Below are positions 1-37,285 of a DNA stretch of 37,285 nucleotides, piece after piece; within the stretch, counting starts at the first letter, position 1, and each line of letters begins with the position of its first letter. The translations under genes were made by a program, and so were the position numbers. The notes under the pieces are model-generated. The model made no database searches and was not told the DNA's origin. It was given only the letters and a program-made list of their open reading frames with translations. Source of the DNA: Microcaldota archaeon (lineage in GTDB: Archaea > Micrarchaeota > Micrarchaeia > Anstonellales > Anstonellaceae); contig JAPLWX010000010.1 of NCBI GenBank assembly GCA_026396415.1, positions 1 through 37,285 on the forward strand. The letters run 5' to 3'.

Positions 1-162
1 GCCTCAGAGCCTTCAGACACATCGTCACCGACGTGCCACCTACAATCTTGGCTATTGAATAAGGCTGGGTTACATCACCTCAATTCAAGCTGGACTTTAA
101 CCAGCTGGATTCATGACCTGCTGGGCGTGCCGTCGTAAAATCAGATTTCAGGGCGGGGGGAC

Positions 163-214
163 TTGAACTACCGGTTCAACGCCCTGTCAGGGCGAAAGTA
201 GTTTGAAAACTACT
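163..214. ncRNA. Three adjoining perfect hairpins (structured RNA or element end)
   Basis: Three perfect inverted repeats follow one another with almost no spacing: TTGAAC/GTTCAA at 163-179, CGCCCT/AGGGCG at 180-194 and AGTAGTTT/AAACTACT at 197-214. Parts of the minus strand resemble the 3' half of a long-variable-arm tRNA, but no D arm or paired T stem can be made, so I do not call a tRNA. It could be a structured RNA or the end of a mobile element. Confidence 0.35.
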
Positions 215-254
215 GAACAGCGTATGCTTACATTCCGAGTAGCTTTTGAACAAA

Positions 255-310
255 TCTTGTCACTTATGACTAACAAGAAAGACATATCTTGTCATGTTTG
301 ACTAACAAGA
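255..310. promoter_or_regulatory. Two 24-bp operator-like direct repeats
   Basis: Two nearly identical 24-bp units lie at 255-278 and 287-310, 32 bp apart (about three helical turns). Each begins TCTTGT and ends ACAAGA, so each unit has inverted ends as well. They sit directly upstream of the TATA element of the ATPase gene, where a bound repressor or activator would act on transcription factor binding. Confidence 0.6.
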
Positions 311-316
311 TGAAAG

Positions 317-325
317 AAATATAAA
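317..325 (+). promoter_or_regulatory. TATA box of the ATPase gene
   Basis: AAATATAAA is centred about 26 bases before the ATG at 347. Archaeal transcription starts roughly 25 bases past the TATA centre, so the mRNA should begin at or next to the start codon. No Shine-Dalgarno sequence is visible, which fits a leaderless message. Confidence 0.6.
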
Positions 326-346
326 CTTTAGCCCCCTAATATTGTC

Positions 347-1675
347 ATGTACGAAAAAGCAGCGGGAGTGATGGAGCGGGCAAGCCCGTGGTGGACAACC
401 GGCGCAGTGGATAAAGCCAATCTTGGCGTTGAGAGGCAGGCATATCTGAAAGAGGTCGTGCACGAGCTTGAATCCGAGATGGTCCTTGTAATCACGGGAA
501 TACGCCGCGCAGGAAAAACCACGCTTATGAACCAGGCAATCCAGCAGCTGATAGACGGGGGCGTGAAGCCAAAGCGGATTCTTTACCTTTCCCTGGAGGC
601 ATTTGAGGTAAAACAGGCGTTCAAGTCAATAACTGAAATCGCGGACGCATTCTCGACAATATCATCAGGAGACAAGCTGTATCTTTTTCTCGATGAAGTC
701 CACTACTTCGATGATTGGGAAACGCAGGTGAAGACGGTTTTTGACCGCAACAAGTCGCGCATGAAAATAGTGGTGTCGGGCTCATCGGCGACCCTTTTGA
801 AAAGCAAAAAGGCGACCGCGCTGACAGGCAGGAATGTACCGATGACCGTGTATCCGTTCTCTTTTTCCGAGTTCATAAAACTAAGAAATGCGAAGTTGCC
901 GACCCCAAAGGAAGACTTCGGTGCGAATTGGAGGCTGTTTTCGCAGAATCAGGATTCCATACAAAAATTGCTCTACGAATACCTTGCCTATGGCGGCTTT
1001 CCGCAGATTTGCACCACATCTGATGCGCAAGACAAGAAAAAGTACCTGCAAATTTCGCTTGACGACATAATCTTCAAGGACATCGTGAAAATCTGGGAGA
1101 TAAAAGACGTCAATGCGATAAGCAATCTCGCATTGTACCTTCTTCAGAGCGGCTGCATAGCCCAGCGTTTCAGCTATCGGAAGATTTCCGATGCCAACTC
1201 AATAGACATAAACACGACCATGAATTATGCGGGCTACCTGAATCTGTGCCATCTCTTCTTCTTTGTGGAATATTACTCGAAAGCCCTTGCCAGCAGGTTC
1301 AGGAAGGAGAAGAAGGTGTTTGCCATTGACACCGGGTTGAGCAATGCCCGTTTTCCATCGGAAAACTTCGGGGCGCTATCTGAAAATGCAGCGTTCCTCC
1401 AGCTGCTAAGAAAGGGCAAGAGCGTTTTTTATTGGAAGGACAAATACGAAGTCGATTTGGTAGTTGATGAGTTTGGCAAAGGGCCGCTTCCGATTGAGGT
1501 AAAATACCAAAACGAGATAAACCCTGAGGATTTTAAGGGGCTTTACTCATTTTTCAAGTACTTTGAAAAAGTGAAATATGGCATAATGGTCACGAAAGAC
1601 AGGTTTGAAACGCATAAAACAGATGATGGAAGAACCGTCCAGCTTGTGCCCCTTTGGCTGTTCCTGCTGTCATAA
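347..1675 (+). CDS. AAA ATPase, AAA_14/DUF4143 family
   Basis: This 442-residue protein has the archaeal ATPase layout. The Walker A motif GIRRAGKTT is at residues 51-59, a Walker B-like LYLFLDEVHY near 105-115, and a sensor-like VVSGSSATLL near 140. The C-terminal half is DUF4143-like and ends with an EVDLVV...PIEVKY pattern, resembling the D-EXK core of PD-(D/E)XK nucleases. Members are common in archaea and bacteria, often in variable regions, and their biological role is mostly unproven. The gene stands alone, appears leaderless, and has its own repeat-type operator. Its stop codon lies inside the left terminal repeat of the hairpin element at 1669-1838. Family assignment is firm; a role in defence or in DNA or protein handling is only inference. 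Confidence 0.85.
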   Translation: MYEKAAGVMERASPWWTTGAVDKANLGVERQAYLKEVVHELESEMVLVITGIRRAGKTTLMNQAIQQLIDGGVKPKRILYLSLEAFEVKQAFKSITEIADAFSTISSGDKLYLFLDEVHYFDDWETQVKTVFDRNKSRMKIVVSGSSATLLKSKKATALTGRNVPMTVYPFSFSEFIKLRNAKLPTPKEDFGANWRLFSQNQDSIQKLLYEYLAYGGFPQICTTSDAQDKKKYLQISLDDIIFKDIVKIWEIKDVNAISNLALYLLQSGCIAQRFSYRKISDANSIDINTTMNYAGYLNLCHLFFFVEYYSKALASRFRKEKKVFAIDTGLSNARFPSENFGALSENAAFLQLLRKGKSVFYWKDKYEVDLVVDEFGKGPLPIEVKYQNEINPEDFKGLYSFFKYFEKVKYGIMVTKDRFETHKTDDGRTVQLVPLWLFLLS

Positions 1676-1838
1676 GACGCAACGAAACCCGGAGCGAACG
1701 TGGGCTTGACATCAGCATTTTCGTCGTCCACTTTGCCCACTGGCAAAGGGACCCCTTTTCGCAGAGCGAAAAGAGGGCAACGAACATGTCTGATGCATTT
1801 TCGGTTCGCCGAAAATGCACACGGTCGCATCTTATGAC
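1669..1838. repeat. 170-bp element with terminal inverted repeats and three perfect hairpins
   Basis: The ends form an inverted repeat, GTCATAAGACGC at 1669-1680 against GCATCTTATGAC at 1827-1838, with one mismatch. Inside are three perfect hairpins: 1731-1748 (CTTTGCC, 4-base loop), 1755-1773 (CTTTTCGC, loop AGA) and 1795-1818 (10-bp stem closed by a TTCG loop). The element has no credible open frame. It could be a MITE-like mobile element, a structured RNA, or a transcription terminator region for the ATPase gene, whose stop codon it includes. Confidence 0.5.
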
Positions 1839-2067
1839 TTAACTTCGCCACTTTGAGAAAGCTTCCGCTGATTTTCAGCCCCAACAGCATTTGACACCTA
1901 GCAAAATGCGAACGCGCGAGGTTGTTTTTTAAATTCCTCACATATAAGAAGCCTGCCTTGGGCTTATCGAAGAGGAACGTGGGCGTTGGAGTCTCGCCCC
2001 TACACCTGTCCGGGGCGTTGAGTTCCAATCCAAGTCCGAGGCGAAATGCCTTTTGTGAGGTTTTGCT
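1676..2067. other. Non-coding stretch between the ATPase and a small gene
   Basis: Apart from the hairpin element ending at 1838 and a second hairpin at 1986-2028, this stretch holds only short spurious frames. A TTTTTTAAA run at 1924-1932 is a plausible TATA element for the downstream gene or for an RNA covering the second hairpin. Confidence 0.45.
1986..2028 (+). ncRNA. Leader hairpin with internal loop
   Basis: A long imperfect hairpin forms from TTGGA (1986-1990) with TCCAA (2024-2028) and CGCCCC (1995-2000) with GGGGCG (2012-2017). It lies 39 bases before the GTG of the next gene and could be a regulatory leader or an H/ACA-like guide RNA. No ACA box could be placed with confidence. Confidence 0.3.
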
Positions 2068-2382
2068 GTGGCTGAAAACAGGAAAAAGGAAGAAAAGAAG
2101 ATCGATTTTGCAAACGACAAGAAGCTCTCCGAGCTCCTGGAGAAGTTTGACAGGGAATTCACCAAGGAAATGGCAGGCAGGCCCTATCTTCTCGTGGCAA
2201 CGTCAGGCTATGAAATCGGCAGGGACGGCGACAAGTCCACGCTTGCCTCGCAGTGGAGCTGGCGCTCCAACGTGCTTGTAGGCACCGAGGACAGCGACAA
2301 GATGGCGGAGTTCCTCGCCAACCAGCTCAAGGAAGTCTCCGACCACCCGGCATACGGCGTGAAGAAGAAGTACAAGAAGTAA
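2068..2382 (+). CDS. Small hypothetical protein, 104 aa
   Basis: I do not recognise this protein. The first 40 residues are highly charged and probably helical (KKEEKKIDFAN), followed by a more compact part containing PYLLVATSGYEI, WSWRS and a helical tail ending in a basic KKKYKK. It has no signal peptide, membrane segment or cysteines, so it is probably cytoplasmic, possibly nucleic-acid binding because of its basic ends. The start is GTG, supported by GTGAGG eight bases upstream. Codon use matches the neighbouring core genes. It is transcribed alone; the gene to its right is convergent. Confidence 0.65.
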   Translation: MAENRKKEEKKIDFANDKKLSELLEKFDREFTKEMAGRPYLLVATSGYEIGRDGDKSTLASQWSWRSNVLVGTEDSDKMAEFLANQLKEVSDHPAYGVKKKYKK

Positions 2383-2438
2383 AGCCTGCCTTGATTCTTT
2401 TTGCTTTTCCTATTTTCGCGGCGTTTTTTCCAATGCGC

Positions 2439-2849
2439 TCACTTGGAAAAGTAGAACTGCAGCGAGCGCGAGACTATCTTGATGCTGGTCAGGATGAAGC
2501 CTGCAAACACGATGACCAGCACCTGCACGCTCATGCTGGCAAAGAAGTACAGGAAAATCGCGGATGTGGAGGGCAGGATATAGGCGAGTATGGCAAAGTT
2601 CATGAGGTCCTCGATCGATTTTGACGGCGTGAGGAGCGCGGCTGCATATTCCCTGGTCCTCAGGCGCTTGAAGACGAGATATTCGTTCCCCCCCACGAGC
2701 ATCACGCCGAGCGAGAAGAGCAGCACGCCCAGGCTGAAATTCGCAAACACCATGCAAAGCGTGCCGATTATGATAAGGATGGAAAAGGAAATTGTGAACA
2801 GGAGCGAAATGCGCGAAAACTGCTCCTTTTCATTCGACCACAGTATCAT
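2439..2849 (-). CDS. Four-helix membrane protein, 136 aa
   Basis: After a short hydrophilic start (residues 1-12) the protein has two adjacent hydrophobic segments, a charged central loop with EYLVFKRLRTREY, and two further hydrophobic segments, so four membrane helices in all. No family is recognised. I chose the ATG at 2849 because GAGGT lies five bases upstream; a longer frame to 2966 would run into the enolase gene. The enolase stop codon is only 22 bases upstream, so the two are probably cotranscribed, although nothing links their functions. Confidence 0.7.
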   Translation of the reverse strand: MILWSNEKEQFSRISLLFTISFSILIIIGTLCMVFANFSLGVLLFSLGVMLVGGNEYLVFKRLRTREYAAALLTPSKSIEDLMNFAILAYILPSTSAIFLYFFASMSVQVLVIVFAGFILTSIKIVSRSLQFYFSK

Positions 2850-2871
2850 GGTTTTACCTCTTTCAAAAAGC

Positions 2872-4131
2872 CTATAATACGATGCCTGACGCCCGCGCAA
2901 AGCCGCCGGATGGCAGCTCTTCCTCAATCTGCAGCAGGCGGTTGTACTTTGCCGTCCTCTCGGCACGGCAGGGGGCGCCTGCTTTTATCTGCCCGAAGCC
3001 AAGCCCGACTGCAATGTCCGCGATTGACGCATCCTCCGTTTCGCCCGAGCGATGGGAGACGACCACGCCGAGATGGTTCCTGCGGCAAAGCACGGCTGCA
3101 CTGATTGCCTCGGAAAGCGTGCCCACCTGGTTCACCTTGAGAAGGAGGGAGGACAGCGAGCCGCATTCTATTGCTTTGGCGAGCCTTTCCACGTTTGTCA
3201 CAGTAAGGTCGTCCGCCACGAGCTGCACCCTGCCTGCCAATCGCGCGCGAAGGGCGGCGAAATCCTGGAACGCCTCCTCGCAGAACGGGTCTTCGAGGCT
3301 GATTATCGGGTGGCTCTTCGCAAGGGAAACGTAGAAGTCGGACAGCTCGCCTGCGCTGAGGCGCTTCCCGTCCACCTTGTAGCTGGCGCTTTTTGCGTCG
3401 TAAAATGATGTTGCTGCCGCATCCATGGCAAGGAGCACTTTCTTCTGGTAGCCGCACTCGCCAATCGCCCTCTCAAGAAGCGCCAGGGCATCATCGGTGG
3501 AGCGGCAGGGAGGGGCAAAGCCGCCCTCGTCGCCCACCCCGGTTGCCTGCGCGCCGTATTTTTCCGCGATTATCCCGCGCAATGAATGGTAGATTTCCGA
3601 GCCTGCGCGCAGCGACTCGGAAAATGTGGGAAAGTAAAGGGGGAATATCATGAACTCCTGGATGGATACGCCGTTTCCCGCATGCTTGCCTCCGTTGAGC
3701 ACATTCAGCATGGGCGCGGGGATTTTTTTCCCCCCAAGGAGCCTGTAAAGCCCCACCCCGCGCTCGTTTGCGGCGCACTGCGCGCAAGCAAGCGATACAG
3801 CGGTGGTGGCATTCGCCCCGAGCCGGGATTTGTTTTCTGTCCCGTCCAATCCGCAAAGAAGCGCGTCAATGCCCTGCTGGTCCGACACGTCAAAGCCGGC
3901 AAGCGCGCGCGCAATCTTCCCGTTAACATTGGCAACCGCCTTTGAGACGCCCTTGCCGCCCCACTTCTTCCCTCCGTCGCGAAGCTCCAAAGCCTCGTGG
4001 ACGCCTGTGGAGGCGCCTGATGGCGAGGAAGCCCGTCCGTTTCCGCGCGCGGTATAAACGTCCGCCTGCACGGTCGGGTTGCCGCGGGAGTCAAGTATCT
4101 GCCGCGCGAAAACGCGCTTTATGGAGCCTAT
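2872..4131 (-). CDS. eno: Enolase (phosphopyruvate hydratase)
   Basis: Enolase interconverts 2-phosphoglycerate and phosphoenolpyruvate in glycolysis and gluconeogenesis, using Mg2+. The catalytic and metal-binding signatures are present: SGASTG, GVGDEGGFAPP, LLAMD, SLEDPF, VADD, LLLKVNQVGT, SHRSGETED and the final KAGAP. The conserved N-terminus (ARQILDSRGNPT) is encoded upstream of the first usable GTG at 4071, but no ATG, GTG or TTG exists in frame before the TAA stop that precedes it. An AUA codon at 4131, with GGTG five bases before it, gives the normal length of 419 residues. Starting at 4071 would delete the first beta strand. Enzyme identity is firm; the start codon is either a real AUA or a base error. 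Confidence 0.93.
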   Translation of the reverse strand: MGSIKRVFARQILDSRGNPTVQADVYTARGNGRASSPSGASTGVHEALELRDGGKKWGGKGVSKAVANVNGKIARALAGFDVSDQQGIDALLCGLDGTENKSRLGANATTAVSLACAQCAANERGVGLYRLLGGKKIPAPMLNVLNGGKHAGNGVSIQEFMIFPLYFPTFSESLRAGSEIYHSLRGIIAEKYGAQATGVGDEGGFAPPCRSTDDALALLERAIGECGYQKKVLLAMDAAATSFYDAKSASYKVDGKRLSAGELSDFYVSLAKSHPIISLEDPFCEEAFQDFAALRARLAGRVQLVADDLTVTNVERLAKAIECGSLSSLLLKVNQVGTLSEAISAAVLCRRNHLGVVVSHRSGETEDASIADIAVGLGFGQIKAGAPCRAERTAKYNRLLQIEEELPSGGFARASGIVL

Positions 4132-4159
4132 GGGAACACCGGAAAGCGTATGGGGGCAG

Positions 4160-4170
4160 AATTAAAAAAT
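4160..4170 (-). promoter_or_regulatory. Probable TATA box of enolase
   Basis: An AT-rich run (ATTTTTTAATT on the minus strand) lies about 34 bases before the proposed AUA start at 4131. It predicts transcription from about 4138-4142, leaving a leader just long enough to carry the GGTG ribosome-binding sequence. Confidence 0.45.
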
Positions 4171-4238
4171 AGTGAGGGCGCGATAAGCGCAAACACGCTT
4201 GCGCTATATGATGAAAACAGGAAAAATAGGGATGGCGC

Positions 4239-4418
4239 TCAGAGTGCCTTGAACTTCGCGCGCGTCTTCATGTTGGTCCAGCAGTCCCTGCAAATCACGT
4301 AGCGCGTGACCTTTTTCACGCGCTTTGCGCTCTTCTTGCAGGACTCGCAGACCATCTTGCCGCATGAGTTGCACTTCTCAAGCGTGTATTCCTGCCCGCT
4401 GCATCTTTCGCAAATCAA
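4239..4418 (-). CDS. 59-aa Cys-rich zinc-binding protein
   Basis: This short gene encodes eight cysteines, mostly in CxxC-type pairs: CERC, CNSC, CESC and CRDC, separated by a basic segment KKSAKRVKKVTRY. The spacing suggests a double zinc ribbon or B-box-like fold and a nucleic-acid or ribosome-associated role, as for many small archaeal zinc proteins. The start is TTG with a strong GGTGAT just upstream; the alternative GTG stops after three codons. A TATA-like GTTTATATT on the minus strand near 4460-4468 could serve it. Cysteine pattern, ribosome-binding site and core-like codon use support a real gene. Function is unknown. Confidence 0.75.
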   Translation of the reverse strand: MICERCSGQEYTLEKCNSCGKMVCESCKKSAKRVKKVTRYVICRDCWTNMKTRAKFKAL

Positions 4419-4487
4419 CCAATCACCGTTCCACTGTTCTCCCCGATATATGGGAAAACGAATATAAACCTGCTTCAGGGGGGCCGC

Positions 4488-5006
4488 CTATTTTTTCCCC
4501 TTTGCCCCAAGCATCCGCGGGAGCCCCCGGATGTTCTTCGGTCCGACCACGCCGGACAGGTCGGATATCCGCCTCCTTGCGACCATGCCTTTCCAGTTCC
4601 CCAATATCTTCGCGCTTATGAAGTAGGCGCTGCCCGCCGCGAGGATGCCGGTGGCTACCGTCAGGAGGGATGCCGCGGCAACGAGAGGGATGGTGAGCAT
4701 GATGGCCCCGAAAGAATAGGAAATCACGAGCTCGTGGAAATGATTGCCGGTGTTGGGGGCGTATTTCTCGATTATCCTGTTTGCCTCCATTTTTGCAGAT
4801 GACAGGATCTCTCCGCGCGCCTGAACGCTTTCGCCGGCTTTTTTCAGCTCGGCTGCAGTGCGCTCGTAGTGGCGCTGCAGCTCGCCAATCATGCCGTTTG
4901 CCGCCTGGCGGCTGCCGCAGCCGGAGATGACTTCCTGCATCGCCTTTTCATATGCGCCTACAAAATCAGGAGCGGCATGCTGCCGATGAGGGATGGATTC
5001 TTGCAT
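4488..5006 (-). CDS. Coiled-coil protein with two membrane helices, 172 aa
   Basis: Residues 15-90 are charged and helical, with heptad-like stretches suggesting a coiled coil. Two hydrophobic helices follow around residues 95-140, and the C-terminus is basic (MVARRRISDL and a final GAKGKK). No family is recognised. The ATG at 5006 is 25 bases from the TATA element at 5027-5035, so the message should be leaderless. The gene is divergent from the pilin-like gene at 5058 and uses the same TATA element; the pair may act together in the cell envelope, which is inference. Confidence 0.7.
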   Translation of the reverse strand: MQESIPHRQHAAPDFVGAYEKAMQEVISGCGSRQAANGMIGELQRHYERTAAELKKAGESVQARGEILSSAKMEANRIIEKYAPNTGNHFHELVISYSFGAIMLTIPLVAAASLLTVATGILAAGSAYFISAKILGNWKGMVARRRISDLSGVVGPKNIRGLPRMLGAKGKK

Positions 5007-5026
5007 GGCGGCATTTTGGATTGATG

Positions 5027-5035
5027 TATTAAAAA
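5027..5035. promoter_or_regulatory. Single TATA element shared by two divergent leaderless genes
   Basis: TATTAAAAA is the only good TATA candidate in the 51 bases between two divergent start codons. Its centre is 25 bases from the ATG at 5006 (minus strand) and 27 from the ATG at 5058 (plus strand), the distance expected for leaderless transcription both ways. Archaeal promoters normally get direction from the BRE, so opposed use of one element is noteworthy. Confidence 0.55.
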
Positions 5036-5057
5036 GCTTGCTTTCGCTGTTCCAGCC

Positions 5058-5501
5058 ATGAAAGGCATGAGACTGGTTTTCATTATTGCGCTGGCGTTGC
5101 CGCTCCTTTCCGCATCAAGCGGGCTTACGGCCCTTAAAGACGCGCTGAGCGCCCTTTGCACCGGCTTGACGTCGATGCTGCCGGTGGCGGGGATGCTGAT
5201 GACGCTGCTTGCGGCAGTGATATATGCCGCGGGGCAGATGATGGGCGCTGAGACGAGGGCGCGCGCCAATGTCTGGGCAACCGCAGCGCTCACCGGCGCG
5301 ATGATGGCAATACTGATATCAGTGATAGCGCCAAGCGTGATTGGCATGATTTATGGAAGCGCCGTATCCTGCAGCGGCTCCCCAGGAGGAGGCGGGGGCG
5401 GCGGGACGCCAAGCGGAGGAGAGGGCGGCGGGGGGCAAACAAGCGGTGGCGGCTCCACGCAAGGCGGGGGAGGGCTCGGCAGCGGCGCAGACGCAGGATG
5501 A
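5058..5501 (+). CDS. VirB2/TrbC-like small membrane protein with glycine-rich tail
   Basis: The 147-residue product starts with a hydrophobic signal-like segment (MKGMRLVFIIALALPLL), followed by two more hydrophobic segments joined by a short charged loop (GAETRARAN). This is the size and shape of VirB2/TrbC-type pilins and similar archaeal proteins. The last 45 residues are almost entirely glycine, serine and threonine, a low-complexity tail probably exposed outside the cell. No conserved secretion-ATPase gene is nearby, so pilin function is only suggested. It shares a promoter with the coiled-coil membrane protein at 4488. Confidence 0.6.
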   Translation: MKGMRLVFIIALALPLLSASSGLTALKDALSALCTGLTSMLPVAGMLMTLLAAVIYAAGQMMGAETRARANVWATAALTGAMMAILISVIAPSVIGMIYGSAVSCSGSPGGGGGGGTPSGGEGGGGQTSGGGSTQGGGGLGSGADAG

Positions 5502-5606
5502 GGCAGCCCGCAGGCTGGCGGCTTATTTTGCATGCGGAACAATCGCGGCAACCCCCCAGCAATTTGGCGGGCTTCTTAGCTGGAAAACGTTGGCAGCGCC
5601 ATTTGC

Positions 5607-8600
5607 CTATTTCTTCTCGATCGCAATCGCCAGGGTCGCCTCGCCTATCTCCCACTCCTTTTTTGCCCCATGGGAGGGCATGGCAAAGTCCACGGAAGAC
5701 GCATTCACCTGGCGCGCGATGGCATCGGAGTGCTTCCTTATTATTGCGGACAGCTCCTTGTCCTGGGTGTGGAGGTGGAGCGCGATGCTGTCGGATTCCA
5801 CGAGCTTTTTCTCCTTGCGCATCATCTGCACGCGGCGCGCGGCCTCGCGGACCATGGCTTCCTCGTAAAGCTCCTTTTTCATCCCGGTCTTCAGGAAAAC
5901 CTTGCCGCTCTCGAACGCCGCGATTGCGAACCCTTCCGAGCTTTCGATAATCCCAACCATTTCGCGCGTGAACTCGAACCCGCCTGCCTTGTAGGAGGCG
6001 TCCTTGCCGGAGAGCCATGCGCCTATTTCATCCGATGGCGCCTTGTTGATTGCCGCAAGCGCGGACACGGACTCGCGCTTGAACGCCGCGCCGACCTTTG
6101 CCTTGTTCACCACCACCTCTATCGAGGTTTTCGGCTGCTTGGCATTCTTCACGCTGCGGACGTTTGCAAGCGTTTCCACAAGCTCGGAGAGATGCTCCAC
6201 CGCGGAGAGGACCTCTGTTGATTCGGAAACTATGCGCACTTCCTCAAGGGGCCAGCGAAGGGGCAGCATGGCCTTCTGGCGCGCATTCGCGCATGCCGTG
6301 GAGATTGCCATTGCCACCTCGAAGTGCCGCTCCAGCAGCGCGTCGCGGCGCTTGCGGTCCGCCCCGGGCCAGGGGCAGAGGCTGATGGATGCCTTGCCCT
6401 CGTGGCGCATGTAGAACGAGCGGTAGATATGCTCGGAGATGAAAGGCGAGAACGGCGTCAGCATGCGAAGGGCGTCGAACATCGCATGGTACAGCACGCC
6501 CACGGCAGGGCAGGATGCGCCCTCCTCGTCAATCCTTTTCTTTGCAAGCTTCATGTACACGCGGCTGATGTCCTCGATAAGGAAGGCGCGCACAGCCTTT
6601 GCGGCAATGTGGGGCCGGTAGGTATCGAATGCGCCGGTGCATTCCTCGGTGGTTGCGGACAGGCGCGAAAGAAGCCATCTGTCCTCGGAACGCAAAAGCG
6701 AGTCGTCCGGCAGCGGCGGCTTTGCGCCTGATGAGCAGAAGCGGGAGAGGAAAACGCCAAGGTTGTAGACCGTGCCGATTGCGCGGTGCGCCTCCTTTAT
6801 CTCGTCCCAGTTGAAGCGCAGGTCATCCCAGACCGTGTTGGACAGGCACCAGAGGCGGAATGCGTCCGCGCCGTACTTGTCAAGCACGTCCTCGAGGGGC
6901 ACGAAGTTGCCCACGGACTTCGACATCTTCTCGCCTTTCTCGTCCACGAAAAAGCCGTGCATGAGAAGCGTCCTGTAGGGGATTTCGTTGTTGAGGACCA
7001 CCCCGGAGCCAAGGAGCGAGTAGAACCACCCCCGCGTCTGGTCCTTGCCCTCCACGATGAAGTCGGCTTTCGGGAACCTGGTGCGCTCCTCGGGCGTGAG
7101 CGGCGCCCAGACTGCGTTCCCAGAGTCGAACCAGACGTCCAGTATGTCGGGCACCCTGTGCGCGGCTGCGCCGCACTTCTCGCACTTGAGCTTGACATGG
7201 TCTATGTAGGGGCGGTGGAGCTCCTCGACCTTCGGGATTTCCTCGCGCGAGCCTATCACTTTCAGGTGGCTGCAGCTCCCGCACTTCCAGATGGGGAGGG
7301 GGATGCCCCAGTAGCGCTGCCTGCTTATGCACCAGTCGGGCGCGGTGGAGACAAAGTCGGAAAAGCGCGTCTTGGCAAAAGGCGGCTGCCACTCGCATGC
7401 CTCGATTTCGGACAGCATCTTCCCCTTGAGCTTGGTTATGGAGATGAACCACTGGTTGGTGGCGATGAAGATGAGGGGCGTCTTGCAGCGCCAGCAGTGC
7501 GGGTAGCGGTGCGCCACCTTTCCCTCGTGCAGAAGCATGCCGCTCGCCCCCAGGTCCTCAATCACCTTTGCGGACGCATCGCGCGCGTGCATGCCGGCAT
7601 AGCTCCCGCCTTCCTTCGTGAACTTCCCGGCGGAATCTATGGGTGAGAAAATTTCGATGCCGAAGCGCTTGCCGATTATGAAGTCCTCGGGCCCGTGCCC
7701 GGGCGCGCAGTGGACAAGCCCTGTCCCGTCCTCAAGCGTGACGAATTCGTCCGAGAGCACGACAAAGCGTTCGCACTTCTTGCCAATCTTGCCCTGCAGC
7801 GGGTGCTCGTATTGCATCTTTTCCAGCTTCTTGCCGGACAGCTCGCCCATCACCACCGCTGATTTGCCCGTCAATGACATGACGTGGTCGAGGCGCTCCT
7901 TTGCGATTATCCAGGTCTCGCCGCCCACCTTTGCCTTCACATAGGTGTAGATGGGGTGCGCCATTATCGCCATGTTGGAAACAAGCGTCCAGGGAGTGGT
8001 GGTCCAGATGACGAAGTATTCATTGGGGACGGAGAGGGACTTGAATTTGACGTATATCGACGGGTCTGCCTGCTCGCCGTATTCCAGCTCGTAGTTGGCG
8101 AGCGTGGTCTCGCAGCGGCTGCAGTATGGCACCACGTACACGCCCTCGTGGAGCAGCCCCTTCTCGTGGGCGGCCTTCACGGTCTTCCAGGAAGCGTCGA
8201 TGTAGCCGTCCTTGTAGGTGATGTAGGGGCGGTCCCAGTCCATCCACACCCCGCAGCGCTTGAACTGCCCGGAAATCACCCCTATGTATTGGGTGGCGAA
8301 TGCCTTGCACTTTTCCACGAACTTTTCCACGCCGTACTTCTCTATCTGGCGCTTGTCGTTGAACTTGAGCTCCTGCTCCACCTTGACCTCTATCGGGAGC
8401 CCGTGGGTGTCGTAGCCTGGCTGGCAGCGCACTGCAAAGCCGCGCGCCCTCTTGTAGCGGCACACCGCGTCCTTTATCGCCTTGTTCCACGCGGTGCCGG
8501 GGTGTATCTGCCCGGTCGCATACGGCGGGCCGTCACAGAAATAGAACGGCTTGCCGTCCGTTAGCGACGCTTTGACAGCATCGTATATCTTTTCCTTTTC

Positions 8601-8645
8601 CCAGAATGAGAAAATTTCCTGCTCTAGCTTTATCTGGTCATGCAA
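5607..8645 (-). CDS. ileS: Isoleucyl-tRNA synthetase
   Basis: This class I synthetase charges tRNA-Ile with isoleucine and edits misactivated valine. About 1,012 residues, as expected for the archaeal/eukaryal type. The HIGH-type motif appears as HPGT in PPYATGQIHPGT near residue 50, and GEKMSKSVGN (KMSKS loop) near residue 570. CxxC-type pairs (CGSC, CEKC) lie in the middle insertion. The LDVWFDSG segment and the tRNA-binding C-terminal domain are also present. I chose the TTG at 8645 because GGTG lies seven bases upstream; the TTG at 8651 overlaps that site. The ribosome-binding site overlaps the end of the upstream membrane-protein gene, which suggests cotranscription and coupled translation. 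Confidence 0.96.
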   Translation of the reverse strand: MHDQIKLEQEIFSFWEKEKIYDAVKASLTDGKPFYFCDGPPYATGQIHPGTAWNKAIKDAVCRYKRARGFAVRCQPGYDTHGLPIEVKVEQELKFNDKRQIEKYGVEKFVEKCKAFATQYIGVISGQFKRCGVWMDWDRPYITYKDGYIDASWKTVKAAHEKGLLHEGVYVVPYCSRCETTLANYELEYGEQADPSIYVKFKSLSVPNEYFVIWTTTPWTLVSNMAIMAHPIYTYVKAKVGGETWIIAKERLDHVMSLTGKSAVVMGELSGKKLEKMQYEHPLQGKIGKKCERFVVLSDEFVTLEDGTGLVHCAPGHGPEDFIIGKRFGIEIFSPIDSAGKFTKEGGSYAGMHARDASAKVIEDLGASGMLLHEGKVAHRYPHCWRCKTPLIFIATNQWFISITKLKGKMLSEIEACEWQPPFAKTRFSDFVSTAPDWCISRQRYWGIPLPIWKCGSCSHLKVIGSREEIPKVEELHRPYIDHVKLKCEKCGAAAHRVPDILDVWFDSGNAVWAPLTPEERTRFPKADFIVEGKDQTRGWFYSLLGSGVVLNNEIPYRTLLMHGFFVDEKGEKMSKSVGNFVPLEDVLDKYGADAFRLWCLSNTVWDDLRFNWDEIKEAHRAIGTVYNLGVFLSRFCSSGAKPPLPDDSLLRSEDRWLLSRLSATTEECTGAFDTYRPHIAAKAVRAFLIEDISRVYMKLAKKRIDEEGASCPAVGVLYHAMFDALRMLTPFSPFISEHIYRSFYMRHEGKASISLCPWPGADRKRRDALLERHFEVAMAISTACANARQKAMLPLRWPLEEVRIVSESTEVLSAVEHLSELVETLANVRSVKNAKQPKTSIEVVVNKAKVGAAFKRESVSALAAINKAPSDEIGAWLSGKDASYKAGGFEFTREMVGIIESSEGFAIAAFESGKVFLKTGMKKELYEEAMVREAARRVQMMRKEKKLVESDSIALHLHTQDKELSAIIRKHSDAIARQVNASSVDFAMPSHGAKKEWEIGEATLAIAIEKK

Positions 8646-8651
8646 GCACAA

Positions 8652-9074
8652 TCACCCTGAAACGAAAACCTCGTGCGCCACTGCCGCAATAGAGGGCAGG
8701 CAGAAGAGTGCAGGCACAAAAGCAAGCGCCAGGAACGAGCTTGTGGCACTGAAGATGAGCGCGGAGACGAAGAAGCAGGCGAAGGACGTGATTATGAGAA
8801 GCACTGCCGCCCACGGCAAGGCGATGGATGCCTTCCTCATCTGGAGGAAGATGAAGTAGCCTGCCTGGGAAAGCGCGAGCAGGCAGAGCGCGAATTGGGG
8901 CGTGGCAGCGCCTGAAAGCGCGAAAAATGCGGCTGATGCCAGGCACACCGCAAGCTGCATGGTCATAAGGTGCGGCGAACCGCTGGCATCTGCCAGCGGC
9001 AGGCCAGTGCCTGAGGAAGCAACAGATGGCTTGGCCTGCAGGCCTGGCCGCACCTTATGAGTGAATTCGTCCAT
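8652..9074 (-). CDS. Four-helix membrane protein upstream of ileS, 140 aa
   Basis: A hydrophilic start of about 30 residues is followed by four hydrophobic segments, with a short basic loop (LQMRKASI) between the second and third. No family is recognised. The ATG at 9074 was chosen because it is close to the transcription start predicted from the TATA element at 9102-9110. A longer frame to 9101 would start upstream of or inside that region. Its stop codon sits at the ribosome-binding site of ileS, so it is the first gene of an ileS operon. The link to tRNA charging is probably incidental. Confidence 0.65.
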   Translation of the reverse strand: MDEFTHKVRPGLQAKPSVASSGTGLPLADASGSPHLMTMQLAVCLASAAFFALSGAATPQFALCLLALSQAGYFIFLQMRKASIALPWAAVLLIITSFACFFVSALIFSATSSFLALAFVPALFCLPSIAAVAHEVFVSG

Positions 9075-9101
9075 ATAATCGGGTGTAATACGCGAGGGCA
9101 A

Positions 9102-9110
9102 GCTTTTAAG
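9102..9110. promoter_or_regulatory. Near-palindromic TATA element between ileS operon and RFC gene
   Basis: GCTTTTAAG reads nearly the same on both strands and is the only AT-rich run suitable for a TATA box between the divergent starts at 9074 and 9142. In both directions it predicts transcription starting about 8-10 bases before the start codon. This is the second divergent pair in the window with an apparently shared element. Confidence 0.45.
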
Positions 9111-9141
9111 GCATTTGCGGGCAAATCAAGCCGGGAGAGAC

Positions 9142-10095
9142 ATGGCAGATTACATACCCTGGACCGAGAAGTACCGCCCGCGCACGCTTCCCGACATTGT
9201 GGGCCAGGCGGAGATAGTGAAGCTGCTTTCCGCCTATGTGAAAGAAAAGAACATGCCGAACCTGCTTTTCGCAGGCCCGCCTGGCATCGGCAAGACCACT
9301 GCGGCAATCGCGCTTGCGCGCGACTTGTACGGAGAGGATTACCGCGACTGCATCTTGGAGCTGAATGCGAGCGATGAACGCGGGATAGACGTCGTGCGCG
9401 GCAAGATAAAGGATTTCGCGCGAACGGTGGCGCTTGAGAGCGTCCCCTTCAAGATAATCTTCCTGGACGAGGCGGACTCGCTCACCAATGACGCGCAGAA
9501 TGCGCTGCGCAGGACAATGGAAGTCTATGTGGGCGTGACGCGCTTCATACTTTCCGCGAATTACTCTTCCAAGATAATAGAGCCGATACAGTCGCGCTGC
9601 TCGGTTTTCCGCTTCCGCCCGCTTCGCGATGACGAGGTAAAGGACATGCTGCACAGGGTGGCAAAGGAGGAGGGGCTGCACATGGAGGAGAAGGCGCTTG
9701 AGGCGCTGCTCTATGTTTCTGAGGGGGACATGAGAAGGGCCATAAACGCGCTCCAGGGCGCGTCCATGCAGGGCAAGAAGATAACGTCTGAAATGGTGTA
9801 CAAGAGCGCAAGCCGCGCAGAGCCTGCGGAGATAAAGGAGATGATGGAGCTGGCGCTTTCGCACAAATTCACCGAGGCGCGCAAGAAGCTGCACAAGCTC
9901 ATGGTGGAGTACGGCATGAGCGGGGAGGATGTGCTCCTCCAGATGTACAGGACGGTGGACACTCTGTCCGTGGGCGAGCGCGAAAAGGTGGCGATTGTGG
10001 ACAAGATTGGCGAGTACAACTTCCGCCTCGTGGAAGGCGCGAACGAAACCCTGCAGATAGAGGCGCTGCTCGCGCAGCTTCTCATGGTGAAATAG
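9142..10095 (+). CDS. rfcS: Replication factor C small subunit
   Basis: RFC loads the PCNA sliding clamp onto primed DNA. The 317-residue product opens with the typical WTEKYRP sequence, has Walker A GPPGIGKTT at residues 45-53, Walker B IIFLDEADS near 105-113, the arginine-finger SRC motif (IQSRCSVFRF) near 150-160, and the helical C-terminal collar domain. It works with an RFC large subunit not found in this window. I chose the ATG at 9142, where family members begin; an upstream in-frame start at 9115 adds an unsupported extension. The gene is convergent with the next gene, and their stop codons abut with no space. Confidence 0.96.
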   Translation: MADYIPWTEKYRPRTLPDIVGQAEIVKLLSAYVKEKNMPNLLFAGPPGIGKTTAAIALARDLYGEDYRDCILELNASDERGIDVVRGKIKDFARTVALESVPFKIIFLDEADSLTNDAQNALRRTMEVYVGVTRFILSANYSSKIIEPIQSRCSVFRFRPLRDDEVKDMLHRVAKEEGLHMEEKALEALLYVSEGDMRRAINALQGASMQGKKITSEMVYKSASRAEPAEIKEMMELALSHKFTEARKKLHKLMVEYGMSGEDVLLQMYRTVDTLSVGEREKVAIVDKIGEYNFRLVEGANETLQIEALLAQLLMVK

Positions 10096-10788
10096 CTACT
10101 TCTTGTAGACGAACACGCTTCCAGTCCACTCGAATTTCGGGATGATGACGCCATCATGGCAGATGCCGCACCCTACTGCCGCGTTCCCGCCATTCACGCC
10201 GCCTTTTGGAAGTCCCACCCGGACGTCCCCGGCAGCGCCTTTGCCGAAAAGGAATGGGAAGTCCGAAGCCTTGACATCGATAACTACATAATCCTCATTC
10301 TGCCCCGCCATTTTTCCCTGCGGAATCAGATAGCTTTCCGCGCCGCCATCCCCTTCGCGCAGCGTGGTTATGCCGGTTTTTTGCCCTGCGCTGCGCGTTT
10401 TCCAGCCTTCCGAGAAGAGGATGATCTGGCTTTCCTTGTGGAAGAATTCAGGGGCGAGGAACTTTTTGTGGAGCTCGAAAAGCTCGGTAAAGCCTTTCCC
10501 GCTGATTCTTATGAAAAATTTCCCGCCTATCTCTTCCAGCGGGATGGAAGCGATGCTCTTGCGCAGCAGGAGCGCCTTTGTCCCAGAGTAGCACGGCGTT
10601 TCTCCTATAAATTCCTCTTTGTTTGTATCCATCATATGGCGCGCAAACTGGAGGGCAAGGAAAAGGGGGAGCATTCTTTCCCCGTAATCAATTGACGCCA
10701 TTGTCGAATTGTATCTCCCGCCCTGCTTCAGGATGCTGCGCTTCACAATGCCGCATTTTTCAGGCTGGAACAGCATGTTTCCACTCAT
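10096..10788 (-). CDS. Hypothetical protein, 230 aa
   Basis: I recognise no family. The protein has no membrane segment or signal peptide and looks globular. It has a long charged middle section (residues 90-140), a glycine-rich stretch near residue 195 and a CGIC pair near 210. The start at 10788 was chosen because the AT-rich element CTTTTTTAAGC near 10811-10821 (minus strand) predicts transcription from about 10791; longer frames begin inside the promoter or in the TrmB gene. Codon use is core-like. The gene lies between RFC (convergent, stop codons abutting) and the TrmB-type regulator (same strand, 49 bases upstream). Confidence 0.65.
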   Translation of the reverse strand: MSGNMLFQPEKCGIVKRSILKQGGRYNSTMASIDYGERMLPLFLALQFARHMMDTNKEEFIGETPCYSGTKALLLRKSIASIPLEEIGGKFFIRISGKGFTELFELHKKFLAPEFFHKESQIILFSEGWKTRSAGQKTGITTLREGDGGAESYLIPQGKMAGQNEDYVVIDVKASDFPFLFGKGAAGDVRVGLPKGGVNGGNAAVGCGICHDGVIIPKFEWTGSVFVYKK

Positions 10789-10837
10789 GCGGGGCGTGTG
10801 CATCGAAGTGCTTAAAAAAGAACATACAAAGCGCCGG

Positions 10838-11956
10838 CTATTTCTTCCCAGCAGTTTTCCACATGAGCCAGAAGTAGTGCCTGTACGCGTCTGCCACGTG
10901 CTTGTCCTCCACCACGAACGCCACCGGCTCCTCAAGCCACACCACGTTTGTGACGCAATTCCCGTAAATCCACACCACGTTCGACGAGTAATCCCAGTCC
11001 TTGGGGAGCAGGCGCACCGTGCTTATAGGATAGCGCGAGGCTGGCTTTTTCAGTATCTGGCGGTTGGCAAGAAGCATCCACCTGTGCCCTTTCTTTACAG
11101 CGCGCGGCATGTAGCTTTTCCTAAGATAATCATCATAGCGCTCTGACGCCTGGCCTGCCGCGCCGATATAGAGGGTCTCCTTGTGGTTTAGGGTTTCCTC
11201 CAATATCGCGCGCATGCCCGAGTCGCCGCGGTAGACGCGCGTCTTTTCATCGAACAGGCGGTCGAATGTCTGGCGGAAGGTCTTTGCGAGGTGCTCGTCC
11301 TTTATCAGTATCACGGTGGGCTCCTCGTGCCAAAGGATGAGCGCCAGCCTGTCGGCATATGTCCACCAGATGCCGGGCGAGGGCGCGGACGGGTCGATGA
11401 ACTTTGCCTCTGATAGCGGCACCTTGCCTGCGCGCTCCCGCACAAGCGGTGAATCTAGGAGAATCTGGCGGGACTTTATGCCAAGACTGTTCTTTTTTTC
11501 ATTGAAAATTGACATGAATTTGGGAAGGATGTCATAGATTTGCATTGCGCCATAATAGACGCAGTAATCCGCGCGAAGGGCAAGTATGTCCTCAAGAACT
11601 GTCTTTACCCCTTGCCTTCCGTGCATCACGGACGCGCTTGTTGCCGTTTCAGACTCGAACGCGCGCGAAAGCGAGGGCAGCGCTTGTTCCATTGCATCGC
11701 GCTTCTCGTCAAGAAATGAGAGAAGGGAGGAGGGAGGAGAGGGAGTGAACGTAAGCACTCCCCCGACCGACGCCTGCCCAACCATGCCCTTTTTTGCAAG
11801 CTGCGCAAGCGTGTCGTATACCACGCGCCTGTGCATGCCGCTCCTTGCCGCCAAGTCGGTCGCCTTTGCCTTTCCGCCCTTAAGAAGCAGCAAATAGAGC
11901 CTGGCCTCGTTTGCAGTCAGGCCAAAGCCCTGCAGCGCCTCGTTCTCGCCCGCCAT
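10838..11956 (-). CDS. TrmB-type transcriptional regulator with duplicated sensor domain
   Basis: Residues 10-65 form a winged helix of the TrmB family (GLTANEARLYLLLLKGG...RRVVYDTLAQLAKKGMV). Two copies of a sensor-like domain follow (about residues 105-235 and 240-370), with matching features: a GVKTVLEDIL or GMRAILEETL start, an LLDSP or LLANR centre, and an EEPTVILIKDEHLA or EEPVAFVVEDKHVA end. TrmB proteins bind sugars or other small ligands and repress or activate nearby promoters. The palindrome at 11983-12004 covers its own TATA region and lies beside the divergent operon's promoter, so autoregulation and control of 12051-14396 are likely. The ATG at 11956 was preferred to an upstream GTG. 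Confidence 0.85.
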   Translation of the reverse strand: MAGENEALQGFGLTANEARLYLLLLKGGKAKATDLAARSGMHRRVVYDTLAQLAKKGMVGQASVGGVLTFTPSPPSSLLSFLDEKRDAMEQALPSLSRAFESETATSASVMHGRQGVKTVLEDILALRADYCVYYGAMQIYDILPKFMSIFNEKKNSLGIKSRQILLDSPLVRERAGKVPLSEAKFIDPSAPSPGIWWTYADRLALILWHEEPTVILIKDEHLAKTFRQTFDRLFDEKTRVYRGDSGMRAILEETLNHKETLYIGAAGQASERYDDYLRKSYMPRAVKKGHRWMLLANRQILKKPASRYPISTVRLLPKDWDYSSNVVWIYGNCVTNVVWLEEPVAFVVEDKHVADAYRHYFWLMWKTAGKK

Positions 11957-11982
11957 AAGCACACTTCTATCAGATTTGATAT

Positions 11983-12004
11983 TGTGGTGTTTAAACTCAC
12001 CACA
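11983..12004. promoter_or_regulatory. TrmB-type operator palindrome TGTGGTG-N8-CACCACA
   Basis: A perfect inverted repeat of seven-base arms separated by eight bases. The spacer TTTAAACT is a TATA-like sequence 37 bases before the regulator's ATG, so binding would block the regulator's own promoter. The right arm ends about six bases before the TATATATA element of the divergent operon. A further TGTGGT half-site lies near 12024. The position between regulator and operon is strong circumstantial evidence for a TrmB operator. Confidence 0.75.
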
Positions 12005-12008
12005 AACT

Positions 12009-12017
12009 TATATATAG
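12009..12017 (+). promoter_or_regulatory. TATA box of the secreted-protein/Cys-rich operon
   Basis: The TTATATATA run predicts a transcription start near 12038, leaving a short leader that contains GAGGTG five bases before the ATG at 12051. The operator palindrome immediately upstream would overlap the BRE. Confidence 0.65.
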
Positions 12018-12050
12018 GTTGGATGTGGTAAAGTAGAAAGAGGTGTGTTT

Positions 12051-12812
12051 ATGGAAGTGAAAACGTGGGTGGCGGCTGCCCTTGCAACCGTATTCTCGCT
12101 AGCGCTGGTACTCTCGCCAAAAGAGGCGGAGGGGCAAGTGCCTGAGGCAAAGCCGGATTCGGCAAAAACTGAGCTGATGGCAACCTATCCCAACCACTCG
12201 CGCAGGGGCGCCTTCCCAAATCCTGCGATGTGGGCTGAGCTTGGTGAGTGGGCTTATGCCGCAGCTACATTTGACACTGTGCAGAGAGGCGTCTTTCTCC
12301 AGCTGAACAAGAAGATTGCCGATGGCGTCTGGGCGGATGCCATTTGGCAGAAAGGCACGCTGACTGTGGCAGGCAGCTTTGAGATTGCGGGCTGGATGCT
12401 TCTTGGCGCAAGCGCATCCACCAATGGCAAATCAGAGGTCGGGGCGATTTTTATCCCGGTGCACACCGCGGGCAGCCTTGCCCAAATAGGCGCGAAATAC
12501 AATCCGGCAGACGGAACCTACCAGTTCGGCGCCGAAATAAGGCAGCTTGCCTGGAAGGGATGGGCGCTCACGCTTTCAGGCCAGGCGGCAATGGATGGAA
12601 ATGGGCTTAAGGACAAGGGCGCGGGGCTGCAGGCAGGGAATGACAAGTGGCAATTTTCCGCAGGCGCTGGCGGCAAGGGCTGGAAAGACTTCAGCGGGGC
12701 AGCCAGAAGGGTGTTCACTGCGAAGGAAGGGAAATTCATAGGGGAAGTGCGCCTGCTGCCAGGCAAAGAGGTCCAGGCAGGCGTTACGTACTTTCTCCCG
12801 ATAAAGAGGTAG
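12051..12812 (+). CDS. Secreted beta-rich protein, 253 aa
   Basis: An N-terminal signal peptide (residues 1-28, hydrophobic core WVAAALATVFSLALVLS) is followed by a proline-rich linker. The mature part is made of short alternating polar/hydrophobic stretches rich in Gly, Ala, Trp and aromatic residues (GTLTVAGSFEIAGW, YQFGAEIRQLAWKGWALTLSG, FSAGAGGKGW), like a beta barrel or beta-solenoid. The pattern recalls bacterial outer-membrane barrels, which would be odd in an archaeon; a secreted beta-sheet protein is the cautious reading. The ATG at 12051 is fixed by GAGGTG five bases upstream. It is the first gene of an operon with the Cys-rich protein, under apparent TrmB control. Confidence 0.7.
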   Translation: MEVKTWVAAALATVFSLALVLSPKEAEGQVPEAKPDSAKTELMATYPNHSRRGAFPNPAMWAELGEWAYAAATFDTVQRGVFLQLNKKIADGVWADAIWQKGTLTVAGSFEIAGWMLLGASASTNGKSEVGAIFIPVHTAGSLAQIGAKYNPADGTYQFGAEIRQLAWKGWALTLSGQAAMDGNGLKDKGAGLQAGNDKWQFSAGAGGKGWKDFSGAARRVFTAKEGKFIGEVRLLPGKEVQAGVTYFLPIKR

Positions 12813-12815
12813 GCT

Positions 12816-14396
12816 ATGGAAAAAATCAACACTGATTTCAAGAACACCTGCAGGATACTTTTCGGGCAGGATATAGGCGAGCTTCCTGAGTTTGCGCCCT
12901 ATCTGTCTGAAACGATGTTCCCTTACAGGGTTGCGCGCTCTTCGCTTTCGGGCAAGGAGGTGATGCTTTCCGGCCCATATTACCCGGATGATGCGCGGTT
13001 CGTTTCGCAGGACGAGGTGGCATTGCAGAAGATGAAGCCGCTTTCCATCAATGACATCAAGGACATTGACTCGCTTTTTGCCGCTGCATCCGAGCGGGCG
13101 GCATATTGCGGCAACAAGGTGTTCGGGACGTGCCTGGATGTAGCCGAGGTGGACAATTGCGCGGATTGCATGAATGTGCTCCATTCCCACGACATCTACT
13201 CCACGAAAAACGCGGCATATTGCTCGAATGGAAGGCTGTCGGACTCGCTTTACGGGGTGAGCGGATTTTGCCGGAGCCACCAGTGCATGAGGTGCGCCTG
13301 GTGCGCAGGCCCGGGGCTGGGCGCTTCCCGCTGCTTCGAGTCGTACGGGAGCGTTGGGACCACCGGCGCATACTATGCATTCAACTGCTGCGGCTGCAGC
13401 GACGTCATGTTCTGCTTCAACCTGAGGGGGAAAAGCCATATGATAGGCAACCTGCAGCTCCCAAAGGACAGGTATGGCGAGCTTCGCGCCAAATTGGCAT
13501 CGGAGATGGCGCAAATGCTTGGAAAGGACAAGAGGCTGTTCTCGCTTGTGGACCTTGCTGCGGGGGCGGGCGGTTTGGAAAAATTCAAGGAATTGGAAAG
13601 GGATGATGCGCCAATGGCAATAAGAAAGGCGCTTGACAGCTGCTGCCGGGTGGTGCTGGGGAAGGAAGCCGGAACTCCTGAAAAACTTTCGCAATGGCTA
13701 TTGAAGAGGGCAGTCAAGGTGAGGAAGGTCATCGGGAGGAAAGGGACCCCCACCTACCATTCGGATTACCCGATGCTTTGCAAAATACCCGCATCGCACG
13801 TTGTGACCCTGGATGAGGCGCTTGAGGAGGCGGTAAGGCGTAAAATCGCCATCCGTGACGGGGAAACGCCTGGCCTTGACGAGGTTGCTGCGCGCGCTGG
13901 CGAAATCGCGCTTTTCACGTTTGAGAAGCGGGAGGGCAGGTGCCTGGACATCACCGAAGGGCCTGGCGCCTCGGATTCTACCAATTGCCACCGGCTCCTA
14001 TACGCGTTTTCCAACACCCTTTCAGGCTTTTCGTCGGTTGTGACCGAATCGAAATACGTGTTCGGCGGGTATCTTCGCATCCTCAACAGCGAGTTCTGCC
14101 TTTCCTGCTACAACCTGACGCAGTGCAGCAAGTGCCTTGAAACAGACAGCTCGTACCGGAGCAGGGGGCTGTACTTCTGCCACAACTGCGAGAACGTGGA
14201 GGATGGGATTCTCTGCTTCAACCTGAAAGGCGCGCGCTATGCCGTGCTCAACCAGCCTGTGAGCAAGGAGGAGTACGCGCGCGTGAAGAAGATGCTGCTG
14301 GATTACGTGAATAAGGAACTTGAGGAAAAAGGGGGGCTGGAGAGGGGCATATTTTCGCTGGCCCCAGCGCGCCCTCTTGCGAAGAAGGGAAAATAG
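12816..14396 (+). CDS. Large cysteine-rich protein with duplicated CFNL modules, 526 aa
   Basis: This protein contains dozens of cysteines in two clusters (residues about 100-210 and 400-475), joined by a helical middle. Each cluster ends in a matching module: FCFNLRGKSHMIGN...LPKDRYGELR and LCFNLKGARYAVLN...VSKEEYARVK. Many CxxC pairs suggest several zinc sites or metal clusters. I recall similar modules (NLRNKxY...SKEEY) in uncharacterised proteins of Patescibacteria, but could not check this. There is no signal peptide, so it is probably cytoplasmic. The start follows the previous stop codon by three bases, with GAGGT overlapping that stop, so the two genes form a coupled operon. Confidence 0.75.
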   Translation: MEKINTDFKNTCRILFGQDIGELPEFAPYLSETMFPYRVARSSLSGKEVMLSGPYYPDDARFVSQDEVALQKMKPLSINDIKDIDSLFAAASERAAYCGNKVFGTCLDVAEVDNCADCMNVLHSHDIYSTKNAAYCSNGRLSDSLYGVSGFCRSHQCMRCAWCAGPGLGASRCFESYGSVGTTGAYYAFNCCGCSDVMFCFNLRGKSHMIGNLQLPKDRYGELRAKLASEMAQMLGKDKRLFSLVDLAAGAGGLEKFKELERDDAPMAIRKALDSCCRVVLGKEAGTPEKLSQWLLKRAVKVRKVIGRKGTPTYHSDYPMLCKIPASHVVTLDEALEEAVRRKIAIRDGETPGLDEVAARAGEIALFTFEKREGRCLDITEGPGASDSTNCHRLLYAFSNTLSGFSSVVTESKYVFGGYLRILNSEFCLSCYNLTQCSKCLETDSSYRSRGLYFCHNCENVEDGILCFNLKGARYAVLNQPVSKEEYARVKKMLLDYVNKELEEKGGLERGIFSLAPARPLAKKGK

Positions 14397-14933
14397 CTAC
14401 TTTTTCTCGCGGAACCGTTTCCTGTCGCGCTTTATCTGCGAAGGGAGCGCGTAATCGCCGTAGGGCGTGCGCTTGATTTTTGCCTTGCTTATGCTTGCAG
14501 CGTCAGCGCGGTGGAAGACTATTTCATTCCCGTAGAACTCCAGTATGCGCGCGACCTGCTTCGCGCGCCACGTTTTTTTCCTCCTGTTGCGCTCTATTCT
14601 CTCTTTCAAATTTATCCGTCCTGAGCGCACGGGGTTCACCACGTGCACCTGCCCGTAGCTGTGCCAGTCTATTCCGTGGAATTCCTCCGCGGTTTTGCAG
14701 GAGTAGTAGAAGTTCCCAGAGCCCAGGTAAATGGCAATTGCCTGGCGAAGCGCGATTTCAGGCCTTTTGATGAGCCAGCCGCCGCGCTCGTCCTGCATGG
14801 GGATGTAATAGATACCCTTGAAAGGAGATGGAAAAATCAGAAGCCTTGCCAGCATGTCGCGAATGGCCTTGCCGCTGTTCCCTTCCTTGCGAAGCTGTGC
14901 AAAGCTTATAGCCTGCCCGGATATGGGTTTCAT
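14397..14933 (-). CDS. AbiEi-like antitoxin/regulator, 178 aa
   Basis: Residues 1-50 look like a winged helix (SFAQLRKEGNSGKAIRDMLARLLI), followed by a GIYYIP strand typical of AbiEi-type antitoxins. The middle (ALRQAIAIYLGSGNFYYSCKTA, VHVVNP) resembles the AbiEi core, and the C-terminus is very basic (KIKRTPYGDYALPSQIKRDRKRFREKK), consistent with DNA binding. The start overlaps the stop of the nucleotidyltransferase gene by four bases (ATGA), so translation is coupled. In classical AbiE systems the antitoxin gene comes first; here it is second. Family assignment is moderate; the pairing with an AbiEii-type toxin is the strongest evidence. Confidence 0.65.
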   Translation of the reverse strand: MKPISGQAISFAQLRKEGNSGKAIRDMLARLLIFPSPFKGIYYIPMQDERGGWLIKRPEIALRQAIAIYLGSGNFYYSCKTAEEFHGIDWHSYGQVHVVNPVRSGRINLKERIERNRRKKTWRAKQVARILEFYGNEIVFHRADAASISKAKIKRTPYGDYALPSQIKRDRKRFREKK

Positions 14934-15517
14934 TTTCCAATCACCTTTTTGAATTCTGCAAGGACCTTTTCATCCGGCGCCATCTGCCCAAGATCGGCAA
15001 CATCATCGGGAATGCCGCGCTTTTTTGCCAGTTCTTCTGCAAACGAGAGGTTTTTGCCTGTTTTTAGGAGGATTGCCACCACGTCGAACAGGTCGCGCGC
15101 CTTGCCCCGCTGCGAAAACGCCAGGGTTTTCATTTTCAGCAAGTCACCAAGCGATGCCACGAGCAGTTCCTTGCTGCCATAAACACGCTTTTCTGTTTTC
15201 CCGACTTTTTCATCTGGAGTGAAAACCTCCACCTTGATGCTTGTGGTTTCCGACTGCACAATGAACTGGTTGTGCCATCTTGCGGTCTGCGTAGTATAGC
15301 CCTTTTTGCTCATGCAACCTTTGAGCGCCTGTTTTGCCGCTGCAACATCGCCGCCCGAGAGAGGGACAAAATCCAGGTCCACGCTCACCCTGTGCTGGAG
15401 ATAAAACAGGGCCAGCGCGGTGCCGCCGACCAGTATCAGCTGGCAGTCTATGCAGTCTGCCACATCTGCAAGAATCGCCGTTGCCAGCCCATATTTGCGC
15501 TCGAAAATGCTTTCCAT
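14930..15517 (-). CDS. AbiEii/AbiGii-type nucleotidyltransferase toxin, 195 aa
   Basis: The nucleotidyltransferase signature is clear: LVGGTALAL at residues 29-37 and HRVSVDLDF at 42-50, the GG...hRxSxDhD pattern of the DUF1814/AbiEii family, with a KMKTLAFSQRGKARDLFDVV segment near residue 140. AbiEii toxins are reported to modify RNA using NTPs and to inhibit growth until neutralised by AbiEi. I chose the ATG at 15517 because a TTTTTATA element at about 15540-15549 lies 27 bases before it; the longer GTG start at 15559 would include the promoter. Its upstream region holds two long operator-like inverted repeats. Confidence 0.8.
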   Translation of the reverse strand: MESIFERKYGLATAILADVADCIDCQLILVGGTALALFYLQHRVSVDLDFVPLSGGDVAAAKQALKGCMSKKGYTTQTARWHNQFIVQSETTSIKVEVFTPDEKVGKTEKRVYGSKELLVASLGDLLKMKTLAFSQRGKARDLFDVVAILLKTGKNLSFAEELAKKRGIPDDVADLGQMAPDEKVLAEFKKVIGK

Positions 15518-15551
15518 GGAGCTATTTGCAAGGCAAAGTATAAAAAGTCTT

Positions 15552-15590
15552 GTTTTCACTAGGTTTTAATTTCTATTACCTAGCGAAAAC
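15552..15590. promoter_or_regulatory. Operator-like inverted repeat next to the toxin promoter
   Basis: Nested arms GTTTTC...GAAAAC and AGGT...ACCT surround a central AT-rich spacer. It borders the TATA element of the AbiEii-type gene and closely matches the second repeat at 15648-15686. Autoregulation by the antitoxin is the natural reading. Confidence 0.6.
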
Positions 15591-15647
15591 AGCTAACGTC
15601 TGATGATATTTTGAACCATTTTTTACTTGTCATTTTGGGAAAGGCTT

Positions 15648-15686
15648 GTTTCTGCTAGGTAAAAGTTTCTATTACCTAGCGCAAAC
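15648..15686. promoter_or_regulatory. Second copy of the operator-like inverted repeat
   Basis: The core is CTAGGTAA, nine bases, TTACCTAG, a perfect eight-base inverted repeat flanked by GTTT...AAAC. It shares TTTCTATTACCTAGCG with the copy 96 bases to the left. The spacing of about nine helical turns would allow cooperative binding or looping. Confidence 0.6.
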
Positions 15687-15768
15687 AACCACGCCTGACA
15701 CTTTTTTGGAGTGCTTTTGCGCTTGGTTCAGCGCATCCTGAAGCGAAGAAGGGCGGCAGCCACACGCT

Positions 15769-16299
15769 CTAGATTTGCTGGAGGGTTTGAACCAGTTTGT
15801 TGAGTTTATTGAGAATCCCGTCAACTGTATTCATTTGCACCTTGAAGAATTCCCCATCCCCGATGCTAGCAAGGTCGAGAGTATGACGACCGTTCCAATA
15901 TTCTTTATAGCCGGTGAGCATGTTCGCAACAATCTCAAGCTGTTTCTGCGCAACAGGCATGTCCGAATTTTTTTCCAAGGGCACCGCGTCGAGTTTATTG
16001 AGAATCCCGTCAACTGTATTCATTTGCACCTTGAAGAATTCCCCATCCCCGATGCTAGCAAGGTCGAGAGTATGACAACCGCTCCAATATCCATAATAGC
16101 CCTTGAGTGCGGCTTTTATGATGTCCAGCTTGTTTCGCGCATCCTGCAGCGTCGGTTTGCAGGTGGTGGTGAGGATTTCTGTCTTAATTTGAGTACCTAT
16201 GGCGGACATTCTGTTGGCTGGTTGGACGTTAGATTTAGTCGGTGAGACTTTGTCGGCTTTGTTTTTGTCATCTCTAATTATTTTTTGACCATGCGGCAT
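15769..16299 (-). CDS. Hypothetical protein with a nearly identical internal duplication, 176 aa
   Basis: The C-terminal two-thirds consist of two 63-residue units, each with a GYxxYWxGxHTLDLAS segment followed by IGDGEFFKVQMNTVDGILNK. The first 50 residues are basic and poorly ordered. No family is recognised. At DNA level 86 bp of the units are identical, pointing to a very recent duplication or gene conversion. I chose the ATG at 16299 because GGTGAGGAG precedes it and a TATTATAAAT-like element near 16332-16344 predicts transcription from about 16313; the longer frame to 16335 starts inside the TATA element. Confidence 0.6.
   Translation of the reverse strand: MPHGQKIIRDDKNKADKVSPTKSNVQPANRMSAIGTQIKTEILTTTCKPTLQDARNKLDIIKAALKGYYGYWSGCHTLDLASIGDGEFFKVQMNTVDGILNKLDAVPLEKNSDMPVAQKQLEIVANMLTGYKEYWNGRHTLDLASIGDGEFFKVQMNTVDGILNKLNKLVQTLQQI
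15802..15887. repeat. 86-bp exact direct repeat, copy A
   Basis: Identical base for base to 15991-16076 and offset from it by 189 bp (63 codons), so the reading frame is kept. Similarity continues more weakly for about 30 bases to the right. Confidence 0.9.
15991..16076. repeat. 86-bp exact direct repeat, copy B
   Basis: Second copy of the repeat at 15802-15887, within the same gene. Silent positions are also identical, so the match is not simply protein-level conservation. Confidence 0.9.
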
Positions 16300-16354
16300 T
16301 CTCCTCACCCCCAATCCCTTCCTGATGCGAAGCATTTATAATGCGTGGGAAAAA

Positions 16355-17395
16355 CTAGCGCATCCTGAATCTTAGCAACGCGGCAAATCCTCCGAAGCCG
16401 TCCAGCTCGCGCCCGCCGTCAGATTCATGCGAGAAGACAGTGAGCTTCACCTTGCGCGCCTCTGCCTCTTCCACTATCCTCTCGATTTCCTTGTCCGTGC
16501 GCAGAAGCTCGTCAAGAACAAGAATGGTGTCCACTGCGGATGCTGCAACTGCCGCCGCCACTTCCTTTTTCCCATATGCCACAAGCCCGCTTTCCTTGCG
16601 AAGCTCCGTGGAAAACTTGTCCATGAGCACAAGCTCGTTCTCCGCGCGCTCCTCCGACGCCACCTTTGCCACCACGCCGCGCTTGAGAAGCTCAGTTATG
16701 CCCGTCCTTTCCGCATAGGAGCAGTGCTCAAGCACAATCCGCTGCGCGAGCTTGCTGTCCTTTTGCTTGATGAACTTGAGCAGGTTCTCCTTGCCAAACC
16801 CAGGTCCTGCGATTATTATCTTTCCCACCTGTGACGATTGCAGTTTCTTCAGTATTTCCCCGAAAAACGACTGCGTTTTCTCTTCAAATTTGTCGTCGCG
16901 CTTGCGGGCGCTGTTTTCCAGTTCAAGCTCGTATGCCACGCCGTAGCCGCGCAGCGTCGCATAAATCGCCTTGTTTTCGTCCAGCACCAGCATGCCAAGC
17001 CTGGGCCTTTTGGTCTCGGAAATAGCCTGCTTTATGCGCGAGAGATGGTGCGCCATCCACTTGTCCTTTATGATGGAAACCGGGAAGTGCTCCTCTATGT
17101 CAATGGTGTGGTACGCGCCCTGCTGCACGTATTCCTCGGGCGTGCCCTCGATGATTTTCCCCGTCACGCGCAGGCGGTTCGCATGCGGGGAGAATTCCAC
17201 TTTCTCAACTGAAAGCTTCATCGTGACTGCCTTCTTCTCGCCCGCATCGTCTTCCGTGGCCTTGAAGCGCCTCCACGTGCGCGCAATCACCCTGTCGCCG
17301 GGACCGAGCAGCCGCTCGATGTGCCATAGGTCCTCGGTGTTCTCCGGGGTGAGGCGTATCTCGCCCTCCTTGGGGTCCTGCTTGCCTAGTTTCAT
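16355..17395 (-). CDS. pelA: Pelota (mRNA surveillance, ribosome rescue)
   Basis: Archaeal Pelota recognises ribosomes stalled without a stop codon and, with ABCE1, splits them. The 346-residue length is normal. The N-terminal Sm-like domain (residues 1-125) contains the typical LTPENTEDLWH and GDRVIARTWRR; the middle domain holds KIIIAGPGFGKENL, and the C-terminal domain ends with VFSHESDGGRELDGFGGFAALLRF. There is no GGQ motif, as expected for Pelota rather than aRF1. The divergent ABCE1 gene lies 1.5 kb away with one gene between, so the two recycling partners are near neighbours. Confidence 0.95.
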   Translation of the reverse strand: MKLGKQDPKEGEIRLTPENTEDLWHIERLLGPGDRVIARTWRRFKATEDDAGEKKAVTMKLSVEKVEFSPHANRLRVTGKIIEGTPEEYVQQGAYHTIDIEEHFPVSIIKDKWMAHHLSRIKQAISETKRPRLGMLVLDENKAIYATLRGYGVAYELELENSARKRDDKFEEKTQSFFGEILKKLQSSQVGKIIIAGPGFGKENLLKFIKQKDSKLAQRIVLEHCSYAERTGITELLKRGVVAKVASEERAENELVLMDKFSTELRKESGLVAYGKKEVAAAVAASAVDTILVLDELLRTDKEIERIVEEAEARKVKLTVFSHESDGGRELDGFGGFAALLRFRMR

Positions 17396-17445
17396 GAAAA
17401 TCCCTGATTAAGCAAATAGAAAAAGGAAAAAAGAAGAATATAAGG

Positions 17446-18780
17446 CTATGGCGCGCCGGCATTCCCTGCTTCAGTGCCGCGCTGGACATCGACAAACGAG
17501 CCGTCCACTGAAACCGCAATTTTGCCGAGCGCGGCATCCATCTTCTTCTCCGTGTTGCGCCTAAACAGGCCTGCAATGCGGCTGAGGAAGGTGCGCTCGC
17601 CCAGCATGCGGTCCACCTGGCGGTCGTAAATCCTGTTTATCACGTCAAAATCGGCCTGGTAGGCGGCTGCAAGGTAAGTTTCCGAGGCTTCGCCCTGAAG
17701 CGCCTCAAGGTAGCCGGTGAATGCGGCCTCCTTGGTTGCCTTGTAGCCGATGACCTTTAGGTTCCTGCGGGTGTAGTCCACTGCCTTTTTGATGACTTTT
17801 TCCTCCTTCTTGTCGAATACTTTGGTGAAATGGTTCTTCTGGAAAGCTTTCAATGTCTCCATTGAGATGTAGACGAGAACCCCCAGCACAGCCAAGCCCA
17901 ACCCAATGCCAATGAATACGAGATTGGGGCTATCACTTAGCTTCTCAAGAATTTTCAGCGCCTCCCCTCTCGCGGTAATGAAAGTGGCGGCGCCAACGAA
18001 AGCAGACCCCAAGATCAATTTTCCAAGGGTGATTAACTTGTCCAATACAGTCTTAGTTTCTGTTTTATCAAGTGCATCCTCGAGGTTTTTCTTCCTGCGC
18101 TCAAGGCTCAGGTACTTCTTGTTGAGGTCAAGCCTTACGCTTTGCACTTTTTTGATTGCGTTGCTGATGAACCCCTGCATGTCATTGAGGTACCCAAGGT
18201 CCACGGTCAGCTTCTTGTAGATGCTTGTGCTGTCCATGCCATTCTCATGCATTGTTTTCAGAACGAACTCAATGTCTTTTACCAGCTTTTCGAAATTGCC
18301 CTTTTTCTTCAGGGCGGATTGCTTTAGGAAATCCCCGTCGTCATCAATCTTGATGTTTTTGAGCCCATTTTCCACCTTTTCCACCATCAGGCTGAGGAAC
18401 CCGGAATTTAACTTCTCCGCTGAGAGCAACTTGTAATCCGCCACCAGCTTTTCAAGGGCAACGACGGTGCTTGCGCTCTCCCCGTTCCCATTCTTGCTGG
18501 CAGGGGGCACTGCGAGGAACATCTCTGACGATGCCATGTCTATGAGGGTTCCGCGGCGGATAGGCATTTGGGTAGTATAAAGGAGCGGCAGCTTGTGGAT
18601 GTCAATTCCCTCGAGTTTCGGCTCCAATTCCTTCAGTTTTGCAAGCTCTTCCTTTGGAAAAGGAGTTAGGTCCTTGAGCGAGGGAGACATCTTGACGCCA
18701 AGCCGAAAAAGCTCATTGGAATTCCTGGCCTGGAACAGGTTGGGGTCAAACGGGTCCATTTTCCTGCTTCGGTGTATCAT
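17446..18780 (-). CDS. Coiled-coil membrane protein, 444 aa
   Basis: No family is recognised. Residues 1-230 are mostly charged helices, including a coiled-coil-like segment near 210-250 (LNKKYLSLERRKKNLEDALD). Two hydrophobic helices follow at about 258-320, then another helical domain of about 130 residues. The protein is probably anchored in the membrane with large cytoplasmic domains at both ends. The ATG at 18780 has GGAGG eight bases upstream and follows a TTTAAATAG element near 18838-18847. It is followed by pelA on the same strand after 50 bases and is divergent from ABCE1. Confidence 0.7.
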   Translation of the reverse strand: MIHRSRKMDPFDPNLFQARNSNELFRLGVKMSPSLKDLTPFPKEELAKLKELEPKLEGIDIHKLPLLYTTQMPIRRGTLIDMASSEMFLAVPPASKNGNGESASTVVALEKLVADYKLLSAEKLNSGFLSLMVEKVENGLKNIKIDDDGDFLKQSALKKKGNFEKLVKDIEFVLKTMHENGMDSTSIYKKLTVDLGYLNDMQGFISNAIKKVQSVRLDLNKKYLSLERRKKNLEDALDKTETKTVLDKLITLGKLILGSAFVGAATFITARGEALKILEKLSDSPNLVFIGIGLGLAVLGVLVYISMETLKAFQKNHFTKVFDKKEEKVIKKAVDYTRRNLKVIGYKATKEAAFTGYLEALQGEASETYLAAAYQADFDVINRIYDRQVDRMLGERTFLSRIAGLFRRNTEKKMDAALGKIAVSVDGSFVDVQRGTEAGNAGAP

Positions 18781-18942
18781 AAATATTGCCTCCCACACCC
18801 TTCCTGTCGTTTGTATGTGTTAATTGTGTGTGCAAGGCTATTTAAACCTATCTTTACATTTTAGGCAACATAACCAACAGGATGCGCGCGTGGCAATGGT
18901 AATAAACCCTAGCGGGAAGAATAAGCAAGCGAGGAGAATGGG

Positions 18943-20712
18943 ATGGAGCAGAAAGGCAAGACTAGGATTGCGATAATCGACAGGGAAAAGTGCACCAAGG
19001 AGAAGTGCGGCTACCAGTGCCAAAAAGTTTGTCCGGGCGTGCGGATGGGCGACGACACTGTTACCATTGACACTGAAGGGTTCCCGATAATTTCCGAAAT
19101 ACTTTGCACAGGCTGCGGCCTCTGCCCGAAAAGGTGCCCTGTAGACTGCATCACCATCATCAACCTGGCAGGCGAGACAGGCTCGCCGATTTACCAGTAC
19201 GGGGAAAACACATTCAGGCTTTATGGCATGCCGCTGCCGCAGAAGGGCGTGGTGGGGCTCATTGGCAAGAACGGCATCGGGAAATCCACTGCGATAAAGC
19301 TCCTGGCAGGGCATCTTCAGCCGAACTTTGCCGAGTTTGACAGGAAGCACACGCACGAGGAGATAATGTCACGCCTCTCTCCTGACTTGCAGAACTATTT
19401 CAGGCAGCTTGGGGAGAAAAAAGTGAAGATATCGCTCAAGCCGCAGGATGTGAACAGGCTGACCGAGGTTTTCAGGGGCACTGCGAGGGAGCTTTTGAAG
19501 ATGGGCGACGAGCGGGGGGCGATGCAGGAGGCAATCGCGGGCTTTGGCCTGCAGGAGCTGCTGGGAAAAAGGATTTCCGTGCTGTCAGGCGGCGAGCTGC
19601 AGCGCGTGGCAATCGCGGTTGCATATTGCAGGAGCGCGGACCTGTATTATTTTGACGAGCCTGCGGCATACCTGGACATCAAACAGCGCCTCGCAATGGC
19701 GCGCGCGCTCAAGAAATTGTCGGAGGAAAAGAGCGTGATTGTCATCGAGCATGACCTGGCGATATTCGACTACCTGTCTGACTATGTGCATGTGCTTTAT
19801 GGAACGGAAAACGCGTACGGGACGGTGTCCGGCGTGAAAGCCGCAAGGAGCGGGATAAACGAGTATCTTGACGGGTACCTTAAGGACGAGAACACGAGGT
19901 TCCGCGACCATTCCATCACCTTTTCGCTCACTTCGGCAACCGAGGCAGGGAGCAAGAACGCGAAGTTCTCCTACCCTGCGCTCGAGAAGAAGTTCGACCA
20001 GTTCTCTTTCACATCGGACGGGGGGACGGTGCGCGAAGGAGAGGTAATAGGCATACTTGGGGAGAATGCCATCGGGAAGTCGCTTTTCGTGAAAATGATT
20101 GCCGGCGTGGAAAAGCCCGACAACTGCGAGCCGCTCTCGGGCATGAAAGTGTCCTACAAGCCCCAGTACATAAAGGCGGAGGAAGGCGTGGAAGTGCGCG
20201 AGCTTTTCATATCAGGCAAGGCGGATGCGGCATTCTTCGAGACCGCGAAGAGGAAGCTTGCCCTCTCGCCGCTAATGGAGAAGAAGCTCACCGAGCTTTC
20301 CGGCGGGGAGCTGCAGCGCGTGGCATGCGCGCTTGCATTGTGCAGGGAGGCGGACATCTACCTGTTTGACGAGCCCTCGGCATTCCTGGACATCGAACAG
20401 AGGCTGGAGTTTGCGGACCTGCTGCAGGGCCTGATAACAGGCAGCAGGAAATGCGCGTTCGTGATTGACCATGACCTGGTGCTTCTTGACGCCATTTCCT
20501 CGCGCATGATGATGTTTGCAGGCGCGCCCGGAAGGGAAGGGCATGCGGCTGCGCCTTCAGGAAAGAGGGAGGGCATGAATGCGTTTTTGAAAAACGCGGG
20601 GATAACGCTTCGGCGCGACAAGGAGAGCAGGAGGCCGAGGATAAACAAGCCCGGCTCTGCCCTTGACAGGGAGCAGACCGAGGCTGGCGAGCATTACTAC
20701 TACGAAGGGTAA
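18943..20712 (+). CDS. rli1: ABCE1/Rli1 ribosome recycling ATPase
   Basis: ABCE1 uses ATP binding at two sites to split ribosomes after termination or rescue. The 589-residue product has the two 4Fe-4S motifs in the first 70 residues (CTKEKCGYQCQKVCP and CTGCGLCPKRCP), Walker A GKNGIGKST near residue 108, signature LSGGELQR near 210, Walker B YYFDEP, and H-switch IEHD. A second ABC domain has GENAIGKS near 370, another LSGGELQR, LFDEP and IDHD. The second Walker A ends in Ser rather than Thr, which is tolerated. The ATG follows GAGGAG. It is divergent from the 444-residue membrane protein and close to pelA. Confidence 0.96.
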   Translation: MEQKGKTRIAIIDREKCTKEKCGYQCQKVCPGVRMGDDTVTIDTEGFPIISEILCTGCGLCPKRCPVDCITIINLAGETGSPIYQYGENTFRLYGMPLPQKGVVGLIGKNGIGKSTAIKLLAGHLQPNFAEFDRKHTHEEIMSRLSPDLQNYFRQLGEKKVKISLKPQDVNRLTEVFRGTARELLKMGDERGAMQEAIAGFGLQELLGKRISVLSGGELQRVAIAVAYCRSADLYYFDEPAAYLDIKQRLAMARALKKLSEEKSVIVIEHDLAIFDYLSDYVHVLYGTENAYGTVSGVKAARSGINEYLDGYLKDENTRFRDHSITFSLTSATEAGSKNAKFSYPALEKKFDQFSFTSDGGTVREGEVIGILGENAIGKSLFVKMIAGVEKPDNCEPLSGMKVSYKPQYIKAEEGVEVRELFISGKADAAFFETAKRKLALSPLMEKKLTELSGGELQRVACALALCREADIYLFDEPSAFLDIEQRLEFADLLQGLITGSRKCAFVIDHDLVLLDAISSRMMMFAGAPGREGHAAAPSGKREGMNAFLKNAGITLRRDKESRRPRINKPGSALDREQTEAGEHYYYEG

Positions 20713-20750
20713 ATTGCACATCAGAAAAATTCCTGCGCCTGCCTGCAGGA

Positions 20751-21344
20751 TCAAACCCTCTTTACGGACAGTACGGAGTTTTGCGCCTTTGAAAGCACCA
20801 CTTCATAGGAGACAGGATTGGTGGCAGAGGACCAGGTGACCTTCCAGGCGCCAACCGTGCCATCATATGCATCCAGGAAAAGCGCCTCTGCCCTGGCATC
20901 CGAGTTGCCTTTCACAAATGCAGCGACTTCATCCGTGCCATTGTAGGTGTGGGATGCGATGATTGCCTCCTCGGGGAATGCCAGTATGCAATGCGGGGAG
21001 TCGATGCACACCTTGCAGCCGCGCGTGATGTACTCCGGCTGCTGGGCAACGAAGTTTTTCGGGGGGTAGTCGTAGAACACGTGCATGCGCTCCGGGCAGG
21101 GGGTGTTCATGCCGTTCGTCACGCGCGCCTTGAGCTGGTAATATGGCGAACCGTCGGATGCCGTTGCGGGAAGTATCTCCATTATCTCGCGCACGTCCGC
21201 AGCCGGGTATTTTTCCTTGAGGTCCTCGAGGAAAAAGCTTTTCGCGCCCTCCTCTGACAGTACGGGCGGCGGCATGAGGAACGCGAAGTACACTGCGGCA
21301 ACTGCAACGACTGCCAGCAATATTATGAGCGCGGCTGTTTTCAT
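20751..21344 (-). CDS. Membrane-anchored extracytoplasmic protein, 197 aa
   Basis: An N-terminal hydrophobic helix (residues 4-27) anchors or exports the protein. The rest is an extracytoplasmic domain with several cysteines, including CKVCIDSPHC near residue 110 that could form disulfides or a metal site, and a C-terminal beta-rich part (GAWKVTWSSATNPVSYEVVLS). No family is recognised. The ATG at 21344 is 26 bases from a TAATTAAAT element near 21364-21372, so the message appears leaderless. It is divergent from the PLP enzyme gene and convergent with rli1. Confidence 0.7.
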   Translation of the reverse strand: MKTAALIILLAVVAVAAVYFAFLMPPPVLSEEGAKSFFLEDLKEKYPAADVREIMEILPATASDGSPYYQLKARVTNGMNTPCPERMHVFYDYPPKNFVAQQPEYITRGCKVCIDSPHCILAFPEEAIIASHTYNGTDEVAAFVKGNSDARAEALFLDAYDGTVGAWKVTWSSATNPVSYEVVLSKAQNSVLSVKRV

Positions 21345-21443
21345 GTGCCTGTTTTCTCGCGTCAGATTTAATTAGCTATTGCTTGCCGGGCAGACAAATC
21401 ATTAAATGGCTTCACCGCGCTATTCCAGTGGGAGGATGATGGC

Positions 21444-22790
21444 ATGTCACTCGATTCAGTGGTGTCCGAAGTCAAGGCAAAGCAGGAGGTCTGGGAAAAG
21501 GAAATCTCGCAGATGCGCGGCAAGAAATTCGCAACAATTTGCGTGCACGGCGCCTATACCAAGCACGAGGCAATAGCGAACAACCAGGGCGCGATAATAG
21601 AGCCTGTTTATACCTCGACTTCGCAGGCTTTTTTGGACGCGGACTGCCTTGAGGCTGCGCTTGCCTACAAGATACCGGCATGGGCGTACTCGCGCATAGC
21701 AAACCCCACCATAGGGTACCTCGAGCTCATGCTTTCCATGCTGGAAAGCTACGGCGCGCCCCGGCGGGCAAGCGCTTGCTGCACTTCGTCAGGCATGGCT
21801 GCGATACGCGCGGCTGCCGAGCCATTCATCAGCGAGGAGAAGCCCGGCAGGAAAAACATCGTGTCCATGGCGCAGGTGTATGGCGGCACGTTCCAGCTTT
21901 TCTCGGAAAGGTTCGCAAAGGAGAGAGGGGTGGAAGTGAGATGGGTGGAAAACCCGGCGGACCTCTCCGAGTGGGCCTCGAAGGTAGACGCCGACACGCG
22001 CTTTGTCTATGGCGAGATACCGTCGAACCCAGGCATCATGCTTTTTGACATCGAGGAGGTTGCCAAGCTTGCGCACGCGCAGGGCGCGCCGCTCATAACG
22101 GACTCCACGCTTTCCACGCCCGCGCTTTGCAGGCCCCTTGAGCACGGCTCCGACATCGTGGTGCATTCGCTCACAAAATCCATGACGTGGAGCGGCAGGG
22201 CGGTGGCAGGCGCGCTTGTGAGCAGGGAAAACATAATGTCGGGCGCAATTTCCGAGGAGGCGAAGCGCGACTTTGCGGGATGGGTGAAGCTGTGGCCGCT
22301 TCGCGACGCAGGCGCGTGCATTTCCCCGGACAACGCCAGCCGCGTGCTTGACTGCGTGCGCGTGCTTCCGGGCATCATGGACCTGCTCTCCAGGAATGCG
22401 ATGAAGGTGGCAACGTTTTTGGAAGGGCATCCCGGCGTGGAACGTGTGCACTACCCTGGGCTTCCGTCGCACCCGCAGCACGCGATTGCCAAGAAGTACA
22501 TGAGGCTTGTGGACACTGGCGAGAACAGGTTCGGGCACCTGCTTTCCTTCGAGGTTAAGGGCGGGCACGCGAGCGCACGGCGGGTGCTGGACAGGCTGAA
22601 GTTCATCTTCAATGCCACGGACCTTGGAAGGATAAAGTCAGTCGCGGTCATTCCCACCATAAGCACGCACCAGCAGCAGGGCGAGGAGGGGAGGAAGAAG
22701 GCGCGCATACCCGCAAGCCTTGTCCGCCTCTGCGTGGGCGCGGAGGACGCGGACGACATCATAGGCGAGCTGAAGGAAGCGCTTGAATGA
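21444..22790 (+). CDS. PLP-dependent Cys/Met metabolism enzyme
   Basis: This belongs to the cystathionine gamma-synthase / O-acetylhomoserine sulfhydrylase / methionine gamma-lyase family. The AYSRIANPT motif at residues 81-89 supplies phosphate-binding residues, ITDSTLSTP near 218 carries the PLP-binding Asp, and HSLTKSM at 241-247 contains the catalytic lysine (K245). Length (448) is slightly above the usual 380-430 because of an N-terminal helical extension. The exact substrate cannot be fixed from sequence; no other sulfur-amino-acid gene is nearby. GGAGG upstream supports the ATG at 21444. Confidence 0.85.
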   Translation: MSLDSVVSEVKAKQEVWEKEISQMRGKKFATICVHGAYTKHEAIANNQGAIIEPVYTSTSQAFLDADCLEAALAYKIPAWAYSRIANPTIGYLELMLSMLESYGAPRRASACCTSSGMAAIRAAAEPFISEEKPGRKNIVSMAQVYGGTFQLFSERFAKERGVEVRWVENPADLSEWASKVDADTRFVYGEIPSNPGIMLFDIEEVAKLAHAQGAPLITDSTLSTPALCRPLEHGSDIVVHSLTKSMTWSGRAVAGALVSRENIMSGAISEEAKRDFAGWVKLWPLRDAGACISPDNASRVLDCVRVLPGIMDLLSRNAMKVATFLEGHPGVERVHYPGLPSHPQHAIAKKYMRLVDTGENRFGHLLSFEVKGGHASARRVLDRLKFIFNATDLGRIKSVAVIPTISTHQQQGEEGRKKARIPASLVRLCVGAEDADDIIGELKEALE

Positions 22791-22818
22791 TGAGAAGTGC
22801 GCTCCGCCATTCTTTTCT

Positions 22819-23870
22819 TCACATCTCGCAGACCATGCCATCATATGCCATCTTCACCTCAAGCTGCTTGCCCCTGTTTTCCTTTTTCCTGACCTGGCTT
22901 GCAGCAAACCCTTTGGCGCGCGATAGCAGCTTGGCCAGGCCAAAGTCGTCCCTTGACGGCTCGTGGTGCCCGAGCACCAGGGTTTTCACATTGGCTGCAA
23001 GCGCAGTGCACACCCCCCATTCGTATGTGCTGTGCCCCCAGTTTATCCTTTTCGGGTATTCCTCTGGCAAGTACTGCGCATCATAGTAGAGCATGTCTGC
23101 ATTTTGTGCCGCTTGCAGCAAGACAGGGTTTAGTGCATCCCCGTGCTCGTTGTCGGTTGCGAAAACAAATGCCTTGCCATCGGTTTTTATTTGGTATCCG
23201 AATGCGCCGTTTGGATGCCGGACCGGGAATGCTGCCACATATGCAGCCCCCACCTGCACTGGGGAAAAAAACTGCGCAGGCAATTCGCGAAACACGACTT
23301 CGCTGGGCAGCACCTGGAACTCGATTGGAAAATTCGGGTGGCGCTGCTGCGTCTTCATTGTATCCTGAATGGCTGTAGGCGCACAGCCATGCTCGTAGAA
23401 AAACATCCTGGTCTTTGGCACGTATGCAGGCGCAAAGAACGGGAAGCCCTGCACATGGTCCCAGTGGACATGGGACAGGAAAAAATGCAGCTCGTCATTG
23501 TGCCGCGCATCTGACGATAATGGGTTGAACCCTTTTTCCCTTTTTGCGCAGTCTTGCCCCAGCCTTCGGGCTCCGCTGCCAGCATCCAACACAATTAAGG
23601 GCGACCCTCGCACTTGCACCTCTATGCAGGTGGAATCGCCCTTGTAAGTCCCCAGAACTCGAATGGGCAGGATTTCAGCAGCCGCTCTGCTTTTTTCGCG
23701 TCAAACTTGCCTTTTCCGCAAAACGCGCTGAAATCTTTGTGCTTTGAGAAGTATCTAATGAACGCCAGCTGTTTTTTCATTATGTCCTCTGAGGATGAAG
23801 GAGCAGGAATGCTCCCAGATGCTCCCCTGAAGATTATCCGCATGGATGGCGGGGCGTTCGTTTTTTTCAT
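22819..23870 (-). CDS. Metallo-beta-lactamase-fold hydrolase, frameshifted near residue 73
   Basis: The main frame (22819-23619) carries LDAGSG, the metal-binding HVHWDH and a late GHHEP, but lacks the first strand of the fold. That part is found in another frame just upstream: it begins at the ATG 23870 or 23843 with FRGASGSIPAP and runs to CPFEFWG, while the main frame reads TYKGDSTCIEV before its first GTG. Family members have a continuous PFS...TYGGNTTCVEV here, so one base is missing from the run of four Cs at 23650-23653. A restored protein is about 350 residues. This may be a homopolymer error, a recent mutation or programmed frameshifting. A TTTAAATTC element near 23906 would drive the full gene. 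Confidence 0.75.
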
Positions 23871-23946
23871 TTTATCACATTTGCAACTGCAATTATCCAC
23901 AGAGATGAATTTAAACGCGCGTAACAAAAATGAGATAAAATAAGAG

Positions 23947-24020
23947 GGCCAGGGCCGAGATTTGAACTCGGGCGAAGAGCTCCACAAGCTCCCATGCTAC
24001 CAGGCTACATCACCTTGGCC
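23947..24020 (-). tRNA. trnH: tRNA-His (GTG)
   Basis: The minus strand folds into a cloverleaf: anticodon loop TTGTGGA with anticodon GTG at 23983-23985, D loop AGCCTGGTA, T stem CCGAG/CTCGG with loop TTCAAAT. The encoded extra 5' G pairs with C73, the identity element of histidine tRNA. The acceptor stem has one A-C mismatch at pair 5-68. CCA is not encoded. No intron is seen. Confidence 0.93.
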
Positions 24021-24074
24021 ACTAGCAGTCATTTGGGGGCATCCATATAAAAAAGATTGGTTAAAGGCAATGTC

Positions 24075-25196
24075 ATGCTCAAGCGCCTGTACACCATTAA
24101 CTTCATAGACGCATTCATTGTTGGCGCAATGACGGTGCTCGTGCCGCTCCTCATGCTTGACCGCGGCATAGGCATTGCGACGATAGGCATTGTGTTCGCG
24201 GTGGCGCCACTTGCAAAGGCCGCGGTGAGGCTGGTGGGGGCGGGAATGGCAGATTCCCTTGGCGACAGGGTGGTCTACATTCTTTTCTCCGCCTTCAATT
24301 TCCTCCAGTCTGCCGCTTACATGGTCTCCACCACTGCAACTGGCTTTGCGGCCGGGAAGCTCCTTGACGGCGCGCGCGAGTCCACCCTCTGGTCAGTTGT
24401 GAGGCCGAGCCTGATGGCTGCCTCCCCTGAAAAAAAGCACTTTGCCTTCGTGGACCTTCTTTCAGGCAGGTATGTATACAATGCGATAGGCAGCCTTGCA
24501 GTGGGCGCGCTTTTCGCATTCGGGGGCTTTGAGCTTCCATTGGCTGCAATGGTCGCCCTCTCCGCTTACATAGTATTCTCTTCGATGAAGCTCAAGGACT
24601 TCCACAAGCCAATCGCCAGGGCGAAACTATCCGACTTCACGCCTTTGGGCAGGAGCCGCAAGTTCTATGAGATTGCCGGTGCATTCACAATAGGAAGCGC
24701 GCTTTACAGCGCATCGTTCTACATGCTGCTGCCGCTTTACTTCAGCATGCAGGGATTCACGCTTGGGGAAATCGGCATGTTCTATGCCGTGTATTTCCTG
24801 ATAATCGGCGCCGTGCTGCACCTGCTCTCGCACCACAGGATTGGGACTGCAAGGGCTGCGGCGGGAGGCGTGGCAATTTACTGCATCGGGCTTGCAGGCG
24901 TGGTGGCCGCCCCGCATGCGCTCATCCCTGCATTCTTCCTGCTCATGGCATTCGGGGACGCCGGGCTGGCAATGCTTTGGGAAGAGCTGAACTACATCGG
25001 CGGGAGGGAAAGCCGCAAGCGCGCAACCGACCTCTCGCTCCTTGTCACCCCCAGCTATTTCGGCAACGTGGTATCCATGGTGGCCTGCGGCGCAATTGCC
25101 GCGGCATTCGGCTTTGCCCCTGTATTTGCCCTGCTTGCCCTGTCCGAGATCATCTTCGGGGCGTGGTGCATGCGCCTTGCCTCGATGGAAGATTAA
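24075..25196 (+). CDS. Major facilitator superfamily transporter
   Basis: The 373-residue protein consists almost entirely of hydrophobic helices, about 11 or 12, with a central charged loop around residue 175-200 (KDFHKPIARAKLSDFTPLGRSRKFYE). An MFS-like GxxADxxGxR motif appears as GAGMADSLGDRVVY near residue 60. Substrate cannot be predicted. The ATG at 24075 lies 26 bases past a CATATAAAA element near 24044-24052 and is probably leaderless; an upstream in-frame TTG at 24057 overlaps that promoter. It runs divergently from the tRNA-His gene. Confidence 0.82.
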   Translation: MLKRLYTINFIDAFIVGAMTVLVPLLMLDRGIGIATIGIVFAVAPLAKAAVRLVGAGMADSLGDRVVYILFSAFNFLQSAAYMVSTTATGFAAGKLLDGARESTLWSVVRPSLMAASPEKKHFAFVDLLSGRYVYNAIGSLAVGALFAFGGFELPLAAMVALSAYIVFSSMKLKDFHKPIARAKLSDFTPLGRSRKFYEIAGAFTIGSALYSASFYMLLPLYFSMQGFTLGEIGMFYAVYFLIIGAVLHLLSHHRIGTARAAAGGVAIYCIGLAGVVAAPHALIPAFFLLMAFGDAGLAMLWEELNYIGGRESRKRATDLSLLVTPSYFGNVVSMVACGAIAAAFGFAPVFALLALSEIIFGAWCMRLASMED

Positions 25197-25247
25197 GCTT
25201 CAATCCGGGCGTTTGGGTGTGCATAATTAGGAAGAAGTGTAGGAAGC

Positions 25248-25255
25248 TATATAAA
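25248..25255 (+). promoter_or_regulatory. TATA box for the 66-aa gene and its leader
   Basis: TATATAAA predicts transcription starting near 25272-25276, giving a leader of about 85 bases before the ATG at 25358. This is far longer than at most genes in the window, and the leader is foldable. Confidence 0.55.
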
Positions 25256-25271
25256 TTGGAACAACCACATA

Positions 25272-25319
25272 ATGACTGCGCCTTTTGCAGAACTGTTTCT
25301 GCCAGAGCATTTGCTCTAA
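25272..25319 (+). CDS. Possible 15-codon leader peptide
   Basis: An ATG close to the predicted transcription start opens a 15-codon frame ending TAA at 25317-25319, which lies inside the second of two overlapping hairpins. If translated as a leaderless frame, ribosomes moving through it would melt one hairpin. There is no independent evidence of translation. Confidence 0.25.
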   Translation: MTAPFAELFLPEHLL

Positions 25320-25324
25320 CAGAA
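25287..25324 (+). promoter_or_regulatory. Two mutually exclusive leader hairpins
   Basis: Hairpin A pairs GCAGAA (25287-25292) with TTCTGC (25297-25302). Hairpin B pairs TTCTG (25297-25301) with CAGAA (25320-25324) and AGAGCA with TGCTCT inside. The two share TTCTG and cannot form together, as in attenuators and riboswitches. No known ligand-binding core is recognised. Confidence 0.4.
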
Positions 25325-25357
25325 GGAGTTTGCTGCGATTGGCAATGGAGTGGGAGC

Positions 25358-25558
25358 ATGACAGCCGAAACAAAAAATGAGATAATGAATGCGTGGCACA
25401 GCTACCTTTCAAACATGCAAAGGCGCCACAAGAAGAACGAGGGCAGCACTGCCCAGGACGAGGACTACCGCATGGCCTTCAAGGAGGGAGTGGTGAACCA
25501 CGATTCCCTTTCCAAGAAGGAAAAGGTCGAGCTCCTCTCCTACATGGGAATGGCCTGA
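25358..25558 (+). CDS. Small helical protein, 66 aa
   Basis: The product is short, charged and probably all-helical (MTAETKNEIMNAWHSYLSNM, then KEKVELLSYMGMA), without cysteines or membrane segments. No family is recognised. The ATG has GGAG seven bases upstream. The frame stays open far upstream, inside the transporter gene, but that extension lacks start signals and is the result of GC-rich codon structure. The unusual foldable leader suggests regulated expression. Confidence 0.6.
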   Translation: MTAETKNEIMNAWHSYLSNMQRRHKKNEGSTAQDEDYRMAFKEGVVNHDSLSKKEKVELLSYMGMA

Positions 25559-25614
25559 ACGCCCCTTTGTTTTGCGGACAATGAAGCGCGCCCAGTTTCC
25601 AAAAGCAGCGCAAG

Positions 25615-25712
25615 CCCTAGGCAATGCAAATGCCTTGGGGCATCAGAGTCAAGTCACAGTAGCATCCTCGATGCTCTGCAGCCTTATCGTCGAGCAGCCA
25701 CCCTTGACTCTG
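25615..25712. ncRNA. Structured RNA candidate: 10-bp stem enclosing a three-way junction
   Basis: CAGAGTCAAG (25644-25653) pairs perfectly with CTTGACTCTG (25703-25712). Inside are AGCATC-CTC-GATGCT (25661-25675) and a weaker hairpin closed by CTGC/GCAG (25676-25697). A further hairpin, CCC-T-AGGCA with TGCCT-T-GGG, lies at 25615-25639. On the minus strand an AT-rich region around 25740-25758 could be its promoter. I cannot match it to 5S rRNA, tRNA, SRP RNA, RNase P RNA or a known riboswitch. Confidence 0.45.
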
Positions 25713-25779
25713 TAGGGCGCTCTACCCGTTATTGTTTACATTAAATAGAATTAAATACCTTTTGTCTTAATATTTTAAC

Positions 25780-27162
25780 ATGCTTTCCAAAGACGACGTA
25801 ACCGCCCTCCTCTCCCAGGAGGAAGGCTCCAGGCTGGAGTTCAAGAAGTCAGCTCATTTCAATGAGAGTGTTGGCAGGTCAGTCTGCGCTTTTGCCAATT
25901 CAGGCGGCGGGCTTTTGGTTCTGGGAGTGGAAAGGACAGATGGCAAAACAGCCGTGGCCGGGATTGCCAAGGATGAGGCATATCAGAAAATGGCCGCCAT
26001 CCTGCCGTTGCTTGAGCCAAGGCCAACCGTCACTTATGAGGAACACACTGTAGAGGGCAAACATGTCCTAATAGCCAACGTCACCGCCCTGCCCATAGAC
26101 CAGGTTTGCTTCTTCGAGAAAGGGGTTTATGTCCGCCAAGGCTCGGTCAACGTGGAAATCCGCAAGCACGAGCTGGTTGGCTTCCTCCGGGCACGCGGCA
26201 TAATCTCATTCGAGGAAAACCGCTCCCCAGCCAAACTTTTGGATCTTGATAAACAGAAGGTCAGCAAGCACGTGGCACAGCGGACTGGAAAGCCTGCAGA
26301 TATTGACGGGATGCCCACCGAGACTCTTTTGCAGAGCTTGGGGGTCGCCAATAGCGTTGGGGAGTTCTACATCAAGAATGCCGGGGTACTATCATTCGCC
26401 AAGGACGTTTCGCGCTTCTTTTCAAACACCGAAATTCGCGTAGTCAAATACAAGGGACGCACTGCCACGCTGGAGGCCCGCGAATCCGACCAGAGGTTCA
26501 TCGACACCGCCCCGGAGCTTCTGGAGAAGGCATTCAAGGCCATCCGGGAGAAGGCCGGCTTTTCGGCTCGCGTGGTGGATGGGAAACGGGTCGAGATGCC
26601 TATGGTCCCGGACATGGCGCTGCGCGAAACCCTCACAAACGCAGTCGGCCACCGTGACTATTTCGACCCGAACGGAATCCTGGTCGAGATATTCGACGAC
26701 CGCATCCAAATCACCAGCCCTGGAACGCTGCTCCCAGGACAGACTCTCAAGAACTTCGCTGACATCCGCCGCCACCGCAATCCCGTTCTCCATCGCATCC
26801 TCAATGATGCCGGCTGGGGCGAAGGCTTGAATCTGGGCGTGCGGGCGATATACCGCATCATGCGCCAGAACGGCCTTCCGGACCCGGTTTTCGATGATTT
26901 GGGCGGGTTCTTCCGGGTTGTCCTCTATGGCTCGCTTTCAGACCGCGTATCAAAGCCCTATGGCCAGATTAGCGAGATGCAGCAGAAAGCATTGGCTTAT
27001 CTGGAAAAGCACGAAACGCTCACAGCTCCGGCTTATGCCAAATTGATTGGCTACTCGCACCCGACTGCAATCCGTTATCTTAATGATTTGGTGGCACAGG
27101 GAATACTGAAGAGGCTGGGAAGTTACCGATCATCAAGATATGTCAAGGACAAGAAAGGTTAA
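25780..27162 (+). CDS. Schlafen/AlbA_2-domain protein with GHKL-like and winged-helix domains
   Basis: The N-terminal 130 residues form an AlbA_2 (Schlafen-type) domain (GSRLEFKKS, ANSGGGLLVLGVE, VYVRQGS). A central region resembles the HATPase_c_4 domain of these proteins (MALRETLTNAVGHRDY, VEIFDDRIQITSPGTL, NPVLHRILNDAGWGEGLN). The last 70 residues are a winged helix (SHPTAIRYLNDLVAQGILKRLG). Such proteins are usually annotated as transcriptional regulators or RecG-like; some Schlafen-type proteins cleave RNA in defence. An ATTAAATA element about 25 bases upstream suggests a leaderless message. It lies immediately before the AT-rich island and may be part of the same accessory region. Confidence 0.8.
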   Translation: MLSKDDVTALLSQEEGSRLEFKKSAHFNESVGRSVCAFANSGGGLLVLGVERTDGKTAVAGIAKDEAYQKMAAILPLLEPRPTVTYEEHTVEGKHVLIANVTALPIDQVCFFEKGVYVRQGSVNVEIRKHELVGFLRARGIISFEENRSPAKLLDLDKQKVSKHVAQRTGKPADIDGMPTETLLQSLGVANSVGEFYIKNAGVLSFAKDVSRFFSNTEIRVVKYKGRTATLEARESDQRFIDTAPELLEKAFKAIREKAGFSARVVDGKRVEMPMVPDMALRETLTNAVGHRDYFDPNGILVEIFDDRIQITSPGTLLPGQTLKNFADIRRHRNPVLHRILNDAGWGEGLNLGVRAIYRIMRQNGLPDPVFDDLGGFFRVVLYGSLSDRVSKPYGQISEMQQKALAYLEKHETLTAPAYAKLIGYSHPTAIRYLNDLVAQGILKRLGSYRSSRYVKDKKG

Positions 27163-27310
27163 AGTATTAAATGAAAAGTAGTTTAATATAAGTTTATTCA
27201 AAATTTACGATAGTTTAGTATGGTTTAGTATTATACGACGTGAAAAGTTGATAAGGTTTAGATTTCGATTGACGGTCCAAAGTATTAAAAAATACTAATC
27301 GGTCATATTT
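27163..27310. promoter_or_regulatory. AT-rich boundary and promoter region of the defence island
   Basis: Composition changes sharply to AT-rich here. The stretch holds several TTTAGTAT/AGTATTAAA-like words and a perfect inverted repeat AGTATT-AAAA-AATACT at 27281-27296. The latter is itself a TATA element about 25 bases before the methyltransferase start, so a protein bound there would block transcription. Confidence 0.5.
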
Positions 27311-28165
27311 ATGATGGATATTAAGAACCAGATTTTTTACGGGGATTCCGCTGATATATTGACGAAATACCCTTCGAATTCGGTGGACCTTATTGTTACG
27401 TCCCCACCCTATTCAAATAGACGAAAGCGTTCTTATGGAGGCATAAGTCCTGACAGATATGTAGAGTGGTTTTTGCCGATTAGTAAGGAATTATATCGCA
27501 TATTGAAACAAGATGGTTCCTTCGTTCTGAATATTAAAGAAGGAGCAAATGGGGAGCGAGAAATCTACGTGCTTGAACTGATTTTGGCTCTGCGTAAGCA
27601 AGGATGGTACTGGACCGAGGAATATATCTGGTATAAAACCACATGCATGCCAGGCAAATGGCCAAATCGGTTCAGAGACGCGTGGGAGCGCTGCTTGCAA
27701 TTTACTAAAGGAAGGAAATTTCGTATGAACCAGCGCGCAGTTAAGATACCTATTGGAAACTGGGCAAAGAAGAGGATGAAGAATCTCTCAGAAAATGACA
27801 CAGTGAGAACAGCTTCAGCTACAAATAGTGGATTTGGGCGAAAAGTAGAAAATTGGGCGAATAAGCGCACAGTATACCCAGATAACGTCTTAAAAATCGC
27901 ACCAGTATGCAAGAACCACAATCACAGTGCAGTTTACCCAAAAGAACTGCCCGCGTGGTTTATCAAACTGTTTTCAAAACGAGGGGGAATAGTTCTAGAT
28001 CCATTTATCGGCTCTGGAACCACCGCAATTGCAGCGGTTGAATTGGACCGCCATTATTCCGGGGTTGAATTGAATAAAACGTATTACCAAATAGCGAAAA
28101 AAAATGTTCAAAATGCTTTGCACACTAAAGCAGCATCAATTTCGACTATCAAAGCTCCTCGATGA
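27311..28165 (+). CDS. DNA methyltransferase, beta class (N4-cytosine or N6-adenine)
   Basis: The catalytic motif TSPPY is at residues 30-34 and the AdoMet-binding motif DPFIGSGTT at 230-238. This order defines beta-class amino-methyltransferases; TSPPY is most usual for N4-cytosine enzymes, but N6-adenine cannot be excluded. The 284-residue length is normal for a stand-alone enzyme with a target-recognition segment in the middle (residues 110-205). Its natural role would be to protect host DNA from the nuclease encoded opposite. Its 3' end overlaps that of the nuclease gene by 17 bases. Codon use and AT content differ from core genes, indicating acquisition. Starts ATG at 27311 or 27314. Confidence 0.88.
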   Translation: MMDIKNQIFYGDSADILTKYPSNSVDLIVTSPPYSNRRKRSYGGISPDRYVEWFLPISKELYRILKQDGSFVLNIKEGANGEREIYVLELILALRKQGWYWTEEYIWYKTTCMPGKWPNRFRDAWERCLQFTKGRKFRMNQRAVKIPIGNWAKKRMKNLSENDTVRTASATNSGFGRKVENWANKRTVYPDNVLKIAPVCKNHNHSAVYPKELPAWFIKLFSKRGGIVLDPFIGSGTTAIAAVELDRHYSGVELNKTYYQIAKKNVQNALHTKAASISTIKAPR

Positions 28166-29129
28166 GAACACCCTGTGGCGTAATCTTGTATTTAGGATTA
28201 CTGAGAACAGTATCTACTGGGTTCTGGAATAAGACTGGTGTATTCGTTGCTGTTCGCGTCTTTTTGTTAATTCCACCGATAAAATAAATCCAATATTTCT
28301 CTTTGAGATTCTTAGCCACCTTTATTTCATTATCACTCATATAGAATCGAGTCTTGGAACTTTTTGCGCCTTTAACCTCAATGAAACGGTCGTGAACCAT
28401 GCCCCTACTTTCTCCATCAAAGGATGCTATATCGTATCCTGCATCCGGCCGCAGTTTGCTAATATGGCTGATACATGAACATTCGACCTTTCCTCCAGCA
28501 GTTCTGACCCGCTCTTTTTCGTGTGCCAACATCAGTTCTTCTGCGATTTCACCAATTTCCTTTCGCTCAGCAAGATATTCTTCGAGTGCTTTTGGAGTCC
28601 AACCTTTTCCTTCAGCCAACAAATTAGCCACAGCATCCACATATTCTGATTTAACTTCCAATATTGACGGGAGACGATTTAGCAATTCAAGTTGAATGAG
28701 ATGCTCAATAATTAATGGATCGCCCTTCATAGGTAAACTGTCGACATCTGACCAGCGGAATGTTTGCGCATCATATACTTTTGTGAAGCATCCCAGTATC
28801 TCTATTGTGGCATTGCAGTAACGTCCTGAAAAATAATGTTTTCGGATTAACATTCGTTTTTGGTCACTCGTCAATTCATAGGATTTCTCAGGGTTCAAAT
28901 CCAAAAATTCTTTCCCAGACTCAGAAACTGTTATTCTATCATCTTTCGATGAGAGAAACTCTAATGATTCTGCGAATTGAATTGACAAATAATGGTCAGG
29001 CAAAACACTATCGATTACAATTGTTTCACATTGCTGAACAACAGACGCCTGAGTTACTGATTCGCTAGGAGGAGCAATTGCGGTAGCGGCAAGAAGTACA
29101 CGGTTTAACTCCGCAAGACGAATGATCAT
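28149..29129 (-). CDS. DUF3883-type PD-(D/E)XK nuclease, 326 aa
   Basis: The C-terminal 130 residues match the DUF3883 pattern: GEIAEELMLAHEKERV, then AGYDIASFD and RFIEVKGAKSSKTRFYMSDNEIKVA. The D...EVK arrangement is a PD-(D/E)XK nuclease core. The N-terminal 190 residues are helical, and could bind DNA or contact the helicase. DUF3883 domains are frequent in restriction and defence genes. The start codon directly follows the helicase stop (TAAATG), so the two are translationally coupled. It is the last gene of the three-gene operon. I infer that it cuts unmodified DNA located by the helicase. Confidence 0.75.
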   Translation of the reverse strand: MIIRLAELNRVLLAATAIAPPSESVTQASVVQQCETIVIDSVLPDHYLSIQFAESLEFLSSKDDRITVSESGKEFLDLNPEKSYELTSDQKRMLIRKHYFSGRYCNATIEILGCFTKVYDAQTFRWSDVDSLPMKGDPLIIEHLIQLELLNRLPSILEVKSEYVDAVANLLAEGKGWTPKALEEYLAERKEIGEIAEELMLAHEKERVRTAGGKVECSCISHISKLRPDAGYDIASFDGESRGMVHDRFIEVKGAKSSKTRFYMSDNEIKVAKNLKEKYWIYFIGGINKKTRTATNTPVLFQNPVDTVLSNPKYKITPQGVLIEEL

Positions 29130-31031
29130 TTAATCTTGCCCCAACTCCTTCTTAAGCCCGGTTAGGACAGCTGCGAAATCTTTTTCTTCGTCAATTTCTT
29201 CGCTGAAGGCAGATTCGTCAACATCCAAATCAAGCACGCTGAAATCCTCATCGAGAATTCTTAGCATTCTGTTCTGCTTTTCCTCTAATCGGCTGTCAAT
29301 TATTTCATCAATTGTATTCTTCGATAGGAATATCCAATAATGAACGTGATCGTTCTCTCCAAGGCCAACACGGTGGATACGATCCAATGATTGCATATAG
29401 TGTGCGCCGTTAAATGTGCGATCAACATAGATTGCATGCATGCAGATTTTATGAAGTGAAATGGACTCTGCGCATGCTCCCGGATTAACAATAAGCAATT
29501 TGCGCGAGTCGATAGTCTTAAAATCGCGAATAATTCTCTCGCGGTTAATTTCTTCATCTTCTTTATCATCCTTTGGGATTCCACCATGAATTATCATAGG
29601 ATTTAAATCCGCTAAAGAATTCCTTAATGTTTCGATGTTATGAACAAAACTAGTCCATACAACAACTTTCTCCCCCTTTTCAGATACAAGAGTTCGAACA
29701 AGTTTCTCAACTGCAAGTAGTTTTTTTGGTTTTTCATAACTTGAGTAGCGATCAATTATTTCCATGATAGAAAGACCAGATGCTTCCAAAGGAGGGATTT
29801 GAAATTCAGGTGAATTTTCCTTTAATAGACTCGGATTACTAGCCGCTTGTAGTAGCCGAACCATTCGAGCCTTACGCCACGGTCTCAGTTTTACGCGGTC
29901 TTCCGGAGCATGGACGACATCCGACAAAACTTTTGTTGCCAATGCACGATATATAGTTGATTGGTACGGGCTTAGTTCCACCGAGATTCTATGAAACTGT
30001 GGAATCGGTAGCCCTAAATCGCGTTTATGTATTCTCCAATAAAGTGGACCCAAATCTCTCCGAACTTGTTCTTCTAATGCCGTTGGATTCTTGTCAAATT
30101 GATACCTGAACTGTTCCCGTTCTCCTAAAATAGTCTCATTGGGCCATAAAAAAGCTATTTGACTCCATATATCCTGAATGGAGTTTGGAATTGGAGTGCC
30201 AGTTAAAATTACCCTTCTCTTTGCAAAGGGTGCCAAGGACAAGACGACATCGGCCCATCTGCCTCCCTCTATTCGTTTGATGTTATGAGATTCGTCCAAT
30301 ACTAACATAGCTTTCGATTGCCGTAATAAGGCCTCTAAATCTTGCTGGTCATTGGCTGCCATTTGATACGAGAGCAAAACTAAATCGGCGTTTGCCGCGT
30401 CTCGAAATAACCCGGGTCGGCTCGTTTTGCTTCCACTGATTCTTACTGTGTTTGGTTTTTTGCCAAAACAGGCTTCATATTCATCTTCCCAAGGCATAAA
30501 ACACGCACGAGGTCCGATTACAACAAGGCGATCAATCTCGTGGTTTTCTCTTAATATTGCATATGCAGCTAGAACAATGGATGTTTTTCCACTGCCAGGA
30601 ACTGAGAAATTTGCAGCTCCGTCTAATCCAGATAAATGTGCCACAGCTGGAATCTGGTATAATTTTAATGGACGTTTGAATCCTGGAACCGTTAGGGTAG
30701 CGACACGGTTTTTCTTTAACTCGGAACCGATTTCTTTGGATCTTTCAAACCGATGATGCTCATCTTCAACGTCCATGGCTAGCTTTGATGCTCTTTCGTC
30801 GAGTTCAAAACTGATCCCTTTTTCACGCAAGTATTGTAAGGTTTCTTGGAGTTTTTTATGTACATTAGAACCTGCGTCTATGTAAAGCGCGGAAGTCCCT
30901 TCATCACGCTGGAATCCAAGTATGTTGACAAAATATATTCTGTGTTGCCAGCCTAATATGGGCGAATCTTTTTCTGCGGTTAATTGTATTATACCGTTAA
31001 CTACTGAAATTCTTACGACTTCCGTGCCCAT
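29130..31031 (-). CDS. SNF2-type superfamily 2 helicase/translocase, 633 aa
   Basis: The SF2 motifs appear in order: Walker A SVPGSGKTS near residue 140, DESH box LVLDESHNIK near 245, ILTGTPIPNS (motif III), VVWTSF (motif IV), VNPGACAESISL (motif V) and SLDRIHRVG (motif VI). The arrangement is SNF2-like, so it probably moves along double-stranded DNA rather than unwinding it. The first 110 residues have no recognised fold and may bind a partner. The last 50 residues are very acidic. The gene lies four bases after the ParB-like gene and abuts the nuclease gene. In comparable ATP-dependent restriction systems such as CglI/NgoAVII, a separate helicase-like subunit drives cleavage. Confidence 0.87.
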   Translation of the reverse strand: MGTEVVRISVVNGIIQLTAEKDSPILGWQHRIYFVNILGFQRDEGTSALYIDAGSNVHKKLQETLQYLREKGISFELDERASKLAMDVEDEHHRFERSKEIGSELKKNRVATLTVPGFKRPLKLYQIPAVAHLSGLDGAANFSVPGSGKTSIVLAAYAILRENHEIDRLVVIGPRACFMPWEDEYEACFGKKPNTVRISGSKTSRPGLFRDAANADLVLLSYQMAANDQQDLEALLRQSKAMLVLDESHNIKRIEGGRWADVVLSLAPFAKRRVILTGTPIPNSIQDIWSQIAFLWPNETILGEREQFRYQFDKNPTALEEQVRRDLGPLYWRIHKRDLGLPIPQFHRISVELSPYQSTIYRALATKVLSDVVHAPEDRVKLRPWRKARMVRLLQAASNPSLLKENSPEFQIPPLEASGLSIMEIIDRYSSYEKPKKLLAVEKLVRTLVSEKGEKVVVWTSFVHNIETLRNSLADLNPMIIHGGIPKDDKEDEEINRERIIRDFKTIDSRKLLIVNPGACAESISLHKICMHAIYVDRTFNGAHYMQSLDRIHRVGLGENDHVHYWIFLSKNTIDEIIDSRLEEKQNRMLRILDEDFSVLDLDVDESAFSEEIDEEKDFAAVLTGLKKELGQD

Positions 31032-31035
31032 AGTA

Positions 31036-32208
31036 TCAGCACTTCGTTCTTGTTAGTATCACATATAGCGTACCAACTTTGGACTTTAATTCCTCTAATG
31101 ACTTAATTAGTTCTTTGTCTTGCATATGTGCGGGATTGCTCGGATCTATAGCCCCTATCATCGCAATTGCTCTTTCTACCAGTTGTTTAGGCTTTTCTTT
31201 TTCCTCCTTTGCATCAACCATTTCAATTGCAAGACGGAATCGATCAACTAGATCACTTGTGACAGACTCTTTATGATTGTCTGGCTGAAAGCCAGTTACC
31301 ATTGTTTCTTTTGCATTTTTATCTTGCATTATACCTCTAAGTTTTCTAACCTCTAGATAAGTTACATTTTCACTTTCAATAAGGCGAAAGGCAATTGGTA
31401 TGACTTCTGCGGCAGCTTTTTTTGAGACTTTATTTAATAATGGTTCTACGACATTATCATTTAAACTATTGAACAGCTCGACTTTGCGTTGACCTTGAAA
31501 TTTTATATATTGGCCTTTCTGATTTGTAGATTCCAAGTAACTATCGATTAACTCTAAAACTTTTAGTCGGCTTTTAAGTTCATTTATAGTAAATCTTCCC
31601 CCTAGCGATTGGGATATTTCTGTAAGAGTCAATCCGCTTTTCACACCCTCTCGTAGCTTAAGCAATTCGTTTACGGGTCCGTATTCAAGACGAAAGTCTT
31701 TTGCGAATTGTAAGCCTGCCTCTATGCGCCAGAGTTCCTTCTCATTTATGTTTTTTGGCAAGACGGCAGCTTTCAGATAGCCATATCTATCATTGCCAGT
31801 CTCAGAATGAAGCTTTGAGAGTATAGCCATGCGTCGATTGGCATTAATAACTGCTCCGTCAAACGTGACAAGTCCTGGGTCTAGTTGGCCATGTGTTATT
31901 AAATCATTCATCAAATTCTCGGTTTCATCTGGTTTTTGCTGAAGAAGAATTTCTTGGAGTATCTTGGCGTCTTGTTCAATAGATGGATCTAATTTACGTT
32001 TCAAATCACTTTCTTTCTTAAGAAGTTCTGCGCTAAAACGTCCATTTCTGATATTATAGATAAGCAGCTTTAAAGGAATACGATAGACGGGTAAATATTG
32101 ATTTTGACCACCTATAAGTACTGGAGCTTTGAGTTCTGGAACTAGCTGATTGGGATTGTTTTTTATGTATTCTTCAAGCACTTTAGAGCGCTCCGTAAAG
32201 ATATCCAT
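31036..32208 (-). CDS. ParB/Srx-fold DNA-binding or nuclease-like protein, 390 aa
   Basis: Residues 30-140 resemble the ParB/sulfiredoxin fold: YLPVYRIPLKLLIYNIRNGRF early on, and GLVTFDGAVINANRRMAIL near 113, matching the dGNRR motif of ParB-like domains. A helix-turn-helix-like part follows near 190 (LTLTEISQSLGGRFTINELKSRLKVL). The C-terminal 170 residues are helical. ParB-like domains bind DNA or hydrolyse NTPs, and occur in several defence systems, such as Dnd/Ssp. It starts with ATG behind a strong AGAGGTGA, and is the first gene of the operon. Its job may be target recognition or regulation; that is inference. Confidence 0.65.
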   Translation of the reverse strand: MDIFTERSKVLEEYIKNNPNQLVPELKAPVLIGGQNQYLPVYRIPLKLLIYNIRNGRFSAELLKKESDLKRKLDPSIEQDAKILQEILLQQKPDETENLMNDLITHGQLDPGLVTFDGAVINANRRMAILSKLHSETGNDRYGYLKAAVLPKNINEKELWRIEAGLQFAKDFRLEYGPVNELLKLREGVKSGLTLTEISQSLGGRFTINELKSRLKVLELIDSYLESTNQKGQYIKFQGQRKVELFNSLNDNVVEPLLNKVSKKAAAEVIPIAFRLIESENVTYLEVRKLRGIMQDKNAKETMVTGFQPDNHKESVTSDLVDRFRLAIEMVDAKEEKEKPKQLVERAIAMIGAIDPSNPAHMQDKELIKSLEELKSKVGTLYVILTRTKC

Positions 32209-32426
32209 TCAGTCACCTCTAAAACCCCATAAAACATCTTGCAATCTTACTTCAGAAGCCTTTTTACGTCTTTCTTTGATGAGTCTAAGTGTGTCGTGTA
32301 ATTCAGCCGACAATTACAGAAACGTGCGTCGACTTCGTTCAGAGGCTTCTCGTGTGTTCGATGTATTATGCTCTGCCCTCCTCGTATTCGATATGTTTTT
32401 AATATGTTGCGCTCTAAACAACCAAT
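32209..32426. promoter_or_regulatory. Divergent control region with two inverted repeats
   Basis: Between the restriction-like operon and the Lrp-like gene are TGTAATT-N8-AATTACA (32297-32318) and distant arms AGAAGCCT (32254-32261) with AGGCTTCT (32343-32350). The arms are 81 bases apart, so the region could loop or form a long hairpin. TTTTTAATATG at 32396-32406 is the TATA element of the rightward gene, 26 bases before its ATG. I see no further gene here. Confidence 0.5.
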
Positions 32427-32936
32427 ATGCAACAAAGTTGCCTCAAGCTAACAAGAAGCGAACAGCACTTCCTAACATGCCTCGCAGAGGGCAGCGACAA
32501 GAACGACTCGAAGATAGCAAAGGAAATGGGGCTTAACCGCTCCTCCATTTCGCGCATAAGGAAAAAGCTCTTGGAGGAAGGCGTGCTGACCGGCCGTTAT
32601 CCCCCGCTTGATTTGGAGAAAATGGGCGTCTGCTTCTATCACGTGATTGTTTTCCAGTGGAATGCCTATGCAGACAAGAAACTGACGCAGAAAATGGAGA
32701 AGGATTTCACTTCCACGCCGCACACAATCTATTTCGCCGAGGGCTCGAACCCCGGCAGCAAGTACATCGCCAACATGGCGTTCCTTACCTTCGAGGAGTA
32801 CAACGATTTCCTTGCAGAGTTCAAGGAAAAGTACGGGAAGTACATCTCCGGCCTTGAATCATTCTTTATCCAGCCAAAGCGCATACTCAAGGAAGGTTAC
32901 GGAGACTTGGCAAAGTTGCTGATTGGAGGTGTGTAA
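32427..32936 (+). CDS. Lrp/AsnC-like transcriptional regulator, 169 aa
   Basis: An N-terminal winged helix (LTRSEQHFLTCLAEG...KIAKEMGLNRSSISRIRKKLLEEGVL, residues 7-55) is followed by a RAM-like alpha/beta domain (VCFYHVIVFQWNAYADKKL, NMAFLTFEEYNDFLAEFKEKYGKYI). The architecture matches Lrp-type regulators, though the second domain is divergent. The message appears leaderless. The next gene starts two bases after its stop codon with GGAGGTG as ribosome-binding site, so it probably controls the surface-protein operon it begins, and possibly the divergent restriction operon. Confidence 0.75.
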   Translation: MQQSCLKLTRSEQHFLTCLAEGSDKNDSKIAKEMGLNRSSISRIRKKLLEEGVLTGRYPPLDLEKMGVCFYHVIVFQWNAYADKKLTQKMEKDFTSTPHTIYFAEGSNPGSKYIANMAFLTFEEYNDFLAEFKEKYGKYISGLESFFIQPKRILKEGYGDLAKLLIGGV

Positions 32937-32937
32937 G

Positions 32938-34824
32938 ATGGACCGGCACGCAAACATAATTGCTTTTGCCGTTGTAATGATGCTGATCCCGACTGCTTTT
33001 TCTGCCGCCACCTATGACGACTGCCTTAATGCCATAAATGCCATGTCTCCGCCAATCAAGGATGCGCAATCCCGCCTGGACTTTCTGAACAGCAAACTCA
33101 ATGACGCGAACACGTATGGAATATCTTCCCCAACACATTCCTCAGCCGCAACCAGCGCGCAAAACCTGCTCACCAAGGCAAAAGCCTCTGAACACTCAGC
33201 AAGCGCGGATTTCGCAGGCGCAAAATACGATGCCTGCGTGTATGACGCATCAAGCGCAAAAAACTACGCGTCACAGGCAGGAACCATAGCGGATTCCTCC
33301 GCAATTTTGGTCTTTTCCATGCTCGCCGCTCAACTGAATTATGAAATAACAACAGACCAGACTTCCCTCCAGCTTGCAGATGGAACCTCAACCACCGTTC
33401 TTATCCGGCTGGCATCCCGCGACAACAGGAAGCTGGACTGCGGCTACCAGACATCTCAAACCCCGTTGCAGGAGCTTGGGATAATCCCCCCTTCGGGCAC
33501 GCAGAGCTTCCCGGCGACCGTGCAGGCACCGCCCAGCGGCAACGGCACGATGCAGTTCCTTGTCTATGTGTCCTGCTCTGTCGGAAGCTACATGAGCGGC
33601 GAAAAGCAGGCGGCAATAGAAGTACAATACCGGCCCGACCCAGTCCTCCTTGCAATCAACCAAGCAAACAAGAGCATAGCCAGCGCGCAGACCTGGATTG
33701 ACATGGCAAGCGGCGTTATCGGCAATGCCTCTGACATCGGGATGGATACGAGGAACGAAATCGCCGCAGTTGCAACCTCCAAGGGCCTGCTGCTGAATGC
33801 AAGGGATTACCTGCAAAGCGCGCAGACATATATTTCCTCAAGCGACGAGGGGGCGAAAGCCGACGCGGACAAGGCAAATGACTATGCCACCCAGGCGGGG
33901 GAGAAGGCAAGAACCGCCTATGAATCGCTGAACAGCAACATTGAGACGTGCAAGGAGGCTTACAGACAGATTGTCTCCGCGCAGGCTGATATATCCGATG
34001 CCGATGCCATTTATACAAAGCTCGCTTCGGTTGTGAGGAGCCTGCCTGGCGAGATGAACGCTGGCGCGGCAGCGCAGGACGTGGAGGCGCAAAGGCAGAA
34101 GCTTGACAGGGCGAAGAACGAGAACTCGCAGGCAAAGACGCAGCTTTCAGCAGGCTATTGCGGGCAGTCGGTGAACAGTGGCATAAGCGCGAGGAACGAC
34201 GCGGCTGACGCGAGTAATCAACTAAGCCGCGTGGCGGAAAGGATGAAGGATACCATAGTGTCCGCGCTGGATGCAGCTTCGTTGCAAACGGAAAGCAAAA
34301 TCGGGGCTGCGAGGAATGCGACTGCAGCAGCCGGAGGTACTTTCCTGGCTGATTCCGCCAAGACAATATACGCGCAGCAGCAGCTCACGGATGCCCAAAC
34401 CGCGCTGCTTGGCGCGCAGGGGGCAGTGGAAAGCGCGAAGCAGGCCACCAGCCTCTCTGATTTCCTTGATAAAACAGCTGATGCATTCGGAAAGCTGCAA
34501 AACGTGGACATTGTTGCCGATTCAAGCCTGCAGAGCGCCGACTCTGCCAGAAATGATGCTTATGTGAAGTACGGGGTTGCAATTGCTGCAGTCATTGTTG
34601 CCGTTGGGGTTGGATTCCTTTTCTGGAACCGGAAGCAGGGGAGGGAAAGGAAGGGCAAACCCAGCCCGAAAGTTGAGCGTCTTCTTACAGCGAGGGAATA
34701 TGGGGAAGCAGCCGAACGCTATGCCTTAAAGCACGAATACCAAAAAGCGGCGGAATATTACGCTAAAGCAGGCAAATACGAGAAAGCCAAGGAAATGTAC
34801 AAGAAATCAATCAAGAAGAGGTGA
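32938..34824 (+). CDS. Surface-anchored coiled-coil protein with cytoplasmic TPR-like tail, 628 aa
   Basis: Residues 1-23 form a signal peptide (ANIIAFAVVMMLIPTAFSA). The long exported part is mostly helical repeats rich in Ala, Ser, Asp and Lys (SAQNLLTKAKASEHSASADFAGAKYDACVYDASSA-type units), interrupted by a beta domain at about 125-225 that looks Ig-like. A single transmembrane helix lies at about 548-567 (YGVAIAAVIVAVGVGFLFW), then a basic stop-transfer (NRKQGRERKGK). The last 45 residues resemble a TPR (YGEAAERYALKHEYQKAAEYYAKAGKYEKAKEMYKKS). So an outside stalk is linked to an inside protein-binding module. ATG 32938 is fixed by GGAGGTG. Confidence 0.75.
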   Translation: MDRHANIIAFAVVMMLIPTAFSAATYDDCLNAINAMSPPIKDAQSRLDFLNSKLNDANTYGISSPTHSSAATSAQNLLTKAKASEHSASADFAGAKYDACVYDASSAKNYASQAGTIADSSAILVFSMLAAQLNYEITTDQTSLQLADGTSTTVLIRLASRDNRKLDCGYQTSQTPLQELGIIPPSGTQSFPATVQAPPSGNGTMQFLVYVSCSVGSYMSGEKQAAIEVQYRPDPVLLAINQANKSIASAQTWIDMASGVIGNASDIGMDTRNEIAAVATSKGLLLNARDYLQSAQTYISSSDEGAKADADKANDYATQAGEKARTAYESLNSNIETCKEAYRQIVSAQADISDADAIYTKLASVVRSLPGEMNAGAAAQDVEAQRQKLDRAKNENSQAKTQLSAGYCGQSVNSGISARNDAADASNQLSRVAERMKDTIVSALDAASLQTESKIGAARNATAAAGGTFLADSAKTIYAQQQLTDAQTALLGAQGAVESAKQATSLSDFLDKTADAFGKLQNVDIVADSSLQSADSARNDAYVKYGVAIAAVIVAVGVGFLFWNRKQGRERKGKPSPKVERLLTAREYGEAAERYALKHEYQKAAEYYAKAGKYEKAKEMYKKSIKKR

Positions 34825-34828
34825 TGGA

Positions 34829-35368
34829 GTGTTCATCCTGCCTTTCGTCATAATCCTGTCCGCCTTCTTCCTGCTCCTGTGGGCATCAGACCTCTTCTTC
34901 ACGCTAAAGTGCACGGAAAAGAGGGGGCGCGAGCTGGAAGCCAACCCGCTAATGAGAATGCTGCTCAAGGAAAGGCGCGCGCACCTCTACATCTTCAAGG
35001 CGCTTGAGATAATCTGCTTCTTCGCGCTGATTTACCTAATTTCTTTTCAGAACGCAGATTACGCAGTGATAATCCTCCTGATTGCCACTGGCGCATATTC
35101 GCTCGTCGTTTCAAACGGCATGGCATTCTACCTTGAAATTGCGAAGAAGCCAGCCATCGCCTCGCGCCTGCTTTTCCTTGTGTGCCTTGCCGTGCTTTTG
35201 TTCGCATATCTCGCTTACGAAACGTTTGCAAACGGGGAAAGCCTATTCGCTTCATGCTCCAAGTGCTGCGAGGACTACGCCACCCTCAAGGCGAGTTGCG
35301 CGCCCGTTCAGCCTGTCGCACATAACAATCCTGCAAATTCGGACATAAATATCACCGTGCCGGGCTAA
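34829..35368 (+). CDS. Four-helix membrane protein with Cys-containing tail, 179 aa
   Basis: Four hydrophobic helices occupy most of residues 1-130 (first FVIILSAFFLLLWASDLFFTL). The C-terminal 45 residues are polar and contain CSKCCEDY and another Cys (KASCAP), which may form disulfides outside the cell. No family is recognised. The start is GTG, four bases after the previous stop codon and preceded by GAGGTGAT, so it belongs to the surface-protein operon and may help assemble or anchor that protein. Confidence 0.7.
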   Translation: MFILPFVIILSAFFLLLWASDLFFTLKCTEKRGRELEANPLMRMLLKERRAHLYIFKALEIICFFALIYLISFQNADYAVIILLIATGAYSLVVSNGMAFYLEIAKKPAIASRLLFLVCLAVLLFAYLAYETFANGESLFASCSKCCEDYATLKASCAPVQPVAHNNPANSDINITVPG

Positions 35369-35389
35369 AGTGGCACGGCTTTGAGTGGG

Positions 35390-36190
35390 ATGATGCAAAA
35401 TACCCCAGCGAGAGCTACAGCCGGCGCGCAAGTGCAGCTGCGCGATGCAATAAAGCCGTTTTTTGATGGCGGTCAGCCAAGGAACCTTATCCTTCATGCC
35501 TGGGCGGGAACGGGCATAAATGAGGCTGTTATGAGCGTCCTGAAGGGTTTTGAGAGAAGCTCGCGGGTGAAGGTGGTCTGTGTGGACTGCTGGCGGTATT
35601 CCACGAGGATGGCGGTTTATTCGCTCATTGCGCGCGCCATAGGTGAGATGCTGCCGCGCAGGGGGCTGGCAAGGGACGAAGTATTTGACAGGATAATCGA
35701 GATGATGGAAAAGGACGGTGCCAGGCTGCTTCTTGTGCTGGACGGGCTAGAGGGACTTTTCCACAATGGTGAGGAGAGGCTGCTGGATGACTTCTGCTGC
35801 ATGGGAAAGCTGTTTTGCGTGGTTGGGATAACGGATGATGCGAAGCTGCGCGCCAGGATTGGCACTGGATTCACGTGCTACGAGGCAACGCAGCCGGATG
35901 GGAAGATAATGCTTGGAGACATGGAGAGGCAGGACACTGGCGGTTCTTCCCCAGCCAACCTGAGCGAGGAGGAACGGATAATCATTGATATTGTCAAGAC
36001 AGGCCCGAAAAGCTCCACAGACCTTTACCTGGCGTTTTTCAGGAAATTGAAACGGAGCAGGCGGCAGATACGCAATTACCTGAGCGGGCTTGAGGCAAAG
36101 AAGCTGCTTTTCATACAAACGGTGGAAGGGGCAAACCCGCTGCTCAACACGCGCATGATACGGCTCAATATTGGGAGGGAAGTCGCATGA
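35390..36190 (+). CDS. Cdc6/Orc1-like AAA protein with degenerate Walker A, 266 aa
   Basis: The fold resembles Orc1/Cdc6: LRDAIKPFFDGGQPRNLILHAWAGTG at the P-loop region, VVCVDCWRYSTRMAVYSLIARAIG like the Cdc6 NC...T segment, a Walker B-like LLLVLDGLEGLF, and a C-terminal winged helix (SSTDLYLAFFRKLKRSRRQIRNYLSGLEAKKLL). The P loop reads AGTGINEAV, lacking the conserved Lys-Thr/Ser, and Walker B has DG where DE or DD is usual, so ATP binding is probably lost. It may bind DNA without ATP control. A TATA-like ATAAATATC near 35345 serves it. ATG 35390 was preferred to an upstream TTG. It overlaps the histone-fold gene by four bases. Confidence 0.65.
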   Translation: MMQNTPARATAGAQVQLRDAIKPFFDGGQPRNLILHAWAGTGINEAVMSVLKGFERSSRVKVVCVDCWRYSTRMAVYSLIARAIGEMLPRRGLARDEVFDRIIEMMEKDGARLLLVLDGLEGLFHNGEERLLDDFCCMGKLFCVVGITDDAKLRARIGTGFTCYEATQPDGKIMLGDMERQDTGGSSPANLSEEERIIIDIVKTGPKSSTDLYLAFFRKLKRSRRQIRNYLSGLEAKKLLFIQTVEGANPLLNTRMIRLNIGREVA

Positions 36191-36366
36191 ACGGTGAAAG
36201 CCTTGTTTCAAAAAACAGCGTTGGGCTGTACTTGCGCGGCAAGGGGGTGAGGGTTTCCTCGCGGCTCGTTCCACAGCTTGATGAGAAGGCAAAGGAAATT
36301 CTCGAAGCTGCCATCAAAAGGGCGGAATTGAATGGAAGGAGCACAGTAATGGTCCAGGATTTGTGA
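36187..36366 (+). CDS. Small histone-fold-like protein, 59 aa
   Basis: The sequence after residue 20 follows the histone-fold pattern: RVSSRLVPQLDEKAKEILEA (helix 2) and ELNGRSTVMVQDL (loop 2 and start of helix 3, compare GRKTVxxxD in archaeal histones). The N-terminus before it (SLVSKNSVGLYLRGKG) is unusual and lacks a normal helix 1, so it may be a shortened or DUF1931-like form. The ATGA overlap with the Cdc6-like gene implies translational coupling. A 45-bp near copy of its 3' end occurs at 36935-36979. Below 60 codons it is easily missed. Confidence 0.7.
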   Translation: MNGESLVSKNSVGLYLRGKGVRVSSRLVPQLDEKAKEILEAAIKRAELNGRSTVMVQDL

Positions 36367-36367
36367 G
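36323..36367. repeat. 45-bp direct repeat, copy 1 (3' end of histone-fold gene)
   Basis: Forty-two of 45 bases match 36935-36979. The repeat covers the last 14 codons of the histone-fold gene plus its stop codon. The GNAT gene lies between the two copies. Confidence 0.85.
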
Positions 36368-36408
36368 GCGCGCACGTTCTTATTTTTTTCGCAGGCTATC
36401 AATAAGCG

Positions 36409-36879
36409 ATGGCGCACAAATTGCTGATAAGGAGATACCAAGACTCTGATTTTGAGGAAATGTTCAGGCTTCACCATCTTGCTCTCGTGCAGGTTGGAGC
36501 TGATTTGGGCAAGGGGCCGTGGGACGACGACTTGCACAGCATAAAAAAGGAATACCTTGACGATAGGGGCGAATTTCTCATAGCTACAATTGGCGGACGG
36601 CTTGTTGGGATGGGTGCGTTTCGCAAAAAAGATGAAAAAACAGCCGAAATAAAGAGGATGAGGGTGCGCCCAGACTTGCAGAAGAAAGGAATTGGCACCA
36701 GATTACTGGAAAAATTGGAGGCAAAAGCAAAGGAATTGGGCTACGGCAGGCTAATTCTAGATTCCACTACAAAACAGGCTGGCGCGCTAAGCTTTTACAG
36801 AAAAAAAGGATACACTGAGTGTGGAAGGAAAAGGGTTGGAAAATTCGATGTGATAATGATGGGAAAGGAATTGGGGTAA
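36409..36879 (+). CDS. GNAT-family N-acetyltransferase, 156 aa
   Basis: The acetyl-CoA-binding motif A reads IKRMRVRPDLQKKGIGTRLLEKL (residues 81-103), with QKKGIG as the pyrophosphate loop, and motif B continues with LILDSTTKQAGALSFYRKKGY. Length and layout are typical for a single GNAT domain that transfers acetyl from acetyl-CoA to an amine; the substrate is unknown. It lies between two 45-bp repeats, suggesting it entered as a unit or the segment was duplicated. The promoter is weak: a CTTATTTTTTTC run near 36376-36388. Codon use is a little richer in A/T than core genes. Confidence 0.85.
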   Translation: MAHKLLIRRYQDSDFEEMFRLHHLALVQVGADLGKGPWDDDLHSIKKEYLDDRGEFLIATIGGRLVGMGAFRKKDEKTAEIKRMRVRPDLQKKGIGTRLLEKLEAKAKELGYGRLILDSTTKQAGALSFYRKKGYTECGRKRVGKFDVIMMGKELG

Positions 36880-36934
36880 ATTGCGCTGTCTTTTTGCCAT
36901 GGGCGTGCGCAAAGCCATTTTGCCTTTCAAGTGA

Positions 36935-36979
36935 CGGAATTGAATGGAAGGAGCACGGTAATGGCGCAGGATTTGTGAG
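36935..36979. repeat. 45-bp direct repeat, copy 2 (orphan 3' end of histone-fold gene)
   Basis: This copy encodes the same C-terminus (ELNGRSTVMAQDL and stop) but has no gene upstream of it, so it is a fragment. One of the three differences changes Val to Ala in the encoded peptide. Confidence 0.85.
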
Positions 36980-37030
36980 TTTGGCGCGGGATTGACACGA
37001 GAAACGAACGAGGCTTCAGTCTGCACAATG

Positions 37031-37061
37031 TCGTGTCGTGCATATAAACAAAACGACACGA
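37031..37061. promoter_or_regulatory. TATA element framed by a perfect 9-bp inverted repeat
   Basis: TCGTGTCGT at 37031-37039 and ACGACACGA at 37053-37061 frame a 13-base centre holding CATATAAAC. The right arm belongs to a 19-bp word repeated at 36994. This looks like a regulated promoter, but no long frame follows in either direction, so it may drive an RNA or be a relic. Confidence 0.5.
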
Positions 37062-37163
37062 GAAATGAACGAGAATTTGCCCCTTTTCCACACCTGAGGT
37101 GGCTGCTTTCCAGCCCCCCTAAAACGCCCCACATATTATTGTCTGCCCTGAATTTCTCGCTTA

Positions 37164-37186
37164 TTAGGTATGCTATGCCTACCTAA
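37164..37186. promoter_or_regulatory. Operator-like inverted repeat TTAGGTA-N9-TACCTAA
   Basis: Perfect seven-base arms. It shares a 15-base word, ATTAGGTATGCTATG, with the palindrome at 37241-37266, 88 bases to the right, so both are probably sites of one regulator. Confidence 0.55.
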
Positions 37187-37240
37187 CTCTAGTTTTTCTC
37201 TCGGAAATGACATTTTACTGTACTGATGGTATTATTAATT

Positions 37241-37262
37241 AGCATACCTAATTAGGTATGCT
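37241..37262. promoter_or_regulatory. Perfect 22-bp palindrome before a start codon
   Basis: AGCATACCTAA is followed at once by its exact reverse complement. It fills the space between the TATA-like TATTATTAATTA (37230-37241) and the ATG at 37263, exactly where a repressor would block initiation. Confidence 0.65.
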
Positions 37263-37285
37263 ATGGCACACCGTGTTTACAAAAT
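37263..37285 (+). CDS. Partial gene cut by the window edge
   Basis: Only the first seven codons are visible (MAHRVYK). The ATG lies about 26 bases past a TATA element and directly after a perfect palindrome, so this should be the start of a tightly regulated, leaderless gene, perhaps an autoregulated DNA-binding protein. No function can be assigned. Confidence 0.45.

What the first reader, a model, noticed from the sequence alone, without database searches (positions are those of the whole stretch)
27311..32208. Four-gene restriction-like system: methyltransferase, DUF3883 nuclease, SNF2 helicase, ParB-like protein
A beta-class DNA methyltransferase faces a coupled operon encoding a ParB/Srx-like protein, an SNF2-type translocase and a PD-(D/E)XK (DUF3883) nuclease. 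The block is AT-richer than its surroundings and has different codon use. ATP-dependent restriction systems with a separate helicase subunit (CglI, NgoAVII) use a PLD-type nuclease; I know of no described system with this set of four. It lacks the DUF1998 genes of DISARM, the BREX genes, and the DndC/D/E genes. Restriction of unmodified DNA is inference.
Basis: partly seen in the sequence, partly recalled or inferred. Interest (0 to 1): 0.85.

Follow-up and report, generated by a model that had tools for sequence, protein, structure and literature searches.

The report
ParB–SNF2–nuclease module joined to methyltransferase
Four genes in an archaeal genome look like a DNA-defence (restriction-modification) system of a kind I could not find described, in which a widespread three-gene motor, nuclease and ParB module takes the place of an ordinary cutting enzyme and pairs with interchangeable DNA-marking enzymes across bacteria and archaea.

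Summary
At 27311-32208 are four intact ORFs: a beta-class (probably N4-cytosine) DNA methyltransferase, facing a tightly packed operon ParB-fold protein > SNF2 translocase > DUF3883/NOV_C PD-(D/E)XK nuclease, in a GC-poor block.

The four genes co-occur elsewhere, but the conserved unit is the three-gene module ParB-SNF2-NOV. It recurs in that order in 65 of the 80 best genome hits (ParB next to SNF2 in 77), and in an independent ParB-based search of 396 Bacteroidota genomes (7 of 7 new loci). A methyltransferase lies within four genes in 70 of 80, but its class changes at least 17 times on the SNF2 tree. Relatives of the window's methyltransferase that lack the module usually sit beside an EcoO109I-family Type II endonuclease (10 of 12). 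Some branches keep a Type II endonuclease homologue before ParB (BanI-like or BglII-like) whose presumed catalytic residues are gone.

Best explanation: an ATP-dependent restriction module replacing the Type II endonuclease. Restriction itself is inferred. Which subunit reads the site is unresolved. No PADLOC, Pfam, NCBIfam or open-access description of the set was found; newer DefenseFinder and REBASE could not be checked.

The parts
27311..28165 (+). Beta-class DNA methyltransferase, predicted N4-cytosine type (motif TSPPY at residues 30-34, DPFIGSGT at 230-237)
   Evidence: PF01555 1.1e-44; closest solved structure M.PvuII, an N4-cytosine enzyme, 4.7e-26 over residues 7-259; 64% identical to the L016/L027 methyltransferase
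28149..29129 (-). Restriction nuclease: N-terminal winged-helix region plus C-terminal NOV_C/DUF3883 PD-(D/E)XK domain
   Evidence: PF13020 1.6e-18; E197, D233, E251, K253 invariant in 45 homologues; model pLDDT 92.6
28596..29129 (-). Winged-helix region of the nuclease (residues 1-178), the most variable segment of the module together with the SNF2 N-terminus; candidate DNA reader
   Evidence: secondary structure of the model; weak fold matches to winged-helix proteins and to the BpuJI recognition domain (E 0.08-0.2); 21% identity between loci whose motors are 55-70% identical
28200..28595 (-). Catalytic domain of the nuclease (residues 179-310), D233...E251-x-K253
   Evidence: invariant columns of alignment A7
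29130..31031 (-). SNF2-family ATPase/translocase (Walker A FSVPGSGKT ending at T150, DESH 246-249)
   Evidence: PF00176 4.3e-20, PF00271 5.2e-8; invariant motor residues across 10 diverse homologues; profile matches the snf2/rad54-family helicase 1z63 at 3e-43
30582..30596 (-). Walker A GSGKT of the SNF2 protein
   Evidence: G146, G148, K149, T150 invariant in alignment A1
31036..32208 (-). ParB-fold protein (ParB N-domain with Box II-like NANRR and HTH-like helices, plus helical C-terminal part)
   Evidence: model pLDDT 94.1, Foldseek to Spo0J 1vz0 E 5.5e-4, prob 1.00; R57, Q108, G118, N124, R126, Y176 invariant in 52 homologues
31831..31845 (-). Box II-like motif NANRR (residues 122-126), the expected NTP-contact loop of ParB-fold proteins
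   Evidence: N124 and R126 invariant in alignment A6

Best explanation
The locus is an ATP-dependent restriction-modification system. The methyltransferase marks a short target in host DNA, probably as N4-methylcytosine. ParB, SNF2 and NOV form the restriction complex: ParB binds or clamps DNA under NTP control, SNF2 translocates along it using ATP, and NOV cuts with a PD-(D/E)XK site. The module stands in for the ordinary Type II endonuclease that usually accompanies this methyltransferase family. Shown here: the genes, their domains and active-site residues, the conserved module, the linkage to methyltransferases and their repeated exchange, and the alternative EcoO109I-family partner. Inferred: that the proteins form a complex, that unmodified DNA is cut, and the roles of ParB and SNF2. 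Unresolved: which subunit reads the target here. In some branches a Type II endonuclease homologue with lost catalytic residues lies before ParB and could do so.
For: ParB-SNF2-NOV order conserved: ParB next to SNF2 in 77 of 80, NOV next in 67, both in 65; independent ParB-based search: SNF2 adjacent in 7 of 7 new loci, methyltransferase in 7 of 7, NOV in 6 of 7 with the seventh at a contig end. Methyltransferase genes: 97 of 587 neighbours within four genes versus 5 of 434 beyond six, Fisher p 3e-19, and 70 of 80 loci. Same four genes in one operon in L016. Methyltransferase class changes at least 17 times on the SNF2 tree; the window's methyltransferase is 64% identical to that of L027 although the motors share 41%, while its closest motor (L017, 62%) is paired with a D12 enzyme. 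Free relatives of this methyltransferase, 54-58% identical, sit beside EcoO109I-family endonucleases (PF14511, E to 1e-94) in 10 of 12 loci, and none of the module loci has one. NOV and SNF2 catalytic residues intact. At least two Type II endonuclease families before ParB have lost presumed catalytic residues. A paralogous slot in the same genome holds a Type I R-M system, and the same slot in a sister species an Eco57I-type enzyme.
Against: No experiment. Identity of the NOV winged-helix region does not track methyltransferase class at matched motor identity, so a matched specificity domain has not been found. Enterococcus plasmid versions have ParB and SNF2 with neither NOV nor a methyltransferase of these classes recognised. 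Three loci carry a PNP-family gene instead of NOV, which suggests outcomes other than cleavage in some branches. Loci were chosen by similarity to SNF2, so the percentages for the 80 are not prevalence estimates.
Confidence: 0.72

Rival explanations
1. A methylation-linked abortive defence: ParB senses infection or a nucleotide signal and the complex triggers a damaging effector (nuclease, HNH or nucleosidase) that stops the cell rather than cutting only unmodified DNA.
For: Effector is exchanged: NOV, an HNH-like domain fused to ParB (PF13391, E 0.012-0.015, below the curated cut-off) or a PNP_UDP_1 gene (1e-25). ParB-fold proteins bind CTP, ATP or GTP (PMC12704722).
Against: Methyltransferase linkage is near universal where the contig allows, which a purely abortive system would not need; NOV is by far the commonest effector.
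Confidence: 0.12
2. A modification-dependent (Type IV-like) system: the module attacks DNA that carries a foreign modification, and the neighbouring methyltransferase is a passenger or a decoy.
For: ParB-fold DUF262 proteins such as GmrS work in Type IV systems (PMC10952713); the methyltransferase class varies freely.
Against: The same methyltransferase family otherwise pairs with Type II endonucleases, and methyltransferases are strongly enriched beside the module.
Confidence: 0.07
3. A DNA maintenance or segregation cassette of mobile elements, in which ParB partitions the element and SNF2 remodels DNA.
For: Found on plasmids and on contigs of a viral collection; ParB fold.
Against: Recurring neighbour families within four genes hold no ParA; a nuclease and a methyltransferase are the standard neighbours; many copies lie on long contigs or complete chromosomes.
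Confidence: 0.04
4. The methyltransferase and the three-gene operon are unrelated neighbours in this window, since they face each other.
For: Convergent orientation and different gene histories.
Against: Same four genes co-directional in L016 and L007; methyltransferase enrichment elsewhere; all four share the low GC of the block.
Confidence: 0.03

Closest known systems
CglI / NgoAVII ATP-dependent R-M systems
   Same: Three-part logic: methyltransferase, separate nuclease, separate SF2 helicase-like ATPase that translocates (abstracts of PMC4267653 and PMC5737866)
   Different: As I know it, their nuclease is PLD-type with a B3 recognition domain; here PD-(D/E)XK NOV_C with winged helices, an SNF2 motor, and an additional ParB-fold protein
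MORC/paraMORC R-M operons with SWI2/SNF2 helicase (Iyer 2008, PMC2292703)
   Same: SNF2 helicase, exchangeable nuclease, mostly C5 methyltransferase, Vsr
   Different: They contain GHKL (MORC) ATPases and no ParB is mentioned; here ParB is present and no recurring GHKL MORC neighbour was found
EcoO109I-family Type II R-M
   Same: Methyltransferase 54-58% identical to the window's
   Different: Single Type II endonuclease (PF14511) in place of the ParB-SNF2-NOV module
Zorya type I (ZorD)
   Same: SNF2 motor is most similar to ZorD among PADLOC models (5.8e-35)
   Different: No ZorA/ZorB, no fused Mrr nuclease, methyltransferase present
ParB/Spo0J and the ParB-CTPase fold family
   Same: N-domain, Box II and HTH
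   Different: No ParA partner, extra helical C-terminal part, found beside an SNF2 gene
DISARM, BREX, Dnd/Dpd
   Same: Methyltransferase or DNA-modification defence with SNF2-type helicases
   Different: None of their signature genes among the four genes or the scanned flanks

Membership tests
Restriction-modification system (general) | DNA methyltransferase genetically linked to a nuclease with an intact catalytic site | tested here: met
   PF01555 and NOV_C with invariant E197, D233, E251, K253; linkage in 70 of 80 loci
Restriction-modification system (general) | Unmodified DNA is cut and the cognate methylation protects | not testable with these tools
   needs an experiment or long-read methylation data
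CglI/NgoAVII | PLD-type nuclease subunit | tested here: not met
   nuclease is PF13020 NOV_C; no PLD domain in the four proteins
CglI/NgoAVII | separate ATP-dependent SF2 helicase-like subunit plus methyltransferase | tested here: met
   SNF2 protein with intact Walker A and DExH
DISARM | DUF1998 (DrmB), DrmA/DrmD helicases, PLD DrmC | tested here: not met
   SNF2 scores weakly to DrmD (1.2e-9) and DrmA (2e-6), far below the NCBIfam cut-off; no DUF1998 among the scanned genes
BREX | PglZ, BrxC/PglY, BrxX | tested here: not met
   none in the four genes or scanned flanks
Zorya type I | ZorA/ZorB proton channel and ZorD with Mrr-like nuclease | tested here: not met
   no ZorA/B; SNF2 is 39.6 bits against a cut-off of 1500 for anti-phage_ZorD
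Dnd/Dpd | DndACDE or DpdA modification genes | tested here: not met
   no such hits in the four proteins; SNF2 only weakly like DpdE
Type I R-M | HsdM, HsdS, HsdR | tested here: not met
   absent here; present in the paralogous slot L202
Type III R-M | Mod and Res | tested here: not met
   absent in the window; present beside ParB-SNF2 in lactobacilli
MORC/paraMORC-SNF2 R-M operons | GHKL (MORC) ATPase with SNF2 helicase | tested here: not met
   no MORC in the module; recurring neighbour clusters hold none; the flanking HATPase_c_4 gene is an AlbA_2 protein
EcoO109I-family Type II R-M | PF14511 endonuclease | tested here: not met
   no match in the genome (though no control genome rang) or in the module loci
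ParB fold | ParB N-domain fold with Box II Arg | tested here: met
   Foldseek to Spo0J prob 1.00, E 5.5e-4; R126 invariant
ParB fold | CTP or other NTP binding and clamp formation | not testable with these tools
   biochemistry needed

The most novel reading that the evidence does not exclude
A new ATP-dependent restriction type in which an NTP-gated ParB clamp, loaded at unmethylated sites by a reader (in some branches a former Type II endonuclease that lost its catalytic residues and became a specificity subunit), hands DNA to an SNF2 motor and an exchangeable effector. It would show that ordinary Type II systems are repeatedly converted into multi-subunit ATP-dependent ones.
Probability: 0.3. 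Interest if true: 0.85.

Novelty: new variant of a known kind. Interest (0 to 1): 0.68.

Why it matters
If right, a restriction architecture found in several archaeal groups and many bacterial phyla has gone without a name because annotation sees only its methyltransferase. It would give the ParB fold a role in self/non-self discrimination outside chromosome partition, show a modular restriction arm that works with at least four classes of methyltransferase, and offer a direct test of whether Type II endonucleases can be turned into non-cutting specificity subunits. It would also add an unrecorded barrier to gene transfer.

Tried and rejected
Finding the family through ParB alone in viral contigs gave nothing. 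Membership in DISARM, BREX, Zorya, Dnd/Dpd, Type I, Type III and CglI/NgoAVII was considered and not met. The BanI-like profile found no structural template, so loss of its active site rests on comparison with one orthodox relative (L247) whose own activity is assumed. No nearer relatives of the two Type II endonuclease homologues were found on other plasmids. I looked for an empty insertion site: the right flank is syntenic in a sister species but a different restriction locus lies there, and no clean left junction was found. No paper among ten literature searches describes the set; only open-access full text is held.
Full report
Observation. The three minus-strand genes are packed like an operon and converge on the methyltransferase. 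Pfam identifies the first three. An AlphaFold2 model made from 52 homologues has pLDDT 94.1, and its only PDB match below E 0.001 is the ParB protein Spo0J (E 5.5e-4, probability 1.00). A profile of the family aligns best to ParB structures and picks up canonical-looking ParB proteins of about 300 residues, over the ParB core, in about 40 of 396 Bacteroidota genomes. The four genes have GC 0.38-0.42 and GC3 0.30-0.41 against 0.47-0.61 and 0.59-0.82 for 17 other genes in the window, so the composition claim is right too.

Organism and transfer. The window's genome has one other relative of this ParB among 295 sampled genomes of its phylum, G198, in the same class but another family. G198's contig has the length and position of a contig titled Candidatus Micrarchaeota (L027), so the host is probably of that group (inference). 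The window's SNF2 motor is closest to those of Elusimicrobiota, Rhodospirillales and Bacteroidetes loci (L017-L019, 53-62% over the motor), and much less like G198's (41%), which together with the composition points to horizontal acquisition. The right flank (MarR gene plus a 633-aa gene) is syntenic in a sister species, where an Eco57I-type R-M methylase, an ImmA/IrrE-like and a PIN-like gene lie in the corresponding place (the last two named from sequence by eye). A paralogous copy of the same flank in the window's own genome borders a complete Type I R-M system with a similar AlbA_2 gene on the far side. The slot looks like a restriction-system hot spot.

Co-occurrence. In G198 the same four genes form one co-directional operon: methyltransferase, ParB, SNF2, NOV. 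On a Paracoccus denitrificans plasmid the order is methyltransferase, small BglII-like gene, ParB, SNF2, NOV. A scan of 84,980 species genomes with the SNF2 alignment returned the 80 best loci from many phyla. ParB directly precedes SNF2 in 77, NOV directly follows in 67, both in 65. Two of the three without ParB and two of those without NOV are cut by a contig end. Because those loci were chosen by SNF2, I repeated the search with the ParB profile in 396 Bacteroidota genomes: 7 new genomes carry the family, SNF2 is adjacent in all 7, a methyltransferase in all 7, NOV in 6, and the seventh locus ends at the contig border.

The methyltransferase is linked but exchangeable. Methyltransferases of five classes make up 97 of 587 neighbouring ORFs within four genes of SNF2 and 5 of 434 beyond six (p 3e-19); 70 of 80 loci have one, and nine of the ten exceptions are cut off close to the module. 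The classes are C5 (PF00145), beta-class N4/N6 (PF01555), D12 (PF02086), a DUF1156-like large enzyme, and Type III Mod. On a 110-row SNF2 tree the class changes at least 17 times (a quick tree without bootstraps). The window is an example: its motor is nearest to L017, which has a D12 enzyme, while its methyltransferase is 64% identical to that of L027, whose motor is only 41% identical.

What the module replaces. The window's methyltransferase belongs to a family that is common on its own: more than 40 of 396 Bacteroidota genomes hold a relative at 52-60% identity, far more than hold the module. Of the 12 such loci examined, 10 have an EcoO109I-family Type II endonuclease beside the methyltransferase. 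None of the module loci has that gene. The same kind of methyltransferase is therefore paired either with a Type II endonuclease or with ParB-SNF2-NOV. This is the strongest evidence that the module is the restriction arm.

Endonuclease homologues with lost catalytic residues. In 22 loci, nearly all with a C5 methyltransferase nearby, the gene before ParB is BanI/DpnII-like (PF24447, 1.6e-9). Compared with an orthodox BanI relative beside a C5 methyltransferase (L247), all 22 have replaced the presumed catalytic Glu (by Asp, Asn or Thr) and lack the segment carrying the first Asp, while TT(S) and DGAG motifs remain. In seven loci it is BglII-like (PF09195, 1.6e-5, just under the cut-off). Against BstYI the Glu of the EVQ motif is Gln or Cys in all seven and the upstream Asp is gone. 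A third family in alphaproteobacteria and an actinobacterium matches a PADLOC Type II endonuclease model (1.1e-21); its active site was not analysed. These proteins may serve as target readers while NOV, whose catalytic residues are invariant, does the cutting. That is inference.

Effectors. Four loci lacking NOV have an HNH-like N-terminal extension on ParB (weak Pfam match, but a clear Cys/His pattern), and three have a PNP-family gene before ParB. Lactobacillus and Lactococcus plasmids place ParB-SNF2 after Type III Mod-Res.

Mechanism and limits. The nuclease model shows N-terminal winged-helix elements followed by the PD-(D/E)XK domain; fold matches include winged-helix regulators and, weakly, the BpuJI recognition domain. 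Together with the SNF2 N-terminus this region is the fastest-changing segment, but it does not track methyltransferase class. I therefore do not say which subunit reads the site here. The methyltransferase is probably N4-cytosine-specific, from its SPPY motif and its best match M.PvuII. The likely cycle is recognition of an unmethylated site, NTP-controlled loading of ParB, SNF2 translocation, and cutting by NOV; only the parts list and catalytic residues are shown.

Known systems. Nearest in logic are CglI/NgoAVII (abstracts of PMC4267653, PMC5737866) and the predicted MORC-SNF2 R-M operons (PMC2292703). No ParB is mentioned for either in what I read, and their defining nuclease or ATPase is absent here. 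The 2025 survey of the ParB-CTPase fold (PMC12704722) did not mention an SNF2 or NOV operon in the passages read. Ten searches of open-access papers found no description of the set. I file it as a new variant of restriction-modification.

Noticed in passing
window 32427-34824; G000:C19:21832-24226; G000:C15:46605-48837; L192:4542-5445: A MarR-like regulator plus a 633-aa protein with a C-terminal membrane segment recurs as a pair, several times in this genome and once in a sister species, next to different genes that in two places are restriction systems. Its role is unexplained.
   Followed up: partly
L202 (G000:C19:23700-37000): A slot paralogous to the window's (AlbA_2 gene on one side, MarR pair on the other) holds a complete Type I R-M system with extra genes between its subunits.
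   Followed up: partly
L041, L046, L050, L078: ParB proteins of this family with an HNH-like N-terminal extension, in loci lacking the NOV nuclease.
   Followed up: partly
L051:5829-6602, L084:5680-6453, L096:5710-6501: A PNP_UDP_1-family gene lies before ParB in loci lacking NOV, suggesting a nucleoside- or nucleotide-directed effector.
   Followed up: no
L009, L010, L015 (Enterococcus plasmids): ParB and SNF2 preceded by an 860-aa protein with a sigma-70 region 4 HTH; no NOV and no methyltransferase of the five classes recognised.
   Followed up: no
L013, L014, L112, L118: ParB-SNF2 appended to Type III Mod-Res operons on Lactobacillus and Lactococcus plasmids.
   Followed up: partly
L004, L006, L083, L094, L101, gene before ParB: A 280-320-aa family with no Pfam match but a PADLOC Type II endonuclease match (1.1e-21 for the L101 member); whether its active site is intact was not examined.
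   Followed up: no
L031: Nitrosopumilus SNF2 relative of 824 aa without ParB, NOV or one of the five methyltransferase classes nearby.
   Followed up: no
L080, L089, L098, L102-L105, L113, after NOV: In several Clostridia-like loci with the BanI-like gene, a small HTH gene and a 220-aa gene that looks like an ImmA/IrrE-type metallopeptidase follow the module.
   Followed up: no

What the first reader, a model, noticed from the sequence alone, without database searches (positions are those of the whole stretch)
35390..36366. Cdc6-like protein without an ATP site, coupled to a histone-fold gene
AGTGINEAV replaces the normal P loop in a Cdc6-like protein whose winged helix is intact, and the next gene, overlapping by four bases, encodes a short histone-fold-like protein. 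A DNA-binding pair acting at an origin, a plasmid partition site or in chromatin is conceivable.
Basis: partly seen in the sequence, partly recalled or inferred. Interest (0 to 1): 0.6.

Follow-up and report, generated by a model that had tools for sequence, protein, structure and literature searches.

The report
ATP-less Cdc6 relative paired with histone
In a group of tiny archaea (Micrarchaeota), genes for a replication-initiator protein and a small DNA-wrapping histone sit side by side on mobile-element-like DNA; the copy in this window has lost its ATP-using part, yet it and a sister copy with the same loss show the mark of natural selection rather than free decay.

Summary
Window 35390-36190 encodes an Orc1/Cdc6 relative with an intact winged helix but no ATP site: P-loop lysine and second Walker-B acid replaced, lid domain deleted. 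The next gene (36187-36366, four-base overlap) encodes a 59-residue face-to-face-type histone.

The pair is no accident. In 19 loci of 14 Micrarchaeota genomes the same short histone follows an Orc1/Cdc6 gene, nearly always 11-80 nt apart; all lie in one fully supported Orc clade, many beside a convergent VirB4-type ATPase, in integrated conjugative-like elements. About half of these modules carry element-specific repeats just downstream; in several an inverted pair flanks a TATATAA core, as in orc-adjacent archaeal origins.

The ATP-less form is a derived offshoot, seen only here and in a second copy of the same genome (C15, 80% identical, histone lost). Changes between the two are purifying (56 amino-acid differences against 93 expected; 0 of 2000 neutral simulations). 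Most likely it is an ATP-independent DNA-binding derivative of an element's origin module; a decaying remnant is the main rival. Origin function is inferred, not shown. I found no report of an Orc-histone operon.

The parts
35390..36190 (+). Orc1/Cdc6-derived protein without an ATP site: degenerate core (residues 9-166), disordered linker, winged helix (192-258)
36187..36366 (+). 59-residue alpha3-truncated, face-to-face-type histone, overlapping the Orc gene by four bases
36921..36979 (+). Second copy of the histone gene's 3' end (85% identical over 59 nt), remnant of a duplication or recombination
36994..37073 (.). Origin-like array: two 19-nt direct repeats (36994-37012, 37055-37073), 9-bp dyad 37031-37039/37053-37061 around CATATAAACAAAA (37041-37053)
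34829..35368 (+). DUF5658 membrane protein gene, same strand, directly upstream of the Orc gene; also upstream of the Orc in C15, C19 and C47e
32923..34824 (+). 633-residue protein with a predicted membrane segment and TPR-like tail; related gene upstream in C19 and C47e
36409..36879 (+). GNAT acetyltransferase gene between the two histone 3' ends; taken as cargo

Best explanation
The window end carries a derived copy of a conserved two-gene module of Micrarchaeota: an Orc1/Cdc6-family initiator followed by a face-to-face-type histone, next to an origin-like repeat array, in integrated VirB4-bearing elements. Shown by sequence: the pairing, the array, the VirB4 neighbourhood of relatives, the loss of the ATP site here, and purifying selection between the two ATP-less copies. 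Inferred: in intact modules the Orc binds the adjoining repeats and starts or controls copying of the element, and the histone wraps or shapes the DNA at that site. Inferred for this copy: without Walker A, the Walker-B acid and the lid it cannot work as an ATP switch, so it acts as an ATP-independent winged-helix DNA-binding protein that occupies the array or joins an ATP-competent Orc paralogue of the same genome (as Orc2 and Orc3 do inside eukaryotic ORC, from general knowledge), with the histone as architectural partner.
For: Pair in 19 loci of 14 genomes, all in one 100/100 Orc clade. C13 and C15 share the deletion and the P-loop change; 56 amino-acid differences against 92.7 expected without selection, 0 of 2000 simulations as low, no stops; dN/dS 0.054/0.318 in the core. 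Core and winged helix predicted to fold. Histone keeps all five face-to-face hallmark residues. Arrays with inverted repeats around an AT-rich core next to the module, as described for orc-adjacent origins (PMC3528665). Sister Orcs share a repeat type: C19/C47e, C13/C15, C47s/G019-C81.
Against: C15 has lost its histone and C13 shows a GNAT insertion and a duplicated histone tail, so the module is being rearranged. The C13 winged helix is nearer to C47e (74%) than to C15 (68%) although its repeats resemble those of C15, which does not fit simple winged-helix reading of the repeats. Half of the examined downstream stretches lack repeats. No binding or expression data. LFW-281 shares a repeat type with C47s though their Orcs are distant.
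Confidence: 0.5

Rival explanations
1. The ATP-less Orc and its histone are a remnant of a once intact element module, now decaying and without function.
For: Loss of lid, Walker motifs and N-terminus; histone lost in C15; duplicated histone tail and inserted GNAT in C13; no VirB4 in the 0.9 kb that remain of the contig, whereas relatives have it 340-720 nt from the Orc.
Against: Two copies with 18% nucleotide divergence keep open frames and far fewer amino-acid changes than neutral simulation, in core and winged helix alike. Exchange with selected paralogues could mimic part of this.
Confidence: 0.25
2. The module is regulatory, not replicative: Orc-derived protein and histone bind the array as an operator and silence or tune element genes such as VirB4.
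For: The array contains a TATA-box-like TATATAA core flanked by dyads and lies between the module and VirB4. An ATP-less Orc would suit a repressor.
Against: VirB4 is convergent in most relatives, so the array is at its 3' end, not at its promoter. Intact relatives keep a full ATPase.
Confidence: 0.17
3. The histone is a general chromatin protein that happens to be co-transcribed with an Orc gene; the two do not work together.
For: Face-to-face histones elsewhere are often abundant chromatin proteins with single-gene operons (PMC11390915).
Against: The genome has a separate nucleosomal histone on C29; all three of its face-to-face-type histones follow an Orc; the pairing is kept in 14 genomes; seven sampled haloarchaeal plasmid face-to-face histones have no orc beside them.
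Confidence: 0.08

Closest known systems
Archaeal Orc1/Cdc6 initiators (A. pernix Orc1 2v1u, S. solfataricus Orc1 2qby, P. aerophilum Cdc6 1fnn)
   Same: Core fold and C-terminal winged helix; gene next to inverted repeats around an AT-rich stretch
   Different: No P-loop lysine, no second Walker-B acid, no lid domain, no N-terminal stretch; histone gene attached
Face-to-face histones (T. kodakarensis HTkC 9f2c, Leptospira HLp 9qt0)
   Same: Length, short third helix, the R, N and RxTxxxxD residues, predicted fold (TM about 0.9)
   Different: Encoded in an operon with an Orc in mobile-element-like DNA, whereas alpha3 histones are described as single-gene operons (PMC11390915)
RdgC-histone and IHF-histone operons (PMC11390915)
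   Same: A histone fixed in an operon with another DNA-acting protein
   Different: Other histone classes and other partners
Orc/Cdc6-bearing integrative-conjugative elements of Thaumarchaeota (PMC6563490) and Orc-bearing plasmids of Methanoperedens (PMC9674854)
   Same: Element-borne Orc1/Cdc6; VirB4 in the former; repeats beside the Orc gene and a nucleoid protein (MC1, elsewhere on the plasmid) in the latter
   Different: No Orc-histone operon reported there

Membership tests
Orc1/Cdc6 initiator ATPases | AAA+ core fold with C-terminal winged helix | tested here: met
   AlphaFold2 model and Foldseek; sequence matches
Orc1/Cdc6 initiator ATPases | Walker A lysine (GxxGxGK[ST]) | tested here: not met
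   AWAGTGIN in C13, AGAGTGIN in C15; lysine kept in the other paired Orcs read
Orc1/Cdc6 initiator ATPases | Walker B acidic pair | tested here: not met
   VLDG against VLDD or VLDE in relatives
Orc1/Cdc6 initiator ATPases | Lid domain with sensor 2 | tested here: not met
   About 110 residues deleted
Orc1/Cdc6 initiator ATPases | Score above the curated family cut-off | tested here: not met
   TIGR02928 56.2 bits against 181.3
Face-to-face (alpha3) histones | Third helix of 3-4 residues | tested here: met
   Residues 56-58 helical in the model; criterion from PMC11390915
Face-to-face (alpha3) histones | Residues R41, N45 and RxTxxxxD of the H. volcanii reference | tested here: met
   R45, N49, R51, T53, D58, same spacing, invariant in 14 relatives
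Face-to-face (alpha3) histones | Conserved lysine on the first helix | tested here: inconclusive
   Column 13 is K or R in 12 of 14 and G in C13 and C19; exact correspondence to the reference lysine not established
Face-to-face (alpha3) histones | Torus-shaped tetramer | not testable with these tools
   No multimer prediction available
Orc-adjacent archaeal origin | Inverted repeats around an AT-rich stretch next to the Orc gene | tested here: met
   9-bp dyad in C13 (3 of 2000 shuffles), similar in C19 and C47e, weaker in C15; criterion from PMC3528665
Orc-adjacent archaeal origin | Repeat type linked to Orc type | tested here: inconclusive
   Holds for three sister pairs, but the C13 winged helix and LFW-281 do not fit
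Orc-adjacent archaeal origin | Initiation activity | not testable with these tools
   Needs replication mapping
Integrative-conjugative element | VirB4-type ATPase and integrase in one element with defined borders | tested here: inconclusive
   VirB4 beside 12 relatives and C15, integrase-like genes near some; neither seen beside the C13 module before the contig ends; borders not determined

The most novel reading that the evidence does not exclude
Conjugative-like elements of Micrarchaeota use a dedicated two-protein origin system, an Orc1/Cdc6 plus an element-specific face-to-face histone acting on an adjoining array, and in one host this has given rise to an ATP-independent Cdc6 that still works with the histone at its own array.
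Probability: 0.25. Interest if true: 0.75.

Novelty: new variant of a known kind. Interest (0 to 1): 0.57.

Why it matters
An operon that couples an Orc1/Cdc6 initiator with a histone, kept across many genomes of an archaeal order, would tie replication initiation to local chromatin in a very simple form and gives face-to-face histones a specific partner to test. The ATP-less copy is a natural test of whether Cdc6-type proteins can serve without ATP, as some eukaryotic ORC subunits do.

Tried and rejected
Rfam over 35000-37285: no match at E up to 1, so no known RNA family explains the array. PHROGs: no match for Orc or histone. IMG/VR scan with the Orc alignment: no relatives. GTDB scan with the window protein alone: none; with alignment A1: 80 loci. 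GNAT as a histone-modifying partner: its nearest relative stands without histone or Orc within the stretch read, so it is taken as cargo. The histone 3' end as an attachment site: the motif recurs in C13 (twice), C19 and C15, with two weaker matches on C21 that were not followed; recombination there explains the C13 duplication and the C15 deletion, but no integrase link was shown. Face-to-face histones on haloarchaeal plasmids as parallels: none of seven sampled stands next to orc. GC skew: uninformative. Paper searches found no report of an Orc-histone operon, but the library holds open-licence papers only.

Full report
What was checked. The window is the whole of contig C13 (37,285 bases) of a 1.74-Mb, 52-contig draft genome; named relatives place it in Candidatus Micrarchaeota.

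The Orc. Against its closest full-length paralogues in the same genome (C19, C47 end, C47 start) the protein lacks the N-terminal stretch, has GTGIN for GTGKT, VLDG for VLDD or VLDE, and a deletion of about 110 residues covering the lid. The AlphaFold2 model (pLDDT 80) shows the alpha/beta core, a disordered linker around 168-190 and a winged helix at 192-258. Foldseek's best PDB matches are Orc/Cdc6 proteins. A second copy on contig C15 (80% identical) has the same losses.

Is the ATP-less form alive? C13 and C15 differ at 140 of 795 aligned bases with no stop in either. Neutral simulations to the same distance give on average 92.7 amino-acid differences (least 76), against 56 observed; the result holds for the core and for the winged helix apart. 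NG86 dN/dS is 0.054/0.318 over codons 1-160 and 0.263/1.187 over the last 80 codons. This argues for selection after the loss of the ATP site, with the caveat that exchange with selected paralogues may contribute: the C13 winged helix is nearer to C47e (74%) than to C15 (68%), while the cores of C13 and C15 are 88% alike.

The histone. It matches Leptospira HLp and T. kodakarensis HTkC by sequence and by fold (pLDDT 91). Its R45, N49, R51, T53 and D58 have the spacing given for face-to-face histones (R41, N45, R47, T49, D54; PMC11390915), and the third helix is three residues long. Fourteen histones of this set keep all five residues.

The pair elsewhere. Profiles of the histone and of the Orc over the fetched loci find the pair in 19 distinct loci of 14 genomes, almost always 11-80 nt from the end of the Orc homology to the start of the histone homology (442 nt in G003, where a 136-residue frame lies between). 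Within the family, 8 of 11 histone hits are adjacent to an Orc. In the tree of 54 Orcs all paired ones fall in one 100/100 clade of 34; one nested group of 13 lacks the histone. The Orcs of other DPANN lineages among the loci examined show no such histone nearby. Seven sampled face-to-face histones of haloarchaeal plasmids have no orc neighbour.

The setting. Twelve modules, and C15, have a convergent VirB4/TraG-type ATPase downstream, 340-720 nt away in six. VirB2- and VirB6-like membrane proteins, DNA methyltransferases and tyrosine-recombinase-like proteins lie near several; of these only VirB4/TraG and one integrase, on a histone-bearing contig without Orc (L080), were confirmed by Pfam, the rest are judged by eye. 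G000 holds five such Orc modules, some other genomes two. This fits integrated conjugative-like elements; borders and mobility were not determined.

The array. Between the histone (or Orc) stop and VirB4 lie short repeats whose sequence differs between elements but whose layout recurs: in C13, C15, C19 and C47e an inverted pair around TATATAA with direct repeats of 11-bp period; TGCGCTTA repeats in C47s, G019-C81 and LFW-281. Eleven of 22 downstream stretches (21 loci) have more repeated 8-mers than at least 299 of 300 shuffles. The dyad around TATAA exceeds chance in C13 (3 of 2000 shuffles), C19 (0) and C47e (10), weakly in C15 (41), not in G019-C28 (192). Haloarchaeal orc-adjacent origins are described with the same elements and with repeat type linked to Orc type (PMC3528665). 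Resemblance is shown here; origin function is not.

The C13 copy in detail. A 59-nt stretch at the histone 3' end is repeated after a GNAT gene, and the array follows the second copy. In C15 the Orc frame runs into the histone's last residues (AQDL) and then the array. Both look like recombination at the histone 3' end. The GNAT's nearest relative, in G013, has no histone or Orc beside it.

Judgement. The pair and its element-like setting are well supported. The most likely role is an origin or maintenance module of the element. For this copy I favour an ATP-independent DNA-binding derivative (0.5) over a remnant (0.25), a pure regulator (0.17) or a chance neighbour of a general chromatin protein (0.08). 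The papers found report no Orc-histone operon; alpha3 histone genes are described as single-gene operons (PMC11390915).

Noticed in passing
window 25780-32208: Defence-like island of low GC (about 40%): type II methyltransferase, PD-T4-1/PDC-S36-like protein, SNF2 (ZorD/DpdE-like) helicase, an unassigned 390-residue protein, and a protein with weak pAgo/SoFic-profile matches.
   Followed up: partly
window 36367-36979: GNAT gene inserted between the complete histone gene and a second copy of its 3' end.
   Followed up: partly
window 37160-37265: Operator-like palindrome TAGCATACCTAATTAGGTATGCTA and related repeats before a frame starting at the contig end.
   Followed up: no
L016 5951-6403: A different GNAT-like frame at the same kind of place, between the array and VirB4 in the C47e element; named by eye.
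   Followed up: no
L066 5945-6355: 136-residue frame between Orc and histone in G003; no Pfam or PHROGs family.
   Followed up: partly
L080 932-2289: Histone of this type directly after a tyrosine recombinase gene, no Orc on the short contig, with further repeat arrays downstream.
   Followed up: no
L225-L229: Face-to-face histone genes on haloarchaeal plasmids stand close to TFIIB or TBP genes in five of seven sampled records.
   Followed up: no
L063 5876-6964: Reverse transcriptase gene near the G019 C28 element.
   Followed up: no
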